A stretch of 64,000 nucleotides of DNA. Source: Enterobacter hormaechei subsp. xiangfangensis. Lineage in GTDB: Bacteria > Pseudomonadota > Gammaproteobacteria > Enterobacterales > Enterobacteriaceae. Each line of letters opens with the position of its first letter. The first letter of the stretch is position 1. Below the pieces are notes generated by a model. That model had not been told where the DNA came from and searched no databases. It saw only the letters and a program-made list of their open reading frames with translations. A program made the position numbers and the translations under genes. Positions 1 through 64,000 of this stretch are shown here, piece by piece. The stretch spans positions 558,001-622,000 of the forward strand of contig NZ_CP017183.1 in the NCBI RefSeq assembly GCF_001729785.1, in the 5' to 3' direction.

Positions 1-1
1 G

Positions 2-322
2 AATCCCGTCTGCCCGCAGTGGGGACTTAAACGCTCTATTACACCTTGTTTTGGTGCCCGTCTGGTACAGGAGGGGAACCGGCTGCATTTTCTCGCTGAC
101 CGGGCCGGGTTTAACGGTGCTTTCAGTAACAACGATGCATTGCGCCTTAACCAGGCATTTCCGTTGATGCTCAAACAACTGGAGTTGATGCTTTTTAGCG
201 GCAAGCCCAATCCCCGCTATCAGCAGTGCGTCACGCTTTATCACAACGGACTCACCTGCGAAGCCGATACGCTTGGTAGTTGTAGCTACATATACATTGC
301 TGTTTATCCCACTCAACTTTAA
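2..322 (+). CDS. cbeA: CbeA (YeeU/YafW/YfjZ) family antitoxin, 5' end outside window
   Basis: An open frame runs from the window edge for 106 codons to TAA. It carries the family landmarks I recognise from YeeU/YfjZ: TPCFGARLVQEGNRLH, LADRAG, QAFPLMLKQLELML, and near the end LTCEADTLGSC and AVYPT. Family members are about 120 residues, so some 15 N-terminal residues lie outside the window. These antitoxins belong to type IV pairs and oppose the CbtA toxin by stabilising its targets MreB and FtsZ (family knowledge). A truncated cbtA follows 20 bp downstream in the usual order. Such pairs are typical of enterobacterial genomic islands. Confidence 0.9.
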   Translation, partial: NPVCPQWGLKRSITPCFGARLVQEGNRLHFLADRAGFNGAFSNNDALRLNQAFPLMLKQLELMLFSGKPNPRYQQCVTLYHNGLTCEADTLGSCSYIYIAVYPTQL

Positions 323-342
323 TTTCTTTCAAGAGAGCCATA

Positions 343-441
343 ATGAAGTTTCTACCTGCAACAATTCTGCGTGCAGCGAAGTCATGCCCGACACCTGTCG
401 CAATCTGGCAAATGTTACTTACTCATTTGCTATCGGCATAG
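343..441 (+). pseudogene. cbtA: Truncated CbtA (YeeV/YkfI) family toxin remnant
   Basis: The first 32 codons match the N-terminus of CbtA/YkfI toxins (MKFLPATILRAAKSCPTP, then VAIWQMLLTHLL). The frame then hits TAG, where the family continues for about 90 more residues. Downstream sequence up to about 500 no longer resembles the family clearly in any frame. The gene lies 20 bp after the cbeA stop, the normal operon order. CbtA toxins bind FtsZ and MreB; this copy lacks most of the fold and is presumably inactive. Loss may be linked to the decayed IS110 element just downstream. Confidence 0.75.
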
Positions 442-722
442 TCTTTATCAAAATGAATTTAAACGGTGACTTAGAGTCCGCTTTGTGCCAGATATAGTCA
501 TTCGAACCCTGAGGGTTACACTTTTAAGTGATTCAGGGTATGCGCTTACTGGTTACGAATATTGTGCCAGAATCATGTGATTTGATGATTGCCGCTTTGC
601 TTTCGAGCCAGTAAGTGCTCCACGTTCGCTAACGAATACTCAGGGCATGCAGATAAACTGCTGACTATGTTTCTTCGAAGAGCGTGGAATGCATACCAAT
701 CCCCGGTTAAAAGGAGTTGGTG

Positions 723-2025
723 ATGACTGCTATAGATCAGTTTGCTGCTCATGTTGGTCTGGACTGGGCGGATAAAAAGCACGATGTCTGCGTTCAGTTT
801 AAAAACGGTGAGCGCGCATTCCATGTGATTAACCATACGCCGGAAGCGCTTGATACCTAGCTCAATGACTTGCATCAAAAGGTCAAAGGCAGGATCGCTA
901 TCGCCCTTGAACTGAAGAAAAGCCCGTTAGTGTACGCTCTCCAGAAGTCCCCCTTTATTACTGTCTTTCCTGTACACGCGTTATCATTGGCCCGCTATCG
1001 GCAGACCTTCTGGCCAAGTGGTGCGAAGGACGATCCGCAGGATGCCGGGTTGGCATTAGATCTGATGCTTCGCTATCCCCAAAAGATAAAACCCATCGAC
1101 CCCGACAATGCTGATATCCGTTTACTTCTTCAACTAGTCGAGCAGCGTAGACTGCTGGTAGAAGACAAACGCCTCTTTGTTAATCGGCTCATTAACACGC
1201 TTAAGCAGTATTATCCTCAACCCCTGGAATGGTTCTCGCATCGGGACAGTTTATTGTTCTGTGAGCTCATAATCCGCTGGCCAAGCCTGCAACAGCTCAA
1301 ACGTGCCAGGAGTGATACCGTCCGTCATTTTATGAAGGCAATAGGTGGTCCCGCTGTAGCGTATACAGAACAGCGAGTTACAAGCATTGCGAACGCTATT
1401 CCCCTAACCACTGATAAAAGTGTCATCAAGGCGAATGCGCTAATGGCAACAGCTCTTGAATCGCAAATCAAACTTGTAGGTGAATCTATCAGAACCTACG
1501 ACGAACGAATCGAATCGCTATTCGATACGCTTACGGATGCAGATCTGTTCAAATCACTGCCGGGCATGAGGCCGTGTATGGGCCCACGTATGCTTGCCGC
1601 ACTGGGTGATAACCGCGACCGCTTCAACAGCACTGAGGAAATTCAAAACTACGCAGGTATTGCACCGGTGACTGAACGAAGTGGCCAGAAATCCTGGGTT
1701 CACTGGCGATGGCAGTGTGCCAAGTTCGTCAGGCAAACCTTTGTCGAATGGGCTGCCAAGACGGTTAACTCATCATACTGGGCCAAGTTGTATTATCAGG
1801 GCTGCGAGAAAAAGGAAAACCTCATCAATCAGCGATCCGGGCTCTGGCATTCAAATGGATAAGGATTATTTACCGCTGCTGGAAGACCAGAACCCGTTAT
1901 GACGAAGCAAAATATTTGCTGGCACTGGAAGCGCGAAATTCGCCCTTATTGATGTCATAAAAAGCTTGTCGAATGTCTCAGGACGTGAAGCGGACATGTT
2001 TAACAACGGAATGCATTCAGTATAG
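723..2025 (+). pseudogene. IS110-family transposase, degenerate
   Basis: The reading starts at ATG 723 after an AAGGAG-like site and shows the IS110 N-terminal DEDD motif (HVGLDWADKKHDV). It stops at an in-frame TAG at 858-860. It then stays open from 861 to about 1810 with the transposase_20 signature (SLPGMRPCMGPRMLAALGD, YAGIAPVTERSG). Near 1812-1820 the frame slips: the expected KPHQSAIRALAFKWIRI reading continues in another frame. A second slip near 1940 leads to a natural-looking end at 2025. One nonsense codon and two frameshifts make it a pseudogene. IS110 elements often lack terminal inverted repeats, so I could not fix the element ends; bases 500-722 probably hold its left flank. 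Confidence 0.9.
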
Positions 2026-2169
2026 TTAGTGGATTTTCACGGGGAGATTAGGTTTTGAGAAATCTTGATCTAATTGTAAAGCTTGTTAATATAAAAACAA
2101 GAAATTAAACTAACAGTCAAATAAACAAGCTCAAACACCCTCCTGCTTAATTGAAAAGGATCATTAGCT

Positions 2170-3069
2170 ATGATTGACCCACTTATTAGAAACTTACAGA
2201 GTGACATTGCACTACTTCAGCTTTATATCGCGCAACGCAAACAGGCTGGATTTCATGACATGGAAAGAATGATTGAGTCATTGACCATCTTCATGTTTCG
2301 TGCGCTGAAAATGGGAGAGCTGGAAAATATGAATCAGATTAAAGTCAACTTTCCCGCCATTGATTTAGCTGACAATCAAAAAATGGTAGCGGTTCAAGTT
2401 ACTACGAATGCAAGTCCGGCAAAAATTAAAAAAACCATCGCAGCCTTTGAAAAGACAAATGAATTAGGAGTGAGTCTAAAAGACAAATACTCTCTTTTAT
2501 ATATTTTTGGTTTTTGTAAAACCTCAAAATATTCAGCTCCAAATTATTGTAAAATAATCGATCCCGGCTATTTCGTAAATGAACTTTGCGATAAAGCAGA
2601 TGAAAATATGATCCATGATATGCTTGATGCCATTCGTCGTCATCAGGATTATGCGTCATTACACCCATGGAGTGATAAAGATTCACTCGAAATAATACTC
2701 AATGTTATTAATCGCAATGCAATTAAACACCGCATGAGTTGCGAAGGCAGCATATCTGATATGCTTATCGGTTTAAAGGAAATTAATGAATTAATTACAA
2801 AAGGAACAATCCAACGTAAGCAACGTTCAAAATCGATATCTGACTTCAATGATCAAAGTATGGTTAAATTCCTGAGAGGTGTAATGGATGATCTGTCTGT
2901 CATTCAAGCTATAGTGAATAAATCAAAAGTTAACCAAGGTGATATGGTTTGTATCAGCTATGAAGATATGATTGCCATTGATAAATTAAAAGCTAAAATA
3001 GCAAACGATTCATCAGAGATTGCAAGTCTAAATAACATTGACATAGCACTAAATATTGTTGATTTATAA
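2170..3069 (+). CDS. SMEK-domain-like protein, putative PD-(D/E)XK-type nuclease fold
   Basis: A 299-residue AT-rich gene starting at ATG 2170 behind an AAAAGGA site. The N-terminal part (about 1-170) resembles what annotation pipelines call a SMEK domain: a helical start (LQSDIALLQLYIAQRK), then FPAIDLADNQKMVAVQVTTN and KIKKTIAAFEK. The D-x(n)-(Q/E)-x-(T/K) arrangement on consecutive strands recalls restriction-endonuclease-like folds; that is inference. The C-terminal half is helical with no motif I recognise. It is monocistronic, followed by a weak hairpin plus T-run, and sits in an island end beside other defence-type genes. Base composition is much more AT-rich than the core genes, suggesting transfer. 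Confidence 0.6.
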   Translation: MIDPLIRNLQSDIALLQLYIAQRKQAGFHDMERMIESLTIFMFRALKMGELENMNQIKVNFPAIDLADNQKMVAVQVTTNASPAKIKKTIAAFEKTNELGVSLKDKYSLLYIFGFCKTSKYSAPNYCKIIDPGYFVNELCDKADENMIHDMLDAIRRHQDYASLHPWSDKDSLEIILNVINRNAIKHRMSCEGSISDMLIGLKEINELITKGTIQRKQRSKSISDFNDQSMVKFLRGVMDDLSVIQAIVNKSKVNQGDMVCISYEDMIAIDKLKAKIANDSSEIASLNNIDIALNIVDL

Positions 3070-3102
3070 GTGGCGACTTAGTAATTACAGATATTGATTA
3101 GC

Positions 3103-3138
3103 AGGCTTCATTGAATAATATTTATTTGGAGCCTTTTT
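3103..3138 (+). terminator. Weak rho-independent terminator after the SMEK-like gene
   Basis: GGCTTC and GGAGCC can pair across an AT-rich loop of about 20 nt and are followed by TTTTT. The stem is short with one G-U pair and the loop is long, so this is weak. Confidence 0.4.
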
Positions 3139-3312
3139 ATTGTTTATCGACATTATCTCTTCGCTCATAGCAGCCCTGTTGGAGAAGGCATCTATGTACA
3201 AGGAGCTGTTAACATAAGCGAGTCTCACTATTTAGAATAGGAAAAGCTCAGGAAAAATTCGTACTAAACTCCGCCAAAGCTTTGACCAAAATCTGTAAAT
3301 ATGCAAAACTGA

Positions 3313-3337
3313 GGGGCGGGTCATATTGACTCGCCCC
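3313..3337 (-). terminator. Hairpin downstream of the methyltransferase operon
   Basis: A 10-bp stem (GGGGCGGGTC / GACTCGCCCC, one G-T wobble) with loop ATATT lies about 60 bp past the minus-strand methyltransferase stop. On the minus strand it is followed by TCAGTTTTGC, a modest U-run. It probably ends the two-gene minus-strand unit. Confidence 0.5.
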
Positions 3338-3395
3338 AGCGAACTAATAAGTAAAAAGCACCTTCTAAGATTTTTTTGAAATAGACTAAATATGC

Positions 3396-4052
3396 TTATT
3401 TTTTACCAACAACCACATATGAACTGCCTGCTTTACTCCATGACTTTATTATTGCCAATTTGTTATCTAAGCAAATTTCACTTACAGTATTCTCATCCAG
3501 CAAACCATAATAGGAAGCATTGCGAGAGTTTTGGTATATATACCCATGCAAATGCTTAATTCCACTCTCATACTTCTTGAAATAAGAGCTTTTGTATTGA
3601 TTGACAATCATTGCTTCACCATCACTCTTTAATAATTCTCTAATCGCACTAATGATTTTGTAAATTGTGGATTTACATGGAATAGCGGAAAGCACGTTTG
3701 CGCAAAGTATGAAATCATAAAGATTCGTTATTTTATCTATACTTTCAAAAGAAACAACATTAGCATTTCTATAGTTATTAGCCACATAATCTGGAATTGT
3801 GGTTTGTACACCTCTGATAATTTGCACTCTTTCTAGCTGTTTTCTGGAATCTAAAAATGTCACAGTTTCAAATTTATTTACTAATTGTCCTGAATATCTA
3901 AGCTTTCCACATCCAAAATCAAGTGCGCTACCTTTTTTAATAGAGTTTTTAATATGATCGCAGAGATAGCTAGATGGCATGGTATGCGGTTTGGCTGCAT
4001 TTTCTGAACGTATGATTATTCCATTTATCTTGTAATTCAAAACTAACTCCAT
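3396..4052 (-). CDS. Class I SAM-dependent methyltransferase, island-borne
   Basis: A 218-residue protein with a Rossmann methyltransferase core. Motif I is ALDFGCGK at residues 43-50, an acidic strand-2 end is TFLDSRK, and a motif IV-like stretch is YDFILCANVLSAIP. The layout resembles small-molecule or protein methyltransferases; no DNA-methyltransferase catalytic motif (NPPY or PC) is visible, so I would not call it a modification enzyme. ATG 4052 directly abuts the TAA of the upstream membrane-protein gene (TAAATG), which implies translational coupling. The sequence is strongly AT-rich compared with the core genome. The substrate is unknown. Confidence 0.7.
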   Translation of the reverse strand: MELVLNYKINGIIIRSENAAKPHTMPSSYLCDHIKNSIKKGSALDFGCGKLRYSGQLVNKFETVTFLDSRKQLERVQIIRGVQTTIPDYVANNYRNANVVSFESIDKITNLYDFILCANVLSAIPCKSTIYKIISAIRELLKSDGEAMIVNQYKSSYFKKYESGIKHLHGYIYQNSRNASYYGLLDENTVSEICLDNKLAIIKSWSKAGSSYVVVGKK

Positions 4053-4796
4053 TTAACAAATGTTGTTATTATTAAAGAATTCCTTTATTTTATCATCAGG
4101 TATTTGTCTTACTTGACTTTCAGTTCTTGGTTTAACAGAGGCTATAAAAATCAGAAAATTGAAGACAACAAGAGAAATAATCCACAACCAAAGGTTATTT
4201 AAAGAACCAGTAACGGAGAATAGATTAGTTAATTTAGCTAAACTTATTACTAAAACAGTAATAAATGCAATTACTGTATGTTCAAAGAAAACCCAAAAGT
4301 AATAAACCTTGTTCCAGAAAAGCTCAACGTAATGTTTATCTTTTAACTCTTTAACTTCTGGGTAATACAGTTTACTCATTACCTTGTAAGATTCATCACT
4401 GGTTAGCTTTCTCGTAACGCCTGCGATTTTCGCTAGTGGTTTAATAATTAAGAAGTTATCCCATGCCTTTCTTACCCCAATGATTTTTGCCACGTTATTA
4501 TGTAGATCTAAAGCTCCGCTAATAACTGACCAGAAAATTGAAAATGCAATTGGTAATATACCAAATGTTAATATCCACTTAATAAACTCTTCGTAGTCTT
4601 TAATTGGGGGGATGTACTTGGCATTAATGCCAACTAATGGCATGTAGCCATAAACAACTAATGATAGATAAAATATAAATGTAGTAATAAAAGTTGCCTT
4701 ATGGAGCATAGGCAACATTTCATTATAATTCTTTGGTGGTTCTAACATTTCACTCTCCAAGCATTCAAAAAGCGCTAATTTTCTATAATCACACAA
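4053..4796 (-). CDS. Four-helix membrane protein paired with methyltransferase
   Basis: I do not recognise this 247-residue protein. Hydrophobic segments lie near residues 33-54, 72-92, 165-187 and 200-220, giving two hairpins separated by a charged cytoplasmic-type loop (about 95-160). A 30-residue polar N-terminus and an Asn-rich tail flank them. It is the first gene of a two-gene minus-strand unit; its stop codon abuts the methyltransferase start. AT-rich composition and position in a defence-rich island end suggest a transferred cassette. Function is unknown. A defence role, with the membrane protein as effector or anchor, is only a hypothesis. Confidence 0.6.
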   Translation of the reverse strand: MCDYRKLALFECLESEMLEPPKNYNEMLPMLHKATFITTFIFYLSLVVYGYMPLVGINAKYIPPIKDYEEFIKWILTFGILPIAFSIFWSVISGALDLHNNVAKIIGVRKAWDNFLIIKPLAKIAGVTRKLTSDESYKVMSKLYYPEVKELKDKHYVELFWNKVYYFWVFFEHTVIAFITVLVISLAKLTNLFSVTGSLNNLWLWIISLVVFNFLIFIASVKPRTESQVRQIPDDKIKEFFNNNNIC

Positions 4797-5120
4797 CGCA
4801 ACTAACGCATTTAAAGCTTAATCGTCCTTGGTTTCTTAATTTAACACTGCAATTTTATCTAAATCTTTTTGATTGATCTAGTCCTCAAAGAAACCTACTG
4901 TGCAAATATCTATTCTGACTGCATCCACTTTTATGTATGTCACTTCCACACTGGCACCTGTAATGCTTTAAGCAACCAAAATCCATCATCAGTACCGAAG
5001 CTTCGATGTCCGTTCATCGCTCATAGCAGACAACAAGCGCCTAGATTCTGTCCATCTTGTGCCAGAAGCAGTCAATGCTAGTATTGTGATATATCGAACA
5101 ACGAGTGAAGGCTAGGGTAT
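4797..5120. other. Gene-poor stretch
   Basis: 324 bp between the divergent membrane-protein and winged-helix genes. A 70-codon open frame at 4869-5081 has no credible ribosome site and unusual composition (many His, Cys and Ser), so I do not accept it. AT-rich sequence at 4800-4880 may hold the minus-strand promoter, but I cannot pick clear boxes. Confidence 0.4.
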
Positions 5121-5366
5121 ATGACGGTAACTAGGGAAAGCATGAAACAATGGATCATCGAGTGTCTTCAGAAACGGGGCGGTAGTGCTTGGCCACGTGA
5201 AGTCTCAAAGTATGTATGGGACAGCTACGAGGCTGAGCTTAGGGATTCCGGCGATATATTGTATACGTGGCAATATGACATTCGTTGGGCCGCTCAACAA
5301 TTGAGAAACGGGGGCACTCTGAAACCTGTTAATAGACGCAGAGATTTGCCATGGGAACTAGCATAG
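5121..5366 (+). CDS. Small winged-helix (Mrr N-terminal-like) protein
   Basis: An 81-residue protein: an opening helix, GGSAWPREVSKYVWDSYE, then a second helix and a wing (WQYDIRWAAQQLRNGG, PWELA). The pattern W-x3-WA-x2-L-x2-G-x-L, ending in a W-x-L strand, resembles the winged-helix N-domain of Mrr-type restriction proteins, where it contacts DNA. Here it stands alone with no nuclease domain in frame downstream. It could be a residue of a larger restriction gene or a free-standing DNA-binding protein. ATG 5121 lies 8 bp after AAGGCTAGGG, a usable ribosome site. Confidence 0.55.
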   Translation: MTVTRESMKQWIIECLQKRGGSAWPREVSKYVWDSYEAELRDSGDILYTWQYDIRWAAQQLRNGGTLKPVNRRRDLPWELA

Positions 5367-5611
5367 TAACAGTGAGTGTTCGTTTTACACCGACAGCTGA
5401 CTTTGCCCTGAGGGAGGTGTTGCCTCTGAAGAAAACGTTCCTGCCTGCCTGAATCTTGCTTCGACAGCCATATTGGTGGTCTACTGATATGGCTTTATAC
5501 CCACTTTCAATGTCTACTTTTTGTACGGATTTAATTTGTGGGTACAAGTGCGGGTATAATTACTTATTCCTAATTATAAACTACATTGATATCAGTCTAT
5601 TGGGTGTGAAA
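5367..5611. other. Island-end non-coding region with integrase-arm-like repeats
   Basis: No supported gene. Between about 5495 and 5605 there are several copies of a GTGGGTA-like word on both strands (TATACCCAC, GTGGGTACAA, GCGGGTATAA, TTGGGTG). They lie just inside the leuX-like att copy at 5612. Repeats of this kind next to an att core are what tyrosine-integrase arm sites look like; this is inference from position. Confidence 0.35.
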
Positions 5612-5628
5612 TTCGAGTCCGGCCTTCG
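5612..5628 (+). other. attachment site: 17-bp copy of leuX tRNA 3' end
   Basis: The 17-mer TTCGAGTCCGGCCTTCG is identical to the T-arm and acceptor 3' half of tRNA-Leu leuX as I recall it. The following bases (CACT instead of GCACCA) diverge, and no tRNA body precedes it. A partial tRNA 3' end in this orientation is the standard right-hand att scar of an element integrated into a tRNA gene lying to the left. Everything from here to beyond the left window edge is therefore likely one leuX island, and sequence to the right older chromosome. Confidence 0.75.
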
Positions 5629-5634
5629 CACTCA

Positions 5635-6501
5635 TCATCTAAACACCTCCCTACGATGCCACTCTACATATCCCTCCTTTGGATAGTTCCCTTTCACCAT
5701 CGGCAACGCAATCTGCTTCCCGGCAAAATCCCAGAACAGCCGCCCAACAATCCCGCCCCCATTCACCGCCTCGGAAACCAGCACCCGCATACTCTCATCC
5801 AGCCCAATCGATCCCTTATCAAACGCCTTATGATGAATCGCACACAGTGCCAGTCCGTTCTGGATCTCACACGGTCCGCCAAACTGCTTCCACTTGATAT
5901 GCGCGGCTTCAAGTCCAACAGAGGCGTTATCATGCCGCATGTTAAACCCGCAGATTGCGCACTCATAGTTATAGGCACGCAGCACCTGCTGGCGGAACAG
6001 CGGATCGCGAACCTTACGGATCTGCTGAATATCAAAACCCATCTCATCCGCGATCTCTTCCTGAATGCTTTCGGGAAAATGCGCTTCAAGGATCTGCTGC
6101 GCCAGCGAGCCTATCAGGTTTTTGTTCTTATTCAGCAGCGCAAAGTGTTCTTCATCAAACCCGCCTGCGACGTTATGTTCCACAAGTTCTTTAACGGGCG
6201 GCTGCTTACTGCCAGTGGTCAAACAAAACTCAGTATTCTTCAGATCCCAAAAGCCGTCCCCTTTGAGCCTCCAGAAGGGCATATTTGGGTAATGCGCCTT
6301 CCTCTGTGGGCCAAAGCGTTCTAGCAGGCTAAGCAACTGTTCGTGGACCTCAGTACCGTAATCAAACAGTCGTGCATGCCCCTGCTGATAGCTCGCCAGC
6401 ACGTACAGAAGCAATAAAGGCTTATGCGGCGCACGCTGTTCGCCTTTGCGCCAGATGGTGATGTCGGCAATTGCCTGTTCGAGAGTTTTGCTGGAAGCCA
6501 T
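5635..6501 (-). CDS. HNH endonuclease, phosphorothioated-DNA-type (ScoMcrA-like)
   Basis: 288 residues from ATG 6501; a TTG 42 bp upstream is an alternative start, and neither has a strong ribosome site. The N-terminal half carries WRKGEQRAPHKPLLLLYVL, characteristic of the sulfur-binding domain proteins annotated as phosphorothioated-DNA-binding restriction endonucleases. The C-terminal HNH module is at about 181-232: CAIC, then LEAAHI, then NGLALCAIHHKAFD, giving Cys and His zinc ligands and the catalytic His. Such enzymes cut DNA bearing Dnd-type phosphorothioates and act as type IV restriction (family knowledge). No dnd or ssp genes are in the window, consistent with a stand-alone barrier to modified foreign DNA. 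Confidence 0.8.
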   Translation of the reverse strand: MASSKTLEQAIADITIWRKGEQRAPHKPLLLLYVLASYQQGHARLFDYGTEVHEQLLSLLERFGPQRKAHYPNMPFWRLKGDGFWDLKNTEFCLTTGSKQPPVKELVEHNVAGGFDEEHFALLNKNKNLIGSLAQQILEAHFPESIQEEIADEMGFDIQQIRKVRDPLFRQQVLRAYNYECAICGFNMRHDNASVGLEAAHIKWKQFGGPCEIQNGLALCAIHHKAFDKGSIGLDESMRVLVSEAVNGGGIVGRLFWDFAGKQIALPMVKGNYPKEGYVEWHRREVFR

Positions 6502-6649
6502 CGCGTTACGGAAGAGGGTAAATAATTGCGATGATGCTCGCAAAACTCAGACCAATCAACCTGTAACCAACAAAAACATGACCTTACCCCACAGAACCTT
6601 ATTTCCTGAATCCCCCTCGCAAATTCTAAATTTACCCCACACCAAACCG

Positions 6650-6676
6650 CTGTATTTATATTCAGCCCTGTATAAT
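6650..6676 (+). promoter_or_regulatory. symE promoter with LexA (SOS) box
   Basis: CTGTATTTATATTCAG at 6650-6665 matches the LexA consensus CTGT-N8-ACAG except for one base. A perfect TATAAT -10 lies at 6671-6676, so the box covers the -35 zone. E. coli symE is LexA-repressed, which supports the assignment. Confidence 0.75.
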
Positions 6677-6730
6677 GGGCACCAGAGATTACGCCGAACG
6701 GCAAAAGTAGTATCGAGGAATATTTAACGA

Positions 6731-6808
6731 AGAATTCGCGATATGAAGGTGCTGCAACACCCCCATACCGCTAACCACAACCAACTAGACAGGAGTTGAA
6801 AATGGCTG
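6731..6808 (-). ncRNA. symR: SymR antisense RNA
   Basis: Read on the minus strand from about 6808, the sequence includes TTGTGGTTAGCGGTATGGGG, which closely follows the middle of E. coli SymR as I remember it. It ends in a long imperfect hairpin (GCGGTATG... paired with ...CATATCGC) before a U-containing run. Its length of about 77 nt fits. It covers the symE ribosome site and start codon, so it would repress symE translation as in E. coli. Its promoter is called separately. Confidence 0.7.
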
Positions 6809-7269
6809 CGACGAATTTTAAGCCAGAGTTTACTATTTGCAAAACAGAATCAGACGCTTTCACCGGCGTGATTGAAAACCGCGAGCTGGTACGCAAAAAC
6901 AGCGCCCGCCGTCTTCACGGCAACCAACCCAACGCGGCACCCATTCATCTCCGCGCGGAAACGCCGCAGGACAGTGCCGCCTGCTGCGAACTCTATGCAC
7001 GCATCGATATGAAATACCTTCTTTTGGGCGGCGACTGGTTAAAACGTGCGGGCTTTATCGACGGCATGCCGGTGAAAATCCGCGCCATGAAAGACTGCAT
7101 TGTGATTACGCCACAACATACAAGAGAATTATGGGGATGCCTGAAAGGTATGAGTGTGGTGAATATAAATAAGCAAAAAGTCGCGCAGTGGTTGAAGACG
7201 TTTCCGGGAGCGCTGAATGATACTGGAGATATCCCGGTAGTTAAGCGCAATATAGGACAGGCAAAATAA
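6802..7269 (+). CDS. symE: SymE-like SOS-induced toxin, long form
   Basis: 155 residues from ATG 6802, with AGGAG six bases upstream. The SymE core is at residues about 72-102: a K/R-rich strand, GDWLKRAGFIDGMPVKIR, then MKDCIVIT, the AbrB-like swapped-hairpin fold of the SymE toxin family. SymE from E. coli is 113 residues; this one has an N-terminal extension of about 50 residues and a different C-tail. E. coli SymE condenses nucleoids and affects RNA; the gene is SOS-induced and silenced by SymR. Both controls are visible here (LexA box, antisense RNA). It sits in the restriction cluster, as in E. coli. Confidence 0.85.
   Translation: MAATNFKPEFTICKTESDAFTGVIENRELVRKNSARRLHGNQPNAAPIHLRAETPQDSAACCELYARIDMKYLLLGGDWLKRAGFIDGMPVKIRAMKDCIVITPQHTRELWGCLKGMSVVNINKQKVAQWLKTFPGALNDTGDIPVVKRNIGQAK
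6815..6842 (-). promoter_or_regulatory. symR promoter inside the symE 5' coding region
   Basis: On the minus strand, TTGCAA (6842-6837) and TAAAAT (6820-6815) are spaced by 16 bp, giving a start near 6808. This places the antisense start just inside symE codon 3, as expected for SymR. Confidence 0.6.
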
Positions 7270-7280
7270 TATCGAATTGG

Positions 7281-7313
7281 AACACCCTTGATCCTAAATC
7301 GAGGGTGTTTAAA
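7281..7313 (+). terminator. Rho-independent terminator after symE
   Basis: AACACCCTTGAT pairs with ATCGAGGGTGTT (one G-U) around a 5-nt loop, followed by TTAAATT. A strong stem right after the symE stop. Confidence 0.8.
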
Positions 7314-7485
7314 TTAGTGGAAGGCGTAGTCTATTTTTTCAATAATATAATTGAACTGAATGTTATAGCTGTGTTTTGATCATTGTGATTATATTAGAAG
7401 GTTTTACAGAAGTATGCTGGAGATCTCAATTTAGTTATTGTCCAGCATTTATGATTCTTACTGGAGCAACTCAATGGAATGAACT

Positions 7486-7944
7486 ATGGACACAACAGAA
7501 GAACTAAATGAAACGTATTTTTATGCTGGCAGAACCAATCTTACCGCGGCAGGACTTTTTTTTATGATCTACTGTGAATCAATTGCCGATCATTTTGGTA
7601 TTGACGATGTGGCAGGAATTGCTGCGTTATACAGTGGTGCTAATAATCAAACGACTAGAAAGAAACCCGCGGGAGCTACGGAAGGAACGTCCCGAGCCTC
7701 GAAAGCCATGAGGAACTATTTCAAACAGGCGAAATTTCCTTATGGCATTAAGCTGCCTACCTGGGTTGGTGGGTACACTCCGTGGACAGTAAAGTGTCGA
7801 ATGGTATCGAAAGTGAGTGCGTTTGTTGGCAGGACAATACCGTTAATAGGCATAGTGATATTAGTCGCTGATGTATCACTAATCACCTATGCTGCAATAC
7901 GTGATTATAATCGAATTGCGCGGGGCAGCGACAAACTATGGTAG
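7486..7944 (+). CDS. Putative T6SS-linked membrane effector-like protein
   Basis: 152 residues from ATG 7486. The N-terminal third looks soluble; residues about 60-75 are Lys/Thr/Gly-rich linker. A basic aromatic stretch (FPYGIKLPTWVGGYTPW) precedes one long hydrophobic segment near 115-138 (GRTIPLIGIVILVADVSLI). Its stop overlaps the start of the downstream DUF1493 gene by 7 bp, so the two are translationally coupled, and an hcp gene follows. I recall similar small membrane proteins beside DUF1493 genes in T6SS-linked loci. An effector with DUF1493 as its immunity partner is plausible but unproven; the biochemical activity is unknown. Confidence 0.55.
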   Translation: MDTTEELNETYFYAGRTNLTAAGLFFMIYCESIADHFGIDDVAGIAALYSGANNQTTRKKPAGATEGTSRASKAMRNYFKQAKFPYGIKLPTWVGGYTPWTVKCRMVSKVSAFVGRTIPLIGIVILVADVSLITYAAIRDYNRIARGSDKLW

Positions 7945-8270
7945 AGAATATTGAGCAGCGCATCTACGCCTTAGTCAGACGCTATAACGGCGTTTATCTA
8001 ATGAATAACGAAGAGAAGCAAAAATTACTGAATGCAAAAACTGATTTGGATACTGACATGCAGCTTGATGTCACTGAAGCAGAAGATTTGATGGACGAGT
8101 TTTTTAAAGAATTTAATGTTGATAGAGGGAATTTTAACATAAACACCTACTATCCTGATGAGCCTTTTTCATGGAATCCATTCAAAAAATTCCCAGTGGT
8201 GATGGTTCCAGATTTCACTATTGGAATGCTTATCGAATCCGCAAAAGCGGGTAAATGGTTATACGACTAA
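7938..8270 (+). CDS. DUF1493 family protein, putative immunity partner
   Basis: 110 residues starting at ATG 7938 inside the end of the upstream gene. Family signature: DMQLDVTEAEDLMDEFFKEF, then FNVDRGNFNINTYYP and a C-terminal PDFTIGMLIESAKAGKWLYD. It is small, acidic and soluble, with an acyl-carrier-like helical pattern but no phosphopantetheine serine motif that I can see. The overlap with the preceding gene and nearness to hcp fit an immunity gene; DUF1493 itself has no established function that I know. Confidence 0.75.
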   Translation: MVENIEQRIYALVRRYNGVYLMNNEEKQKLLNAKTDLDTDMQLDVTEAEDLMDEFFKEFNVDRGNFNINTYYPDEPFSWNPFKKFPVVMVPDFTIGMLIESAKAGKWLYD

Positions 8271-8288
8271 AATGCAAGGAGCAATAGA

Positions 8289-8786
8289 ATGGCCGTACCT
8301 GTACATCTTTTTTTAACTAATGACGGCGGCACAATGATTTGTGGTTCTTGTGACGTTGCACAAAGGGAAGGAAGTATTGAGCTAAGAGGATTACAACATA
8401 ACCTTAGCCTACCAACAGACTCGGCAACGGGCAAGGTCACCGGCACTCGCCAACATTCGCCGTTTCAGTTTACCAAGGAACTGGATAGCTCTTCGCCCTA
8501 TCTGTTCAAAGCGGCAGCAACGGGTCAGACCCTTAAAACGGCAGAATTCAGGTTTTACCATATTAACTATTCCGGGCAAGAGGAGGAGTATTACCGAATC
8601 ACGCTCGAGAACGTTAAGGTCATTTCTGTGAGTCCAGTAATGTACGACACCCGAGGCTGTCCGGGGACGGGGCATATGGAGGAAGTGGCGTTTAATTATG
8701 AGAAGATTACCCATTTGTACAAGGACGGTAACTTGTTAGCGCACGACGCGTGGAACGAACGTCCAACATCAGGTTCCGCTGCTTGA
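8289..8786 (+). CDS. hcp: Hcp-family type VI secretion tube protein, orphan
   Basis: 165 residues, start ATG 8289 behind AAGGAG. Hcp hallmarks: an opening strand MAVPVHLFLTNDGG, a middle TGTRQHSPFQFTKELDSSSP with partners, and GQEEEYYRITLENVKVISV followed by the MEEVAFNYEKITH signature. Length is normal for Hcp and there is no C-terminal toxin extension. Hcp forms the hexameric inner tube of the T6SS and can carry small effectors in its lumen. No other T6SS structural gene is in the window, so this is an orphan hcp that presumably serves a system elsewhere and carries the upstream cargo. Confidence 0.9.
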   Translation: MAVPVHLFLTNDGGTMICGSCDVAQREGSIELRGLQHNLSLPTDSATGKVTGTRQHSPFQFTKELDSSSPYLFKAAATGQTLKTAEFRFYHINYSGQEEEYYRITLENVKVISVSPVMYDTRGCPGTGHMEEVAFNYEKITHLYKDGNLLAHDAWNERPTSGSAA

Positions 8787-8800
8787 TTCTATCTTGAACT

Positions 8801-8829
8801 TGCCCGCCAGCGTTTCGTTTGTGCGGGCA
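8801..8829. terminator. Terminator between hcp and the convergent membrane gene
   Basis: TGCCCGC and GCGGGCA pair around a 15-nt loop between two convergent genes. No strong U-run follows on either strand. Confidence 0.55.
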
Positions 8830-8836
8830 GAGAATA

Positions 8837-9184
8837 TCATTCTTTATTCCTTTTCGTAAATGATGGCCGAAACATCATAAAAATAACCCACGCAAACATG
8901 CCAATAATCTTCATAGGCCAGGGTTCAAACACATCCAGACACACAATTGCGCCAATCACTAATAGCGGACCTTCTATCAGTTCAGCTATCCTCCCTAAAA
9001 TATGTAACTTATGAGGCAGTGCCCGATTAAGTAATGTCGCAATAAGTTGTGCACTTCCTAATATGATTGTTATTGCGATTGTACGGTCCTCCCAGTTATC
9101 AAAACTAACCAAAGAAATGAGGCATGTAGCCAGTACATAACCACAGAATAATATATTCAGCATGTAAATAATAAACTTGCCCAT
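8837..9184 (-). CDS. Small four-helix inner membrane protein, unknown
   Basis: 115 residues with hydrophobic stretches near 4-26, 35-53, 66-84 and 87-106 and a short basic tail (RPSFTKRNKE), so probably four membrane segments with a cytoplasmic C-terminus. I do not recognise the family. It stands alone, convergent with hcp across a shared hairpin, in a slightly AT-rich patch. ATG 9184 is the only start giving a full first helix; the ribosome site upstream is weak. Bases 9185-9358 hold no other gene that I can support. Confidence 0.55.
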   Translation of the reverse strand: MGKFIIYMLNILFCGYVLATCLISLVSFDNWEDRTIAITIILGSAQLIATLLNRALPHKLHILGRIAELIEGPLLVIGAIVCLDVFEPWPMKIIGMFAWVIFMMFRPSFTKRNKE

Positions 9185-9358
9185 AGCATTTGCCGAGACG
9201 GTTAAAAAATAAAAAGTCTATGAATATAGCGCTCTTAACAGAATGACAAACAACAATGGCTAATAATGTATTTAAGAATTTTTGCGCCTTGCTTATTTCC
9301 GCAATAATCAAGTTAGCGGCTTCATGCTAATCCCCCGCACTCCACCGCTAAACCTGCT

Positions 9359-10363
9359 TTAACTAAACACCGGCACCCCCAGCCCAACCTTCACCTCCCT
9401 CAGCGTCTCCAGCGTCACCCCTTGCGCCCGTTCGGTCCCGCGCTTCAGCATCGCCATCAGCTCCCCCTTATCCCGCATATACATCGCCCTCCGCTCCCGC
9501 ATCGGCGCAATCAGCTCCTGCAAACAACCCTCCAGTTCGTTCTTACACGCCCGGTCTCCCAGCCCACCCGCCTGATAGTGCGCCTTCATTGCCGCCACTT
9601 TGGCCTTGTCCGGATGAAACGCATCGAGATACGTAAACACCACGTTCCCCTCAATCTCCCCCGGGTCGCTCACCTTCAGGTGGTTCGGGTCGGTGTACAT
9701 GGCGCTTACCGCGCGATGAATGGTCTCTTCGCTGGCCGAAAGGTGCAGCGTGTTGCCCAGCGATTTCGACATCTTGGCGCTGCCGTCGATGCCGGGCAGG
9801 CGGCTGGTGTCGCTCAGCATCGCCTTGCAGTGGCGCAGTACCGGGGCGGGCAGCAGGTTGTTCATCTTGTGCACAATCTCGTTGGTCTGCTCAATCATAG
9901 GCAGCTGGTCGTCGCCGACCGGCACGCACTCGGCCTTGAACGCGGTGATGTCCGCCGCCTGGCTGATGGGGTAGGCCATAAACCCGACCGGCAGCGAGCG
10001 GGCAAAGCCCTTCTGCGCAATCTCGTTTTTCACCGTCGGGTTACGCTCCACGCGGGCGACGGTGACGATGTTCATGTACAGCATCGTCAGCTCGGCGAGG
10101 GCGGGCAGGGCGGACTGCAGGCAGATGGTAGTCAGGTTCGGGTCGATGCCGGCGGCGAGGTAGTCGGCCAGCACTTCGGGGATGTTGTCGCGAATTTTTT
10201 GCGGGTTGCTGCCGTTGTCGGTCAGGCCCTGCAGGTCGGCAATCAGCACAAACTGGTTGTGCGTGTGCTGGAGCGCCACGCGCTGGCGCAGCGATCCGAC
10301 GAAATGGCCAAGGTGCAGCGGGCCGGTTGGACGATCGCCGGTGAGGATGGTGGGTGCGTTCAT
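9359..10363 (-). CDS. Tryptophanyl-tRNA synthetase, second (TrpS2-type)
   Basis: 334 residues, class Ic synthetase that charges tRNA-Trp. The HIGH-equivalent is GPLHLGH at residues 14-20 and the KMSKS loop is AKMSKSLGN near residue 200. GDDQ (substrate pocket) and a C-terminal anticodon-binding helical part are present. Start ATG 10363 has AAGGAGT seven bases upstream. The housekeeping enterobacterial trpS lies with dam/gph/rpe, not beside fosA, so this is most likely an additional synthetase. Upstream lies a tryptophan attenuator with a WW leader peptide, implying that expression rises when charged tRNA-Trp runs low. Auxiliary TrpRS enzymes can confer indolmycin resistance (family knowledge); not testable here. 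Confidence 0.9.
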   Translation of the reverse strand: MNAPTILTGDRPTGPLHLGHFVGSLRQRVALQHTHNQFVLIADLQGLTDNGSNPQKIRDNIPEVLADYLAAGIDPNLTTICLQSALPALAELTMLYMNIVTVARVERNPTVKNEIAQKGFARSLPVGFMAYPISQAADITAFKAECVPVGDDQLPMIEQTNEIVHKMNNLLPAPVLRHCKAMLSDTSRLPGIDGSAKMSKSLGNTLHLSASEETIHRAVSAMYTDPNHLKVSDPGEIEGNVVFTYLDAFHPDKAKVAAMKAHYQAGGLGDRACKNELEGCLQELIAPMRERRAMYMRDKGELMAMLKRGTERAQGVTLETLREVKVGLGVPVFS

Positions 10364-10411
10364 AAAGACTCCTTAATGTGCAATTGCCGAAAGGGGTCTT
10401 AGATGTGTGAA

Positions 10412-10517
10412 AGCCGCCTTTCGGCGGCTATCTGAAAATGGGGAAAACTACTCCGTGCCGCCTTTAAGAAGGCAGCCACCAGCGGTTTACGGTGAGCACG
10501 GCGTGGTTTATGTTCAT
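10412..10517 (-). promoter_or_regulatory. Tryptophan transcription attenuator upstream of trpS2
   Basis: All parts of a trp-type attenuator occur in order on the minus strand. A 17-residue leader (10517-10464) has tandem Trp codons at 10481-10476. Segment 1 GCTGCC (10476-10471) overlaps the Trp codons. Segment 2 GGCGGC (10462-10457) can pair with segment 1 or with segment 3. Segment 3 AGCCGCC (10429-10423) and segment 4 GGCGGCT (10418-10412) form a 7-bp GAAA-looped terminator. Ribosome stalling at Trp would free segment 2 to pair with 3 and prevent termination. The U-run after segment 4 is weak (TTTCACACATCT), the only doubtful part. Confidence 0.8.
10464..10517 (-). CDS. Tryptophan-rich leader peptide for trpS2
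   Basis: The 17-residue frame [17 protein letters not shown] begins at ATG 10517 and ends at TAA 10466-10464, 100 nt before the trpS2 start. Residues 13-14 are consecutive Trp, a codon rarely paired by chance, and the ending RWWLPS resembles TrpL (GWWRTS). The stop falls in the loop between segments 1 and 2, as required for attenuation. A purine-rich AAAGAG immediately precedes the ATG, so the ribosome site is close but not ideal. It probably acts only as a ribosome sensor. Confidence 0.75.
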
Positions 10518-10562
10518 CTCTTTACCGTATCACGTCCGGCGCGAAAAACAAAAGGGCACGTC

Positions 10563-10988
10563 ATGCTGCAATCACTCAACCATCTGACCCTCGCGGTCAG
10601 CGACCTGCAAAAAAGCGTCACCTTCTGGCACGAACTGCTGGGGCTAGAGCTGCACGCCCGCTGGAATACCGGGGCCTATCTCACCTGCGGCGAACTGTGG
10701 GTCTGCCTGTCGTACGACGAGGCGCGCCGGTACGTGCCGCCGCAGGAGAGCGACTACACCCACTACGCATTTACCGTGGCGGAAGAAGATTTTGAACCGT
10801 TCTCGCACAGGCTGGAGCAGGCGGGCGTCACCGTCTGGAAGCAGAACAAAAGCGAGGGGGCGTCGTTCTATTTTCTCGACCCGGACGGGCACAAGCTGGA
10901 GCTGCACGTGGGCAGCCTCGCCGCGCGGCTGGCGGCGTGTCGCGAGAAGCCCTATTCGGGCATGGTGTTTGCCTCAGACGAGGCTTGA
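10563..10988 (+). CDS. fosA: Fosfomycin glutathione transferase FosA2-like
   Basis: 141 residues, the exact size of chromosomal FosA2 of the Enterobacter cloacae complex, which it closely resembles from memory. It is a glyoxalase/VOC-fold metalloenzyme that opens the fosfomycin epoxide with glutathione. Mn ligands are H7, H67 and E113; the K+ loop lies in [20 protein letters not shown]. Start ATG 10563 is chosen because the protein begins [12 protein letters not shown] like the family; earlier in-frame codons run through the divergent trpS2 leader. The 3' end overlaps the convergent lacI-type gene by 15 bp. Single-gene transcription is likely. Confidence 0.95.
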
Positions 10989-11981
10989 GGCGCGTACCTT
11001 CAGCCTGCCCGCCAGCGTCACGTGCGTGGCGGCATCTTCCTGATTGCACAGGTACTCCACCGCCAGCCGTCCCAGCTCGCTGTAGGGCAGCTGGATACTG
11101 GTCAGCGGCGGGGTGAGCTGCTCGGAAATCTTCTGGTCGTCGTAGCCCGCCAGCAGCATGTCCTGCGGGATGCGCACGCCGTTCACCGCCAGCGCCTGAT
11201 AGCAGCCAATCGCCAGCCAGTCGCTGGCGCAGAAGATGGCGTCCGGGCGCTCGGCCAGTTCCAGCAGGGAGGTGGTGGCGGTAAAGGACTCGCTGAACTG
11301 CCAGTTGGTCTGGCGCACCAGACCGTCGTCGCACGCGAGTCCGGCCTGCTGCAGCGCGGCCTGGTAGCCCGCCAGACGCTGGCGCGAGGCTTCCATCCAG
11401 CTCTCGCCGGTGATGTGGGCGATGCGCGTGGCCCCGCAGGCGATGAGGTGTTTCGTCACCTGGAAGGCGTTGGCGTAGTCGTCCGGGATAAACGACGGCA
11501 GCAGCGGCGAGCCGGGGTCGCGCTGGTTGAGCAGCACCAGCGGGATGCGGGTGCAGTCCTGGAAGGCCGTCATGTCGACCAGCGTGGTGACCGGTGAGGC
11601 GAGGACAATCCCGATGCAGTTGCGCTTCTCCAGCTGGCGGATGATGTTCAGCGCCAGCTCGATGTCGTCGCCGTAGTCGTAGACGGTGAGCAGAGTCTCG
11701 TTGCGCCACGCCGCTTCCCGCGCCTGGCTGATGGCGTCGATAAACGGGTCAAAGCTCTGCATGGAACTGACCAGCAGGGCGATCTCTTCCTGGTTGCGCG
11801 GGGCGTGAACGGCGGGGAGGCGGTCGTAGCCGAGCTCGGTAGCGACGCCGATGACCCGCTGGCGGGTGTCGTCGCTGAGCTTGATGTTGCGGGACTGGTT
11901 AAGCACCAGCGATACCGTCGCCTGCGACACCCCTGCCGCCCGCGCAATATCGTTCATCGTCACTTTCGTTTTTCGCTTCAT
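10974..11981 (-). CDS. LacI-family transcriptional regulator
   Basis: 335 residues. An N-terminal LacI helix-turn-helix ([22 protein letters not shown], residues 8-29, described in part here) and hinge helix are followed by a periplasmic-binding-type effector domain, with [16 protein letters not shown] and LAGYDD near the end. It is divergent from a glycoside hydrolase and sugar symporter operon, and by position is most likely the local repressor responding to the imported sugar. Its C-terminus overlaps the fosA 3' end by 15 bp. Length and domain order are normal. Confidence 0.9.
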
Positions 11982-12166
11982 CCGTCCTCTCCCTTTCGCG
12001 AATTCGCATCATACCCTAACCGCACGCTTCCGCGCCGTCGATCACGTTTCTCAATCATCGAAGCGTGAACTTTGTGAGGGACATCGCTTTTCTAAACGCC
12101 GTGATTTGCGCATTTATCCTGCAACTAATATTTATTAGCTAAATATTATCAGTAAGAGGACGCGTA
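11982..12166. promoter_or_regulatory. Divergent control region with 21-bp palindrome
   Basis: The 185-bp gap between the regulator and the hydrolase holds an exact inverted repeat at 12127-12147 (AATATTTA-TTAGC-TAAATATT) close to the hydrolase start, and an imperfect ACGTTTC / GAAGCGT repeat near 12042-12066. Either could be the LacI-type operator; the first is AT-rich and sits where a -10 would be. Confidence 0.45.
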
Positions 12167-13255
12167 ATGAAAGAGCAGTGGAGCAGGGAGCAGGCACAGG
12201 CGTGGTATCAGCAGAAGGGCTGGCTGTGCGGGTTTAACTATCTGCCGTCGACGGCGGTGAACTGGACCGATATCTGGCAGGAAGAGACCTTCGATGCCGC
12301 AACCATCGAGCGTGAGCTGGGCTGGGCGGCGGAGGCGGGCTATAACACCCTGCGCATTAATCTGCCGTTTATCGTCTGGGAGCACGACCGCGACGGGCTG
12401 ATGGCGCGCATCGACAGCTTTTTGACGATTGCCGACGGTCGCGGCTTCAGCACCATGCTGACCCTGATGGACGACTGCGGCTTCTCCGGCGACGAGCCGT
12501 ACCTCGGCCCGCAAAAGCCGCCGGTACCGGGCAAGCACAACAGTCAGGCGGCGGCGAGCCCGGGGCGCGGCAAGGTGTGCGATCCCGACTGCTGGCCGCA
12601 GATTGAGCGCTATATCCGCGACGTCGTCCGCCAGTTCCGCGACGATAAGCGCGTGCTGCTGTGGGATCTCTACAACGAGCCGGGCAACCGCGGCATTTTC
12701 GCGACGGGCACGCAGGAGGTGCAGTACGACGCGAAGCTGGAGACCTGCGCGCACGAGTTGATGAAGCTGGCGTTCCAGTGGGTGCGTGAAGAAGACCCAA
12801 CCCAGCCGCTCACCGTCTGCGCGTGGCGTCTGCCACCGGAAGAGGAGGGCGAGACGTTCTTCCGGCATCCGCTGGACCAGACCGCACTGGCACTCTCGGA
12901 CGTGGTGAGCTTCCACGCTTACACCCATACTGGCCGCATGACGGCGATTATTCAGCAGCTGCAACAGCTCGGTCGCCCGCTGTTCTGCACCGAATGGCTG
13001 GCGCGCCACGTGGGCAGCACCATCGAAGAGCAGCTTCCGCTGATGTACGCGGCGAAGGTCGCGCCATACCAGTGGGGGCTGGTGCGTGGCAAAACCCAGA
13101 CGTGGCTGCCGTGGCCGGTGGTGATGAAGGAGTCCACGGACTACTGCCGCCTCTGGTTCCACGACGTGTTCGAGGAGAACGGCATTCCGTTCTCGCGCCG
13201 TGAAATCGCCCTGATGCAGCAGCTGCGCAAGATCGCCCCGCAGGCGCAGGACTAA
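12167..13255 (+). CDS. Cellulase/xylanase-like glycoside hydrolase (GH5/clan A type)
   Basis: 362 residues with no signal peptide, so cytoplasmic. It reads as a (beta/alpha)8 glycosidase: a [11 protein letters not shown] strand, the acid/base Glu in WDLYNEPGN, and a candidate nucleophile Glu in FCTEWLARH near the C-terminus. The E-to-E spacing fits clan GH-A. The substrate is not evident; with a partner sodium:sugar symporter it likely splits an imported glycoside. The start ATG 12167 follows AAGAGGA. It is the first gene of the operon, 50 bp upstream of the transporter, with a strong hairpin between. Confidence 0.8.
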
Positions 13256-13264
13256 TAATATCGA

Positions 13265-13284
13265 CCCGGCGGCCGACCGCCGGG
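13265..13284 (+). other. Intercistronic hairpin
   Basis: CCCGGCGG-CCGA-CCGCCGGG, an 8-bp GC stem with tetraloop and no U-run, lies between hydrolase and transporter. More likely mRNA processing or stability than termination. Confidence 0.5.
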
Positions 13285-13305
13285 CAACCAGGCAGGCATA
13301 TAACA

Positions 13306-14700
13306 ATGGCAATGACAATGAAAATACCGTCTCGCGAGCTGTGGTCTTATTTTGGCTATGGTTTAGGTCAGTGTTTTAGCTTTGGTTTAGTGGGTTCGTT
13401 TATTAACTATTTTTACACCGACGTGCTGGGGATCTCGGCGCTGGCGGCCAGTACCATCTTCCTGATTGCCCGCGCGTGGGACGCGGTTCACGATCCGCTG
13501 TTTGCCAGCATTATGGATACCATTAACAGCCGGTTCGGCAAGTTTCGCCACTTTTTGCTGATCGCCCCGCTGCTGATTACCGGCGTCACGCTGCTGTCGT
13601 TCTATAAAATCGAAGCGGATATGACCACCAAAATCCTCTACGCCGGTGTGACGTATATCCTGTGGGGAACGCTGTACGCCATCTCCGATATCCCGTTCTG
13701 GTCGATGTCGTCTGTGATGACCAACGACTCCGCCCAGCGCACCCGCGCGGTGACGGCGGCGATGCTCGGGGTGAACGCGGGGATTGCCTGCGCCAACATC
13801 TTCTTCCCGAAGCTGGCGGCGTTCTTCGCCCAGTACAGCAGCGATAAAGGCTACTTTATGGCGGCGCTGGTGATGATGCTGGTGGGCCTGCCGCTGATGC
13901 TCAACGGCTTTATGCAGATCAAAGAGCGCGTGCCGCCGAGCCCGGAAAAGGTGACCATTCGCGACACCTTCCACAACCTGCGCCAGAACAAGCCGCTGTT
14001 TATCGTCCTGCTGTCGTTCTTCTTCTGCGTGTTCCACAACGTGGCGGGCGGTCTGTACATCTACTTCTTTATCAACAATCTGGGCGACGGCAGCCTGCAG
14101 ATGGCGATTGGCGTGATGGGGATCGTGGCGGCGGTGCTGTGCCTGGTCGCGCCGATGCTGACGCGCCGAATCCAGAAGCGGAAGCTGTTTATGATCCTCT
14201 GCGGGCTGGACGTGGCGGTGCGCGTGGTGATGTGGTTTGTCGGGTATCAGCAAGTGACGATGCTGTTTATTCTGCTCGGCCTGAGCACGCTGTTCGTGAT
14301 GATGACCAACATCCTCACCTCGTCGATGATTGCCGACACCATCGAGTACGCGGAGTACCACACTAACAAGCGCTGCGCGGCGATCACTTTCTCCGGGCAG
14401 ACCTTCACCGGCAAGATGTCGGTGGCGGTAGGCGGCGGGTTAATCGGCGTGTTTCTGACGATGATCGACTATGTGCCGCAGGCGCAGGCCCAGAGCGATA
14501 GCGTGCTGGCGGGGCTGTTCTTCGGCATTTGTTTGTTACCGGCGATAGGCTCGCTGATCCGCATGGGCTTTATGTCGCGCTTTACCTTTACCGAGGAGAA
14601 GCATGCGGAAGTGTGTCGGCTGCTGGCGGAGCGCAGGCGGGGGAGCGAGCAGAATGGCATCGTGGATGAGGCGTTGACCCGCCCGGTATCGGTCAATTAA
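13306..14700 (+). CDS. GPH-family glycoside:cation symporter
   Basis: 464 residues with about 12 membrane segments, belonging to the MelB/GPH (glycoside-pentoside-hexuronide) group. Evidence: an N-terminal YFGYGLGQCFSFGLVGSF, RAWDAVHDPLFASIMD (the conserved Asp-rich segment that in MelB binds cation), and SSVMTNDSAQRTRAV between helices 4 and 5. It imports a sugar or glycoside with Na+ or H+. The gene follows the hydrolase and ends in a strong terminator at 14708-14730. A hydrolase-symporter pair under a LacI regulator is a typical catabolic unit; the substrate is not readable. Confidence 0.9.
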   Translation: MAMTMKIPSRELWSYFGYGLGQCFSFGLVGSFINYFYTDVLGISALAASTIFLIARAWDAVHDPLFASIMDTINSRFGKFRHFLLIAPLLITGVTLLSFYKIEADMTTKILYAGVTYILWGTLYAISDIPFWSMSSVMTNDSAQRTRAVTAAMLGVNAGIACANIFFPKLAAFFAQYSSDKGYFMAALVMMLVGLPLMLNGFMQIKERVPPSPEKVTIRDTFHNLRQNKPLFIVLLSFFFCVFHNVAGGLYIYFFINNLGDGSLQMAIGVMGIVAAVLCLVAPMLTRRIQKRKLFMILCGLDVAVRVVMWFVGYQQVTMLFILLGLSTLFVMMTNILTSSMIADTIEYAEYHTNKRCAAITFSGQTFTGKMSVAVGGGLIGVFLTMIDYVPQAQAQSDSVLAGLFFGICLLPAIGSLIRMGFMSRFTFTEEKHAEVCRLLAERRRGSEQNGIVDEALTRPVSVN

Positions 14701-14707
14701 TCGCTTC

Positions 14708-14730
14708 AGACGCCTGCTTTGCAGGCGTCT
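14708..14730. terminator. Bidirectional terminator
   Basis: AGACGCCTGC-TTT-GCAGGCGTCT, a 10-bp perfect stem between the convergent symporter and mcrC genes. Confidence 0.85.
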
Positions 14731-14734
14731 GCTT

Positions 14735-16039
14735 CTAATTCCGCAGCTTCAGGGACTCGGGGAGGTGGAGTATTGAGCTCTGAATACTGGTTCCGATGGT
14801 AAAAGGGACGATCCACAAACGTAGCGCATGGCTGTCCGGCTTATGAAGTTCGAAGGGATGGGGAAGCGCATCGCTAAAACCGTCATGCTGCGGGTAGATC
14901 AGGATCATATCGCCGCGGCTATCGAGATATTTCGTTCCGTAGGCCAGCATCTGGTAAAGATCGCTTTGCGAAATGTTAAAGCCAGGTTTATGAGGCTTAA
15001 TCTTTTTCCATTTCGTATCGCAAATAATTGAAGAATGTTTCGACGTGTCATACGGGCGAAGCCAGATATCCGGCTTGAGTCTAAACATATACCTGGTGTG
15101 ATATCGAGCCAGAGTGTGTGTTTTTGCTTGGGTATCAATTTGGTAACGTTGATGATGATGATGCCTCATCCACGCCGCAACAAAGGATTCAAATACCGCT
15201 TCCATTGGAAAGAGCAGCGATATGGCATCAGCATGACCCTGCATACAAAGTGGTGACTCCCCGTGTAGGATCAATTTGGCCCACTCCAGCGCCTGTTCAT
15301 AGTGATGCATATGCCTGTCGAGGCGAACCAGATCGAACGCGTGTGCGGTATCAACAACGGGAGGAATACCTTCGAAGGCCGACTGCAAGGGGCGAAGCTG
15401 CTGGATGAGCTGAGGGTTGCGGGTCAGGCGCGAAACCGTATCGATGGCCGTTTTGAGAATGCGGTTCTCCGGTCGGTCAACACTGTACTCGTCATACTCC
15501 ACCTGAAAGCGATCCCGGCGAACGCTATTTGTCGACAGTTGTGCTGAAACCCGCAGTTTTCCCTTCATCCACGGTAGATTCTCCTGCTGGCGAAGGTAGT
15601 CACGCTTAAGACCCTGCTGCAGGACCGCCTGGACGCTCTGGATAAATTGATGAATAAAGATATCCATCAGCGGCATGCGCGAGGTTTTGATACTGGCGGA
15701 GGTTGTGGCGATGTGCCGGAAGGTTTTCAGCGTGCGCAGCATCATCATCAGCTGTTCGCGGGCGTTATCATGGCCGGTCTTTGGCAACACCTCGATGAAC
15801 GCTCCTCCCGGCAGCGCAATGACGCCGACATAGTTTTTCACCTGCAGCACCTTCACGCGCCCGACCGTTTTCAGCGTCAGCAGGCGCGCGTCGTATTCCG
15901 CATCGTCGTTCAGGCAGCATTGCTCCAGCCACGCAAAACAGGCCGGAGGAAGCTCCACTGCGTCCTTAACCCGGCCGCTGTCCTCTTTACTGACCAGATA
16001 ACCGTATTCAAAGGTGGACCATTGCCGCCGCCCGGTCAT
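14735..16039 (-). CDS. mcrC: McrC, nuclease subunit of McrBC type IV restriction
   Basis: 434 residues. The N-terminal part is the McrB-binding region (KVLQVKNYVGVIALPGG). The nuclease core near residues 325-350 carries LKPDIWL and IICDTKWKK, i.e. the D ... DxK pattern of a PD-(D/E)XK enzyme. McrC supplies the cutting activity to the McrB motor on modified DNA. Its ATG overlaps the mcrB stop in ATGA (4 bp), so it is coupled. It ends next to a bidirectional terminator. The length is longer than E. coli McrC (348), mainly through an inserted helical middle. Confidence 0.92.
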   Translation of the reverse strand: MTGRRQWSTFEYGYLVSKEDSGRVKDAVELPPACFAWLEQCCLNDDAEYDARLLTLKTVGRVKVLQVKNYVGVIALPGGAFIEVLPKTGHDNAREQLMMMLRTLKTFRHIATTSASIKTSRMPLMDIFIHQFIQSVQAVLQQGLKRDYLRQQENLPWMKGKLRVSAQLSTNSVRRDRFQVEYDEYSVDRPENRILKTAIDTVSRLTRNPQLIQQLRPLQSAFEGIPPVVDTAHAFDLVRLDRHMHHYEQALEWAKLILHGESPLCMQGHADAISLLFPMEAVFESFVAAWMRHHHHQRYQIDTQAKTHTLARYHTRYMFRLKPDIWLRPYDTSKHSSIICDTKWKKIKPHKPGFNISQSDLYQMLAYGTKYLDSRGDMILIYPQHDGFSDALPHPFELHKPDSHALRLWIVPFTIGTSIQSSILHLPESLKLRN

Positions 16040-18102
16040 TCGTCGTTCTCCGCGCCTCGCGCACCTGCATCGTAAATCTGACGCCAGGCGATGGCATTAT
16101 TCCAGACAGGATCGTCTTCGCCTGCAAGGTGATAGCGCTCTCCCTCTTCCTGCAGATCGTCCGATGCATCCGTTCCAAACAGCCGCTGAATATTTCCCTC
16201 GTTTTTGATCGAACGGATGAAGCACAGGGCGGGATCCTGCTTCTGGTTATCTCCAAGGACCAGACGAATTTTCTGCCAGTCGTTGTAAAAGTACTCCTCC
16301 AGCAGCGGCAGCACTTTATTTTTAATCACCCGCTGCAGACGGGCGAAAGCAACGTCATCGTCCTCCGTCTCAATTACCGGTATGAAAAAAGCGTGCCCGA
16401 GCGTGTGCTCGCTATCGTACAGTGCCTCAATGCGTTCATTGAGCATCTGCAGTAGCCGTTTGAGATCGATACCTTTGATGACGTGGCCTTCCAGAATGGA
16501 GGCTTTCGGCAGCATGGCCTTAAACTCGAAGCGGCGGCGCAGGGCGGTGTCCAGAGCGGTCAGGGAACGGTCCGCGGTATTCATGGTGCCGACCAGGAAC
16601 AGGTTGTTTGGCACGCTGAATTTTTCGCCCGAATAGGGTAGCGTCACGCTCAGGGCCTCGGGTTCACCCATGCGCTTGGATTTCTCAATTAAGGTGATGA
16701 GCTCTCCGAAAATTTTGGAGATATTGCCACGGTTAATCTCGTCAACAATCAGCACGTAGTTCTGGCGTTTTGCCGGTGCATTTTTTTTCGGTGTGACGGG
16801 AAGATTATAATTATCATGAAGATAGTTGAGGATACCCCGGACATACGACTCGTTGTGGATATCAATCCCGTTGTTCTGATACCAAGCTTTGATGTCCTTC
16901 ACGTAGGCGTTGTATCCATTCCCCAGATCCCCTTTTTTGCTGTTTAAAGGGAAGATGCCGAAGTTCGTTTCACTTTTATAGGTGACGCCGAACGGTTTAC
17001 CTGATGTCGTTTTGAGCGTGGCGGCTTCGCCATTCAGCAGTTCTTTTTGAAACTTTGATAGCGCCTCGTTCAGCGCCAGCTGTTCACCTGCGTAACCAAA
17101 CGCCGCATCCTCACAGATTTGCTTAAAGACGCCGGATTTAATGTCATAGCGAACGTTACCGTCACGGGTGGTATCGGCGCGTAGCCCTTCAATAAACTCT
17201 TCATAACCAAAGCTTTGGTGGAAAGTGACAAAGCGGATGCGCTGTTCGGAGACCAGCCGGTCATAAAGCGCTTTAAGTGCGTTTCGGTAATCACTGCCCT
17301 GAAGGCCATCCAGCAGGCGGGAATACTCAGCGGGTTCACAGGCACGGACGGCATGCTCAACGGTGGAATAGGTTTTACCCGTCCCCGGAGGGCCATAGAG
17401 AATGACGTTCAGTGGAACATCCGCCACGCTCTCATCCGTATCCTGATCGTCGTCTTCGGCCCAGGACTCGCTACCTACCAGGCCGATATCGCTCTTATCT
17501 TTGATGAAATGCGTGTAGAGATGCCACAGCGACATATTGAGTTCGACAGGGTCTACATGGCCGCCCAGCTCGCGGTTCAGAGCCGCCTTCAGCTCCAGGT
17601 TTTTTTCAAACCACGTCCCTTTCCCGGCGAGCCCAAGCCCGAAGCGGTTATTACAGTAGTTATAAATGCGGGAAAACATTTTGGTATTTACCACGTTCGA
17701 AACCCGCTCAGGGTACAGCGTGGCAAAAGCCCGGTGACACAACGCCCAGTACTGTTTCTTGAGAATGGATTTGGCCTTAAGCGCCTGTAGCTTGTTGACC
17801 ACCTTTTCATATACGGCCGGGGTGCAGCCCTGTGCCATCAGGGTTGTGATTTCCCGCAGGTGAATCTGGGCCGCATTGTATTCGTTCTGCGACATTCCAC
17901 CCTGTTTAATGCTGGCGACGCCGTTGGAGCGTTCATACCAAAGTGCCTTGATAAGGCTTTGATCACGAAACTCGGGTCGCTCTGTCGCTACGCGTTTGAC
18001 CATCTGGTGATAGGCTGGCCCCCATTTAGGGCTGTATCGGCTGTTGTTATTGATATGCTCATTAAAGAAGGGGGCTAACGCGGTGCGATCCTGAACCATC
18101 AT
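16036..18102 (-). CDS. mcrB: McrB-type GTPase/AAA motor with non-canonical N-terminus
   Basis: 688 residues, against 459 in E. coli. The AAA+ core has Walker A YGPPGTGKT near residue 235, the FVTFHQSFGYEEFIEGL helix typical of McrB, an insert of about 100 residues, Walker B LIVDEINRGNISKIFGE, and the McrB signature GTMNTADRSLTALDTALRRR. The first 230 residues do not look like the DUF3578 methylcytosine-binding domain of E. coli McrB and are mostly helical, so the recognised modification may differ. Starts at either of two adjacent ATGs (18102 or 18099) behind GGAG. It forms an operon with mcrC. Confidence 0.9.
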   Translation of the reverse strand: MMVQDRTALAPFFNEHINNNSRYSPKWGPAYHQMVKRVATERPEFRDQSLIKALWYERSNGVASIKQGGMSQNEYNAAQIHLREITTLMAQGCTPAVYEKVVNKLQALKAKSILKKQYWALCHRAFATLYPERVSNVVNTKMFSRIYNYCNNRFGLGLAGKGTWFEKNLELKAALNRELGGHVDPVELNMSLWHLYTHFIKDKSDIGLVGSESWAEDDDQDTDESVADVPLNVILYGPPGTGKTYSTVEHAVRACEPAEYSRLLDGLQGSDYRNALKALYDRLVSEQRIRFVTFHQSFGYEEFIEGLRADTTRDGNVRYDIKSGVFKQICEDAAFGYAGEQLALNEALSKFQKELLNGEAATLKTTSGKPFGVTYKSETNFGIFPLNSKKGDLGNGYNAYVKDIKAWYQNNGIDIHNESYVRGILNYLHDNYNLPVTPKKNAPAKRQNYVLIVDEINRGNISKIFGELITLIEKSKRMGEPEALSVTLPYSGEKFSVPNNLFLVGTMNTADRSLTALDTALRRRFEFKAMLPKASILEGHVIKGIDLKRLLQMLNERIEALYDSEHTLGHAFFIPVIETEDDDVAFARLQRVIKNKVLPLLEEYFYNDWQKIRLVLGDNQKQDPALCFIRSIKNEGNIQRLFGTDASDDLQEEGERYHLAGEDDPVWNNAIAWRQIYDAGARGAENDE

Positions 18103-18230
18103 AAACTCCGGAAGTCGGGTAAAGGCGGTAAAGGTCAGTATTTTATAGGATTAATCTGAATAGTGTCACTGCTTGTTCAGGTGGGTTGAGGTGAAAAGGG
18201 GGCTGTCGCCGTTGGCATCAGCCCTCAGAC

Positions 18231-19052
18231 TTACAGCGACTTCACAAACGCCAGCAGATCTTCGTTGAGCTGATCCTGGTGGGTCAGCGCGAAGCCGTGC
18301 GGCGCGTTGTCGTACACCTTCAGCGTGGCGTTTTTGATCATCTCCGCCGCCAGCTTGCCGGTCGTTTCAAACGGCACGATCTGGTCGTTGCTGCCGTGGA
18401 TCACCAGCGTCGGCACGTCGATTTTCGCCATATCCGGGCGGAAGTCGGTTTCGGCGAAGGCGGTCACGCAGTCGATGGTGCCCTTCAGGGACGCCAGCAG
18501 GGCGATGTTCAGCGTCTGGGTCAGCGCGCCGGCAGAGACGGTCTGCCCGGCATTGATACCGTAGAACGGGGTGGCGAAGTCGCTGATGAACTGGGCGCGA
18601 TCTTTACGCAGCCCGTCGCGAATGCCGTCGAACACGCTCTGATCCACACCCTGCGGGAAGGTCTCAGATTTACCAAAGATCGGAGTGACCGCGCCCAGCA
18701 GCGCCAGACCGGCCACGCGCGCGCTGCCGTAGTTGTTGATGTAGCGGGTCACGTCGCCGCCCCCCATGGAGAAGCCCACCAGCGTCACGTCCTGGAGGTC
18801 CAGGGTGGTGATCAGGTCGTTAATGTCGGACGCAAAGGTGTCGTAGTCGTAGCCGTTCCACGGCTGATCCGAGCGGCCAAAGCCGCGACGGTCAAAGGCG
18901 ATGGCGCGGAAGCCGCGCTCGGCCAGGTAGTTCAGCTGGCTGTCCCACATGTCGCCGTCCAGCGGCCAGCCGTGGCTGAAGAGAACCGGTTTGCCCGCGC
19001 CGCAATCTTTGTAGTAAATCTGCGTGCCGTCTTGTGCCTTAAACGTTGCCAT
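18231..19052 (-). CDS. Alpha/beta hydrolase, arylesterase/perhydrolase type
   Basis: 273 residues, the size of bacterial non-haem haloperoxidase-like esterases. The nucleophile elbow is GFSMGGG, the oxyanion stretch is FSHGWPLDGDMWD, the acid is the Asp in IHGSNDQIVPF, and the catalytic His is in APHGFALTH. No signal peptide. These enzymes hydrolyse esters and can make peracids; the substrate is unknown. It is the last gene of a four-gene minus-strand unit (amidohydrolase, DoxX, MFS, hydrolase), 30 bp after the transporter. ATG 19052 follows AGGAACAC. Confidence 0.88.
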   Translation of the reverse strand: MATFKAQDGTQIYYKDCGAGKPVLFSHGWPLDGDMWDSQLNYLAERGFRAIAFDRRGFGRSDQPWNGYDYDTFASDINDLITTLDLQDVTLVGFSMGGGDVTRYINNYGSARVAGLALLGAVTPIFGKSETFPQGVDQSVFDGIRDGLRKDRAQFISDFATPFYGINAGQTVSAGALTQTLNIALLASLKGTIDCVTAFAETDFRPDMAKIDVPTLVIHGSNDQIVPFETTGKLAAEMIKNATLKVYDNAPHGFALTHQDQLNEDLLAFVKSL

Positions 19053-19082
19053 AGTGTGTTCCTGTACAGGTGATGGTTAGGG

Positions 19083-20702
19083 TTATACCGGCGCGACCAG
19101 GTAGCGAATAGCCGGTGATGTTGTGCCCTGATGAAAAGCCAGAACGCGGCTCTGCAGCAGGAGGTCATTCATGGTGTGGCGCTCCTGCTGGCGCAGATGC
19201 TCAATCCAGGAGCCCATCAGGAAGGTCTCGATAAACAGGCCGGGGCGCTCAATATCTTCGTATACCGCCCAGCTCATCGCCCCGGCGCGGCGTCGCACCC
19301 GGCGCAGCTCGTGCACCGCCTGCAAAAACGCTTTCGCGTTCTGCGGGTCGATGATGTACTCGTGCGACACCAGCACCGGGCCGCGCTCGTTCGGCAGTTC
19401 GATCTCCACGCCGTCCAGCGGCTGGCCGCTCAGGTCGAGGTTTAAATCAGGATCTTTCTCCAGCTTCCAGCGGAACGCCGTCGCGCTTGCAAGCACCATC
19501 CCCAGCGTGGCGACCACCAGCGAGGTCGGGGTGCCGAACTGAGAGGCAATCTGCCCCCAGATGGCGCTGCCTGCGGTCATCGAGCCGAAGAACACCGTCA
19601 GGTACACCGCCAGTGCGCGGGCCTTAACCCAGCGGGCGGCGCTGCGCTGCGCGCCGAGGTTCAGCGTCGAGAGCACCGCAATCCACGCGAAGCCGGTGAA
19701 GAACTCAAACAGGTTGAGCAGCCAGACGTGGCGCACGAACGCCAGCGCCAGCATGGTGAGGGCAAAGGTCAGGCTCGCGGCCACCATCAGGCGATCGGCG
19801 TTCAGCCGCTGGCGCAGGCGCGGCAGCAGGATGGCCCCGGCAATGGCCCCCAGGCCAATGCACGCCAGCATCACGCCGTAGCCCGCCGGGCCCAGGCCCA
19901 GCTCGCGGCGCGCCACCAGCGGCAGCAGTGCCCAGCCCGCGCTGCCGAAAACGAAGAACGCCACGGTGCGCACCAGCACGTTGCGCAGCACCGGGGCGGC
20001 GTGCACGTAGCGAATGCCGGAGCGCACCGCGGAGAAGAAGTGCTCTGGTGGCAAACGCTGCACGGACGGCGCCGGACGCCAGCGCCACAGCACCCACGCC
20101 ACGCCGACCACGGAGAGCGCGTTCAGGGCAAACACCATCCACGGTCCGGCAAGCGACAGCAGAAAACCGCCCAGCGCGGGGCCAATCGCCCGGCTGATAT
20201 TGACCCCGAGCGAGTTAAGCGCCACGGCGGAACCCAGCTCGGGCTTGCTCACCAGATCGGGCACAATCGCCTGGAACGGCGGCGAGCTCATCGCCGCGCC
20301 CACGCTCAGCAGGAACGTCGCCAACAGCAGAACGGTAGGGGTGACGTGTCCGGTGAAGGAGAGCACCGTCAGCCCGGCGGCGGCGATGAACACCCATAGC
20401 TGGGAGAAGAGCAGGTATTTACGTCGGTCAACGATGTCCGCCATCACCCCGGACGGCAGGGCGAAGAGGAACATCGGCAGGCTGCTCGCCGCCTGTACCA
20501 GCGCGATATCCAGCGGGTCGGCGCTCAGGGTCAGCATGCTCCAGTTGATGCCGACGTCGCTCATCCATGAGCCGACGTTAGAGACCACCGTGGCGATCCA
20601 CAGCATGCGGAACACCGGCTGGCTCAGCGGCTGCCACGGCGAAACCGTCGGTGCGGGCGTCGTCTCGACGTGTGCGTCGCGAACGTCGTTAACCTGGGTC
20701 AT
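19083..20702 (-). CDS. MFS exporter fused to C-terminal monooxygenase-like domain
   Basis: 539 residues. The first 410 form 12 helices of the EntS-like MFS_3 group (FALPSGVMADIVDRRKYLL, the A-type loop; NISRAIGPALGGFLL). The last about 120 residues are soluble: VLVSHEYIIDPQNAKAFLQA and FIETFLMGSWIEHLRQQERH. These look like a dimeric alpha/beta-barrel (antibiotic biosynthesis monooxygenase-like) fold. Such fused proteins are known among MFS_3 members, but the tail's role is unclear. Its ATG overlaps the doxX stop in ATGA, so translation is coupled. The transported compound is unknown, possibly related to the upstream amidohydrolase. Confidence 0.85.
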   Translation of the reverse strand: MTQVNDVRDAHVETTPAPTVSPWQPLSQPVFRMLWIATVVSNVGSWMSDVGINWSMLTLSADPLDIALVQAASSLPMFLFALPSGVMADIVDRRKYLLFSQLWVFIAAAGLTVLSFTGHVTPTVLLLATFLLSVGAAMSSPPFQAIVPDLVSKPELGSAVALNSLGVNISRAIGPALGGFLLSLAGPWMVFALNALSVVGVAWVLWRWRPAPSVQRLPPEHFFSAVRSGIRYVHAAPVLRNVLVRTVAFFVFGSAGWALLPLVARRELGLGPAGYGVMLACIGLGAIAGAILLPRLRQRLNADRLMVAASLTFALTMLALAFVRHVWLLNLFEFFTGFAWIAVLSTLNLGAQRSAARWVKARALAVYLTVFFGSMTAGSAIWGQIASQFGTPTSLVVATLGMVLASATAFRWKLEKDPDLNLDLSGQPLDGVEIELPNERGPVLVSHEYIIDPQNAKAFLQAVHELRRVRRRAGAMSWAVYEDIERPGLFIETFLMGSWIEHLRQQERHTMNDLLLQSRVLAFHQGTTSPAIRYLVAPV

Positions 20703-21106
20703 GCGAACCTCTCCGCTGCCTTACGCTGCAGCCGCCACTGGCCCGGCCCGGTGAGGGCAAGGGTGGTGAAGATAATCAGCAGCAGCCAGCCAAACTGCCC
20801 TTCGGCAATCGACCAGTTCGGGTGGACCGCCAGCATCGCCACCAGCAGCACGGCGATAATCGGCAGGCACGCCAGGCGGGTGTACACGCCCGCAATGATA
20901 AACAGCGGGCAGATCACCTCGGCGACAATCGCCGGGATCAGGCTGGCGTAAGGTCCGAAGCCGAACGGATCTTCAATGCGCGTCAGCTCTTCGCTGAAGT
21001 GCAGCACCTTCGGCAGGCCGTGCACGTAAAGCAGCAGCAGGCTGCCGGTCAGGCGCAGAAAGAACAGCCCCGGATCGATCCGGGGCGAAGCGTCATTTTG
21101 TTTCAT
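20699..21106 (-). CDS. DoxX family membrane protein
   Basis: 135 residues from ATG 21106. Four membrane helices with the DoxX patterns RLTGSLLLLYVHGLPKVLHF, GPYASLIPAIVAEVICPLFI, and VHPNWSIAEGQFGW before the last helix. An in-frame start 21 bp upstream is possible, but ATG 21106 shares a base with the TGA of the preceding amidohydrolase (TGATG), the usual coupled form. Its end overlaps the MFS start. DoxX proteins are linked to quinone or redox functions; the exact role is unknown. Confidence 0.88.
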   Translation of the reverse strand: MKQNDASPRIDPGLFFLRLTGSLLLLYVHGLPKVLHFSEELTRIEDPFGFGPYASLIPAIVAEVICPLFIIAGVYTRLACLPIIAVLLVAMLAVHPNWSIAEGQFGWLLLIIFTTLALTGPGQWRLQRKAAERFA

Positions 21107-22977
21107 CAGAATGCAAAGCAGCTGCAACCCAGCGCCCCCCAGAAAGCGTTATCGTCGGATACCGGCATCGCTGACGTGCGGGCGAAGTCATGCTGGTGGC
21201 TGTGAACCCCGCACGGGCCGCTACAGTGGTGAGCCACACTCATGCCCACGCGGGCGGCCTGCGGCGGCGCGCTGCGGTAGTGACCCGGCACCTTCACCAC
21301 CGGGGACCACTCGGGCAGGACCGGAATGGCCGGCGGCGCGAGCGGGCCAAAGCTGCCCGCGGCGTAGACGATATCGCCGTTGACCACCGTCAGGACGGAT
21401 TCGATGCCCTTGATCTCCTCTTCCGGCACGCGGAAGTAGTCTTTGCTCAGCACCGCCAGGTCGGCGAGCTGGCCGACCTTGATCTGCCCCTTCTGGTTTT
21501 GTTCGCTGGAGAACCACGCGCTGCCTTGGGTCCAGAGCATCAGGGCGGTATCGCGATCCAGACGGGCGCTGTGATCGTACATCTGCATCCCGCCGACGGT
21601 ACGACCGGAGACCAGCCAGTAGAGCGCGGTCCACGGGTTGTAGCTCGCCACGCGGGTGGCGTCCGTCCCTAAGCCCACCGGCACGCCGGTCTCGAGCATT
21701 TTTGCCACCGGCGGCGTGTGGCGGGTGGCTTCGATGCCGTAGCGCTCGGCAAAATACTCGCCCTGGAAGGCCATGCGGTGCTGGACGGCAATGCCGCCGC
21801 CCAGCGCTTTGATGCGGTCGATGTTGGCCTGGGTGACGGTTTCCGCATGGTCGAAGAACCAGTGCAGGCCGTTGAACGGAATGTCGCGGTTCACCTTCTC
21901 GAAGACGTCCAGCATGCGGCTGATGGATTCGTTATAGGTGGCGTGCAGGCGGAACGGCCAGCGGTGCTCCACCAGATGGCGCACCACGCGCTCCAGCTCG
22001 TCCTCCATGCCCGGCGCAAGGTCCGGGCGCGGCTCGAGGAAGTCTTCAAAATCGGCGGCGGAGAAGACCAGCATCTCGCCCGCGCCGTTGTGGCGTAAGA
22101 AGTCGCTGCCCTGGCCCGGCGTGAGCATGTCGGTCCATTTTTCAAAGTCTTCCAGCTCGTGGCCCGGACGCTGGGTAAACAGGTTGTAGGCGATGCGGAT
22201 GGTCATCTGCTTTTTCTCGTGCAGCTCGGCGATCACCTCGTAATCTTCCGGGTAGTTCTGGAAGCCGCCGCCCGCGTCGATGGCGCTGGTCAGCCCCAGA
22301 CGGTTCAGCTCGCGCATGAACTGGCGGGTGGAGTTCACCTGCTGCTCCAGCGGCAGCTTCGGCCCTTTGGCCAGCGTGGCGTAGAGGATCATGGCGTTCG
22401 GACGGGCAATCAGCATCCCGGTCGGGTTACCGTTGGCGTCGCGCTGGATCTCGCCGCCCGGCGGGTTTGGCGTCTCTTTGGTGTAGCCGACCACCTTCAG
22501 CGCGGCGCGGTTGAGCAGGGCGCGGTCGTACAGGTGCAGGATGAAGACCGGGGTGTCCGGCGCGGCGTCGTTAATTTCGTCCAGGGTTGGCATGCGGCGC
22601 TCGGCAAACTGGAACTCGCTCCAGCCGCCCACCACGCGCACCCACTGGGGCGACGGCGTGCGCAGCGCCTGCTCTTTCAGCATCCGCAGGGCGTCGGCGA
22701 GCGACGGCACGCCTTCCCAGCGCAGCTCAAGGTTGTAGTTCAGCCCGCCGCGGATCAGGTGCAGGTGCGAGTCGTTCAGGCCGGGGATGGCGGTATGGCC
22801 TTTCAGATCGATCACTTTGGTGCCGTCGCCGTGGTGCTGCATCACCTCGGCGACGGTACCCACTTCCAGAAATTTTCCGTCGCGCACGGCAACGGCTTCT
22901 GCGAGAGGATTCTCGCGATCGACGGTGTGAAACTGGCCGTTAACCAGAATGAGATCGGCTTTACCGAGGGTAACCAT
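21106..22977 (-). CDS. YtcJ-like metal-dependent amidohydrolase
   Basis: 623 residues. The composite barrel has the HxH-type metal site in GLNDSHLHLIRGG near residue 68, WSEFQFAERRMPTLDEIN, WFFDHAETVTQANIDRI and a late GLGTDATRVASYNPW. The sub-barrel closes with KVGQLADLAVLSKDYF. Amidohydrolase_3 (YtcJ) enzymes cleave amides or cyclic amides; the substrate is not evident. There is no clear signal peptide. The last 60 residues after the barrel are His- and Cys-rich (HHCSGPCGVHSHQHDF, GCSCF), which is unusual and may bind metal. First gene of the minus-strand unit, divergent from an isochorismatase-like gene. Confidence 0.88.
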   Translation of the reverse strand: MVTLGKADLILVNGQFHTVDRENPLAEAVAVRDGKFLEVGTVAEVMQHHGDGTKVIDLKGHTAIPGLNDSHLHLIRGGLNYNLELRWEGVPSLADALRMLKEQALRTPSPQWVRVVGGWSEFQFAERRMPTLDEINDAAPDTPVFILHLYDRALLNRAALKVVGYTKETPNPPGGEIQRDANGNPTGMLIARPNAMILYATLAKGPKLPLEQQVNSTRQFMRELNRLGLTSAIDAGGGFQNYPEDYEVIAELHEKKQMTIRIAYNLFTQRPGHELEDFEKWTDMLTPGQGSDFLRHNGAGEMLVFSAADFEDFLEPRPDLAPGMEDELERVVRHLVEHRWPFRLHATYNESISRMLDVFEKVNRDIPFNGLHWFFDHAETVTQANIDRIKALGGGIAVQHRMAFQGEYFAERYGIEATRHTPPVAKMLETGVPVGLGTDATRVASYNPWTALYWLVSGRTVGGMQMYDHSARLDRDTALMLWTQGSAWFSSEQNQKGQIKVGQLADLAVLSKDYFRVPEEEIKGIESVLTVVNGDIVYAAGSFGPLAPPAIPVLPEWSPVVKVPGHYRSAPPQAARVGMSVAHHCSGPCGVHSHQHDFARTSAMPVSDDNAFWGALGCSCFAF

Positions 22978-23197
22978 AAGAGCTCCAGACTAAGAGGGGA
23001 ATGGTCAGGATTATGGGAACCGGTTTCGGCAAAGATCCAGTTATACAATAGGATAGGTATACCAAAGTATAACTATACCTAAGGTTAACTATACGAAGAG
23101 ATAATTACACCACAGCGCTGTGGGTCATAGGATGAACGCGATTTTATCGGCGTGCTGTTCGCGGCGATTTTAACCTTTAACCTCACTGGATAATCTT
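22978..23197. promoter_or_regulatory. Divergent control region with TATAC repeats
   Basis: Between the two divergent units, 23039-23094 carries a dense array. It includes the inverted pair AGGTATA (23055-23061) / TATACCT (23074-23080), the palindrome GGTATACC, and AACTATAC repeated at 23071 and 23087. This is a likely operator for a local regulator controlling both directions; the two response regulators nearby are candidates. Confidence 0.55.
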
Positions 23198-23884
23198 ATG
23201 ACCACTTCTAAGCTCGAAGTCTTAACCCCTGCCAACTGTCAGATCATTTTCATCGACCACCAGCCGCAGATGGCGTTCGGCGTGCAGTCTATTGACCGCC
23301 AGGTGCTGAAAAACAACACCGTGGCGCTGGCGAAAGCGGCTAAGGTGTTCAACATCCCAACCATCATCACCACCGTTGAGACTGAAAGCTTCTCCGGCAA
23401 TACCTATCCGGAACTGCTGGACGTGTTCCCGGGCCAGGACATTCTGGAGCGTACCTCCATGAACTCCTGGGACGACCAGAAAGTGCGTGACGCGCTGAAG
23501 GCCAACGGCAAGAAGAAAGTGGTTGTCGCCGGTCTGTGGACCGAAGTGTGCAACAACAGCTTTGCCCTGTGCGCGATGCTGGAAGGCGACTACGAAATTT
23601 ATATGGTGGCGGACGCCTCCGGCGGCACCTCCAAAGAAGCCCACGACTTCGCGATGCAGCGCATGATCCAGGCGGGCGTGATCCCGGTGACCTGGCAGCA
23701 GGTGATGCTGGAGTGGCAGCGTGACTGGGCGCGCAAAGAGACCTACACCGCGGTGATGGATATCGTGCGCGAGCACTCCGGCGCCTACGGCATGGGCGTG
23801 GATTACGCCTACACCATGGTGCACAAAGCGCCGTCTCGCCAGAAGAGCGAGCACCGCACCTTAGCGCCGGTTCCGGCTCGCTAA
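23198..23884 (+). CDS. Isochorismatase-like cysteine hydrolase (YcaC-type)
   Basis: 228 residues. Catalytic residues of the family are visible: Asp in IFIDHQPQM, Lys-bearing helix region, and nucleophile Cys in AGLWTEVCNNSFAL. VADASGGTSKEAHDFAM and VIPVTWQQVMLEWQRDW resemble YcaC, an octameric hydrolase of unknown substrate. ATG 23198 begins MTTSKLEVL behind a weak purine-rich site after a long leader. First gene of the plus-strand unit leading to the hybrid kinase, and divergent from the amidohydrolase, so the two may act in one catabolic route. Confidence 0.9.
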   Translation: MTTSKLEVLTPANCQIIFIDHQPQMAFGVQSIDRQVLKNNTVALAKAAKVFNIPTIITTVETESFSGNTYPELLDVFPGQDILERTSMNSWDDQKVRDALKANGKKKVVVAGLWTEVCNNSFALCAMLEGDYEIYMVADASGGTSKEAHDFAMQRMIQAGVIPVTWQQVMLEWQRDWARKETYTAVMDIVREHSGAYGMGVDYAYTMVHKAPSRQKSEHRTLAPVPAR

Positions 23885-23945
23885 GTCCCGTCGGCGGGCT
23901 GGTCCCTCATCCGGCTCGCCGCTGCCTCTTTCTCTGGAGTTCACA

Positions 23946-24167
23946 ATGAGTACTGGGCTGATATCCCTTGCGGCAGGCGTGTTGATTGGCCTGATGTATG
24001 CCGTGCTGAAGGTGCGCTCCCCCGCGCCGCCCGCGCTGGCGCTGATTGGCCTGCTGGGGATGCTGGCGGGTGAACAGGCGATGCGTCATCTTTTATCCCG
24101 CGATAATCCGGCTGCCGTGCAGGTGACGGTTCCCCACGTTCAACACCCGACCGGAGCGTCATCATGA
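23946..24167 (+). CDS. XapX domain membrane protein 1
   Basis: 73 residues: two short hydrophobic helices around a conserved loop, LIGLMYAVLKVRSPAPPALALIGLLGMLAGEQ (two parts), the XapX (DUF1427) signature SPAPPxxALxGLxGMLxGEQ. Start follows CTGGAG. Its stop overlaps the next XapX gene in ATGA. XapX proteins are tiny inner membrane proteins often beside isochorismatase-like or xanthosine genes; function unknown. Confidence 0.88.
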   Translation: MSTGLISLAAGVLIGLMYAVLKVRSPAPPALALIGLLGMLAGEQAMRHLLSRDNPAAVQVTVPHVQHPTGASS

Positions 24168-24424
24168 AGGCCTGGATTATTTCGCTGGTGTGCGGGGTCG
24201 CGGCTGGGGTACTTTACGCCCTGCTCGACGTACATTCCCCGGCGCCGCCGGTCGTCGCGCTGCTTGGCCTGTTCGGCATGCTGGTGGGTGAACAGCTGAT
24301 CCCCATCGGACGGCGTCTGGTGAGCCGCGAACCGCTGACCCTGGCCTGGTTTCGTCATGAATGCGTACCGAAGATCAGTGGTACCGCGCCCCCAGCGCCC
24401 GCGAAGGAAAGCCGCGACGCGTAA
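24164..24424 (+). CDS. XapX domain membrane protein 2
   Basis: 86 residues, a tandem paralogue of the preceding gene: GVLYALLDVHSPAPPVVALL then GLFGMLVGEQLIPIGRR. It starts within the upstream stop (ATGA overlap), so the pair is co-translated and may form a heteromer. The C-terminal 25 residues are polar. Followed 23 bp later by a receiver-only response regulator. Confidence 0.88.
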   Translation: MKAWIISLVCGVAAGVLYALLDVHSPAPPVVALLGLFGMLVGEQLIPIGRRLVSREPLTLAWFRHECVPKISGTAPPAPAKESRDA

Positions 24425-24447
24425 CGATTTGTTTGAGGAAAGACAGC

Positions 24448-24828
24448 ATGACGCTGCCGTGGCGCATTGCCATCATTGATGACGAACGCTCTGTTCGCAG
24501 CGGGCTCAGTAACCTGCTGCAATCGGAAGGGTATGCTACCGATACCTTCGATTCGGCAGAGGTGTTCTTGAGCCACCCTCTCGCCCTGTCCGGCGCGTCG
24601 CTGGTGATCGCCGACATCAAGCTGCGCGGCATGAACGGCATCGAGCTGTTTGAGAAGCTGCGGTTGCTGGCCATGCCGCCACCGCCAATACTCTTTATCT
24701 CCGGCCATGCTGATGAAAATATGCAGCGGTATGCACTCAGTCTGGGCGCCGCTGCATTTTTGCGTAAGCCGATTAACATCGATATTCTGCTGGATCATAT
24801 TCAGCGGGAGCTGACCCGCCGACAATAA
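24448..24828 (+). CDS. Receiver-only response regulator
   Basis: 126 residues, a lone receiver domain: acidic pair in AIIDDERSVRSG, phospho-acceptor Asp in LVIADIKLRGMNG, Thr/Ser switch in ILFISGHAD, Lys in FLRKPIN. There is no output domain. ATG 24448 is chosen over an earlier in-frame start because it has GAGGAAAG upstream and gives an exact receiver. It lies 9 bp before the hybrid kinase, so it is probably that kinase's partner, acting as a phosphate relay or sink. Confidence 0.9.
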   Translation: MTLPWRIAIIDDERSVRSGLSNLLQSEGYATDTFDSAEVFLSHPLALSGASLVIADIKLRGMNGIELFEKLRLLAMPPPPILFISGHADENMQRYALSLGAAAFLRKPINIDILLDHIQRELTRRQ

Positions 24829-24837
24829 GGATCGCGG

Positions 24838-27800
24838 ATGAACGAACATACGTCGCCTGCATTTTGGCCCGCCCGGGGAAGTCTCCATGAAGGGCGGGCT
24901 TTTGTTCTGAAAGAGGATGTCATTTTTACCGTGCTGGCGCAGGAGGGCGGCATCTCCTGGATGAACGGGCGGCATCCCCAGTCCGGCGGTTCGTTTATTA
25001 TTGCCACCGCGGTCAGCGATGAAGAAGAGGAGCGGGCAACGCGGCTGCTGAAAAACGAGTTTGCCCTGCGCGATCGCCTTCATGACGGCTGGGCTATCCG
25101 GCCCGTCGCTACAACCCAGTACCGCGGACGTTTTGCGCTGGTCTACGCGCCGTTCTGCTTTGAACTGCTGGCGTGCCGGGCAGGTAAGGCGATTTCCGGG
25201 ATCGCCCGCTTTATCGAGATGGCGATCCGCATCTGCGGTCCCCTGCGCCAGATGCATCAGCACAACCTGATCCACGGCGATATCAAACCCGGGGCGATCT
25301 TCGTTCATCACGACGCCACCTGCCGTCTGTGCAGCTTCGGTCTTTCCTGCGGCACCTCCGACGCCTTCTCCCAGTCCCGGCTTGCCGCGTCTGGCGGCAC
25401 GCCCGCCTACATGTCACCGGAACACACCACGCGTACCCGGCGCGCCGTTGACAGCCGGAGCGATCTCTACAGTCTGGGGATCGTGCTTTATGAACTTCTG
25501 ACCGGGCGATTGCCGTTTGAACTGAGCGCTGATGACCAGACCAACTGGGCGCATTATCACATTGCCTCTGAACCGCTTGCGCCGGGTCGGGTGCGCCCGG
25601 ACGTACCCGGCATGTTGTCGACCATTATCCTTAAGCTGCTGGAGAAGAATCCGGAGAATCGCTATCAGACCGTCGACGGGCTGATTGCCGACCTCAGGCG
25701 CTGCCAGGCGACGCTGACCGTTGAAGGCGAAATTGTCGACTTTATTCCCGGCCAGCAGGATCGCTCTCCGGCGATCCATCTGGCCGATTCGCTTTTCTCT
25801 GCGCATCCGCAGGCCAGCGACGTCATCGCCGCGTTTGAGCGGGTCAGCCAGAGCGGTGCGCCGGAACTGGTGACGATTGGGGGACCTTCGGGGATCGGCA
25901 AATCTTCCGTGATCGCCACCACGCTGAAATCGCTGCAACAGCGCAAGGTGCTGCTGGCGGTGGGCAAGGTCGATCAATATTCTCCCACGCTGCCCTACGG
26001 CGTGCTGAGTTCGGCGTTTCGGACGCTCACGCTGCACCTGCTCGGGCTGCCAGCCGGGGAGGTGGCGACGTGGAAAATCCGTCTGTCGCGCGCGCTGGAA
26101 GGCTATGAAGAGCTGGCCGTCAGCCTGGTGCCGGAGCTGAATTTACTCCTTGAGAACAAACCGCGTTTCTCCGCGGATACCTTTTCCATCGACGCGCGGG
26201 CGCGCTTCAGCCATATGGTGCTGGCGCTGGTGAAAACCTTCGCCACCCAGGGCGCGCCGCTGGTGCTGCTGCTGGATGATGTGCAGTGGATCGACGCCGC
26301 CAGCCTGCAAACGCTCGATCACCTGCTGCGCGCCTGCGGCGCCATCCCGCTGCTGGTGGTGGTGGCGCACCGCGACCTCAGTTCGCTTTCTGATCCCACC
26401 TTGCAGACCGCGCTGGCGAGCCTGCCGGAGGCGGCGCAATACGCCACGACGATTGTGCCGCAGCCGCTGTCGGTGAAGGCCGTGGCGCGCTGGCTCGGGG
26501 GGATTTTTCATGCCCGCAGTACGGGCACCGCCGATCTTGCCACGCTGATCCATGAAAAAACCGGCGGCAACCCGCTGTTCGTGCAGGAGTTTTTCCGCCG
26601 CATCGTCGATGACGGACTGGTGGTGCACAACAAATATCAGGGGAAATGGCATTACGATCTCCAGGCCATCCGCGCCCGGCACTACACCGAAAACGTGGTG
26701 ACGCTGGTACTTGAACAGCTCAAGGAGATGCCCGACGAGACGCGCCGCCTGCTGGGCAGCATCGCCTGCCTCGGCTGCACCGGCGAGCTGGAGATGCTGT
26801 GCCGCGTGGTGGGGCGGTCGGCGGCGGAAATCCGCTACGCGCTTCATCCGGCGGTTACCGCTCAGCTGATTGTGCTGACGGAGAAAGAGTACGCTTTTAC
26901 CCACGATCGGGTGCAGGAAGCCGCCTTTGCCCTGCTGGATGAGGGCGAGAAAAGCCATCTGCATCTGACCACCGCCAGCCTGCTGGCGGATGCCGCACGG
27001 CAGACGGCGGGCAACGAACTGCTGTTCCGCGCGGTTCACCACGTCAGCGCCGCGCTGGACTGCATCCAGCCTGCACCCCAGCGGCAGCGATTCCGGGAGC
27101 TGAGCCTTCAGGCCGCGCGGCGTGCGAAGCGTACCGGCGATTACCTTTCCGCCTTAAGCTATATCCAGACCGCCAGAGCGCTGGGGAATGCGGGCCCGGT
27201 CTCGGACTTTATGCTGGATATCGAAGAGGCGGGCTGTGAGTTTGCGCTCGGGCACCTGGAGCGTACGCGTGCGCTGTGCGATGCGATCCTCGGTTCACCG
27301 GGCGGGCTGACGGAGAAAGCGCTGGCCGCCAACCTGCTGGCGGAAGTGTATATGCGCCAGTCGGAGATCCGACTGGCGCTGGAGGCGTCGTTATGCTGGC
27401 TGGGCGTGTTCGGGATCCAGATCAGCCGCTACCCGGAAAATGCCGAATGTGACGAGGCCTGGCAGCAGTTCTGTCAACGCACCGCCGACGCGCCGCTGAA
27501 CCCGTTTTCTCAGCTTAAGCTGATGGAGAACGCAGAGACCGAAGCGGTGATGAACCTGCTTTACAGCGCCAGTATTTTCGCCAGCTTTACCTGCCCGCGC
27601 CTGCACTTTTTACTCCTGTGCCGGATGATGCACCTCACGCTCGATCACGGCATCACCGGCGCCTCCACCACGGCGATGGCCTGGTTTGGCGTGCTGATTG
27701 GTCACCGCTACGCCGAATACCTTCTCGGATTTGAGTACGGCACGCTGGCTCGTGAGCTGGTGAACCGCCACGGCTATGATGCCTATGAAGCCAAAACTCT

Positions 27801-30423
27801 GCTGCCGCTCGACCAGCTCAGCGTCTGGACCCAGCCGCTGTCGTACACTATCGAGTGCGCAAAGGCCTGCTTTACCTCGGCGGTGACCCACGGCGACATG
27901 ACGATGGCCTGTTTCGCGGCCTGTCATCAGATCATTAACTTCCTCTCCCGGGGCGATCATCTGGATGGCGTGCTGACCAGCATCGATCGCGGTCTGGCCT
28001 TTGTACGCAAAACGGATTATCAGGACATTGAAACCGTTCTGCACATTCAGCGCCGCTACGTGGAGTTTTTACGCACGCCGGTGACGGGCCCATGGAGCGC
28101 CGCCCAGGCGCTGCCTGACGATCTGCTGCCCGCGCCGCCGGAGCAGGCGCCCGAGCAGACCTCGACTATGCTGTTCTGGTGCTGGCTCTATCGCGGGATG
28201 GCGCACTTTTCCTGCGGCGAATACGCCGACGCACAGGCGGATTTAGAGAGGGCGGGCTGGTATGCGTGGTCCGCGCCGGGGCATATTCATCTGCTGGATT
28301 ACCATTTTTACAGCGCGCTGGCGCTCTCCCGTCAGCTCACGCCGGAGACCTTCTCGGCGGATTATCGCCGCAGTATTCATCACCATTACGACAAAATTGC
28401 CCTCTGGGCGCGGATCAATTCGGGCACGTTTGCCGATAAAGAAGCGCTGATTTACGCCGAAATCGTCCGTCTGGACGGCATGAACAGCATCGCGCTGGAG
28501 CAGTATGAAAAAGCGGTGCGGCTCTCGCGGGAGGGCGGCTTTAACCCGATCAATGCCCTGGCGCACGAGCTGGCAGGGCGTTTCTCGCTGGCCTGCGGCT
28601 ACCCGACCGCCTCCGACGCCCATTTCCGCGGCGCGATTGCCGCCTGGGGGCGCGCCGGGGCGCAGGCCAAGGTGCGCCAGCTGGAGCAGGATTTCCCGCA
28701 TCTGCTGGCCTCCGGGCAGAGCCGCGCGTATGACACGGCGGCCTTCGCCCAGAACGAGGTGATCCGCGATTTACAGAGCGTCATCAAAGCCTCACGCGCC
28801 TTGTCCGAAGAAATTAACCTCGAGCGTTTAATTGAAAACCTGATGACGCTGCTGCTTGAACGGGCCGGGGCGCAGCGTGGCCTGCTGCTGCGCGTTAGCG
28901 ATAATCACATCCCGGAGATCGAGGCCAGTGCCTGGACCAGTACCGACGGGGTGCGGGTGCGCATCCTGAAGGCGTCACCGATGGCGACGGACATGCCGCT
29001 GTCGGTGCTGGCCGCAGTGATCCGCACCGGGCAGGAGATCCGCACCGGCAAACCGGAGGAGTTCCACCCGTTCAGCCAGGATCCGTATCTGGTGACGTCC
29101 GGCGCCGCCGTGATGTGTGTCCCGATGTTCAAACAGGCGCGGCTGGTGGGGGTGCTGTATCTGGAAAACCGCCTGATGCCGGAAGTGTTTACCGCCGAAC
29201 ATTCGCGCGTGGTCAGCCTGCTGGGCGCGCAGGCGGCGGTTTCGCTGGAGACGGCGCGGCTTTACGCCGAGCTGCTGGCGGAAAACATCCAGCGCCGACG
29301 GGTGGAGAAAGAGCTGCGCGCCAGCCAGACCTCACTGATGCTGGGCGAGCAGATCAGCCATACCGGCAGCTGGCGCTGGGAGCTGGTGCAGGATCTGATG
29401 TTTATGTCTGAAGAGTACGCCCGTATCCTTGGCCTGCCGGAGCAGCAAAAGATGATCTCAATGGCGGAGTTTTTAACCTTCGTGCATGAGGACGATTATG
29501 GCCGGATCAGCACCCTCGTTAACCAGAGCGTGCGCGACGGGCTGTCGATGCGCGCGGAGTTTCGCATTATCCGCACCGACGGCTCCGTTCGCTACATCCT
29601 CGGGATTGGCGATCCGGTCGGCGTCGGCAGCGAAGTGAATGAGTATTACGGCATCATTACCGACATCACCAGCCAGCGGGCGGCGGAAGATGCGATGCGG
29701 GTGGCGCAGGCGGATCTGGCGCGAGTCTCACGGGCCACCACCGTCGGGCAACTGACCTCCTCGATCGCGCACGAGATCAACCAGCCGCTGATGTCGATTG
29801 TCTCGAACGCCGGCGCGAGCCTGCGCTGGCTCAACCGCGATCCGGCGCGGCTGGACAAAGTGCGCGAGGGGCTGGAGGAGATCGCCGCCGAAGGCGAGCG
29901 GGCAGGGGAGATCATTCGCAGCATTCAGTCTCTGACGCGCAAACAGGACCCCACGTTTACGCGTATTGATCTGCACTTCCTGATCCACCACATCATTATG
30001 CTTTCACGCAGCGAACTTGAGCTGCGACACATAAGCGTTGATTATCTTCTGAACGCTGACGACAGCTTTATCATCGGCGACAGCGTGCAGATCCAGCAGG
30101 TGCTGCTTAACCTGGTGATGAATGCGATGGAAGCGATGGCGGAAGTGACGGATCGCCCGTGCAGCATCACGATCTCCACCGCGAACTGCGGCGAGGGGAA
30201 GGTGATCTTTGAGATCGCCGATACCGGCAGCGGCATTGAGCCGGAGCTCACCGAGCGGATCTTTGACTCGTTCTATTCGACCAAAGCGCAGGGAATGGGG
30301 ATGGGGCTGACCATCAGCGCCAGCATCATTGAACGGCACCGGGGGAAACTGAGCGCGCGCCGCAGAGAGCCGTACGGCACGGTATTTACCTTCGCGTTGC
30401 CGCTTGCCGGACAGGAGGAGTAA
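24838..30423 (+). CDS. Hybrid Ser/Thr kinase - AAA ATPase - GAF - PAS - histidine kinase
   Basis: 1861 residues. Order: a protein-kinase-like domain (1-290; HGDIKP at 146-151, MSPEH, DLYSLGIVLYELLTG); an AAA/NACHT-like ATPase (about 310-650; Walker A GGPSGIGKSS near 350, Walker B LLLDDVQWID near 478); a long helical TPR-like region (700-1280); GAF (about 1324-1480); PAS (about 1500-1620); a histidine kinase with His1645 in AHEINQP, N-box LLNLVMNAMEAM and G-box ADTGSGIEP. The usual DFG of the Ser/Thr kinase reads S166-F-G, losing the metal-binding Asp, so this part may be a pseudokinase. It is cytoplasmic with no membrane segment. It lies between a receiver protein and a convergent FixJ-type regulator. 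Confidence 0.93.
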   Translation: MNEHTSPAFWPARGSLHEGRAFVLKEDVIFTVLAQEGGISWMNGRHPQSGGSFIIATAVSDEEEERATRLLKNEFALRDRLHDGWAIRPVATTQYRGRFALVYAPFCFELLACRAGKAISGIARFIEMAIRICGPLRQMHQHNLIHGDIKPGAIFVHHDATCRLCSFGLSCGTSDAFSQSRLAASGGTPAYMSPEHTTRTRRAVDSRSDLYSLGIVLYELLTGRLPFELSADDQTNWAHYHIASEPLAPGRVRPDVPGMLSTIILKLLEKNPENRYQTVDGLIADLRRCQATLTVEGEIVDFIPGQQDRSPAIHLADSLFSAHPQASDVIAAFERVSQSGAPELVTIGGPSGIGKSSVIATTLKSLQQRKVLLAVGKVDQYSPTLPYGVLSSAFRTLTLHLLGLPAGEVATWKIRLSRALEGYEELAVSLVPELNLLLENKPRFSADTFSIDARARFSHMVLALVKTFATQGAPLVLLLDDVQWIDAASLQTLDHLLRACGAIPLLVVVAHRDLSSLSDPTLQTALASLPEAAQYATTIVPQPLSVKAVARWLGGIFHARSTGTADLATLIHEKTGGNPLFVQEFFRRIVDDGLVVHNKYQGKWHYDLQAIRARHYTENVVTLVLEQLKEMPDETRRLLGSIACLGCTGELEMLCRVVGRSAAEIRYALHPAVTAQLIVLTEKEYAFTHDRVQEAAFALLDEGEKSHLHLTTASLLADAARQTAGNELLFRAVHHVSAALDCIQPAPQRQRFRELSLQAARRAKRTGDYLSALSYIQTARALGNAGPVSDFMLDIEEAGCEFALGHLERTRALCDAILGSPGGLTEKALAANLLAEVYMRQSEIRLALEASLCWLGVFGIQISRYPENAECDEAWQQFCQRTADAPLNPFSQLKLMENAETEAVMNLLYSASIFASFTCPRLHFLLLCRMMHLTLDHGITGASTTAMAWFGVLIGHRYAEYLLGFEYGTLARELVNRHGYDAYEAKTLLPLDQLSVWTQPLSYTIECAKACFTSAVTHGDMTMACFAACHQIINFLSRGDHLDGVLTSIDRGLAFVRKTDYQDIETVLHIQRRYVEFLRTPVTGPWSAAQALPDDLLPAPPEQAPEQTSTMLFWCWLYRGMAHFSCGEYADAQADLERAGWYAWSAPGHIHLLDYHFYSALALSRQLTPETFSADYRRSIHHHYDKIALWARINSGTFADKEALIYAEIVRLDGMNSIALEQYEKAVRLSREGGFNPINALAHELAGRFSLACGYPTASDAHFRGAIAAWGRAGAQAKVRQLEQDFPHLLASGQSRAYDTAAFAQNEVIRDLQSVIKASRALSEEINLERLIENLMTLLLERAGAQRGLLLRVSDNHIPEIEASAWTSTDGVRVRILKASPMATDMPLSVLAAVIRTGQEIRTGKPEEFHPFSQDPYLVTSGAAVMCVPMFKQARLVGVLYLENRLMPEVFTAEHSRVVSLLGAQAAVSLETARLYAELLAENIQRRRVEKELRASQTSLMLGEQISHTGSWRWELVQDLMFMSEEYARILGLPEQQKMISMAEFLTFVHEDDYGRISTLVNQSVRDGLSMRAEFRIIRTDGSVRYILGIGDPVGVGSEVNEYYGIITDITSQRAAEDAMRVAQADLARVSRATTVGQLTSSIAHEINQPLMSIVSNAGASLRWLNRDPARLDKVREGLEEIAAEGERAGEIIRSIQSLTRKQDPTFTRIDLHFLIHHIIMLSRSELELRHISVDYLLNADDSFIIGDSVQIQQVLLNLVMNAMEAMAEVTDRPCSITISTANCGEGKVIFEIADTGSGIEPELTERIFDSFYSTKAQGMGMGLTISASIIERHRGKLSARRREPYGTVFTFALPLAGQEE

Positions 30424-30426
30424 CGG

Positions 30427-31044
30427 TTATTCCACTGGTTGATGTTTGGTCAGGCGCTCGACGGCCCTGACCAGTTCGGCCACGGAGCGGACCTGCATTT
30501 TCTCCATTACCCGGCGGCGGTGCACTTTCACCGTGATCTCACTGACGCCCAGCTCGGCGGCAATCTGCTTGTTGAGCTTGCCGCTGATGGCCAGCTCAAG
30601 CACCTCATGCTCGCGCGGCGTGAGGGACATGTGGCGCTGCTTCAGGGCGTAGTGCTCTTTGACGCGGGCGGCGTTGTGCTGTGCCAGTCTGAGCGCGGAT
30701 TCGATGGAGCCGATGAGCGCGCTGGATTCAACGGGCTTAGTGAGAAATTCATAGGCTCCGCCTTTGATCGCCCGGACGGACATAGGGATGGTGCCGTGAC
30801 CGGTGAGAAAGATGATCGGTATTTCCCGCCCGCTGGCTTTCAGCGCATCTGCGACATCAAATCCGGTTATCGTGGGCATCTGCATATCGAGGATCACGCA
30901 GGAGGGCAGATCCTCAAAGGGATGGCTGAGAAAGGCTTCTGCTGAGGAAAAGCCAAGGGCGTGCATATCCGCGGATTCCAGCAGCCTGACAACGGACTGT
31001 CTGACTGTGTCATCGTCATCAACCACATAAACAATGTGTTCCAT
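30427..31044 (-). CDS. FixJ/NarL-type response regulator
   Basis: 205 residues. A receiver domain (VVDDDDTVRQS, phospho-Asp in CVILDMQMP, Thr in FLTGHG, Lys in LTKPVE) and a C-terminal LuxR helix-turn-helix (SLTPREHEVLELAISGKLNK, ITVKVHRRRVMEKM). Close to FixJ/TodT regulators. It converges on the hybrid kinase with 3 bp between stops, so it is likely its DNA-binding partner. A natural target is the divergent control region at 22978-23197. Confidence 0.92.
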   Translation of the reverse strand: MEHIVYVVDDDDTVRQSVVRLLESADMHALGFSSAEAFLSHPFEDLPSCVILDMQMPTITGFDVADALKASGREIPIIFLTGHGTIPMSVRAIKGGAYEFLTKPVESSALIGSIESALRLAQHNAARVKEHYALKQRHMSLTPREHEVLELAISGKLNKQIAAELGVSEITVKVHRRRVMEKMQVRSVAELVRAVERLTKHQPVE

Positions 31045-31344
31045 TCACCGCCCCGGTGTGTGATCAGTAAATCATCGACAATAAAATAGCGCCTTTTTGA
31101 ACGTAAGCGACTGTTTGCTATCCTCATTCATACTAACACATTAATTATTATTATCATTTACCAATATGAAGATGATATGAAATTGTAATAAAAATGTGGC
31201 GAATTAGTTAGGAGTGGAGCGCTGTTTTTAGAGACCTTTCCGGGGGCGGAGCCAGCGCACGACACGCGATGTTTTGTGTGAGGACGCCGACGGGTAAAAC
31301 AGGCTACACTCTGATTTTGAGCGCGACAAGCTGAGGACATAACG
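31045..31344. other. Non-coding gap
   Basis: 300 bp between the divergent regulator and ClpP-like gene. It is AT-rich from 31130 to 31200 (TTATTATTATCATT) and probably holds both promoters. I see no gene. Confidence 0.5.
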
Positions 31345-31950
31345 ATGCACTACACACTGAAAAGCAGTGACGATAAAGAAAAAGCGGAAGGAACAAACGG
31401 CGCGGGCGCTCTACAGCAAAAACTGCTGGAATCCCGTTCGATTGTCATCTCCGGTGAAATCAACCAGGAGCTGGCCCAGAAAGTCATCACTCAGATGATC
31501 CTGCTGCAAAGCGTCAGTAACGATCCGATCAAGCTGTACATCAACAGCCAGGGCGGCCATGTAGAAGCGGGCGATACCATCCACGACTTCATTAAGTTTA
31601 TCCGTCCGGAAGTACACGTTATTGGCACCGGCTGGGTGGCAAGCGCCGGGATCACCATCTTCCTGGCGGCGAAAAAAGAGCACCGCTACTCGCTGCCAAA
31701 TACCCGCTTTATGATCCACCAGCCGCTGGGCGGCGTGCGCGGTCAGGCAACGGATATTGAGATCGAAGCGCGGGAGATCATCCGCATGCTGGAACGCGTG
31801 AACAAGCTGATTGCCGACGCCACCGGCCAGCCGCTGGAGAAAGTGAAGAAAGACACCGACCGTAACTTCTGGATGTCACCGGCGGAAGCGCTGGACTACG
31901 GCATCGTGGGCAAACTGATCACCCATTATGACGAGCTGAACCTGGATTAA
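31345..31950 (+). CDS. ClpP-like peptidase paralogue with Asn in the triad
   Basis: 201 residues. The ClpP fold is clear: KLYINSQGGHVEAGDTIHD, the nucleophile Ser100 in GWVASAGIT, His125 in FMIHQPLGG. The third triad residue, Asp in E. coli ClpP (ERD-R), aligns with Asn174 in DTDRNFWMS. The same Asp-to-Asn change occurs in Listeria ClpP1, which is active mainly in mixed rings. No clpX or chaperone gene is adjacent and the N-terminal propeptide differs from housekeeping ClpP. This is an accessory paralogue, possibly forming mixed tetradecamers. Start ATG 31345 follows GAGGA. Confidence 0.88.
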   Translation: MHYTLKSSDDKEKAEGTNGAGALQQKLLESRSIVISGEINQELAQKVITQMILLQSVSNDPIKLYINSQGGHVEAGDTIHDFIKFIRPEVHVIGTGWVASAGITIFLAAKKEHRYSLPNTRFMIHQPLGGVRGQATDIEIEAREIIRMLERVNKLIADATGQPLEKVKKDTDRNFWMSPAEALDYGIVGKLITHYDELNLD

Positions 31951-31960
31951 GTTTTAGCCC

Positions 31961-32008
31961 GCGTGTGCGTCGGGTGACGGCTTCGCCTTACCCGACCTAC
32001 ACGCGCTC
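31961..32008. repeat. REP-like palindromic unit
   Basis: GTCGGGTgacggcttcgccttACCCGAC with flanking CCTACAC resembles the E. coli-type REP (a GCCGGAT...GCCTTATCCGGCCTAC pattern). It lies right after the clpP-like stop. Confidence 0.7.
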
Positions 32009-32084
32009 GATTGACCCATGACAAGTTCCCCCTCTGCTTTCTTACCTATAATCGCGCCTGTTTACCCTCTCACTGGTGCTAACC

Positions 32085-33206
32085 ATGGCGTATCAACTGA
32101 ACCTGAACTGGCCGGAATTTCTTGAAAAATACTGGCAAAAACAACCCGTTGTACTGAAAAATGCCTTCCCGAATTTTGTCGACCCCATTACCCCTGATGA
32201 ACTGGCGGGTCTGGCGATGGAGCCGGAAGTCGATAGCCGCCTGGTAAGCCACGCTAACGGCAAGTGGCAGGCGAGCAATGGCCCGTTTGAGCATTTCGAT
32301 AACCTCGGTGAAACCGGCTGGTCCCTGCTGGCGCAGGCGGTGAACCACTGGCATATGCCCGCCGCAGAGCTGGTGCGTCCGTTCCGCGTCCTGCCGGACT
32401 GGCGTCTCGATGACCTGATGATCTCCTTTTCTGTCCCGGGCGGCGGCGTTGGGCCGCATATCGATCAGTACGATGTGTTTATCATCCAGGGGATGGGCAG
32501 CCGCCGCTGGCGCGTGGGTGACAAGCTGCCGATGCGTCAGTTCTGCCCGCATCCGGCTCTGCTACATGTCGATCCGTTTGAGCCGATCATCGACGAAGAT
32601 CTGGCGCCGGGCGATATCCTCTACATTCCGCCTGGATTCCCGCATGACGGCTTCACCCATGAAACCGCGCTCAACTACTCTGTCGGTTTTCGCGGGCCGA
32701 ACGGTCGCGATCTGATCAGCAGCTTTGCCGACTATGCGCTGGAGAACGATCTGGGCGGCGAACACTACAGCGATCCGGATCTGACCTGCCGCGAACACCC
32801 GGGCCGCGTGGAGCAGTACGAGCTTGATCGCATTCGCGAGATGATGATCGACATGATTAGCAAGCCGGATGATTTCACGAAATGGTTTGGCAGCTTCGTC
32901 TCCACGCCACGTCACGAGCTGGATATTGCCGCCGCCGAGCCGCCGTATTCCGCAGAAGAGGTGCTGGACGCGCTTCAGGGCGGCGAAACGCTGTCGCGCC
33001 TGAGCGGCCTGCGCGTGCTGAACGTTAACGGCAGCTTCTTTATCAACAGTGAACAGCTGGAAACGGCGGATGTGAACGGGGCAGACGCGCTGTGCCGCTA
33101 CACCGAGCTCGGCCAGGCCGAGCTGGGTGACGCACTGAATAATCCGGCGTTTGTGGACGAACTCACCGGGCTGATTAACCAGGGGTACTGGTACTTCGAC
33201 GAGTAA
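32085..33206 (+). CDS. RoxA (YcfD)-like JmjC/cupin oxygenase
   Basis: 373 residues, homologous along its length to E. coli RoxA, the 2-oxoglutarate/Fe(II) oxygenase that hydroxylates an arginine of ribosomal protein L16. The iron site begins HxD in GPHIDQYD; a second His is in PPGFPHDGF; ISFSVPGGGVG and GDILYIPPGFPH are strongly conserved. Many substitutions relative to E. coli YcfD, and location away from the ycfD locus, suggest a paralogue. ATG 32085 chosen by family N-terminus (MAYQLNLNWP). Ends in a bidirectional hairpin. Confidence 0.88.
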   Translation: MAYQLNLNWPEFLEKYWQKQPVVLKNAFPNFVDPITPDELAGLAMEPEVDSRLVSHANGKWQASNGPFEHFDNLGETGWSLLAQAVNHWHMPAAELVRPFRVLPDWRLDDLMISFSVPGGGVGPHIDQYDVFIIQGMGSRRWRVGDKLPMRQFCPHPALLHVDPFEPIIDEDLAPGDILYIPPGFPHDGFTHETALNYSVGFRGPNGRDLISSFADYALENDLGGEHYSDPDLTCREHPGRVEQYELDRIREMMIDMISKPDDFTKWFGSFVSTPRHELDIAAAEPPYSAEEVLDALQGGETLSRLSGLRVLNVNGSFFINSEQLETADVNGADALCRYTELGQAELGDALNNPAFVDELTGLINQGYWYFDE

Positions 33207-33210
33207 CATG

Positions 33211-33240
33211 AGGCGGCGTTTAGTCAGCCTAAACGCCGCT
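33211..33240. terminator. Bidirectional terminator
   Basis: AGGCGGCGTTTAG and CTAAACGCCGCT pair almost perfectly around a short loop between convergent genes. Confidence 0.85.
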
Positions 33241-33244
33241 ACGT

Positions 33245-33430
33245 TCAAACCAGCATATTACACGCCTTCCAGTAGTTAAGAAGCCGCTCATCGTCGCGCT
33301 CTTTCTCCGCTTTGATTTTCATCGCCTGGGCGAGATTTTCTCGCGATACTTCATGGCCTTTTTGCACGATGTCTAAAACCGCTTCACCAAGAGCCAGCGA
33401 AATTTCTGTCCGATTGTTGCGAATCGTCAT
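33245..33430 (-). CDS. Small YmgB/AriR-like protein
   Basis: 61 residues. The pattern LGEAVLDIVQKGHEVSRENL, followed by a basic-acidic helix and LLNYWKACNML, resembles the YmgB/AriR family of small helical regulators (biofilm and acid resistance in E. coli). Length is shorter than AriR (88). It starts at ATG 33430 behind GAGGTAT and ends beside a bidirectional terminator. The assignment rests on pattern similarity only. Confidence 0.6.
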   Translation of the reverse strand: MTIRNNRTEISLALGEAVLDIVQKGHEVSRENLAQAMKIKAEKERDDERLLNYWKACNMLV

Positions 33431-33649
33431 AAATACCTCCTCGTTGGTTGCGATAAGTTAATTATGAACGGGAAATAATCAGTCGGTAATAATTCATCTC
33501 ATTCTTATTTTTTCATTTCGGCGTTAAGTAGAATGAATATTCGGTTCTGTCAATGATGTTTCAAAATGCTAATAGGGCGTTTAAGCCTTAATTTATGCGC
33601 TACAGTTAATTTCGTGCAACAGGCAAATAACCGAAACAGGAGAATAATT

Positions 33650-33883
33650 ATGGTAGATAAAAGCGCAATTAAGGATCACACTCAGGTTGTCGCCAGCTGC
33701 GGAACGCACGTCGGGGTTGTGGACCATCTTGATGGTGAGCGTATCAAGCTTGCGAAGAGCGATCCGGAATCGGGCGGCAAGCACCATTTTATTCCTCTCG
33801 GCTGGGTTGATAAAGTCGAAGATAATAAAGTTGTCCTGACCAAAAACCATAAAGAGGTTTTTGCTGAGTGGCAGGAAGCATAA
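33650..33883 (+). CDS. DUF2171 small protein
   Basis: 77 residues from ATG 33650, with ACAGGAG upstream. It reads as a PRC-barrel-like DUF2171 protein: HTQVVASCGTHVGVVDHLDG, IKLAKSD, HFIPLGWVDKV. These are short stress-associated proteins of unknown function. Earlier in-frame codons have no ribosome site and code for an unlikely N-terminus. Monocistronic by position. Confidence 0.85.
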   Translation: MVDKSAIKDHTQVVASCGTHVGVVDHLDGERIKLAKSDPESGGKHHFIPLGWVDKVEDNKVVLTKNHKEVFAEWQEA

Positions 33884-34149
33884 ATATATCTCTCGCAAGG
33901 AAATATATGCCTTCGCTCCGGCTTCGTCCGGAGCGTAATAGTGTCTGCGCCCGGTGATTGCTGCCATTGCAAATGGATGGTACTGTTTTGCCTGTCCTTT
34001 CCCGATGCAGGCCCCGAATGATGCTCTAGAGTGAAAATAGATCAGCGAAACGCATATTTTTTGTTGAAGATTTTCAGGTATTCGGCGAGCGCTATGGCAT
34101 CGACTACCGTTTCCCCCAGTTAAAAGAGGCGCAGGTCAGCGGTAGCCCC

Positions 34150-34974
34150 GTGTTGCAGGGGAATGTTGAAGAGATGATGCTCTCGTCCGGCATTTCGCTG
34201 ACCCATTCCGACGTACGTGTATTACAGCCCTATGAAACCACCTCTCGCCACAGCAGCCCGCTCTATATGCTGGTGGTGCTGGAAGGATGCGTGACGCTCA
34301 CGCTCAATGGTATCAATTATCCCGTCCGCCCGGGCATGGCGTTCAGCTCACGTCTGAGTGAAGATCAGGTAATGAGCGCGCGTCACGATGCCGATAGCAC
34401 GCTGAAAACGCTCTCGTTTGGCGTGTACCCGCACGATGCCGGACGTGAAGCCTTGCTTGAGTCATTGCTTCTGGAATGGCAAAGCCTGAATGCACCCGCG
34501 TTTGTCTGGCAGGTTCCCGAGTTTGTGATGTCAGGTATTCTGCATGCGCAGCGGCAGGGGGTAAGCGTGCTTTCACGCAAGCTTTTGCTTGAGGGGCTGA
34601 TGTATCAGCTGCTCGGCCATGGCCTCAACCAGCGCCAGCAGCCTTGCCCAAGCCGCCCTGAGCATGCGCGTCTTGAACGCGTGCGGAGCCTGCTGGAACA
34701 GTCTCCTGAACGGGATCATACTCTCGCGCAGCTGGCAGCCCTGGCTGCAATGAGCCCAAGCAGCCTGCGTAGCAAGTTCCGTCAGCGCTATGGCTGCACC
34801 CTCTTCGACTATCTCCGCAACTGTCGCCTTGCGCTGGCGCGCCGCTATCTGCTGGAAGGCCACAGCGTGCAGCAGGCGGCGTGGATGTGCGGGTATCAGC
34901 ATGCCACCAACTTCGCCACCGCGTTTCGTCGTCATTACGGGATTTCACCGGGTGACGTGCGCAAACTCCGCTAA
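34150..34974 (+). CDS. AraC-family regulator, start uncertain
   Basis: The C-terminal half has an AraC/XylS helix-turn-helix pair: LAQLAALAAMSPSSLRSKFR and VQQAAWMCGYQHATNFATAF, ending RHYGISPGDVRKL. The N-terminal cupin part includes SPLYMLVVLEGCVTLTLNG. The listed start is GTG 34150, but coding-like sequence continues upstream in frame to about 34066 (VEDFQVFGERYGIDYRFPQ) with no ATG, GTG or TTG before a TAG at 34027. Either a rare start codon is used or the 5' end is damaged. By position, upstream of a ferrioxamine-type receptor, it probably controls that gene, like FoxR or PchR-type regulators. Confidence 0.8.
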   Translation: MLQGNVEEMMLSSGISLTHSDVRVLQPYETTSRHSSPLYMLVVLEGCVTLTLNGINYPVRPGMAFSSRLSEDQVMSARHDADSTLKTLSFGVYPHDAGREALLESLLLEWQSLNAPAFVWQVPEFVMSGILHAQRQGVSVLSRKLLLEGLMYQLLGHGLNQRQQPCPSRPEHARLERVRSLLEQSPERDHTLAQLAALAAMSPSSLRSKFRQRYGCTLFDYLRNCRLALARRYLLEGHSVQQAAWMCGYQHATNFATAFRRHYGISPGDVRKLR

Positions 34975-35068
34975 CGTAATTTCTCCTGTCGCGCGAATGC
35001 ATCCCGTGCGGTTTAGCATCGCGCATACGTAACCTGGCTGTACGCATAGCCGTTTGCACTCTCAAAAA

Positions 35069-35087
35069 GGTAATAATTCTTATTAAC
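35069..35087 (+). promoter_or_regulatory. Fur-box-like site upstream of the TonB receptor
   Basis: GGTAATAATTCTTATTAAC matches 13 of 19 positions of the Fur consensus and lies 27 bp before the receptor start. This fits iron repression of a siderophore receptor. Confidence 0.6.
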
Positions 35088-35113
35088 AATAAGAAATATC
35101 TCTGGAGAGGGTT

Positions 35114-37204
35114 ATGTTTGCTAAATCGCGTCTGGCACTGCTGGTGGGATGGGTTACCGGTAGCGTCGCTTTTCCTTTACTGGCGCAGGATGCCCAAAAA
35201 ACTGACACCGTGGTGGTGACCTCGCAGATGCAGTCTGCGGCCACCAAGCTTGAAACACCGGATATTGAAACCCCGCAGTCGGTCTCTATCGTCACGCGCG
35301 AGCAGTTCGAAGAGCAGGGCGCAACCAGCGTGCGTCAGGCCGTGAGCTACACGCCGGGGGTCTACAGCAACCAGATCGGGGCGTCAAACCGCTTTGACTA
35401 CATGGTGCTGCGCGGCTTCTCGGACGGCAGTCTGGACAACGTCTACCTCGACGGCCTGAAGATGATGGGCGACACCAATTCCCACAGCTCGCTGGTGGTT
35501 GACCCGTGGTTCCTGGACAGTATCGAAGTCGTGCGCGGTCCGGCCTCCGTGCTCTATGGCCGCTCATCGCCGGGCGGGATTGTGGCGCTCACCTCCCGTA
35601 AGCCATCGTTCGATCCTGGCGGGGAGATTAAGCTCTTCGCCGGTAACAATAACCAGCGTGGGGCGATGTTCGACGTGACCGGCCCGGTTGATGATAACGA
35701 CCGCGTGGCGGTGCGCCTCAGCGGGATGACCCGCTATGCTGATTCCCAGTTCGATCCGCTCAAAGAAGAGCGTTACGCCCTGATGCCGAGCCTGACCTGG
35801 CGTATCACCGACAACACCCGTCTGGATCTGATGGCCTACCTGCACCGCGATCCGGAAGGCGGTAGCCACTCCGGCCTGCCATATGAGGGCACCGTTGTAC
35901 CGCACAGCGGTAAGAAAATCTCCAACACCTTCTTCGAGGGCGAGGACGATTACGACAAGTACGATCGTCGGGAAAACATGGTCGGCTATAACATCGAGCA
36001 CCTGTTTGACAGCGGCTGGTCTGTGCGCCAGAAGCTGCGCTACCTGCACACCAAAGTCGAGCTGAACCAGGTGTATGCCGCAGGCTGGCTGAATGACACC
36101 GAGCTGAATCGCGGCTATTCCGGCTCTGACGAGAAGATGAACGCCATCACCCTGGATAACCAGGTCGACGGCAGCTTCGACACCGGGGAGGTGAACCACC
36201 GCGTGCTGATCGGCATGGACTATCAGGACCGCACCAACAACGTCACCGGCTACTACGGCGGCTTCCCGCCGATTGACGCTTTCCATCCTGTTTACGGTGC
36301 GAAGCCGGACTACATCACCCAGTACAGCAGGGAAAAGCATAAGCTTCGCCAGACCGGTTACTACCTACAGGATCAGATGTCCGTTGACCGCTGGCGCCTG
36401 ACGCTCGGCGGGCGTTACGACCAGGTGAGCGTGTCGAACGTCGACAACTTTAACCACACCCGCAGCGATCTGGATAAAAACAACTTCAGCAGCCGCGCGG
36501 CGCTGCTGTATCTGTTTGATAACGGCGTTGCGCCGTACGTCAGCTACTCCACCGCCTTTACGCCGACCAGCTTTGCCGACGAGCAGGGCAATATCCTGGA
36601 TCCGATGAAGGGCAAGCAGTGGGAAGCGGGCGTGAAGTATGAGCCAGAGGGGATGAACAGCCAGTTCAGCGCCTCGGTGTTCCGCATCAACCAGAAGAAC
36701 ATTGCCACCAAAGAGGAGCCGACCGATCCGTACCGTTCCATTGGTGAAATCGAATCCGAAGGCGTTGAGCTGGAGGCGATTGGTCAGCTGACCGACAGCC
36801 TGCGTATGCAGGCGGCGTACACCTACACGGATATTCGCTACAAGAAGAGCAGCCCGGAAGAGGAGGGCAAGCGCGCCGTTTATGCCCCGCGTAACATGGC
36901 CAGCGCCTGGCTGAGCTACGACGTCAAAACCGGCCCGCTGGACGGCCTGACCGTCGGCTCCGGCGTGCGCTATGTCAACGGGATCGCCAGCGATCGCCAG
37001 AACACCCATACGCTTCCGTCGTACACGCTGGTGGATATGACCGTGGGGTATGACCTGTCAAAAGTGGGGCTCACGGGCGTGAGCGCGCAGTTGAACGTCA
37101 ATAACCTGACGGACAGAAGCTACGTCGCGGCGTGTAACTCGCTCTCTTACTGCTACTTCGGTGCAGAACGCAGCATTGTGGGCAGCGTTTCGTGGAAGTT
37201 CTGA
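35114..37204 (+). CDS. foxA: TonB-dependent siderophore receptor, FoxA-like (ferrioxamine)
   Basis: 696 residues. Signal peptide about 1-24 (LLVGWVTGSVAFPLLA), TonB box DTVVVTS, plug domain (ETPQSVSIVTREQFEEQGA, VLRGF, VRGPASVLYGRSSPGG), then a 22-strand barrel ending in the aromatic VSWKF. The sequence is closest to the FhuA/FoxA hydroxamate group; FoxA of Yersinia takes up ferrioxamine B. The pairing with an AraC regulator upstream supports FoxA, but FcuA or FiuA-like substrates are possible. Start ATG 35114 has GGAGAGGG upstream. A Fur-like box precedes it. Confidence 0.85.
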   Translation: MFAKSRLALLVGWVTGSVAFPLLAQDAQKTDTVVVTSQMQSAATKLETPDIETPQSVSIVTREQFEEQGATSVRQAVSYTPGVYSNQIGASNRFDYMVLRGFSDGSLDNVYLDGLKMMGDTNSHSSLVVDPWFLDSIEVVRGPASVLYGRSSPGGIVALTSRKPSFDPGGEIKLFAGNNNQRGAMFDVTGPVDDNDRVAVRLSGMTRYADSQFDPLKEERYALMPSLTWRITDNTRLDLMAYLHRDPEGGSHSGLPYEGTVVPHSGKKISNTFFEGEDDYDKYDRRENMVGYNIEHLFDSGWSVRQKLRYLHTKVELNQVYAAGWLNDTELNRGYSGSDEKMNAITLDNQVDGSFDTGEVNHRVLIGMDYQDRTNNVTGYYGGFPPIDAFHPVYGAKPDYITQYSREKHKLRQTGYYLQDQMSVDRWRLTLGGRYDQVSVSNVDNFNHTRSDLDKNNFSSRAALLYLFDNGVAPYVSYSTAFTPTSFADEQGNILDPMKGKQWEAGVKYEPEGMNSQFSASVFRINQKNIATKEEPTDPYRSIGEIESEGVELEAIGQLTDSLRMQAAYTYTDIRYKKSSPEEEGKRAVYAPRNMASAWLSYDVKTGPLDGLTVGSGVRYVNGIASDRQNTHTLPSYTLVDMTVGYDLSKVGLTGVSAQLNVNNLTDRSYVAACNSLSYCYFGAERSIVGSVSWKF

Positions 37205-37240
37205 GTTGTTGATTTTGCCGGGTGGCGGGAGCGGTTTTCT

Positions 37241-37274
37241 CCCTCTCCCTGTGGGAGAGGGGCGGGGTGAGGGC
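37241..37274. repeat. GAGAGGG-type palindromic repeat
   Basis: CCCTCTCCCTGTGGGAGAGG followed by GGCGGGGTGAGGGC. The same element appears at 44976, 53985 and 60250-60326, always between genes. A REP-like family distinct from the GCCGGGT type. Confidence 0.8.
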
Positions 37275-37285
37275 AAAATGCCGCA

Positions 37286-38701
37286 CTACTCCTCCATCGC
37301 AATCACAATCGCTTCACCCATCTTTTTCACTGCCTCGCGATTTTTGTCTGTCGGCGGCAGCGCTACGTTGATCCGCAGGCAGTTGCGGTACTTCCCGGAG
37401 GCGGAAAACAGCGACCCGGCCGCGGCCTGGATCTTCAGCCGGCACAGCTGCTTGCTGACGCACACCATATCGACCGTCTCCGGCAGCTCAACCCACAGCA
37501 GGAAGCTGCCCTGCGGGCGGGTGACGCATATCTCTGCCGGAAAATACTGCCGCACCCAGCAGGTGTAGGTCTCCATATTCTGCTGATAAATCTGGCGCAT
37601 ACGCCGCACGTGGCGATGGTAATGGCCGTCGCGGATAAACGCCGCCACCGCCATCTGCGTGCCCGGCACGTTAAACCCGCCCGCGGCGTACTTCATGTGC
37701 ATCACCCGATCGTAATAGCGCCCCGGCACAATCCAGCCGACGCGCAGGCCCGGCGCCACGGTCTTGGTAAACGAACTGCATAACAGCACGCGACCATCAA
37801 TGTCCATAGAATGAATGGTGCGCGGACGCGGATACTCCGCCGCCAGCTCGCCGTAGATATCATCCTCAACAATCACGATATCGTGCCGCTGTGCCAGGGC
37901 TAAGACCTGCTTCTTCCGCGCCTCCGGCATGATAAACCCGAGCGGGTTATTGCAGTTTGGCACCAGGATCACCGCCTTGATCGGCCACTGCTCCAGCGCC
38001 AGCTCCAACGCTTCGATGCTGATCCCGGTTTCAGGATCGGTGGGAATTTCAATGGCCTTGATGTCAAAGCCGCGCAGCATCTGCATGGTGCCGTGAAACG
38101 ACGGCGATTCCACCGCCACGATATCCCCCGGTTTGCACACCGAGAGCAGGGCGATCGACAGCGCGCCGTGGCAGCCGTTGGTAATGACAATTTCGTTTGC
38201 CGCGACGGTGGAGCCGCCGTCCAGCATCAGGCGGGCGATTTGCTCGCGCAGCTCCAGGCGCCCGTCGAGCACGTCATAGCTCAGCATCTCGCCGGGGTTA
38301 TGCTGCGCGATGCGGCTCATCTCGCGCCACAGGGGCTTCAGGCTCGGCTGGTTAATGTCCGGCGAGCCGCCGCCAAAGGAGATCATCTCTTTGTCGGCGC
38401 GGGCGTCCAGCAGCATCATCACCTCATCCCACTGGGTAACGTCCACCGGGCGCTGTACCGGACGGGTCATCGCCGGGACGGGCGGCTGGGCTTTGCGTTT
38501 CGAGACGAAATAGCCGGAGCGCGGCTGAGGCGTGATCAGCTGGAGGTTTTCGAGGATCTGGTAGGCCTGCTGTATGGTGCTGATGCTCACGCCGTGCTCC
38601 TGGCTCAGCGTGCGTACCGACGGCAGACGTTCGCCGCTGCGATACAGCCCTTGTTCAATGCGTTCCGCCAGGAGGTTGGCCAGATGTTGATAGCGCGTCA
38701 T
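37286..38701 (-). CDS. yjiR: YjiR, MocR-type PLP regulator
   Basis: 471 residues, close to E. coli YjiR throughout. N-terminal GntR winged helix (RYQHLANLLAERIEQGLYR, LSQEHGVSISTIQQAYQIL) and a C-terminal aminotransferase-like domain with the PLP lysine in SSFTKTVAPGLRVGW. MocR proteins use PLP as effector and usually regulate neighbouring genes; the aminotransferase part is often catalytically silent. It is divergent from yjiS across a region with four ATACAGAT-type half sites. The 3' end abuts a palindromic repeat. Confidence 0.93.
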   Translation of the reverse strand: MTRYQHLANLLAERIEQGLYRSGERLPSVRTLSQEHGVSISTIQQAYQILENLQLITPQPRSGYFVSKRKAQPPVPAMTRPVQRPVDVTQWDEVMMLLDARADKEMISFGGGSPDINQPSLKPLWREMSRIAQHNPGEMLSYDVLDGRLELREQIARLMLDGGSTVAANEIVITNGCHGALSIALLSVCKPGDIVAVESPSFHGTMQMLRGFDIKAIEIPTDPETGISIEALELALEQWPIKAVILVPNCNNPLGFIMPEARKKQVLALAQRHDIVIVEDDIYGELAAEYPRPRTIHSMDIDGRVLLCSSFTKTVAPGLRVGWIVPGRYYDRVMHMKYAAGGFNVPGTQMAVAAFIRDGHYHRHVRRMRQIYQQNMETYTCWVRQYFPAEICVTRPQGSFLLWVELPETVDMVCVSKQLCRLKIQAAAGSLFSASGKYRNCLRINVALPPTDKNREAVKKMGEAIVIAMEE

Positions 38702-38722
38702 GCTGTATCCTTTATTTTCACC

Positions 38723-38823
38723 ATACAGATTATTAAACCAGTACAGATTGCCGCAAAAAACGGCATGCAGATACCGTTTTAGCGGATCTGTATGTTAAAC
38801 AAAAGTTGTTTTTGCATCTGTAT
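38723..38823. promoter_or_regulatory. ATACAGAT operator array between yjiR and yjiS
   Basis: ATACAGAT (38723-38730), GTACAGAT (38741-38748), then two inverted copies ATCTGTAT (38786-38793 and 38816-38823). MocR regulators typically bind direct repeats plus inverted copies between themselves and a divergent target, so these are probable YjiR sites. Confidence 0.65.
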
Positions 38824-38877
38824 TGCGCAGGTCGATTTCCAGGATGATAACCCCACTGGCACAGCGAGGAGAGCATC

Positions 38878-39039
38878 ATGGAATTCTACGAGAATCGTTC
38901 AAAACGTCCGTTTATCGCGTTTGTCTGGGTAGCGAAAACGCTGCGTAACTGGTATCGCATCAACCGTACCCGCCGTATCCTGAGCCAGATGAGCGACGAG
39001 CAGCTCAAGGACGTCGGGTTATCGCGATATGATGTGTGA
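38878..39039 (+). CDS. yjiS: YjiS, DUF1127 small protein
   Basis: 53 residues, too short for many gene callers: starts MEFYENRSKRPFIAFVW and ends with the DUF1127 signature RRILSQMSDEQLKDVGLSR. It is basic in the middle, like E. coli YjiS (54 residues). DUF1127 proteins are small Arg-rich stress proteins, some of which bind RNA or act in phosphate or carbon control. Start ATG 38878 follows GAGGAGAG. Divergent from yjiR, its probable regulator. Confidence 0.9.
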   Translation: MEFYENRSKRPFIAFVWVAKTLRNWYRINRTRRILSQMSDEQLKDVGLSRYDV

Positions 39040-39049
39040 GCATAGGGTT

Positions 39050-39120
39050 GCCCGGTGGCGCTACGCTTACCGGGCCTACAGGAGACCGTAGGCCGGGTAA
39101 GGCGCAGCCGCCACCCGGCG
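39050..39120. repeat. Paired REP (BIME-like) element
   Basis: Two inverted REP units: GCCCGGTGGCGCTACGCTTA with CCGGGCCTACA, then GTAGGCCGGGTAAGGCGCAG with CCGCCACCCGGC. Classic BIME layout downstream of yjiS. Confidence 0.85.
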
Positions 39121-39124
39121 GTTT

Positions 39125-40513
39125 TCAGCTCAACAGTTCCAGCGTCTGCCGTTTCGGCCTTTCCAGCAAATCCAGCGCCTCCTGATACGACCGCACGTTG
39201 TTATAGCCCATCACCAGCCCGTAGCGTTTTCCTGATCCGTGATACCACGCCGAAAGCGCATTGACCTGCAATTGCTGTTCCTGCCAGCAGCGGGCGATCT
39301 CCCGGTCAGCGCTTCCCTTTGCGAGGAACGCGACAATATGCATCCCGCCGTCGTTTTGCTCGGTGAAAAACAGATCGCCATATACCTCCTGCAGGGCGGC
39401 AATCATCCAGTCGCGGCGGGTCTGATAGAGCGCGCGCATCTTTTTCAGATGACGGAAAAAATGCCCTTCGTTGAGAAACGCGGTGAGGATCTTTTGCGTC
39501 AGCACCGGCTGGCCGCTGGTGAGGATGTCCGCGCTGTCGGTAAAGGCCCCGACGGTGCTGGCGGGCATCACCACGTAGCCCATGCGCAGCGATGGCATGA
39601 TGGTTTTGCTGAAGGTGCCCATAAAGATCACCCTGTCGTGCTGGTCGAGGCTTTTCAGCGACGGCAGCACTTTGCGGGTGTAGTGAAATTCGCCGTCATA
39701 ATCATCTTCGATAATCCACGCCTCGTTTTGTGACGCCCAGTCGAGCAACTGCTGCTTGCGCGGCAGGGAGAGCGTCACCGCCAGCGGGCTCTGGTGCGAC
39801 GGAGTAACGATGGCGAAGCGGGCATCGTGGTGATTACGCAGCAGGTAGTCCGTATCCATCCCTGCGCGATCGACCGGCACGGTGTGCAGGCGGGGCACAA
39901 TGCGCTTGAGCAACTGCTGGCCCATAAAGTAGCCTGGATCCTCAAATACCACCTTATCGCTGCGGCTGGCGAGCGTGTCGAGGATCAGGCGCAGGCTGCC
40001 GCTGTAGCCGCTGGTGATCATTACCTGTTCCGCAGTGCAGGATAACCCGCGCGAGATATTGAGATAGCGGGCTATCGCCTCGCGCAGCGGATACCAGCCC
40101 AGAACGGGCGGGTTGAGCATTTCATCCTGACGCATGGCGCGCGTCGCCTGGCCCGCCAGCAGCAGCCATTTTTTATAGGGGAAGCTGTCGAGCGCGGGAA
40201 TGCCGGGGCGCAGAAAACCGGCCCGTTCGCGCTGGCTAATCAACGACGCCGGCAGCGTGCCGGTCGCTTGTTCTGTGGGGGCGTTTTGCGCGGGCAGCAG
40301 AAGATCCGGATTCACCCGCGTCCCGCGCGCGCCCTGGCTCACCAGATACCCTTCGCCCGTCAGAATGGCATACGCCGTCTCGACGGTTTTGCGCGCCACC
40401 TTCAGCTCTTCCGCCAGCACGCGGATGGCAGGTACCCTGTCGCCCGGCTTCAGCACGCCGCGCATGATGTTGTCGCGGTAGCGGGAATAAATCTCGTGAT
40501 AGCCCGGCTTCAT
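39125..40513 (-). CDS. MocR-type GntR/aminotransferase regulator
   Basis: 462 residues. GntR winged helix (YSRYRDNIMRGVLKPGDRVP, LKVARKTVETAYAIL) plus an aminotransferase-like domain with the PLP Lys in GTFSKTIMPSLRMGY and the IIEDDYDGEF strand. PdxR/MocR group. It is divergent from an AhpD-like protein 102 bp away, its likely target. Normal length. Which effector is bound is not readable. Confidence 0.9.
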   Translation of the reverse strand: MKPGYHEIYSRYRDNIMRGVLKPGDRVPAIRVLAEELKVARKTVETAYAILTGEGYLVSQGARGTRVNPDLLLPAQNAPTEQATGTLPASLISQRERAGFLRPGIPALDSFPYKKWLLLAGQATRAMRQDEMLNPPVLGWYPLREAIARYLNISRGLSCTAEQVMITSGYSGSLRLILDTLASRSDKVVFEDPGYFMGQQLLKRIVPRLHTVPVDRAGMDTDYLLRNHHDARFAIVTPSHQSPLAVTLSLPRKQQLLDWASQNEAWIIEDDYDGEFHYTRKVLPSLKSLDQHDRVIFMGTFSKTIMPSLRMGYVVMPASTVGAFTDSADILTSGQPVLTQKILTAFLNEGHFFRHLKKMRALYQTRRDWMIAALQEVYGDLFFTEQNDGGMHIVAFLAKGSADREIARCWQEQQLQVNALSAWYHGSGKRYGLVMGYNNVRSYQEALDLLERPKRQTLELLS

Positions 40514-40615
40514 GTCCTACCTCATTTCACGATTTTTGTATCTTTTTACTATGTCATGAACGGCGTAGATTTGCTTCATCGCATGACAAATGCCGCACAA
40601 AAAAGAGGAAAGACA

Positions 40616-41095
40616 ATGAGCACTCGCGTAAACCACCACAAAGCCACACCTGCACTCACCAACGCGCTTTCCGCCCTGAGCATGGAAGTGGCGAAAACCT
40701 CTATTGATCCGGCGCTGAAGCACCTGATCGACATTCGCGTGTCGCAGCTGAACGGCTGTACGTTCTGTCTCGATATGCACTCAAAAGAGGCAAAAATCGC
40801 CGGCGAGCGCGAGCTGCGCCTGTACCATCTGGCGGCCTGGCGCGAGTCCCCGCTGTTCAGCGCCCGTGAAAAAGCGGCGCTGGCCTTCACCGAAGCGCTG
40901 ACCCAAATCGGCGTTCACGGCGTGAGCGATGCGCTGTACCGCAGCGTGGCGGAGCACTTCTCGGACGTGGAGATTTCAGAGCTGAACTTCGCCATCGTGG
41001 CGATCAACGCCTGGAACCGCCTGGGCATTACCTCCCGCATGGAGCCGGGCTCGCTGGATGCGGCGTACGGGCTGAACAAGGCTAACCTGGAATAA
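40616..41095 (+). CDS. AhpD-like carboxymuconolactone decarboxylase family protein
   Basis: 159 residues from ATG 40616 with AAAGACA-type ribosome site. The CxxC redox motif is in LNGCTFCLDMHSKEA, followed by the family Glu/His positions, and NFAIVAINAWNRLGI closes the fold. AhpD-type proteins are alkylhydroperoxidase partners; in this subgroup the role is generic antioxidant. It is controlled probably by the divergent MocR regulator, and its end overlaps the convergent LysR gene by 14 bp. Confidence 0.9.
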   Translation: MSTRVNHHKATPALTNALSALSMEVAKTSIDPALKHLIDIRVSQLNGCTFCLDMHSKEAKIAGERELRLYHLAAWRESPLFSAREKAALAFTEALTQIGVHGVSDALYRSVAEHFSDVEISELNFAIVAINAWNRLGITSRMEPGSLDAAYGLNKANLE

Positions 41096-41984
41096 TCCCG
41101 CGCTCGCGGATCATCGCCACCAGCGCCCGCAACCCCGGCGGGACGTGGCGATGGCCGGGGTAGTACAGGCGCAGCCCGGCAAACGGCTGCGCCCAGTCGT
41201 TTAAGACGCTCACCAGCTCCCCGCTTTTCAGCTCGTCCTGAATATACAGTTCCGGCAAAAATCCTACCCCTAATCCCGCCTTTACGGCGCGGATCGAGGC
41301 AAAAAGATCGGACGTCGCAAAGCGCGGTGGTACGGCAAGGGCGTACGTTTCCCCCCGACGCGCCAGCTCCCAGCGGTAGATCCCGCCGTGGGCCATGCGC
41401 ATGCCGATCCCCTGATGTGAAAGCAGATCGTCCGGCGTCTCGGGTATGCCGTGACGGGCGAAATAGTCCGGCGTGGCGGTCACCAGCTGGCGGATCTCAC
41501 CGGTCAGCGGCACGGCGATCATGTCCTGCGGAACGGACTCTTCGAGGCGGATCCCCGCGTCATAGCCTTCGGCGACGATGTCGATCATCCTCGCTTCGCT
41601 CACCGTTTCCACGCGCATTTTCGGGTAGCGGATCATGAAGTCGATCAGCAGCTGGTCCAGAAACAGGGTGCCGATATGGTTCGGCACGTTGAGGCGCAGC
41701 GTTCCGGCGGGTTCCCCGGTGTCGCTGTGGATCTCCTCCCCGGCGAGGCGGATCTCCTGTAGCGCCGGGCCGATACGCGCCACGTAGCGCTGTCCGGCGT
41801 CGGTGAGCGCCACGCTGCGGGTGGTGCGGTTGAAAAGCCGCGTCTCAAGGCGGCTCTCCAGCCCGGCGATGGCGTTGCTGACCGCCGTGGCGGACATCCC
41901 CAGTTCCTGCGCCGCGCCGCGAAAGCTGCCGCGCCGCACCACCGCCATCACCACTTCCAGCTCTGTCAGACCTGAACGATGCAT
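41082..41984 (-). CDS. LysR-family transcriptional regulator
   Basis: 300 residues. N-terminal winged helix ([38 protein letters not shown]) and a substrate-binding domain starting near residue 90. Belongs to the large group that acts on divergent oxidoreductase genes. It is divergent from the aldehyde dehydrogenase 100 bp away, its likely target. Normal length; overlaps the AhpD-like gene end. Confidence 0.9.
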
Positions 41985-42084
41985 AGATTATCCTGAAAAT
42001 CGAAACAACCCTTGCAGCATAGCGTGGATTATCGCAACGGAGAAGCCGTGACAGACTGGGCTCACACAGCCTGAGGAGGTTTAT

Positions 42085-43500
42085 ATGCACACCATCGAAC
42101 AGATCTTTATTAACGGCGAGTTTGTTACCCCGCACGGTACCGAACGGTTTGATTTGTACAATCCGGCGACGGCGCAGGTCATCGGCCAGGTTCGCCTGGC
42201 GGATGAGGTTGACGCTGAACGCGCTATCGCGGCGGCGAAAGCGGCGTTTCCGGCGTGGTCGCAGACCACAAAGCAGGAACGCATCGCCGCGCTGAAGCGC
42301 ATGCACGCCGCCGTGGCCGCTCGTCACGACGCTCTGCTGGAAGCGGTCATTGAAGAGTACGGCGCGCCCGCCTCGCGCTCGGCGTGGATGGCAAGCTATC
42401 CGGCAGAGGTGATTGCTCAGGCCATCGAGGCGCTGGAGGCATTTGAGTTTGTCACCTCCGCAGGTGCCGCAACGGTGCAGATGACGCCGCTCGGCGTGGC
42501 CGGGCTGATTACGCCGTGGAACAGCGATGCGGGGTTTATCTGCGGCAAACTGGCGGCCGCGCTGGCGGCGGGCTGCACGGCGGTCATCAAGCCGAGCGAA
42601 ATGAGCGCCCTGCAAACGCAGATTGTCACCGAAGCGCTGCGCGACGCCGCGCTGCCGCCGGGCGTGTTTAACATCGTCACCGGACGCGGCGAGACGGTGG
42701 GCGAAACCCTCAGCCGCCATCCGGACGTCGCGAAAATCTCGTTCACCGGTTCCACGAATACCGGCAAGGCGATCCTGCGCAACGCGGCGGAAAGCTTTAA
42801 GCGCGTAACGCTGGAGTTGGGCGGTAAATCGCCGACGATCCTGCTGGATGATGTGGATCTCGAGCAGGCGATCCCGCTGGTGATCCAGGCCGGGTTTATG
42901 AACAGCGGGCAGGCGTGCGTGGCCGGGACGCGCATTCTGGTGCCTTACTTGCGCAAGGCGGAGATCGAAACCGCGCTGGCGCAGGCCGTGGCGGCGGTGA
43001 AATCCGGCGACCCGCGCAACAGCACGACAGACGTCGGCCCGATGGTCAGCGAAAAGCAGTGGCTGCGGGTGCAGGGCTATATCCGCAAAGGAATCGAAGA
43101 AGGGGCGCGCCTGCTGGCGGGCGGCGAAGGGCGACCGGAAGGCACGCGGGACGGCTGGTTTGTGCGTCCGACGCTGTTTGCCGGCGTGAACAATCGGATG
43201 ACCATTGCCCGCGACGAGATTTTCGGCCCGGTGCTGTGCGTAATCCCTTATCAGGACGAGGCGGAGGCGATTGCCATTGCCAACGATACCGAGTACGGCC
43301 TGAGCGCGATGGTGCTGGGCGGCGATGTGGACCGCGCGCGACGCGTGGCACAGCAGATTGTTTCCGGTCGCGTGCTGGTGAACACCCTGGCTCATGAACC
43401 GAAAGCGCCGTTTGGCGGGTTTAAGCACTCCGGCGTGGGGCGCGAGATGGGCGAGTGGGGGATCCGCGCGTTTATGGAGCCGAGGTCGGTTCTGGGCTAA
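42085..43500 (+). CDS. NAD(P)-dependent aldehyde dehydrogenase
   Basis: 471 residues. Cofactor and catalytic residues: TPWNSDAGF, Glu in LELGGKSP, nucleophile Cys in NSGQACVAGTR, EIFGPV and PFGGFKHSGVGREMG. Closest to the general group of aromatic or aliphatic aldehyde dehydrogenases; the substrate is unknown. ATG 42085 follows GAGGAGG. First gene of a plus-strand unit with an ABM monooxygenase, an ACT protein and an HTH regulator, presumably under the divergent LysR protein. Confidence 0.92.
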   Translation: MHTIEQIFINGEFVTPHGTERFDLYNPATAQVIGQVRLADEVDAERAIAAAKAAFPAWSQTTKQERIAALKRMHAAVAARHDALLEAVIEEYGAPASRSAWMASYPAEVIAQAIEALEAFEFVTSAGAATVQMTPLGVAGLITPWNSDAGFICGKLAAALAAGCTAVIKPSEMSALQTQIVTEALRDAALPPGVFNIVTGRGETVGETLSRHPDVAKISFTGSTNTGKAILRNAAESFKRVTLELGGKSPTILLDDVDLEQAIPLVIQAGFMNSGQACVAGTRILVPYLRKAEIETALAQAVAAVKSGDPRNSTTDVGPMVSEKQWLRVQGYIRKGIEEGARLLAGGEGRPEGTRDGWFVRPTLFAGVNNRMTIARDEIFGPVLCVIPYQDEAEAIAIANDTEYGLSAMVLGGDVDRARRVAQQIVSGRVLVNTLAHEPKAPFGGFKHSGVGREMGEWGIRAFMEPRSVLG

Positions 43501-43575
43501 AGCTTCGCTCTTTACCGAAGCATTGTGCTTTTCCATCCTGCATTCTCTCCTCAACATCACAGCGGAGAGACCATC

Positions 43576-43899
43576 ATGATCGCAGTCCTTTTCGAAGCCA
43601 AAGCCGCGCCTGCCCATCAGGCGCGCTACCTCCAACTTGCCGCAGAGCTTAAGCCTTTGCTGGCCGACATCGACGGCTTTATCGATATCGAACGGTTCCA
43701 GAGCCTGACGACCGACGGCAAAATCCTCTCCCTTTCCTGGTGGCGGGATGAAGAGGCCGTCCGCCGCTGGAAGCAGAACGTCTTTCATCAGGCGGCGCAG
43801 GCCGAAGGACGGGCGTTGATTTTCTCTTTCTACCGTATTCGCGTGGCGCAGCTGGTGCGGGAATACAGTTCCGAAACCGGAGGGCACGCGGATGTATGA
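43576..43899 (+). CDS. Antibiotic biosynthesis monooxygenase (ABM) domain protein
   Basis: 107 residues from ATG 43576, with CGGAGAGA upstream. The dimeric alpha/beta barrel pattern is seen in DIDGFIDIERFQSLTTDGK, LSLSWWRDEEAVRRWKQN and FYRIRVAQLVREY. ABM proteins oxidise small quinols or degrade haem-like ligands; many are of unknown substrate. The end overlaps the next gene by 8 bp, so they are co-translated. In a cluster with an aldehyde dehydrogenase, it may handle an aromatic substrate. Confidence 0.88.
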   Translation: MIAVLFEAKAAPAHQARYLQLAAELKPLLADIDGFIDIERFQSLTTDGKILSLSWWRDEEAVRRWKQNVFHQAAQAEGRALIFSFYRIRVAQLVREYSSETGGHADV

Positions 43900-44287
43900 C
43901 GTTCACGTGATTTTCCGCGACGGGCCCGGCGAGCTGGCGCGCTTTGGACAGCTGTTGGGGCGCAACGGCGTGGGGCTTGAGGGTGGCGGCGTATTCGGTA
44001 CCGATGCCCATTTCCTGGTGGAGGACGGGGAAAAAGCCCGCCGTGTGCTGCTCGACGCCGGGTTTACCGTGCAGGCGCTGCGAAAGCCGGTGATCAGAAA
44101 GCTTAAGCAGGAGCGTCCTGGCGAGCTGGGCGAGATAGCGGCGGCGCTGGCGGCACGCGGCGTGTCTATCCTGACTCAGTACAGTGACCATGCGAATCAC
44201 CTTATTCTGCTGACGGATGATGATAAGCTGGCCGCTGAGATCACCACACCCTGGGCGACGAATGTTAAAGACGAGCTTACCCTCTGA
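43892..44287 (+). CDS. ACT-domain-like small protein
   Basis: 131 residues: two ACT-like repeats, DVHVIFRDGPGELARFGQLL and KLKQERPGELGEIAAALAAR followed by GVSILTQYSDHANHLILLTDD. The G-E-L pattern with a following helix is the ACT ligand-binding signature, so it probably senses an amino acid or small ligand. It overlaps the ABM gene by 8 bp and lies 10 bp before the HTH regulator. No catalytic domain is attached. Confidence 0.8.
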   Translation: MYDVHVIFRDGPGELARFGQLLGRNGVGLEGGGVFGTDAHFLVEDGEKARRVLLDAGFTVQALRKPVIRKLKQERPGELGEIAAALAARGVSILTQYSDHANHLILLTDDDKLAAEITTPWATNVKDELTL

Positions 44288-44297
44288 TAACAGCGCG

Positions 44298-44957
44298 ATG
44301 CTGGAAAAGGCGATTGCCGCGGTGGCGGCTGCAATGGCCGATCCGTCGCGCGTGAAGATGCTTTGTGCGCTAATGGACGGGCGTGCGTGGACGGCCACTG
44401 AACTGAGTGCGGCGGCAGACGTTGCGCCGTCGACCGCCAGCGGGCATCTTGCCCGGCTGGTTGAAGGGCAGCTAATTACCTGCCTGTCGCAAGGGCGGCA
44501 TCGTTATTATCGTCTTGCCGGGCACGACGTGGCGGCGCTGGTGGAACAGATGATGGGGCTTTCGTGGAGCCGCATTACCCCGCCGGAAACCAGCGCGCCG
44601 AAAGCCATGCGTGAAGCCCGGACCTGCTACGACCATCTCGCAGGCGCGGTGGCGGTGCAGATCTATGATTTCATGCAGGCGGAAGGATGGCTGGAGGCTG
44701 ACGGTTCCGCATTGACCCTGTATGGTCGGGAGCAGTTCCTGGCGCTCGGTATTCCGTTAAGCGCTCATCCGCGTCGGAAGGCCTGCTGCGCCTGCCTGGA
44801 CTGGAGCGAGCGGCGGTTTCATCTTGGCGGTGAGGCGGGCGCTGCGCTGCTTATCCACATGGAAAGCAAAGGCTGGATCCAGCGGGTGGCGGGTTATCGG
44901 GAGGTGGTGGTGACGGCTTCGGGGAAAAGTGCCGTCAGGAAGCATTTTAGCCGCTAA
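44298..44957 (+). CDS. ArsR-type winged-helix regulator
   Basis: 219 residues from ATG 44298; an earlier ATG at 44262 is possible. ArsR/HTH_20 winged helix: MADPSRVKMLCALMDGRAWT, LSAAADVAPSTASGHLARLV, then a wing QGRHRYYRLAG. The C-terminal 110 residues include KACCACLDWSERRFHLGGEAG, with three Cys that could bind a metal or sense redox. It ends the four-gene unit, 10 bp after the ACT gene. Similar long ArsR proteins regulate efflux or quinone-response genes. Confidence 0.85.
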   Translation: MLEKAIAAVAAAMADPSRVKMLCALMDGRAWTATELSAAADVAPSTASGHLARLVEGQLITCLSQGRHRYYRLAGHDVAALVEQMMGLSWSRITPPETSAPKAMREARTCYDHLAGAVAVQIYDFMQAEGWLEADGSALTLYGREQFLALGIPLSAHPRRKACCACLDWSERRFHLGGEAGAALLIHMESKGWIQRVAGYREVVVTASGKSAVRKHFSR

Positions 44958-44975
44958 ACGCCGCTGCGGGCTGAT

Positions 44976-45012
44976 GCCCTCACCCCGACCCTCTCCCACA
45001 GGGAGAGGGAGA
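44976..45012. repeat. GAGAGGG-type palindromic repeat
   Basis: GCCCTCACCCCGACCCTCTC followed by CCACAGGGAGAGGGAGAA, the same family as at 37241, here opposite in orientation. Confidence 0.8.
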
Positions 45013-45106
45013 ACATCGTTTCGCAATTCCTGCGCTTTAACTTCTCGTTTCTTGATACTTATCCTGATAACTATTATTGTGATGGCGTACTACGAGAGGG
45101 CTCCCC

Positions 45107-45577
45107 ATGAGTGAAGAAGATCTGTTTAGCCGCAGGCCGATGGGCATGCGGATGGCGATGATCGTGCGTCAGTGGCGCGCAGTCATCGACGACGCCATTC
45201 TCGACACCGGGTTAACCCAGTCGAGCTGGACGGTGATGATGCAGCTTCATCAACTCGGGGATAACGTCTCGGTCAGCGAGCTGGCGGAAGTGCAGGGCAT
45301 TGAACTGCCTCCCCTAATGCGCACGCTGACACAGCTGGAAAAGCAGGGCTACCTGCTGCGCACCGTCTCGCCGTATGACAAGCGTATCCGGCTGCTGACG
45401 CTGACGCCTGAGGGAAAAGCCATTCTTGAAAGGCTCTCTCAGGTGATTGAGACGTTCCAGGCGCGCGTATCGCAAAACATCGCGCCGGAACATATCGATA
45501 TTTTCAGCGCCACTCTCAATCAAATCGCCTGCAATTTGCGGACAATCCGCGAAGAAGATAATAAGACCGAAAAATAA
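45107..45577 (+). CDS. MarR-family regulator
   Basis: 156 residues, SlyA/MarR fold. The recognition part reads LAEVQGIELPPLMRTLTQLE, followed by the wing with the conserved SPYDKRIRLLTLTPEG. Start ATG 45107 has weak upstream purines. Its stop overlaps the first base of the HlyD gene (TAATG), so it is co-translated with the efflux pair it probably represses. Ligands are likely aromatic or drug-like, by family. Confidence 0.9.
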   Translation: MSEEDLFSRRPMGMRMAMIVRQWRAVIDDAILDTGLTQSSWTVMMQLHQLGDNVSVSELAEVQGIELPPLMRTLTQLEKQGYLLRTVSPYDKRIRLLTLTPEGKAILERLSQVIETFQARVSQNIAPEHIDIFSATLNQIACNLRTIREEDNKTEK

Positions 45578-46641
45578 TGACTCCTGAACAAAAGTTTGCC
45601 CGCTGGGTAAGGGTGAGTATTGCCTCTTTCCTGCTGATGTTTGTTTACTTTATCGTCGCGGATATCTGGATCCCGCTGACGCCGGACTCCACCGTGATGC
45701 GCGTGGTGACCCCGGTGTCTGCCCGCGTCTCCGGGTATGTGGCGGCGGTACATGTCCATAACAATAGCCAGGTTAAGAAAGGCGATCTGCTGTTTGAGCT
45801 CGACGCCACGCCGTTTCGCAATAAGGTCGAGGCGGCGCAGATCGCGCTGGAACAGGCGCGTCTGTCTAACGATCAGCTGGATGCGCAGATTGCCGCAGCG
45901 CAGGCCAGCCTGAAAACCGCCGTGCTGACCGCGCGTAACGACAAAGTGACATTCGACCGCTACCAGAAACTGAGCACCTTGCAGAACGTATCGCAGGCGG
46001 ATCTGGATAAGGTCCGTACCACCTGGCAGAGCAGCGAGCAGTCCGTCAGCTCGATCCAGGCGAATATTCATAACCTGCGCATTCAGCGCGGCGAGCGGGA
46101 TGAGCACCGTAACGTGACGCTGCAAAAATACCGTAACGCGCTGGATGAAGCGGAGCTGAATCTTGGCTGGACGAAGGTCTACGCCGAGGCGGACGGCACG
46201 GTCAGTAACCTGCAATTAAGCCCCGGTTTTTACGCCTCATCCGGTTCGGCTGCGCTGGCGCTGGTGAACACCCGGATCGATATCGTGGCGGATTTCCGCG
46301 AGAAGAGCCTGCGTCATACCCATCAGGGGACCGACGCTGCCGTGGTGTTTGACGCCTTCCCGGGGCACGTTTTCCGTGCCCACGTTACCAGCAGCGACGC
46401 GGGGATCCTCGCCGGACAGGAGGCCGTAAACGGTCAACTTTCTGAACCGGAAACCTCCAACCGCTGGGTGCGTGATGCCCAGCGTATGCGCATTCACGTA
46501 GCGCTGGACGAAGCCTTACCGAAGCCGCTGCCGACCGGCGCGCGCGCCACCGTGCAGCTCTACAACAGCGAAGGGCCGTTTGCGCGATTCTTCTCCGGGA
46601 TGCAAATCCATCTGGTGAGCCTGCTTCACTATGTCTATTAG
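45577..46641 (+). CDS. HlyD/EmrA-type membrane fusion protein
   Basis: 354 residues. One N-terminal membrane anchor (VSIASFLLMFVYFIVADIWI, about 13-32), then a lipoyl half (SARVSGYVAAVHVHNNSQVK), a coiled-coil hairpin (about 85-170), the second lipoyl part (NLGWTKVYAEADGTVSNLQL) and a beta-barrel domain. It bridges an inner membrane pump to an outer membrane channel. The partner is the DUF2955 protein, whose start overlaps this stop by 11 bp. Confidence 0.9.
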   Translation: MTPEQKFARWVRVSIASFLLMFVYFIVADIWIPLTPDSTVMRVVTPVSARVSGYVAAVHVHNNSQVKKGDLLFELDATPFRNKVEAAQIALEQARLSNDQLDAQIAAAQASLKTAVLTARNDKVTFDRYQKLSTLQNVSQADLDKVRTTWQSSEQSVSSIQANIHNLRIQRGERDEHRNVTLQKYRNALDEAELNLGWTKVYAEADGTVSNLQLSPGFYASSGSAALALVNTRIDIVADFREKSLRHTHQGTDAAVVFDAFPGHVFRAHVTSSDAGILAGQEAVNGQLSEPETSNRWVRDAQRMRIHVALDEALPKPLPTGARATVQLYNSEGPFARFFSGMQIHLVSLLHYVY

Positions 46642-47707
46642 CACCCTGGCACGGGTATTTACCCCGCACGGCAACATCGTCTATACGGCAAACGACTTTC
46701 GCCAGACCCTGCGTATCGTCTTTGCCGGGATGATTGCGCTCAGTATTTCGAGTTTCTACAACACCAGCTACGGCGTGTTTTTTGTGGTCTACCCGATCAT
46801 GCTTCTCTCGCTGGTACCGGTGTTTAATCGCCACGTGGCGAAGCAGTTTATCTTCAGCGCCTCGCTGAACTGCGTCGAAATGGTGTTGATTATCGGCTAT
46901 CTGTCGCAGTGGCCGGTCATCATGACGCTGGTGGTGTTTGCCCTGTATGTGATGCGTTTTCGCTTTATGAGTAAGGGGCCGCTGTTCCTGTTCGGCTCGA
47001 TGGGCGTGGTTTGCCAGAGCGTGATGCTCAACTTTATGAGCTACCCCACCACCAACTGGCACACGCTTTTATTCTCTAACATCGAAGCGAGCGTGATGGC
47101 GGTGTGCCTGAGCGCGCTGATGAACTACCTGCTGCCGGACGTGGAGCCGCGTAAGCCGCCGCCGCTGATTGAGAAAGACGACGCCCGCGTGCGCCACGAG
47201 TCGCTGCTATCCGGCACCGTGGCGACGCTGATTTTCGTCGTGTTCCAGATTAGCGACTTAAGCGATTCGCTTTCGGCGCTGATGGCGGGGATTTTGATCC
47301 TGTTCCCGATGCACTATCGCGGCTCGGTTATCAGCTCCATCTGGCGCGTGGTTGGCGTGGTGCTGGGGTGCCTCTATATCCTTGTCGTCCAGCTTATCCT
47401 CTACGATCACAGCAGCCATATGCTGCTGATGATGCCGCTGATTGGCCTTGGTCTGGCGTTTGGCGCGCGTCTGCACGTAATGGAGAAGGTCGGCGCCGGG
47501 GTAGGCTTCGCCAGTATCACCACCATCGGCATTATGTTCGGGCAGAACATGCACCCGGACAGCGACCTGGTGTTCAGCGATCTATACCGCATCACCTCCG
47601 TTACCTTCGCGCTGGTGGTCACGCTGACGATGGTCTTTCTGGTGCACCTGATCCTGAATCGCTTCGAGGCGACGCGCTACGTTATCGCGCCGCCAGAAGC
47701 GGATTAA
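46631..47707 (+). CDS. DUF2955 (FUSC-like) inner membrane transporter
   Basis: 358 residues with about 10 membrane segments in two blocks joined by a charged loop ([18 protein letters not shown]). This is the DUF2955/FUSC arrangement seen in aromatic acid exporters such as AaeB. With HlyD and a MarR repressor it forms a three-gene export unit, probably for an aromatic or other weak-acid compound (inference). It starts inside the hlyD end, and its own stop overlaps the convergent yjiN stop by 4 bp. Confidence 0.85.
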
Positions 47708-48975
47708 TGCCCCAGCACGGCGGGTAGCTGCGAGAGCAGAAACAGGATCAGGCCAATCGTACCGCCCACCAGGGTACCGTTAACGCGAATGAACTGAAGA
47801 TCTTTACCGATATTGAGTTCTATCTGACGTGACATGTCTTTGGCATCCCAGCTTTTCACCGTGTCGCTGATATGGCGCGTCAGGAACGCGGCGAAATCCG
47901 GCGCCACGCGGTGTGCGGCCTGCTCCAGATGCTCATTCAGCGACGCCCGCAGGCTGGCGTCGTTGGTCAGCGTTTCGCCAAACCACAGCCCGGCGTTGGC
48001 GATACGCTGCTTCACGCGGGAATCATCGCTCTGCATGTCATTTTTCAGCCACTGGCGCAGGTCAGCCCACATTTCCCCCAGATAGCGGTTAAAGGCCTCA
48101 TCATTCTTGAGGTAGTGTTTGATATTCTCGGCTTTCGCCGTCATCTCCGGATCGTTTTTCAGATTGTCGATGAACTTGATCGTGGCGCGGTCAAACGCCT
48201 GACGGATCTGGTGCGTACGGTCGTGGCTGATATCGTCCAGCAGCGTGTTCACCGCGTTCGACACCATCTCCGCGCTTTGATCGCCCAGCCACTCGGTGGG
48301 CAGCACCATGGCCTTGCGCGGATGCTCGGTCTTAAGCCAGTGAACGATCTGGTCAGCAATAAATTCCCGCGTGCTTTCCCGCTGAATCAGGGTAATCAGG
48401 CGGTTTATGATGGCGTCCAGCAGCACCTGGTGACGGTTGTTTTTGGTCATGCTTTCCAGCATGACGGCGCTGGTCTCGGTTAAATCGACCTTGTCGATAG
48501 CCTTATGCACCGCGCGTTTGAGCAGGCGCTGGATGCGCCCATCGTCGGTAAGTTCCAGAAAACCGCCCATCACCTGCACCAGATGCTGCCCCACGCGCCG
48601 GGCGTTATCGGGCTGGCTGAACCAGGTCCCAATCATCTGTGCGGGCTCGTAGCGACGGATAAGATCGACAAGGGATTGCGTATCGAGAAACTTTTCCTGC
48701 ACGAACTGGCCGAGATTGTCGCCGATGCGGTCTTTATTGCGCGGGATAATCGCCGTATGGCGCGAGATAAAGGGAATGGGCACCCGGCGGAACAGCGCGA
48801 CAACGGCAAACCAGTCCGCCAGCGCGCCAACCATCGCCGCCTCGGCAATGGCCTTTACGCCGCGCACCCAGAAGGTTTGCGGCATGAACAGGGTGGTGAT
48901 AAACGCTGCGACGGCAATCAGCAGCAGCGACAGCGCGAGAAGCTTGGCGCGTTTGAGTTCGGTATGCTTTTCCAT
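47704..48975 (-). CDS. yjiN: YjiN, DUF445 membrane protein
   Basis: 423 residues. An N-terminal hairpin ([39 protein letters not shown]) precedes long amphipathic helices with coiled-coil character, and a C-terminal membrane helix ([20 protein letters not shown]). [17 protein letters not shown] is the DUF445 signature. Function is unknown; in E. coli yjiN lies in the same region. It converges on the DUF2955 gene. Confidence 0.93.
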
Positions 48976-49005
48976 GGGTTAAGGATAGAGGGTGATGGAG
49001 GTAAA

Positions 49006-49050
49006 ATGCAAAATGTGCTATCTGGTGAAGAATTAAAATTCCTCTTTTAA
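49006..49050 (+). CDS. Possible 14-residue peptide
   Basis: MQNVLSGEELKFLF* lies behind a strong GGAGG five bases upstream, in the gap between divergent yjiN and the AT-rich membrane protein gene. Nothing else supports it; it could be a leader or chance. Confidence 0.25.
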   Translation: MQNVLSGEELKFLF

Positions 49051-49142
49051 CTGACAGATCAGAAGATTTGTTGCATTCTCTTTCTGGTTCGGAGTATTCG
49101 TTTCTCATAGCTAATAATAATCTATTTTCTGGGGTATATAAA

Positions 49143-50102
49143 ATGAATTTACTGTATCGTTTTATAAATGGAATAAAAAATAAATCCTTGGATTTATATT
49201 TGTTCCTTTTCTTTGCAGGTTGTTTTGTTTTGTTGAAAATAAAAGATCCAGTTCGGGTTTATTTGTCATATGCATTATTTATTGGCCTTTTAGTCATGCT
49301 GTATTTAAAAAGGCAGCGTGCCCGGGAAATTATTATTCATTTTATTCGGTTCGAAAGTGGCGATGTTGTAAATAAGTTGGCTGGATGGGCGTCGCTCCTT
49401 GCCTGGGGTGCGTTTCTTCTTTTTCCTTTTGCAATAAATATACAGTTTGGTTTTCTTGCAAAAGTACTATTGGTGATGTTCTCCATTTTTATTGTTATTA
49501 GCAGCGTTTTAACAATCTTTGTTCTCGAGAAAGATGGCCATGAGAAAGTAAAAAATATACGGGTTATGTTGTTTTCATTTATATCAATCTGTTATGTTTT
49601 ATCTAGTGCGTTCTCGGCAAGTTTATTTCTTCAGTTGAGTAATATAGATTTATCATCCAGTCCATGGCTGGAGTTTACATGGAAGCTCAGTTCATTTTTT
49701 GTATTGATATTTTTTATATTGCAGTTGACTACTTACGTAATATTCATCGTGACTGCTGATCATGCAAAAGGATATAGACTTTTTACTATTTTTGGTGCTT
49801 TGATTCTAACGAGTTTAATCGTATTATTTGTCTCAAGCAGGCCGGATGTAGTAGCATATTATGTTTTAAAATATTCTACTGGCAGTGAATGGCGGAGTGA
49901 TTTTACATGTGAGAATGAAAAAATATCACGCCCTAACGAGAGATATTTCGGTTATAATACCGATAAGTACACAGCTTACTTTTTCAATCGTAACGGAAAG
50001 TGGGGGTTCGATGAGATAACTTGTGTTAAAAACTCGCAAGAGGGGAAAGGATATACTGTAAAAAATGTATCGACAGAAAATATCCCTCATTGGGTGAAAT
50101 AA
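49143..50102 (+). CDS. AT-rich orphan membrane protein
   Basis: 319 residues from ATG 49143. About seven hydrophobic helices between residues 17 and 240, then a soluble C-terminal tail of about 80 residues with Cys and aromatic residues (WRSDFTCENEKISR, AYFFNRNGKWGFDEITC), probably periplasmic. I do not recognise the family. It is much more AT-rich than its neighbours, so it was probably acquired. The gene stands alone between yjiN and a dehydrogenase and ends in a terminator. Confidence 0.65.
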   Translation: MNLLYRFINGIKNKSLDLYLFLFFAGCFVLLKIKDPVRVYLSYALFIGLLVMLYLKRQRAREIIIHFIRFESGDVVNKLAGWASLLAWGAFLLFPFAINIQFGFLAKVLLVMFSIFIVISSVLTIFVLEKDGHEKVKNIRVMLFSFISICYVLSSAFSASLFLQLSNIDLSSSPWLEFTWKLSSFFVLIFFILQLTTYVIFIVTADHAKGYRLFTIFGALILTSLIVLFVSSRPDVVAYYVLKYSTGSEWRSDFTCENEKISRPNERYFGYNTDKYTAYFFNRNGKWGFDEITCVKNSQEGKGYTVKNVSTENIPHWVK

Positions 50103-50114
50103 TTAAAATCACAG

Positions 50115-50143
50115 TTCCCCCTGTCGGTAAACGAAAGGGGGAA
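50115..50143 (+). terminator. Terminator after the AT-rich membrane protein gene
   Basis: TTCCCCCT and AGGGGGAA form an 8-bp stem around a 13-nt loop. Confidence 0.65.
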
Positions 50144-50241
50144 AACGTATAAGAACCCTCCGTATATACCCAACTTTACCTTCATAGTCAGACAGATTGA
50201 CTACCCTTAATACCCTAAGCGGTAAAACAAGGAGATTCGAT

Positions 50242-51612
50242 ATGGCTTACCAGACAGTAAATCCTGCCACGAACCAGCTCATCAAAGAATATCCCTCTCA
50301 CACTGACGCAGACGTTGAAGCGGCGCTGAAGGCAGCCGATGCGCTCTATCACTCCGACTGGGCGAAAGGTGACATAAGCCAGCGCCTGCCGGTGCTGCAT
50401 AAGCTGGCGGACCTGATCGACGAACGCGTGGAGGATCTGGCGAAAATCGCCAGTCAGGAGATGGGTAAGCTCATCGAACAAAGCCGCGGTGAAGTGAAGC
50501 TATGCGCGCAAATCGCCCGCTACTATGCTGACAACGCGAAGCAGTTCCTGGCCCCGGTGAAGTATGACTCTGAACTCGGGGAAGCATGGGTTGAACATCA
50601 CCCCATCGGCGTGCTGATGGCCGTCGAACCATGGAACTTCCCATACTATCAGCTGATGCGCGTTCTGGCGCCAAACCTGGCAGCGGGCAACCCGGTGATC
50701 GCCAAGCATGCCAGTATCGTGCCGCACTGTGCAGAAACCTTTGCACAGCTGGTACGTGAAGCGGGCGCGCCGGAAGGGGCGTGGACCAACCTGTTTATCT
50801 CGTCCGAACAGGTGGCGAACATCATCGCCGACGATCGCGTACAGGGGGCGGCGCTGACCGGTTCAGAAAAAGCGGGTAGCGTGGTTGCGGCACAGGCTGC
50901 GAAACACATCAAAAAATCGACCCTTGAACTGGGCGGGAACGACGTCTTCGTGGTGCTGGACGATGCGGATCTGGAGAAAGCCGTGAAGATCGGCGTTAAC
51001 GCGCGGCTTAATAACGCCGGGCAGGTCTGTACCGCGGCGAAGCGCTTTATCCTGCATGAAAAGATTGCAGACGCCTTCCTGAACAAATTCACCGAGGCGT
51101 TTAAGCAGGTGAAGATTGGCGATCCGCTGGACGAAAGTACCACGCTGGGGCCTTTGTCATCCAAAGACGCGCTGGAGACGCTAACTAAGCAGGTTAACGA
51201 GGCGGTGAAAAACGGCGCGAAGCTGCACCATGGCGGCAAGCCGGTGCAGCGTGACGGGAGCTTCTTTGAGCCGACCATCCTGACCAATATCTCGCGCGAT
51301 AACCCGGCGTATTTCGAAGAGTTCTTTGGTCCGGTAGCGCAGATTTATGTGGTGAAAAACGACGACGAGGCGGTTGCCCTGGCGAACGACTCCCACTACG
51401 GTCTGGGCGGAGCGGTGTTCAGCCAGAACATCGAGCGCGCGAAGAAAATGGCGTCGCGCATTGAGACCGGGATGGTGTACATCAACTGGCTCACCGATAC
51501 GGCGGCAGAACTGCCGTTCGGCGGCGTAAAACGTTCGGGTTACGGACGCGAGCTGTCGGATCTGGGGATCAAAGAGTTTGTGAACCAGAAGCTGGTGGTG
51601 GTGCGTAAGTGA
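50242..51612 (+). CDS. NAD-dependent succinate-semialdehyde dehydrogenase (Sad-like)
   Basis: 456 residues from ATG 50242, which has AAGGAGA upstream; earlier starts lack one. Aldehyde dehydrogenase with EPWNFPYYQL, Glu in LELGGND, Cys in NAGQVCTAAKR, EFFGPV and PFGGVKRSGYGRE. The sequence resembles YneI/Sad-type enzymes that oxidise succinate semialdehyde to succinate, used in GABA and related breakdown. It is monocistronic with its own terminator. Confidence 0.88.
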   Translation: MAYQTVNPATNQLIKEYPSHTDADVEAALKAADALYHSDWAKGDISQRLPVLHKLADLIDERVEDLAKIASQEMGKLIEQSRGEVKLCAQIARYYADNAKQFLAPVKYDSELGEAWVEHHPIGVLMAVEPWNFPYYQLMRVLAPNLAAGNPVIAKHASIVPHCAETFAQLVREAGAPEGAWTNLFISSEQVANIIADDRVQGAALTGSEKAGSVVAAQAAKHIKKSTLELGGNDVFVVLDDADLEKAVKIGVNARLNNAGQVCTAAKRFILHEKIADAFLNKFTEAFKQVKIGDPLDESTTLGPLSSKDALETLTKQVNEAVKNGAKLHHGGKPVQRDGSFFEPTILTNISRDNPAYFEEFFGPVAQIYVVKNDDEAVALANDSHYGLGGAVFSQNIERAKKMASRIETGMVYINWLTDTAAELPFGGVKRSGYGRELSDLGIKEFVNQKLVVVRK

Positions 51613-51625
51613 CGTAGTAATAAAA

Positions 51626-51650
51626 AACCTGCCGAAGGGCAGGTTTTTTT
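51626..51650. terminator. Bidirectional terminator
   Basis: AACCTGCC-GAAG-GGCAGGTT followed by seven T; on the other strand also preceded by a run of A. Serves both convergent genes. Confidence 0.92.
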
Positions 51651-51664
51651 ATCTATCAGGTGGC

Positions 51665-52210
51665 TTAGAAGCTCACGCCGCCGCCGAAGTAAGCGCCGTC
51701 TACCAGCGTGTGGTTTGGACGACCGTCTTTGCCATCAACGCTCACGTGGCGGTAGCCCACTTTCAGCGTAACCGGTTTGACCGGGGTCCAGCTTACGCCG
51801 CCGTTAGCTTCAACGTAGTTCTTCACGCTGTTGTTCAGTCCGTCTGGCGCAACGTAGCCTTCACCGAATACCCTGATGCTGTCGGTCAGGGCAACGTTCA
51901 CACCGCCGCCGACCGGGAACGCCACGCCGTTATCGCCTTTCTTCGGGCCAACGTAGAGGGCCTTAGCGCCTGCGTTCAGCATTACCGGGCCGACTTCGAA
52001 ATTGTAGCCTGCGCCCACGCCACCGGTCGTGGTGCCGTCGTCGGTGTTTTTCAGCCAATTACCTTCGGTGTAAAGACCGGAGGTTGATTTGCCCATTTCC
52101 ACATTCAGATTGGTAAAGTTTTTACCCTGCTCAATGCTGCCGCCCATTGCCAGTGCGGAGCCCGATACGGCGGTGAGAGCAGAAAGGATGAGAACGTTAA
52201 GCTTTTTCAT
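51665..52210 (-). CDS. YfaZ-family outer membrane protein
   Basis: 181 residues. Signal peptide of about 21 residues ending ALA, then amphipathic beta strands and a final GGGVSF aromatic C-terminus, as for an outer membrane barrel. YfaZ family by FTNLNVEMGKSTSGLYTEGN and FPVGGGVNVALTDSIRVFG. It is a small predicted porin. A CRP-like site lies 65 bp upstream, so carbon control is possible. Function unknown. Confidence 0.88.
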   Translation of the reverse strand: MKKLNVLILSALTAVSGSALAMGGSIEQGKNFTNLNVEMGKSTSGLYTEGNWLKNTDDGTTTGGVGAGYNFEVGPVMLNAGAKALYVGPKKGDNGVAFPVGGGVNVALTDSIRVFGEGYVAPDGLNNSVKNYVEANGGVSWTPVKPVTLKVGYRHVSVDGKDGRPNHTLVDGAYFGGGVSF

Positions 52211-52621
52211 GCGTGTTTCCTCGTCATCAAATTAATCTGAGGGCACCTTAACAAGGGATGTTTATGACTGCAAATGTGATGGGTATCGCAGTTTTATGCT
52301 GTTTTTGTTGGTTTTTTTAATCTTAAATGTTGATGAGATGTTTTTATGGCAGATCGTCAATCCTCAATCCATTCGTGTTTAGGGAAAGTTTATATTTTTG
52401 GCTAAACGTTTAATGAACGAGGCGAAGAAAGCCGTTTGAGGTGAATTAATTAAGTTTCTAATAATTTCCAAAAGTATTTCGGCTGTCACAGATCAAGACA
52501 GAGGTTTACATTTCTGGTGATTGCTATACGTATTTCTTTGCCGATCCGCTGTCTTTTCATGTCATTTTTCTGACACGTTTCTTCATTACGTTGTTGGCTT
52601 CACTTACTGGATGCTAACAAT
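52211..52621. promoter_or_regulatory. Long divergent control region, contains CRP-like site
   Basis: 411 bp with no gene. TGTGA-TGGGTA-TCGCA at 52275-52290 matches 9 of 10 CRP consensus bases and suits the yfaZ-type promoter. The rest is AT-rich (52310-52460) without a clear pattern. Confidence 0.5.
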
Positions 52622-53980
52622 ATGAAAAGAAAAATTATTCCTGTGCTTATCGGTTGTGCGCTCTCTTTCTCTGGCCTGGCTGCGCAGCCTACCGCTGAGC
52701 GCTATATCGTCAGCTTCCCTGACGGCTCCCATGTGAAATACAGCGGCGCGTTTGCCGATGCGTTCCCGAACGGGCTCCCGGTGGGGATGGGTTCTGGTCT
52801 GCTGTTTACGGGCAAGCAGGGCGATGCGCTGACGTTTGCGACCGTGACCGATCGCGGTCCTAACGCGGATTCGCCAAAAATGGGGAAAAACGATGCCAAA
52901 ATCTTTGTTACCCCGGATTTCGCCCCGCTGCTGATGACGATCCGCGTGCAAAACGGTAAAGCGGAGGCCGTGGACGCGCGACCGCTGCATGACGATAAAG
53001 GCGAGATCAACGGCCTGCCACTGCAAAGCGGTGTGATTGGTTCCACCAATGAAGTCGCGCTAAGCGACACCTTAAAAGTACTGAAAGGCGATAACCGCGG
53101 GCTAGATACGGAAGGCATCACGTCGGACGGGAAGGGCGGCTACTGGCTGTGCGATGAGTATGGCCCGTTCCTGATTAACGTCGACAGTAAAGGGAAAATC
53201 CTCGCGATCCACGGTCCGCAGGCGACGCAAGGGGAGAAGTCCATCGCGGGCGGTCTGCCAAACGTTATCAAATGGCGTCAGGCAAACCGGGGCTTCGAAG
53301 GGCTGACCCGCATGCCGGACGGACGTATTATTGCCGCCGTGCAAAGCACGCTGGATATCGACGGGAAGAGCAAAAAACAGGCGCTGTTTACCCGTCTGGT
53401 GAGCTTCGACCCGGCGACCGGGAAAACCGCGATATACGGCTACCCTGTCGACAGCGCGGCCTACAGCAAAAACAGCGACGCCAAAATCGGCGACATAGTG
53501 GGGCTGGATAACCACACCATCCTGCTGATTGAACAGGGTGAGGATAAAAATGACGCAATGCGTAACCTCATCTACAGGGTGGATCTGAGCAAGGCGAGCG
53601 ATCTGGCCGCCTTCGACAAGCCGGGCGAATACCCGGAGTTTGATGATGAGAAAACGCTGGCGCAGCGCGGCATCACCCTTGCGGAAAAAACGCAGGTGGT
53701 CGATCTGCGTGCGCTGGGCTGGCAGCAGGAAAAGGCCGAAGGGCTGGCGCTGATTGACAGCAAAACGCTGGCGGTAGCGAACGATAACGATTTTGGCGTG
53801 AAGGTAGCGATGCAAAACCCGGTCGAGGGCAAGAAGCTCAAGGATTATCGGGTGAACGCGGAAGGCAAGCTGACGCTGGATGATAAACCGGTGGAAACCA
53901 CGCTCAGCGTGAAGCCGCTGAAGAAGCCGGAGTCCGACAGCGAGCTGTGGATTGTGACGCTGCCGGAGGCGTTGAAATAA
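52622..53980 (+). CDS. Periplasmic phytase-like esterase domain protein
   Basis: 452 residues. Signal peptide about 1-20 (VLIGCALSFSGLA), then a beta-propeller of the esterase-like phytase family: TVTDRGPNADSP, LDTEGITSDGKGGYWLCDEY, NRGFEGLTRMPDGRII, EKAEGLALIDSKTLAVANDNDFG. The repeated E-G-(I/L) with following strands are the propeller's metal-site positions. Likely a periplasmic phosphoesterase; the substrate is unknown. Start ATG 52622 is the only one giving the signal peptide. Followed by a palindromic repeat. Confidence 0.88.
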   Translation: MKRKIIPVLIGCALSFSGLAAQPTAERYIVSFPDGSHVKYSGAFADAFPNGLPVGMGSGLLFTGKQGDALTFATVTDRGPNADSPKMGKNDAKIFVTPDFAPLLMTIRVQNGKAEAVDARPLHDDKGEINGLPLQSGVIGSTNEVALSDTLKVLKGDNRGLDTEGITSDGKGGYWLCDEYGPFLINVDSKGKILAIHGPQATQGEKSIAGGLPNVIKWRQANRGFEGLTRMPDGRIIAAVQSTLDIDGKSKKQALFTRLVSFDPATGKTAIYGYPVDSAAYSKNSDAKIGDIVGLDNHTILLIEQGEDKNDAMRNLIYRVDLSKASDLAAFDKPGEYPEFDDEKTLAQRGITLAEKTQVVDLRALGWQQEKAEGLALIDSKTLAVANDNDFGVKVAMQNPVEGKKLKDYRVNAEGKLTLDDKPVETTLSVKPLKKPESDSELWIVTLPEALK

Positions 53981-53984
53981 GTTT

Positions 53985-54022
53985 CCCCCTCACCCTAACC
54001 CTCTCCCCGCGGGGGAGAGGGG
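53985..54022. repeat. GAGAGGG-type palindromic repeat
   Basis: CCCCCTCACCCTAACCCTCT followed by CCCCGCGGGGGAGAGGGG, same family as at 37241, between the esterase gene and yjiA. Confidence 0.85.
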
Positions 54023-54036
54023 ATGATCGGTGCGAT

Positions 54037-54990
54037 TTACTTTTTCAGCCCCGCAAACGCTGCCCGAATTTCTTCTTCCGGCAGCTGTATTCCAATAAAC
54101 ACCATCACGCTGTGCGGCGTTTCATCGCCCCACGGGCGATCCCAGTCGGCGCTGTACAGGCGCTGCACCCCCTGGAACAGCAGGCGGTTCGGCTCGCCGT
54201 CGATCCACAGCATCCCTTTATAGCGCAGCAACTTGTCGGCAAACGACAGCAGCAGGTTTTCCATCACGCGGGAGACCTCGCTGATGTCTACCGGGTAGTC
54301 CAGCTCCACCACAATCGACGCCACGTCGTTTTGCTTGTCGGACATAAAGTGAAAGCGCGGTTTCGCGGTAACGTTCTCTTCCAGCATAAAGCCGTTGGTG
54401 TTGAACAGCTGAGCGAGATCGATATCGCCGTGCGTCACCGTGTAAATGGGCGCACGCGAGTTGATGCGCGTCAGGCGCTCGCGCAGTTTTTCGCTTTCAC
54501 CTGCCACGTCGGTTTTGGTCAGCAGGATGCGGTCGGCGTAGCCCACCTGAGACTGGGCGATGGTGAACTGGTTCATCTGCTCGTCGGCGTGTACCGCATC
54601 CACCAGAGCGATAACACCGTCCAGCAGGTAGCGCTGGCAGAGGATCTCGTGGGAGAAAAAGGTCTGAATAATCGGGCCGGGGTCGGCCATGCCGGTGCAC
54701 TCGATCACCAGACGGTCGAAGACGATGTCACCGCGATCGCGGCTGTCGAGCAGGTCCAGCAGGGCGTCTTCTAATTCGTTAGAGCGGGTGCAGCAGATGC
54801 AGCCGTTGGTCAGGGTTTTGATCTGGGTGGCGCGGTCGCCAATCAGCTGATCGTCAACGGAGACTTCGCCAAATTCGTTTTCGATGACGGCGATTTTGAA
54901 GCCGTGCTGCTCGTTCAGAATGTGGCGCAGCAGGGTGGTTTTACCGGCGCCGAGAAAACCGGTCAGCAGGGTAACGGCAATCGGGGTCAT
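54037..54990 (-). CDS. yjiA: YjiA, COG0523 GTPase / metallochaperone
   Basis: 317 residues from ATG 54990 (AAAGGAGAAACC upstream); an earlier start inside yjiX is less likely. Walker A GFLGAGKTT, the conserved CxCC metal motif in NGCICCTRSNELEDAL, Walker B-like LVIECTGMADPGP and base motif LTKTD. These GTPases bind Zn, Co or Ni. E. coli YjiA hydrolyses GTP with metal-dependent conformational change. It overlaps nothing but lies 11 bp after yjiX, with btsT in the same orientation. Confidence 0.95.
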   Translation of the reverse strand: MTPIAVTLLTGFLGAGKTTLLRHILNEQHGFKIAVIENEFGEVSVDDQLIGDRATQIKTLTNGCICCTRSNELEDALLDLLDSRDRGDIVFDRLVIECTGMADPGPIIQTFFSHEILCQRYLLDGVIALVDAVHADEQMNQFTIAQSQVGYADRILLTKTDVAGESEKLRERLTRINSRAPIYTVTHGDIDLAQLFNTNGFMLEENVTAKPRFHFMSDKQNDVASIVVELDYPVDISEVSRVMENLLLSFADKLLRYKGMLWIDGEPNRLLFQGVQRLYSADWDRPWGDETPHSVMVFIGIQLPEEEIRAAFAGLKK

Positions 54991-55000
54991 GGTTTCTCCT

Positions 55001-55204
55001 TTAGCAGCAGCGGACGCCGCCTTCTCCACTTCCGCCGTAGCGCGCTTCCTGACGCTCGCGGAAGAATTCAGTGTAGGTCATGTACGGCTTATCCGGATGG
55101 TTGGTCTTCATATGCTCAACGTAGTTGTCATAGTCCGGAATGCCAATCAGCATTTTCGCCGCCTGACCGAGGTATTTTTTTGCTTCGCCTAAGTTACCAA
55201 ACAT
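55001..55204 (-). CDS. yjiX: YjiX/YbdD family small protein
   Basis: 67 residues: [40 protein letters not shown], and a Cys-Cys end. The YbdD/YjiX family is always next to a CstA-type transporter, as here between btsT and yjiA. Its role is unknown, perhaps transporter assembly. Confidence 0.93.
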
Positions 55205-55225
55205 TGAGGGTTCCAGATAGAAGAA

Positions 55226-55257
55226 GCCCGGAGGCGCGCAGCGATCCGGGCCTACAG
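55226..55257. repeat. REP-like unit between btsT and yjiX
   Basis: GCCCGGAGGCGCGCAGCGAT with CCGGGCCTACA, single REP of the same type as at 39050. Confidence 0.75.
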
Positions 55258-55269
55258 TAACATGCTTAA

Positions 55270-57423
55270 TTAATGGTGTGATGAGGTCTTCACGCCGCCT
55301 TCCGGCACCGGCACGTACGGGGTTTCTTTGTCCGTACGGCCCTCAACGTTACGCACTTTCATCCAGGTTTTGATGCCATAGAAGATAATGCTGTACACCA
55401 CCACCAGGAACAGAATGCTCAGACCCGCGTTGGTGTAGTTGTTCACCACGATATGGTTCATGTTGGCAATCTGCTGCGCGGTCAGATCCGCGCCGCCTGC
55501 GGCAATCTTCTCTTTGTACTGGTTAGCCATGAAGAAGAAGCCTTCCAGCTGCGGGTTGGTGCTGAACAGTTTCAGACCCAGCGCCCAGGTAGTGCAGAGC
55601 AGCAGCCACAGCGCAGGCACCACGGTGACCCAGATGTATTTGGTGCGTTTCATCTTCACCAGGACAACGGTACCCAGCACCAGGGCCACAGCCGCCAGCA
55701 TCTGGTTAGATATGCCGAACAGCGGCCACAGGCTCTTAACGCCGCCCAGCGGGTCAACAACGCCCTGATACAGCAGATAACCCCACAGGCCTACGCAGCC
55801 CGCGGTACCCAGAACACCGGCCACCAGAGAGTCGGTTTTCTTCAGGAATGGCACGAAGTTACCCAGCAGATCCTGCAACATGAAGCGGCCTGCACGCGTA
55901 CCGGCATCCAGCGCGGTGAGGATGAACAGCGCTTCGAACAGAATACCGAAGTGGTACCAGAAGCCCATGTCCGCCCACGGCAGCACTTTGTGGAACACGT
56001 GTGCGATACCTACCGCCAGCGTCGGTGCACCACCTGCGCGGTTCAGCACGGACGGTTCGCCGATGTCTTTCGCGGTCTGCATGATCTGCTCAGGCGAAAT
56101 TACAAAGCCCCAGGAGCTGACGGTCGCCGCCGCGTGTGCGCTGGCGTCTTTCAGCTGCGCCATGATCAGCGCGGTATTTTCGCCGCCCATCTCATGCAGG
56201 TTAGGCATGGTGATGCCCAGACCCGCTGGTGGCGTGTTCATCGCGAAGTACAGGCCAGGCTCGATAATCGACGCCGCAACCAGCGCCATGATCGCCACGA
56301 AGGACTCCATGAGCATTGCGCCGTAACCGATGAAGCGCGCGTCGGTTTCATTGGCCATCAGCTTCGGCGTGGTGCCGGAGGAGATCAGCGCGTGGAAGCC
56401 AGACACGGCACCGCAGGCGATAGTGATAAACAGGAACGGGAACAGGGCGCCTTTCCACAGCGGACCGGTACCGTCAATGTACTGGGTTACCGCTGGCATT
56501 TTCAGCTCAGGATTGATGATCACAATCCCGATTGCCAGCCCGACGATCACGCCGATTTTCAGGAAGGTCGCCAGGTAGTCGCGCGGAGCCAGAATCAGCC
56601 ACACCGGCAACAGCGCTGAGATGAACGCGTAACCGATCAGCGCGAAGGTGATGGTGGTGTCTTTAAAGGTCAGCGCCGGGCCCCAGTACGGGTCGTGCGC
56701 AATCACGCCGCCGAAGTAGATGGAGGCGACCAGCAGCACGATACCGATGACCGACACCTCGCCAACGCGGCCAGGGCGCAGGAAGCGCATGTAGATGCCC
56801 ATGAACAGCGCAATCGGTACGGTAGAGCAGACGGTGAAGACGCCCCACGGACTTTCGGCCAGCGCTTTCACCACGATCAGCGCCAGCACCGCGAGGATGA
56901 TGATCATGATCAGGAAGCAGCCAAAGAGGGCGATGGTGCCCGGCACGCGGCCCATCTCTTCTTTGATCATCTCACCCAGCGACGAACCGTTACGGCGCGA
57001 GGAGATAAACAGCACCATAAAGTCCTGCACCGCTCCCGCCAGCACCACGCCCGCCAGCAGCCAGAGCGTACCCGGCAGGTAGCCCATCTGCGCGGCCAGT
57101 ACCGGGCCGACCAGCGGACCCGCGCCTGCAATGGCGGCGAAGTGGTGACCAAACAGCACGTAACGGTTGGTTGGCACGTAGTTCAGGCCGTCATTGTTAA
57201 TGACCGCCGGGGTGGCACGCGTCGGGTCGAGCTTCATGACCTTCTGCGCGATGTATAAGCTGTAGTAGCGATAAGCCACAAGGTAGACGGAAACCGACGC
57301 GACCACGATCCACAGGGCGCTGACGTGTTCGCCCCGGCGTAATGCGACAACCGCCAGATAGAAAGCACCGAGGATCCCGAGTAAGGCCCAGGGCACGTGC
57401 TTCAGTAGTTTTTTAGTATCCAT
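55270..57423 (-). CDS. btsT: BtsT (YjiY), pyruvate:H+ symporter
   Basis: 717 residues, the size of E. coli BtsT, CstA family with about 18 membrane helices. Landmarks: [74 protein letters not shown]. BtsT imports pyruvate and in E. coli is induced by the BtsSR two-component system. Three BtsR-type sites and a CRP site are visible upstream. The gene leads the btsT-yjiX-yjiA unit. Confidence 0.95.
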
Positions 57424-57540
57424 AGTAAGACCTGGTTTTTTATGTAAAGAAAAAAGGGTCAGGGTTTGTTGTGAGGAGGTATTGATTAATGCTGGAGCGA
57501 TCGTGCCAGATCCTCGCGCGTATAAAGCACGGTAAATAGG

Positions 57541-57589
57541 TGAGTGGTTGAAAGCGATGCGTGAGCGGTCAAAAGCGAGGGTGAGTGGT
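57541..57589 (-). promoter_or_regulatory. Three BtsR-type direct repeats upstream of btsT
   Basis: On the minus strand ACCACTCA (57589-57582), ACCGCTCA (57569-57562) and ACCACTCA (57548-57541), spaced 20 and 21 bp. This matches the BtsR (LytTR) motif ACC(A/G)CT(C/T)A with N13 described for E. coli yjiY, which has two copies; here a third is present. Confidence 0.8.
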
Positions 57590-57617
57590 TAAGGCTCACC
57601 CACGGTGGAAGAAAATA

Positions 57618-57633
57618 TGTGATTGAGATCACT
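57618..57633. promoter_or_regulatory. CRP site upstream of btsT
   Basis: TGTGA-TTGAGA-TCACT, 9 of 10 consensus bases, 195 bp before btsT. E. coli btsT also depends on cAMP-CRP. It could serve the small HTH gene instead, whose stop is near, but orientation argues for btsT. Confidence 0.7.
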
Positions 57634-57642
57634 GAGAATAAT

Positions 57643-57900
57643 CTACCTCTGCGGGGTTTCGTCGTTCGCTTCAGGGCAGTGCACGCAGCGGCAGGTCTGA
57701 TACGCAGGCAGCAGCTGATAGCGCCCTTTGCCGTCGTGTTCAATAATCGGGGAAAGCGCCTGCAAATCGCGGTACACCGTGCGTTCGGTAATGCCAAATT
57801 TTTGCATCAGATCGCGGCGATTAACGCTTCCGTTGCGGTGCAGGGCAATAATGATGTCAACCAGACGTTCAGCCGAGCGGCTTCGGGGTGAAGGGGCCAT
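57643..57900 (-). CDS. Small HTH_11-type protein
   Basis: 85 residues with a DeoR-like winged helix: LVDIIIALHRNGSVNRRDLM, KFGITERTVYRDLQALSPII, followed by a short wing and a C-terminal Cys motif (CRCVHC) that could bind zinc. It has no effector domain. It lies between btsT and hpaC, 120 bp downstream of hpaC in the same direction. A role in either is unknown. Confidence 0.7.
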   Translation of the reverse strand: MAPSPRSRSAERLVDIIIALHRNGSVNRRDLMQKFGITERTVYRDLQALSPIIEHDGKGRYQLLPAYQTCRCVHCPEANDETPQR

Positions 57901-58020
57901 AAGACTTTCCAGCGTTAAGGGGGCGCCTGACGACGTCGCCAGCCGCCCCGGAAAATTTATCTTATGGATAGTTAACGGCGCACCTTTGCGGAAACCTTAG
58001 CGTTTTTTTGTGCAACGGGA

Positions 58021-58530
58021 TCAAACCGCGGCTTCCATCTCCATCATCACCGGGTGGAAACGGCGTTTGAAGTAGATCAGGCCGTGCCCCTCGCTGCTGA
58101 GGATGATGTTCTTAATCTCCACAAGGTAGACCAGATGGGTACCGATGGTTTGCACCTGGGTTATCTCGCCTTCCAGGCTTGCCAGAGCGCCTTTCAGCAC
58201 CGGCTGCGCCAGCGGTCCTTTCTGCCAGCAGGAGAGAGCAAAGCGCTCCTCCATTGCCATGCCGGTCATCCCGGCAAAGTGGCGGGCCATGATCTCCTGC
58301 TCGTGGTTCAGCACGTTGACACACAGTTTGCCGTTGCCCTGGAAGACCGGGTTCATGGCGCTGTTGGCATTGATGCAGACCATGACCGAAGGCGGGGTGT
58401 CCGTGACCGAACAGACGGCGGTGGCGGTAATGCCGCAGCGACCCGCATCGCCCTCGGTGGTGACCACATTCACCGCCGCCGACAGGCTGGCCATCGCGTC
58501 GCGAAAACGCAGGCGTTCTTCAGATTGCAT
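58021..58530 (-). CDS. hpaC: HpaC, flavin reductase of 4-HPA 3-monooxygenase
   Basis: 169 residues, as E. coli W HpaC (170). Flavin-reductase fold: FRDAMASLSAAVNVVTTEGD, GITATAVCSVTDTPPSVMVC, INANSAMNP and FAGMTGMAMEERF. It uses NADH to reduce FAD for HpaB. It follows hpaB by 17 bp on the minus strand. Confidence 0.96.
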   Translation of the reverse strand: MQSEERLRFRDAMASLSAAVNVVTTEGDAGRCGITATAVCSVTDTPPSVMVCINANSAMNPVFQGNGKLCVNVLNHEQEIMARHFAGMTGMAMEERFALSCWQKGPLAQPVLKGALASLEGEITQVQTIGTHLVYLVEIKNIILSSEGHGLIYFKRRFHPVMMEMEAAV

Positions 58531-58547
58531 TGAAACCTCCCGCTGCG

Positions 58548-60110
58548 TTATTTCAGCAGCTTATCCAGCATGTTGATATCAGTGTTGTTGTGCAGGTGCG
58601 GTACGGTCCAGCCGTGCTGGTCGTACTCGGACATGCAGCGGTCAACCATCGCCATCATCTTGTCCATGTTGCCGGAGCTTTGCGCCTGACGCAGGCATTG
58701 CAGGCGGATCTCATCCTGGCTACCGGAGTAGTTGATTTCGTACAGCTCGTGACGTCCGCCAAACTCGCTGCCGATGGCATCCCACATCAGTTTCAGAATC
58801 TTGATGCGTTCGACATGATCCATCCCGTTGGAGCCGCGCACGTACTTCGCCAGATACTGGTCGATCTGCGGGTTGTTCAGGTCCCGCGCGCTGGACGGCA
58901 GGTAGATCAGCCCGGAGGTCACGTTACGTTCGATGATGTTCTTGATCTTCGCATAGGCCATTGGCGCCATCACGCGGTAGGTCTGTAACGCCGCGTGGTC
59001 AGGCAGATACGCGCCGTTTACCCACGGCGTGGCTTCGGAGCACATGGAGTCGCTCAGCGCCCAGAACATGTTGCGCCACGCCACCACTTCGCCGAGATCC
59101 GCCTGCACGCCGCGGAACTCGAGGGTGCCGGTACACTCCAGCGACTTCTTCAGCAGAGCGGTGATGAAGTCGAGCTTCACTGCCAGACGCACGCAGGCCT
59201 GAAGCGGGTACATGCGGGCGAAGCCACCTTCCATCGTCCAGCGACGGCAGCGGTCGAAATCGCGGTAGATCAGCACGTTTTCCCACGGGATCAACACATG
59301 ATCCATCACCAGAATGGCGTCGTTCTCGTCAAAACGGCTGGAGAGCGGGTAGTCGTACGGGGAACCGGTCACCCCTGCCACCATCTCGTAAGAGGCGCGG
59401 GAGATCAGCTTCACCCCTTCGGCATCCATCGGCGCGACGAACATCAGCGCGAAGTCCGGGTTTTCGCCCATCACCTGCGCAGAGCCGAAGCCGATCATGT
59501 TGTAATGGGTCAGGGCGGAGTTGGTGGCCACCACTTTCGCGCCGCTGACGATGATCCCGGCGTCGGTCTCTTTCTCCAGCTTGATGTAAACGTCTTTCAC
59601 CTCGTCTGCCGGTTTATGGCGGTCGATCGGCGGGTTGACGATGGCGTGGTTAAAGTACAGGCCGGTTTCCTGAATACGTGTGTACCAGTTGCGGGCGTTC
59701 TGCTCGAACTGACCGTAGAAGGCAGGGTTCGCCCCCAGCGCGCAGCCGAACGCGGCTTTGTAGTCCGGCGTACGCCCCATCCAGCCGTAGCTCAGGCGCG
59801 ACCACTCGGCGATGGCGTCACGCTGCTGGCGCAGATCGTCGGCGCTTTTTGCCACGCGGAAGAATTTATGGGTGTAGCCGCCGCTGCCGGTGTCCGTGCC
59901 CCAGCAGAGGGTATCCTGCATGTCTGGCTTGTGCAGGGCATCGTACATCTGGGCGATGGACGCCGCCGCATTGCGAAATGCCGGGTGGGTAGTGACGTCC
60001 TTAACGCGCTCGCCGTAGATATAAATCTCACGGCCATCTTGCAGGCTTTTTAAATACTCTTCACCGGTTAACGGACGTTTGGCATCAGCGCGGAAATCTT
60101 CAGGCTTCAT
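58548..60110 (-). CDS. hpaB: HpaB, 4-hydroxyphenylacetate 3-monooxygenase oxygenase
   Basis: 520 residues, identical in length to E. coli W HpaB. FADH2-dependent hydroxylase that makes 3,4-dihydroxyphenylacetate, the first step of 4-HPA breakdown. Landmarks: PEDFRADAKRPLTGEEYLKS, the flavin and substrate loop ASYEMVAGVTGSPYDYPLSS, SRFDENDAILVMDHVLIPWE, RNVTSGLIYLPSSARDLNNP. Transcribed from its own promoter region (60111-60287) under HpaA control, as in E. coli W. Confidence 0.97.
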   Translation of the reverse strand: MKPEDFRADAKRPLTGEEYLKSLQDGREIYIYGERVKDVTTHPAFRNAAASIAQMYDALHKPDMQDTLCWGTDTGSGGYTHKFFRVAKSADDLRQQRDAIAEWSRLSYGWMGRTPDYKAAFGCALGANPAFYGQFEQNARNWYTRIQETGLYFNHAIVNPPIDRHKPADEVKDVYIKLEKETDAGIIVSGAKVVATNSALTHYNMIGFGSAQVMGENPDFALMFVAPMDAEGVKLISRASYEMVAGVTGSPYDYPLSSRFDENDAILVMDHVLIPWENVLIYRDFDRCRRWTMEGGFARMYPLQACVRLAVKLDFITALLKKSLECTGTLEFRGVQADLGEVVAWRNMFWALSDSMCSEATPWVNGAYLPDHAALQTYRVMAPMAYAKIKNIIERNVTSGLIYLPSSARDLNNPQIDQYLAKYVRGSNGMDHVERIKILKLMWDAIGSEFGGRHELYEINYSGSQDEIRLQCLRQAQSSGNMDKMMAMVDRCMSEYDQHGWTVPHLHNNTDINMLDKLLK

Positions 60111-60241
60111 AGGGACCTCGTATCGGAAGATGGTTGTTAAATTTATGTTTTGTTTTTGTTGTTTAATTGAAGCGTGAGAGGGGCGGAACGTGAAGGGACG
60201 ATTGGGACAACGGCAGGTACTTTTCGCGAGAGATCACAGAG

Positions 60242-60257
60242 TGTGATTTCCCTCACC
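60242..60257. promoter_or_regulatory. CRP-like site upstream of hpaB
   Basis: TGTGA-TTTCCC-TCACC matches 9 of 10 consensus bases, about 135 bp before hpaB. hpaBC of E. coli W is CRP-activated. The right half is part of the palindromic repeat, so chance is possible. Confidence 0.45.
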
Positions 60258-60326
60258 CTAACCCTCTCCCAGAGGGAGAGGGGACGGTTACTCTCTCTCC
60301 ATCTGGGAGAGGGCAGGGGTGAGGGG
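60250..60326. repeat. Head-to-head pair of GAGAGGG-type repeats
   Basis: CCCTCACCCTAACCCTCTCC ... at 60250-60283 and its inverted copy ending GGGAGAGGGCAGGGGTGAGG at 60294-60326. The pair overlaps the 3' end of hpaA. Confidence 0.88.
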
Positions 60327-61220
60327 AACAGGCGACACCGGTACTTTCTGCGCCCGGTACGCGCTGGGTGAGCACCCCGTCAGTCGGTTAAAAAAACGGG
60401 CGAAATAGGCCGGATCTTTAAAACCCAGCTGCCAGGCAATTTCGCTCACTGTGCTGTCGGAAAACAGCAGCAGGCGTCTGGCTTCCCGCAGCTGGCGGTC
60501 GAAGATCAGCCGTTTCGGCGAGCGGTTGGCGAAGCGGCGACAGATATCGGTCAGGCGGGATTCGGTGAGATGCAGTTCGCTGGCGTATTCCGGCACCGTC
60601 CAGTGCTCGTGGTAATGAGCATCTGTCAGCTGGTTAAAGCGCTGAAACAGCTTCAGCTCACCGCGCATGCCGCCTGACGCGTGGTCGTCGAGCTTCGCGT
60701 TGCGCAGCAGCAGGGTAAAAACGGCCTGCGCCAGCAGGACCAGCGTATGCTCGCGACCGGGCAGCTGTTCCGTGGATTCCCGGGCAATCAGCTGCCAGTA
60801 GTGCTTCAGCGCCGTCAGCTCATCAGGCTTGTCGGCAAGCGACAGGCAGATCCCCGGCAGGCCGAACGCTTCCCGCGTGCCCGGGTAGAGCACTTCTAAC
60901 AGCGGCCAGATGAGATCCTCGCGCACCGTCAGCACGTGGCCGTCGCTGTCGGATTCGGTGATAAACGCATGCGGCACCGACGGCGGCGTCAGCACGAACA
61001 GCGGTGCCTGCACCGAGTAACGGTGGTCGTCGAGCTGGAGCTCAATCTGCCCGGTGTCGAGAAAATGCATCTGAAAATACTGGTCGTGGCGGTGCGCCTG
61101 CATGTCGCGGCCAAAAAAGGCCGCCATGCGGGCGAACGACTGGTAGTGCACATCGTCGGTGCCCAGACTTTCGTCGTACTCCTTGCTGATATCGATGTTT
61201 GTGATGGGGCTCTGACACAT
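60288..61220 (-). CDS. hpaA: HpaA, AraC-type activator of hpaBC
   Basis: 310 residues (E. coli W HpaA is 296). An N-terminal cupin-type sensor (HDQYFQMHFLDTGQIELQLD) and a C-terminal AraC HTH (YASELHLTESRLTDICRRFA, TVSEIAWQLGFKDPAYFARF). Activates hpaBC with 4-HPA or phenylacetate in E. coli W. The last about 12 residues (PLTPALSQMERE) are encoded by the palindromic repeat at 60294-60326, explaining the extra length. It lies 9 bp after hpaX. Confidence 0.93.
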   Translation of the reverse strand: MCQSPITNIDISKEYDESLGTDDVHYQSFARMAAFFGRDMQAHRHDQYFQMHFLDTGQIELQLDDHRYSVQAPLFVLTPPSVPHAFITESDSDGHVLTVREDLIWPLLEVLYPGTREAFGLPGICLSLADKPDELTALKHYWQLIARESTEQLPGREHTLVLLAQAVFTLLLRNAKLDDHASGGMRGELKLFQRFNQLTDAHYHEHWTVPEYASELHLTESRLTDICRRFANRSPKRLIFDRQLREARRLLLFSDSTVSEIAWQLGFKDPAYFARFFNRLTGCSPSAYRAQKVPVSPVPLTPALSQMERE

Positions 61221-61229
61221 AGCGGCTCC

Positions 61230-62573
61230 TCAGTGGATCTTTTGCGCCGCGATGTCCGGCTCACGCTCAAGGCTTTCCCGGCGCGTCATCGGAATGCGCG
61301 TCAGCACCAGCGCGCCCACCACCAGCAGACCTGCCACGAACCACAGTCCCGAGCTGAAGCTGCCGGTCGCGTCGCGCAAAAGACCTATCAGCAATGGGCT
61401 GACGGCAGACCCGACGTTGCCGATGGCGTTGATCACCGCCAGCGCCACCGCGCGGGATTGCAGGCTAATAACCTGATCCGGCGTGGTCCAGAATATCGCC
61501 ATGGCGGTAAACGATCCGGTTGAGGCCATGATGATGCCAAGCAGCTGGATCAGGCTGTGATCGGTCGCCGAGGCCAGCATCCATCCCGCCGCTGCAAACA
61601 GATACGGCAGGATGGTGTGCTTTTTTCGCTCTTTCAGCCTGTCGGAGCGGCGGCTCCACCAGATCATCCCGAGGATGGTGCAAAACTGCGGGATCGCCGC
61701 CAGCAGGCCAATCACGATATTGCTGCTGCCGGTGTTGAAGCTTTGCAGGATCTGCGGCGTCCAGATGTTGATCGCGCTCAGCGTATTCGTCAGGCAGAAG
61801 TAGGCCAGCGTGTAGAGCAGCACGGCGGGCGTCAGCACCTCGCGCAGCGTCGATCGCGGCGTGGCGGCATGCGCAATGGCCAGCTCCTGCTCGCGGGCGA
61901 TCATCGTTTTGAGTGCCTGCTTTTCGTCATCATCCAGCCAGGTGGCCTGATCCGGGGTGTCGTTAAGGTAGAACCAGGTCACCACGCCGAGCACCACCGA
62001 CGGCAGCCCCTCCAGCAGGAACAGCCACTGCCAGCCCTTAAGGTTCCACAGTCCGTCCATCGCCAGAATGTACCCGGAGAGGATCGAACCGAGCATCATG
62101 GTCACCGGCATGGCGATCATAAACAGCGCGTTGGCGCGGGCGCGGTGATACGCCGGGAACCACCAGGTGAGATAGACCAGAATGCCCGGCAGGAAACCGG
62201 CTTCGGCAATGCCCACCAGCATGCGCAGGACGTAGAGCGTTTCGGGGCTGGTGGCGAACATGGTGCAGGTAGAGGCGATGCCCCACACCACCATGATCCC
62301 GGCGATCCAGCGGCGGGCGCCGATCTTCGCCAGCATGATGTTGCTGGGGATCCCGCACAGCACGTAGGTCACGTAAAACAGCGTCGCGGCCAGGCCAAAC
62401 ATGGTCGACGTGAGGCCCAGATCTTTGCCCATCGTCAGCCCGGCAAAGCCGATGTTGATGCGATCGAGAAACGAGAAGACAAACAGGATAAAAAGAAACA
62501 CGATCAAACGACGGAACAGCTTATTAATAACGCGATGTTCAACAGCTTTATTGTGCAGGGTTGAGGTCGTCAT
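61230..62573 (-). CDS. hpaX: HpaX, 4-hydroxyphenylacetate permease (MFS)
   Basis: 447 residues from ATG 62573 (GGAG at 7 nt); a GTG four codons earlier lacks a good site. Twelve membrane helices of the anion:cation symporter (ACS) MFS group: FSFLDRINIGFAGLTMGKDL, FVTY-like and GIAEAGFLPGILVYLTWWFP. Imports 4-hydroxyphenylacetate. Lies between hpaI and hpaA as in E. coli W. Confidence 0.95.
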   Translation of the reverse strand: MTTSTLHNKAVEHRVINKLFRRLIVFLFILFVFSFLDRINIGFAGLTMGKDLGLTSTMFGLAATLFYVTYVLCGIPSNIMLAKIGARRWIAGIMVVWGIASTCTMFATSPETLYVLRMLVGIAEAGFLPGILVYLTWWFPAYHRARANALFMIAMPVTMMLGSILSGYILAMDGLWNLKGWQWLFLLEGLPSVVLGVVTWFYLNDTPDQATWLDDDEKQALKTMIAREQELAIAHAATPRSTLREVLTPAVLLYTLAYFCLTNTLSAINIWTPQILQSFNTGSSNIVIGLLAAIPQFCTILGMIWWSRRSDRLKERKKHTILPYLFAAAGWMLASATDHSLIQLLGIIMASTGSFTAMAIFWTTPDQVISLQSRAVALAVINAIGNVGSAVSPLLIGLLRDATGSFSSGLWFVAGLLVVGALVLTRIPMTRRESLEREPDIAAQKIH

Positions 62574-62594
62574 GTTGCGCTCCACATCGTACGT

Positions 62595-63389
62595 TTAGTA
62601 GACGGATTTATTGTTATCAACTGCTGTGGTGACATCGGTAAAGCGGGCCGCCAGCGCTTCGGCGCTGCGGGCGAGCAGGGTGGTATCCACGCCGACCGCG
62701 ACAAACAGCGCGCCGAGTTCAAGATAACGTTTTGCCAGTTGCTCGTTCGCCATCAGGATGCCGGGGGCTTTACCCGCGCTGAGGATTTGGGCGATCGCCT
62801 GCTCTATGGCGGCCTGCACCTCCGGGTGCTGCGGATTACCGGCGAAGCCCATGTCGGCGCTCAGATCCGCAGGGCCGATAAACACGCCGTCCACCCCTTC
62901 CACGTCCAGGATCTGCGGCAGGTTTTTCAGCGCCTCGCGAGTTTCGATTTGCACCAGCACGCACATGGCGTCGTTAGCCTGATGCAGATACTCCGGGATG
63001 CGGTTCCAGCGCGACGCCCGCGCCAGCGCGCTGCCGACGCCGCGAATGCCGGCAGGCGGATAGCGGGTGCCGCTGACCGCCAGACGGGCTTCGTCGGCGT
63101 TTTGCACCATCGGCACCAGCAGGGTTTGCGCCCCCACGTCCAGCAGCTGCTTGATCTGCACCGGATCGTTCCACGACGGGCGCACCACCGGCTGGCTGGG
63201 ATAAGGGGCGATGGCCTGTAGCTGAGTCAGGATGGTTTGCACGCTGTTCGGCGCGTGCTCTCCGTCGATCAGCAGCCAGTCAAAACCGGCCCCGGCCAGT
63301 AGCTCAGCGCTGTAGCTGCTGGTCAGCCCCAGCCATAACCCGATTTGCGGACGGCCCGCCTTCAGCGCCGCTTTGAATGCGTTTTGCAT
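62595..63389 (-). CDS. hpaI: HpaI, 4-hydroxy-2-oxoheptanedioate aldolase
   Basis: 264 residues from ATG 63389, chosen because AGGAG lies 6 nt upstream; an ATG two codons earlier is too close to it. Class II pyruvate aldolase: His in IDGEHAPNS, Arg in VVRPSWN, Glu in QIETREA, Asp in [10 protein letters not shown]. Splits 4-hydroxy-2-oxoheptanedioate to pyruvate and succinate semialdehyde. Ten bp after hpaH. Confidence 0.96.
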
Positions 63390-63399
63390 GGTCATCTCC

Positions 63400-64000
63400 T
63401 TACACAAAGCGGCAGCTAATCGAGCCCATGTTGCCGTAGTCGACGTGGAAGGTGTCGCCTCTGCTGGCGGCAACCGGGCGGGTAAACGAGCCGCCGAGGA
63501 TGATTTGCCCTGGCTCAAGCTGCACGTCGTATGGCGCGAGTTTGTTCGCCAGCCACGCCACGCCGTTCGCCGGGTGGTTAAGCACGCCTGCGGCGACCCC
63601 GGTCTCTTCGATCACGCCGTTGCGGTAAAGCAGGGCGGAGATCCAGCGCAGATCCAGCTCGTCGGGTTTAATCGGGCGGCCGCCGAGGATCACGCCCGCG
63701 TTGGCGGCGTTATCGGAGATGGTGTCGAACACCTTGCGCGGGCGCTGGGTTTCCGGGTCAACGTTATGGCAGCGGGCGTCGATCAGCTCCAGGGCGGGGA
63801 TGATGTAATCCGTGGCGTTGTAGACGTCGAAGATCGTGCAGTTCGGGCCGCGCAGCGGTTTTGCCAGCACGAAGGCCAGCTCCACTTCGATGCGCGGGAC
63901 GATAAAGCGATCCACGGGGATGTCGCTGCCGTCGTGGAAGAACATATCGTCCAGCAGCGCGCCGTAGTCCGGCTCGCTGATCTGCGAGCTGGCCTGCATC
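63400..64000 (-). CDS. hpaH: HpaH, 2-oxo-hept-4-ene-1,7-dioate hydratase, 5' end outside window
   Basis: The C-terminal 200 residues of the 267-residue hydratase. FAH-like fold with the metal triad pattern [12 protein letters not shown] (E, E), then [16 protein letters not shown] (D-Y, E, D), NTxx-type [20 protein letters not shown] and [13 protein letters not shown]. Hydrates the oxo-diene acid in the meta-cleavage branch of 4-HPA degradation. The N-terminus lies beyond the right edge. Confidence 0.95.

Follow-up and report, generated by a model that had tools for sequence, protein, structure and literature searches.

A conserved Trp-codon leader before a second tryptophanyl-tRNA synthetase gene of Enterobacter is probably an attenuator that acts mainly at translation initiation

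How would a cell control a second tryptophanyl-tRNA synthetase (TrpRS)? This question is raised by a stretch of 64,000 nucleotides from Enterobacter hormaechei subsp. xiangfangensis (the window), in which a TrpRS gene on the minus strand, trpS2, is preceded by a small open reading frame with two tandem Trp codons (WW). An earlier note on this DNA had described a Trp-codon leader, mutually exclusive stems and a stop codon placed between the first two segments, and all of these are indeed present on the minus strand where it had put them. The interval that it gave was incomplete, since it ended at 10412; the element extends to 10365 and includes a fifth segment and a buried Shine-Dalgarno sequence. 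The region 10532-10361 (minus) probably works as a ribosome-mediated attenuator, with charged tRNA-Trp as its signal and the auxiliary TrpRS as its target, and acts mainly at the level of translation initiation. The segments follow each other in the order 1, 2, 3, GAAA loop, 4, 5 and 6 (5' to 3') upstream of trpS2:

10524-10532, minus strand: extended -10 element TGATACGGT (hexamer TACGGT at 10529-10524), with its end 6 nt upstream of the leader ATG, recognised by the TAnnnT spacing in representatives
10517-10464, minus strand: leader open reading frame, 17 codons plus stop, peptide end RWWLPS, seen in the sequence and in the WW leaders of relatives
10481-10476, minus strand: tandem Trp codons TGGTGG, putative stall site, seen in the sequence and in relatives
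10476-10469, minus strand: segment 1, GCTGCCTT, partner of segment 2
10464-10457, minus strand: segment 2, AAGGCGGC, partner of segment 1 or segment 3
10429-10412, minus strand: hairpin 3:4, AGCCGCC-GAAA-GGCGGCT, with the tail TTCACACA and no U-run
10429-10423, minus strand: segment 3, AGCCGCC
10422-10419, minus strand: GAAA loop of hairpin 3:4
10418-10412, minus strand: segment 4, GGCGGCT
10425-10417, minus strand: part of hairpin 3:4, GCCGAAAGG, that pairs with CCTTTCGGC of segment 5 according to the covariation tests
10400-10386, minus strand: segment 5, AAGACCCCTTTCGGC, whose 5' part pairs with segment 6
10374-10365, minus strand: segment 6, AAGGAGTCTT, holding the trpS2 Shine-Dalgarno sequence, which is buried by 5:6
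9359-10363, minus strand: trpS2, second TrpRS of 334 amino acids, ATG at 10363, assigned by profile and genome comparison

The leader stop TAA occupies 10466-10464, between segments 1 and 2, and its final base is the first base of segment 2. The leader region is more stable than dinucleotide shuffles of it (z -3.33; 1 of 200 shuffles did as well). The Trp-codon leader with its exclusive stems before trpS2 is a genuine, widely conserved and coherent element.

The product of the downstream gene matches the TrpRS profile TIGR00233 with 212.5 bits (cut-off 176.75). The genome encodes another TrpRS that is only 28% identical to it, which bears out the claim of a second enzyme. Against the trpS model this other TrpRS reaches 387 bits and the product of the gene in the window 212, so the latter gene is regarded as the auxiliary one, trpS2. 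The nearest solved chains to its product are 2a4m ("Tryptophanyl-tRNA synthetase II") and 1yi8. In an alignment, five trpS2-type proteins have the motif GDR(P/A)TG in place of GAQPSG in canonical TrpRS, a Gln-to-Arg exchange, and the Gln of this motif is presumably linked to indolmycin sensitivity. An auxiliary TrpRS gene is reportedly the subject of an experimental paper by Vecchione and Sello 2010. TrpRS1 of Streptomyces is described as indolmycin-resistant and a TrpRS II as stress-induced (PMC9437257), and an auxiliary TrpRS is described in an indolmycin producer (PMC6804068); TrpRS inhibitors more generally are dealt with in PMC10201369.

How widespread is the leader? Whole-genome searches gave trpS2 matches in 8 of 274 genomes of the class (E up to 1e-60) and in 65 of 394 genomes of the order (E up to 1e-90), the own genome included, and a genome-collection scan was kept to the best 80 of 585 relatives. 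The 151 trpS2-type loci gathered include the window, come from two overlapping collections and are not all independent. A WW leader, that is, an ATG-started open reading frame with tandem TGG about 150-240 nt upstream of the matched gene start, is found before 135 of these 151 loci (125 distinct sequences). One of the remaining loci has a single Trp codon and 15 have no such leader. In the single-Trp locus, L022 from Superficieibacter, the leader reads ...LLWLPS and the RNA segments are retained. Hosts of WW leaders include Enterobacter, Lelliottia, Citrobacter, Salmonella diarizonae, Klebsiella, Raoultella, Kluyvera, Serratia, Providencia, Hafnia, Edwardsiella, Morganella, Aeromonas, Moritella, Photobacterium, Marinobacter and Cocleimonas. 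For the tests below, 24 representatives were picked greedily at less than 80% identity from the 125 distinct sequences, all of which bear WW. WW is fixed in 24/24, no adjoining position is fixed and the peptide varies from 12 to 28 residues; since the representatives were chosen among WW-bearing loci, it is the drift of the non-WW residues that is informative.

The RNA can also be found by its structure. A covariance model of the relatives has a single site in the own genome (E 1e-19; next best E 0.23). It matches 46 of 295 genomes of the order (E up to 1e-4), and 44 of these matches lie directly before trpS2 matches of the order search. The other two are before a shortened trpS2 (G461) and at a contig edge (G554). 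In G461 (L190 223-904) the element is 5' of a trpS2 frame of 203 amino acids that has a gap inside and appears to be shortened. In 321 genomes of the class no other match was better than E 0.001. Ten weak matches of the RNA model in class genomes (22-28.9 bits) were taken as chance; the open reading frames of the best one (L154) read as unrelated genes. Rfam at gathering scores, trp leader and T-box included, had no match in the window, and a search of 10300-10600 at E up to 10 gave eight weak matches, none of them above its own gathering score.

The leader goes together with a duplicated synthetase. TrpRS genes were counted in two sets, the first made up of 28 of the 65 order matches, 7 class matches (own genome excepted) and 5 genomes without trpS2, the second of 25 loci from the best 80 of 585 relatives. 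Two TrpRS above the curated cut-off were present in 22/22 leader-bearing genomes of the first count and in 23/23 of the second, the single-Trp L022 included, while in genomes without a WW leader the trpS2-type enzyme was the sole TrpRS above cut-off in 13 of 15 (11 of 13 in the first count and both Acinetobacter in the second); by kinship among the genomes, the independent events are far fewer than these counts. The exceptions, with two TrpRS and the WW leader absent, are G129 and G024; what the latter has of the trpS2-type gene is a fragment at the edge of a contig. Additional weak matches of 38-58 bits, below cut-off and uncounted, were taken for tyrosyl-tRNA synthetases. In two loci in which the trpS2-type enzyme is the sole TrpRS, L138 (G457) and L146 (G556, a genome only 79% complete), the WW open reading frame is absent and remnants of the hairpins are discernible by eye. 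Possibly these remnants are what is left of a switch that decayed once the canonical trpS had been lost.

Do the segments pair as proposed? In an alignment-free test, the duplex energy of own partners was compared with that of swapped partners in the 24 representatives; for this main test and for the penalty, output and barrier tests described below, the apex of hairpin 3:4 was corrected by hand in L065, L075 and L076. Own partners were favoured for 1:2 (-18.2 versus -14.7 kcal/mol, z -6.5), 3:4 (z -6.3), 5:6 (-11.1 versus -7.8 kcal/mol, z -7.7) and segment 5 with the strand of hairpin 3:4 (-21.0 versus -16.5 kcal/mol, z -8.0; n=24 in each case). For 2:3, z was -2.9 (n=24) with the corrected apices and -1.1 in an earlier run with automatic ones; this earlier run agrees for all other pairings. 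All five pairings hold among 15 distant sequences picked by hand (z -2.4 to -6.0). The non-partner controls 4:6, upstream flank:5, 2:5 and 1:5 had z values of -0.2, +0.2, +0.8 and +1.2, respectively. A direct 2:5 pairing, present in some folds, was dropped on account of this lack of covariation.

Pairs were also counted on an alignment of 45 rows, from which L047, L048, L049, L066, L067, L069, L080, L115 and L127 were left out as having late stops or as outlier. There, 3:4 is paired in 92.4% of cells and 2:3 in 94.8%, the latter with double changes in three of six pairs. Orthologues without WW or the 2:3 pairing would have contradicted the earlier note; both features are widely kept in the relatives, which speaks in its favour. 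Segment 5 and the 3:4 strand are paired in 86.1% of cells versus at most 63.6% in slid controls, with double changes in seven of nine pairs and two pairs unpaired in 18 and 23 rows. On fixed alignment columns 5:6 is paired in 56.2% of cells, and more cells are paired after slides by +1 and +2; we explain this by a slip of the register between lineages, which is an explanation and not a test. Segment 5 thus has two partners that exclude each other: the Shine-Dalgarno sequence of trpS2 and the 3:4 strand.

What, then, is the output of the element? The earlier note saw attenuation "exactly as in trpL-trpE", that is, with termination at 3:4, and in this point it is not supported. A scan for terminator-like sites called none at 3:4 in the window, where 2 of the 8 tail nucleotides are U, and U-richness of the tail is not conserved. 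After the uninterrupted stem, 6-7 U in 8 follow in six of the 24 representatives (L023, L034, L035, L050, L061 and L116) and at most 3 U in eleven. When the tail is counted after 7 bp, the figures are 6/24 with at least 6 U and 10/24 with at most 3 U; the uninterrupted stem ends early at a mismatch in five representatives. The better conserved output is the burial of the trpS2 Shine-Dalgarno sequence by segment 5. Its probability of being unpaired is 0.18 in the window and on average 0.21 in the 24 representatives. The comparison value, from 23 mechanically defined open frames of the window of which some are perhaps not genes, is 0.43 (p 5e-5). With shuffled upstream sequence the mean was 0.30, and 5 of the 24 representatives lie above their own shuffles.

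Classical transcription attenuation of the trp type, with 3:4 as intrinsic terminator, 2:3 as antiterminator and segment 5 as secondary, would make use of the leader and of 1:2, 2:3 and 3:4, which are all present and conserved, would suit the six representatives with U-rich tails and has a precedent of the same kind in Streptomyces trpS. It is nevertheless unlikely, since the tails of the window and of the eleven U-poor representatives argue against it and since it leaves the covariation of segment 5 with both the Shine-Dalgarno sequence and the 3:4 strand unexplained. In the lineages with U-rich tails, termination may be layered on translational control. A U-run would be unnecessary if the leader ribosome and the structures set the access of Rho within the 100-nt leader, rather than that of the Shine-Dalgarno sequence; such Rho-dependent or polarity control predicts neither the covariation of 5:6 nor the burial, and we judge it highly improbable.

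Even less credence is given to an action of the leader peptide in trans, in which the RNA structure merely serves its expression: a trp leader peptide does act in trans in Sinorhizobium (PMC7298713), but here the non-WW residues and the length drift while the RNA pairings covary. That short GC stems and a small open reading frame have come together by coincidence has a negligible chance; each motif is common individually, whereas the conservation of WW, the duplex covariation, the pair counts, the uniqueness of the covariance-model site and the matches in order genomes speak against it.

Can segment 5 work as a switch? In equilibrium folding with the ribosome footprint masked, access to the Shine-Dalgarno sequence went up by more than 0.1 in 7 of 125 sequences and down in 5, and forcing the complete 2:3, with automatic hairpin apices, freed it in 1 of 24 representatives. 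When 3:4 was disfavoured by soft penalties, segment 5 moved onto the 3:4 strand. Mean access then rose from 0.23 to 0.54 with segment 2 masked (a rise above 0.2 in 18/24) and from 0.24 to 0.37 with segment 2 free (5/24); for the window alone, with segment 2 free, it rose from 0.19 to 0.71. Barriers were estimated by heuristic path searches at the stage at which segment 5 is transcribed and the Shine-Dalgarno sequence is not yet made. The way from the formed 3:4 to the segment-5 alternative has a median barrier of 16.7 kcal/mol (window 17.4), yet it is downhill in the median (-4.8). From 2:3 to the ON form the median barrier is 7.0 kcal/mol (window 5.3) and the path is again downhill (-9.3). 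This order of barriers is as the model requires in 23 of 24 representatives, the exception being L117. The relapse from 2:3 to 3:4, downhill in the median by -3.0, has a median barrier of 10.1 (window 13.2), which is above the barrier to ON in 21 of 24 and lower in L016, L023 and L061. As long as the Shine-Dalgarno sequence is not yet made, equilibrium favours the segment-5 alternative in many representatives, even with segment 2 masked, so that the OFF state rests on kinetics. In these model calculations the switch can be kinetically plausible, and not at equilibrium.

Where would the leader RNA begin? In 20 of 24 representatives a TAnnnT hexamer has its end 6-8 nt upstream of a leader ATG, whereas the same test at 45 other anchors gave 1.4 on average and 4 at most; 11 have TG at the extended position, and a Shine-Dalgarno-like word lies 5' of the leader open reading frame in 4/24. 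The simple promoter scan of the window did not call the leader promoter. By the usual distance rule between a -10 element and the start of transcription, transcription is predicted to start about at the leader ATG, because the -10 hexamer sits 6-8 nt upstream. Going by the sequence, the leader mRNA is probably leaderless. A gene for a fosfomycin glutathione transferase of the FosA/FosA2 family (10563-10988, plus strand; 318.7 bits, cut-off 275) is divergent from the leader open reading frame, and since only 45 nt separate the two ATGs, the promoters of both probably overlap.

Other genes of the window were recorded alongside. On the plus strand, 12167-14700 holds a protein of 362 amino acids that has no NCBIfam match and looks by eye like a glycoside hydrolase; next to it are a symporter of the GPH family (310.6 bits) and a LacI-type regulator (10974-11981). 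Also on the plus strand, 8289-8786 encodes a candidate Hcp-like protein of a type VI secretion system, again by eye. On the minus strand, two adjacent genes at 14735-18102 weakly resemble McrC and McrB (118 and 117 bits, below curated cut-offs) and are perhaps a restriction or defence pair.

We envisage the following sequence of events. With plentiful Trp-tRNA, the ribosome would clear WW and sit at the stop codon over segment 2, or leave so that 1:2 forms; 3:4 would be shut before segment 5 emerges, and segment 5 would then take the trpS2 Shine-Dalgarno sequence as 5:6 (OFF). Shortage of Trp-tRNA would stem from starvation, or from overload or inhibition of the housekeeping TrpRS. A ribosome stalled at WW would then cover segment 1, so that 2:3 pairs and keeps 3:4 open. 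The emerging segment 5 would pair with the free loop and segment 4 and invade segment 3, and the Shine-Dalgarno sequence would be left free (ON). Where a U-rich tail follows 3:4, termination may add to control.

It is tempting to go further, although we do so only tentatively and hold the whole to be possible rather than probable. The leader would be an undescribed, widespread gammaproteobacterial RNA relay, in which a leaderless Trp-codon open reading frame drives a six-segment, kinetically trapped translational attenuator and switches on an inhibitor-tolerant backup TrpRS when natural tryptophan analogues poison the housekeeping enzyme; the switch would persist only as long as the enzyme serves as a backup, and be lost when it becomes the sole TrpRS. 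The attenuator itself would bring a translational case based on amino-acid codons, with an explicit relay of three steps, into a field dominated by terminator-based ones, and it would show how a duplicated synthetase is wired as a backup for emergencies. That leader and duplication are associated offers a direct evolutionary test. Many gut and water bacteria have the switch before a spare TrpRS, and it appears to raise production of this enzyme when charging fails. Among the genera with the element are such common ones as Enterobacter, Klebsiella, Citrobacter and Aeromonas, where a backup TrpRS of this sort could matter for TrpRS inhibitors.

How does this compare with known systems? In the open-access literature searched there was no description of a gammaproteobacterial trpS2 leader, and "trpS" is absent from the main text of Naville and Gautheret 2010 (PMC2965389); this agrees with the statement of the earlier note that no case was described for a tryptophanyl enzyme in Enterobacteriaceae. 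A precedent outside the family is known from Streptomyces, where attenuators were predicted before trpS, for example trpS2 of S. avermitilis (PMC1262725). As described there, these share a Trp-codon leader open reading frame and attenuation before an auxiliary TrpRS, with the same physiological logic, but they belong to another phylum and are described as transcriptional with terminator hairpins. The trpL RNA of Sinorhizobium meliloti is reported to begin with the ATG of the leader open reading frame (PMC7298713), which is only predicted at trpS2; unlike the element described here, it acts on trpE(G) through transcription attenuation. The sensor before trpS2 is of the known trp kind, and the proposed relay to the Shine-Dalgarno sequence from a probably leaderless open reading frame is a new output. 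In the enterobacterial trp operon attenuator (trpL), tandem Trp codons overlap segment 1, the stop lies between segments 1 and 2, and 1:2, 2:3 and 3:4 are exclusive. All this is shared, whereas in the window 3:4 has no U-run, segments 5 and 6 would relay to a Shine-Dalgarno sequence and the target is a synthetase and not biosynthesis. In ermC, an antibiotic-bound ribosome stalls on a leader peptide and the target Shine-Dalgarno sequence is buried by default. Such drug-induced translational attenuators have in common with the trpS2 leader an open reading frame, a ribosome stall (putative here) and a buried Shine-Dalgarno sequence; in contrast, the signal at trpS2 would be uncharged tRNA at two codons, relayed by six segments. 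The gammaproteobacterial pheST attenuator, unlike the trpS2 leader, controls a housekeeping enzyme by means of a terminator. It shares with trpS2 that a synthetase gene is under a leader with cognate codons (PMC1262725).
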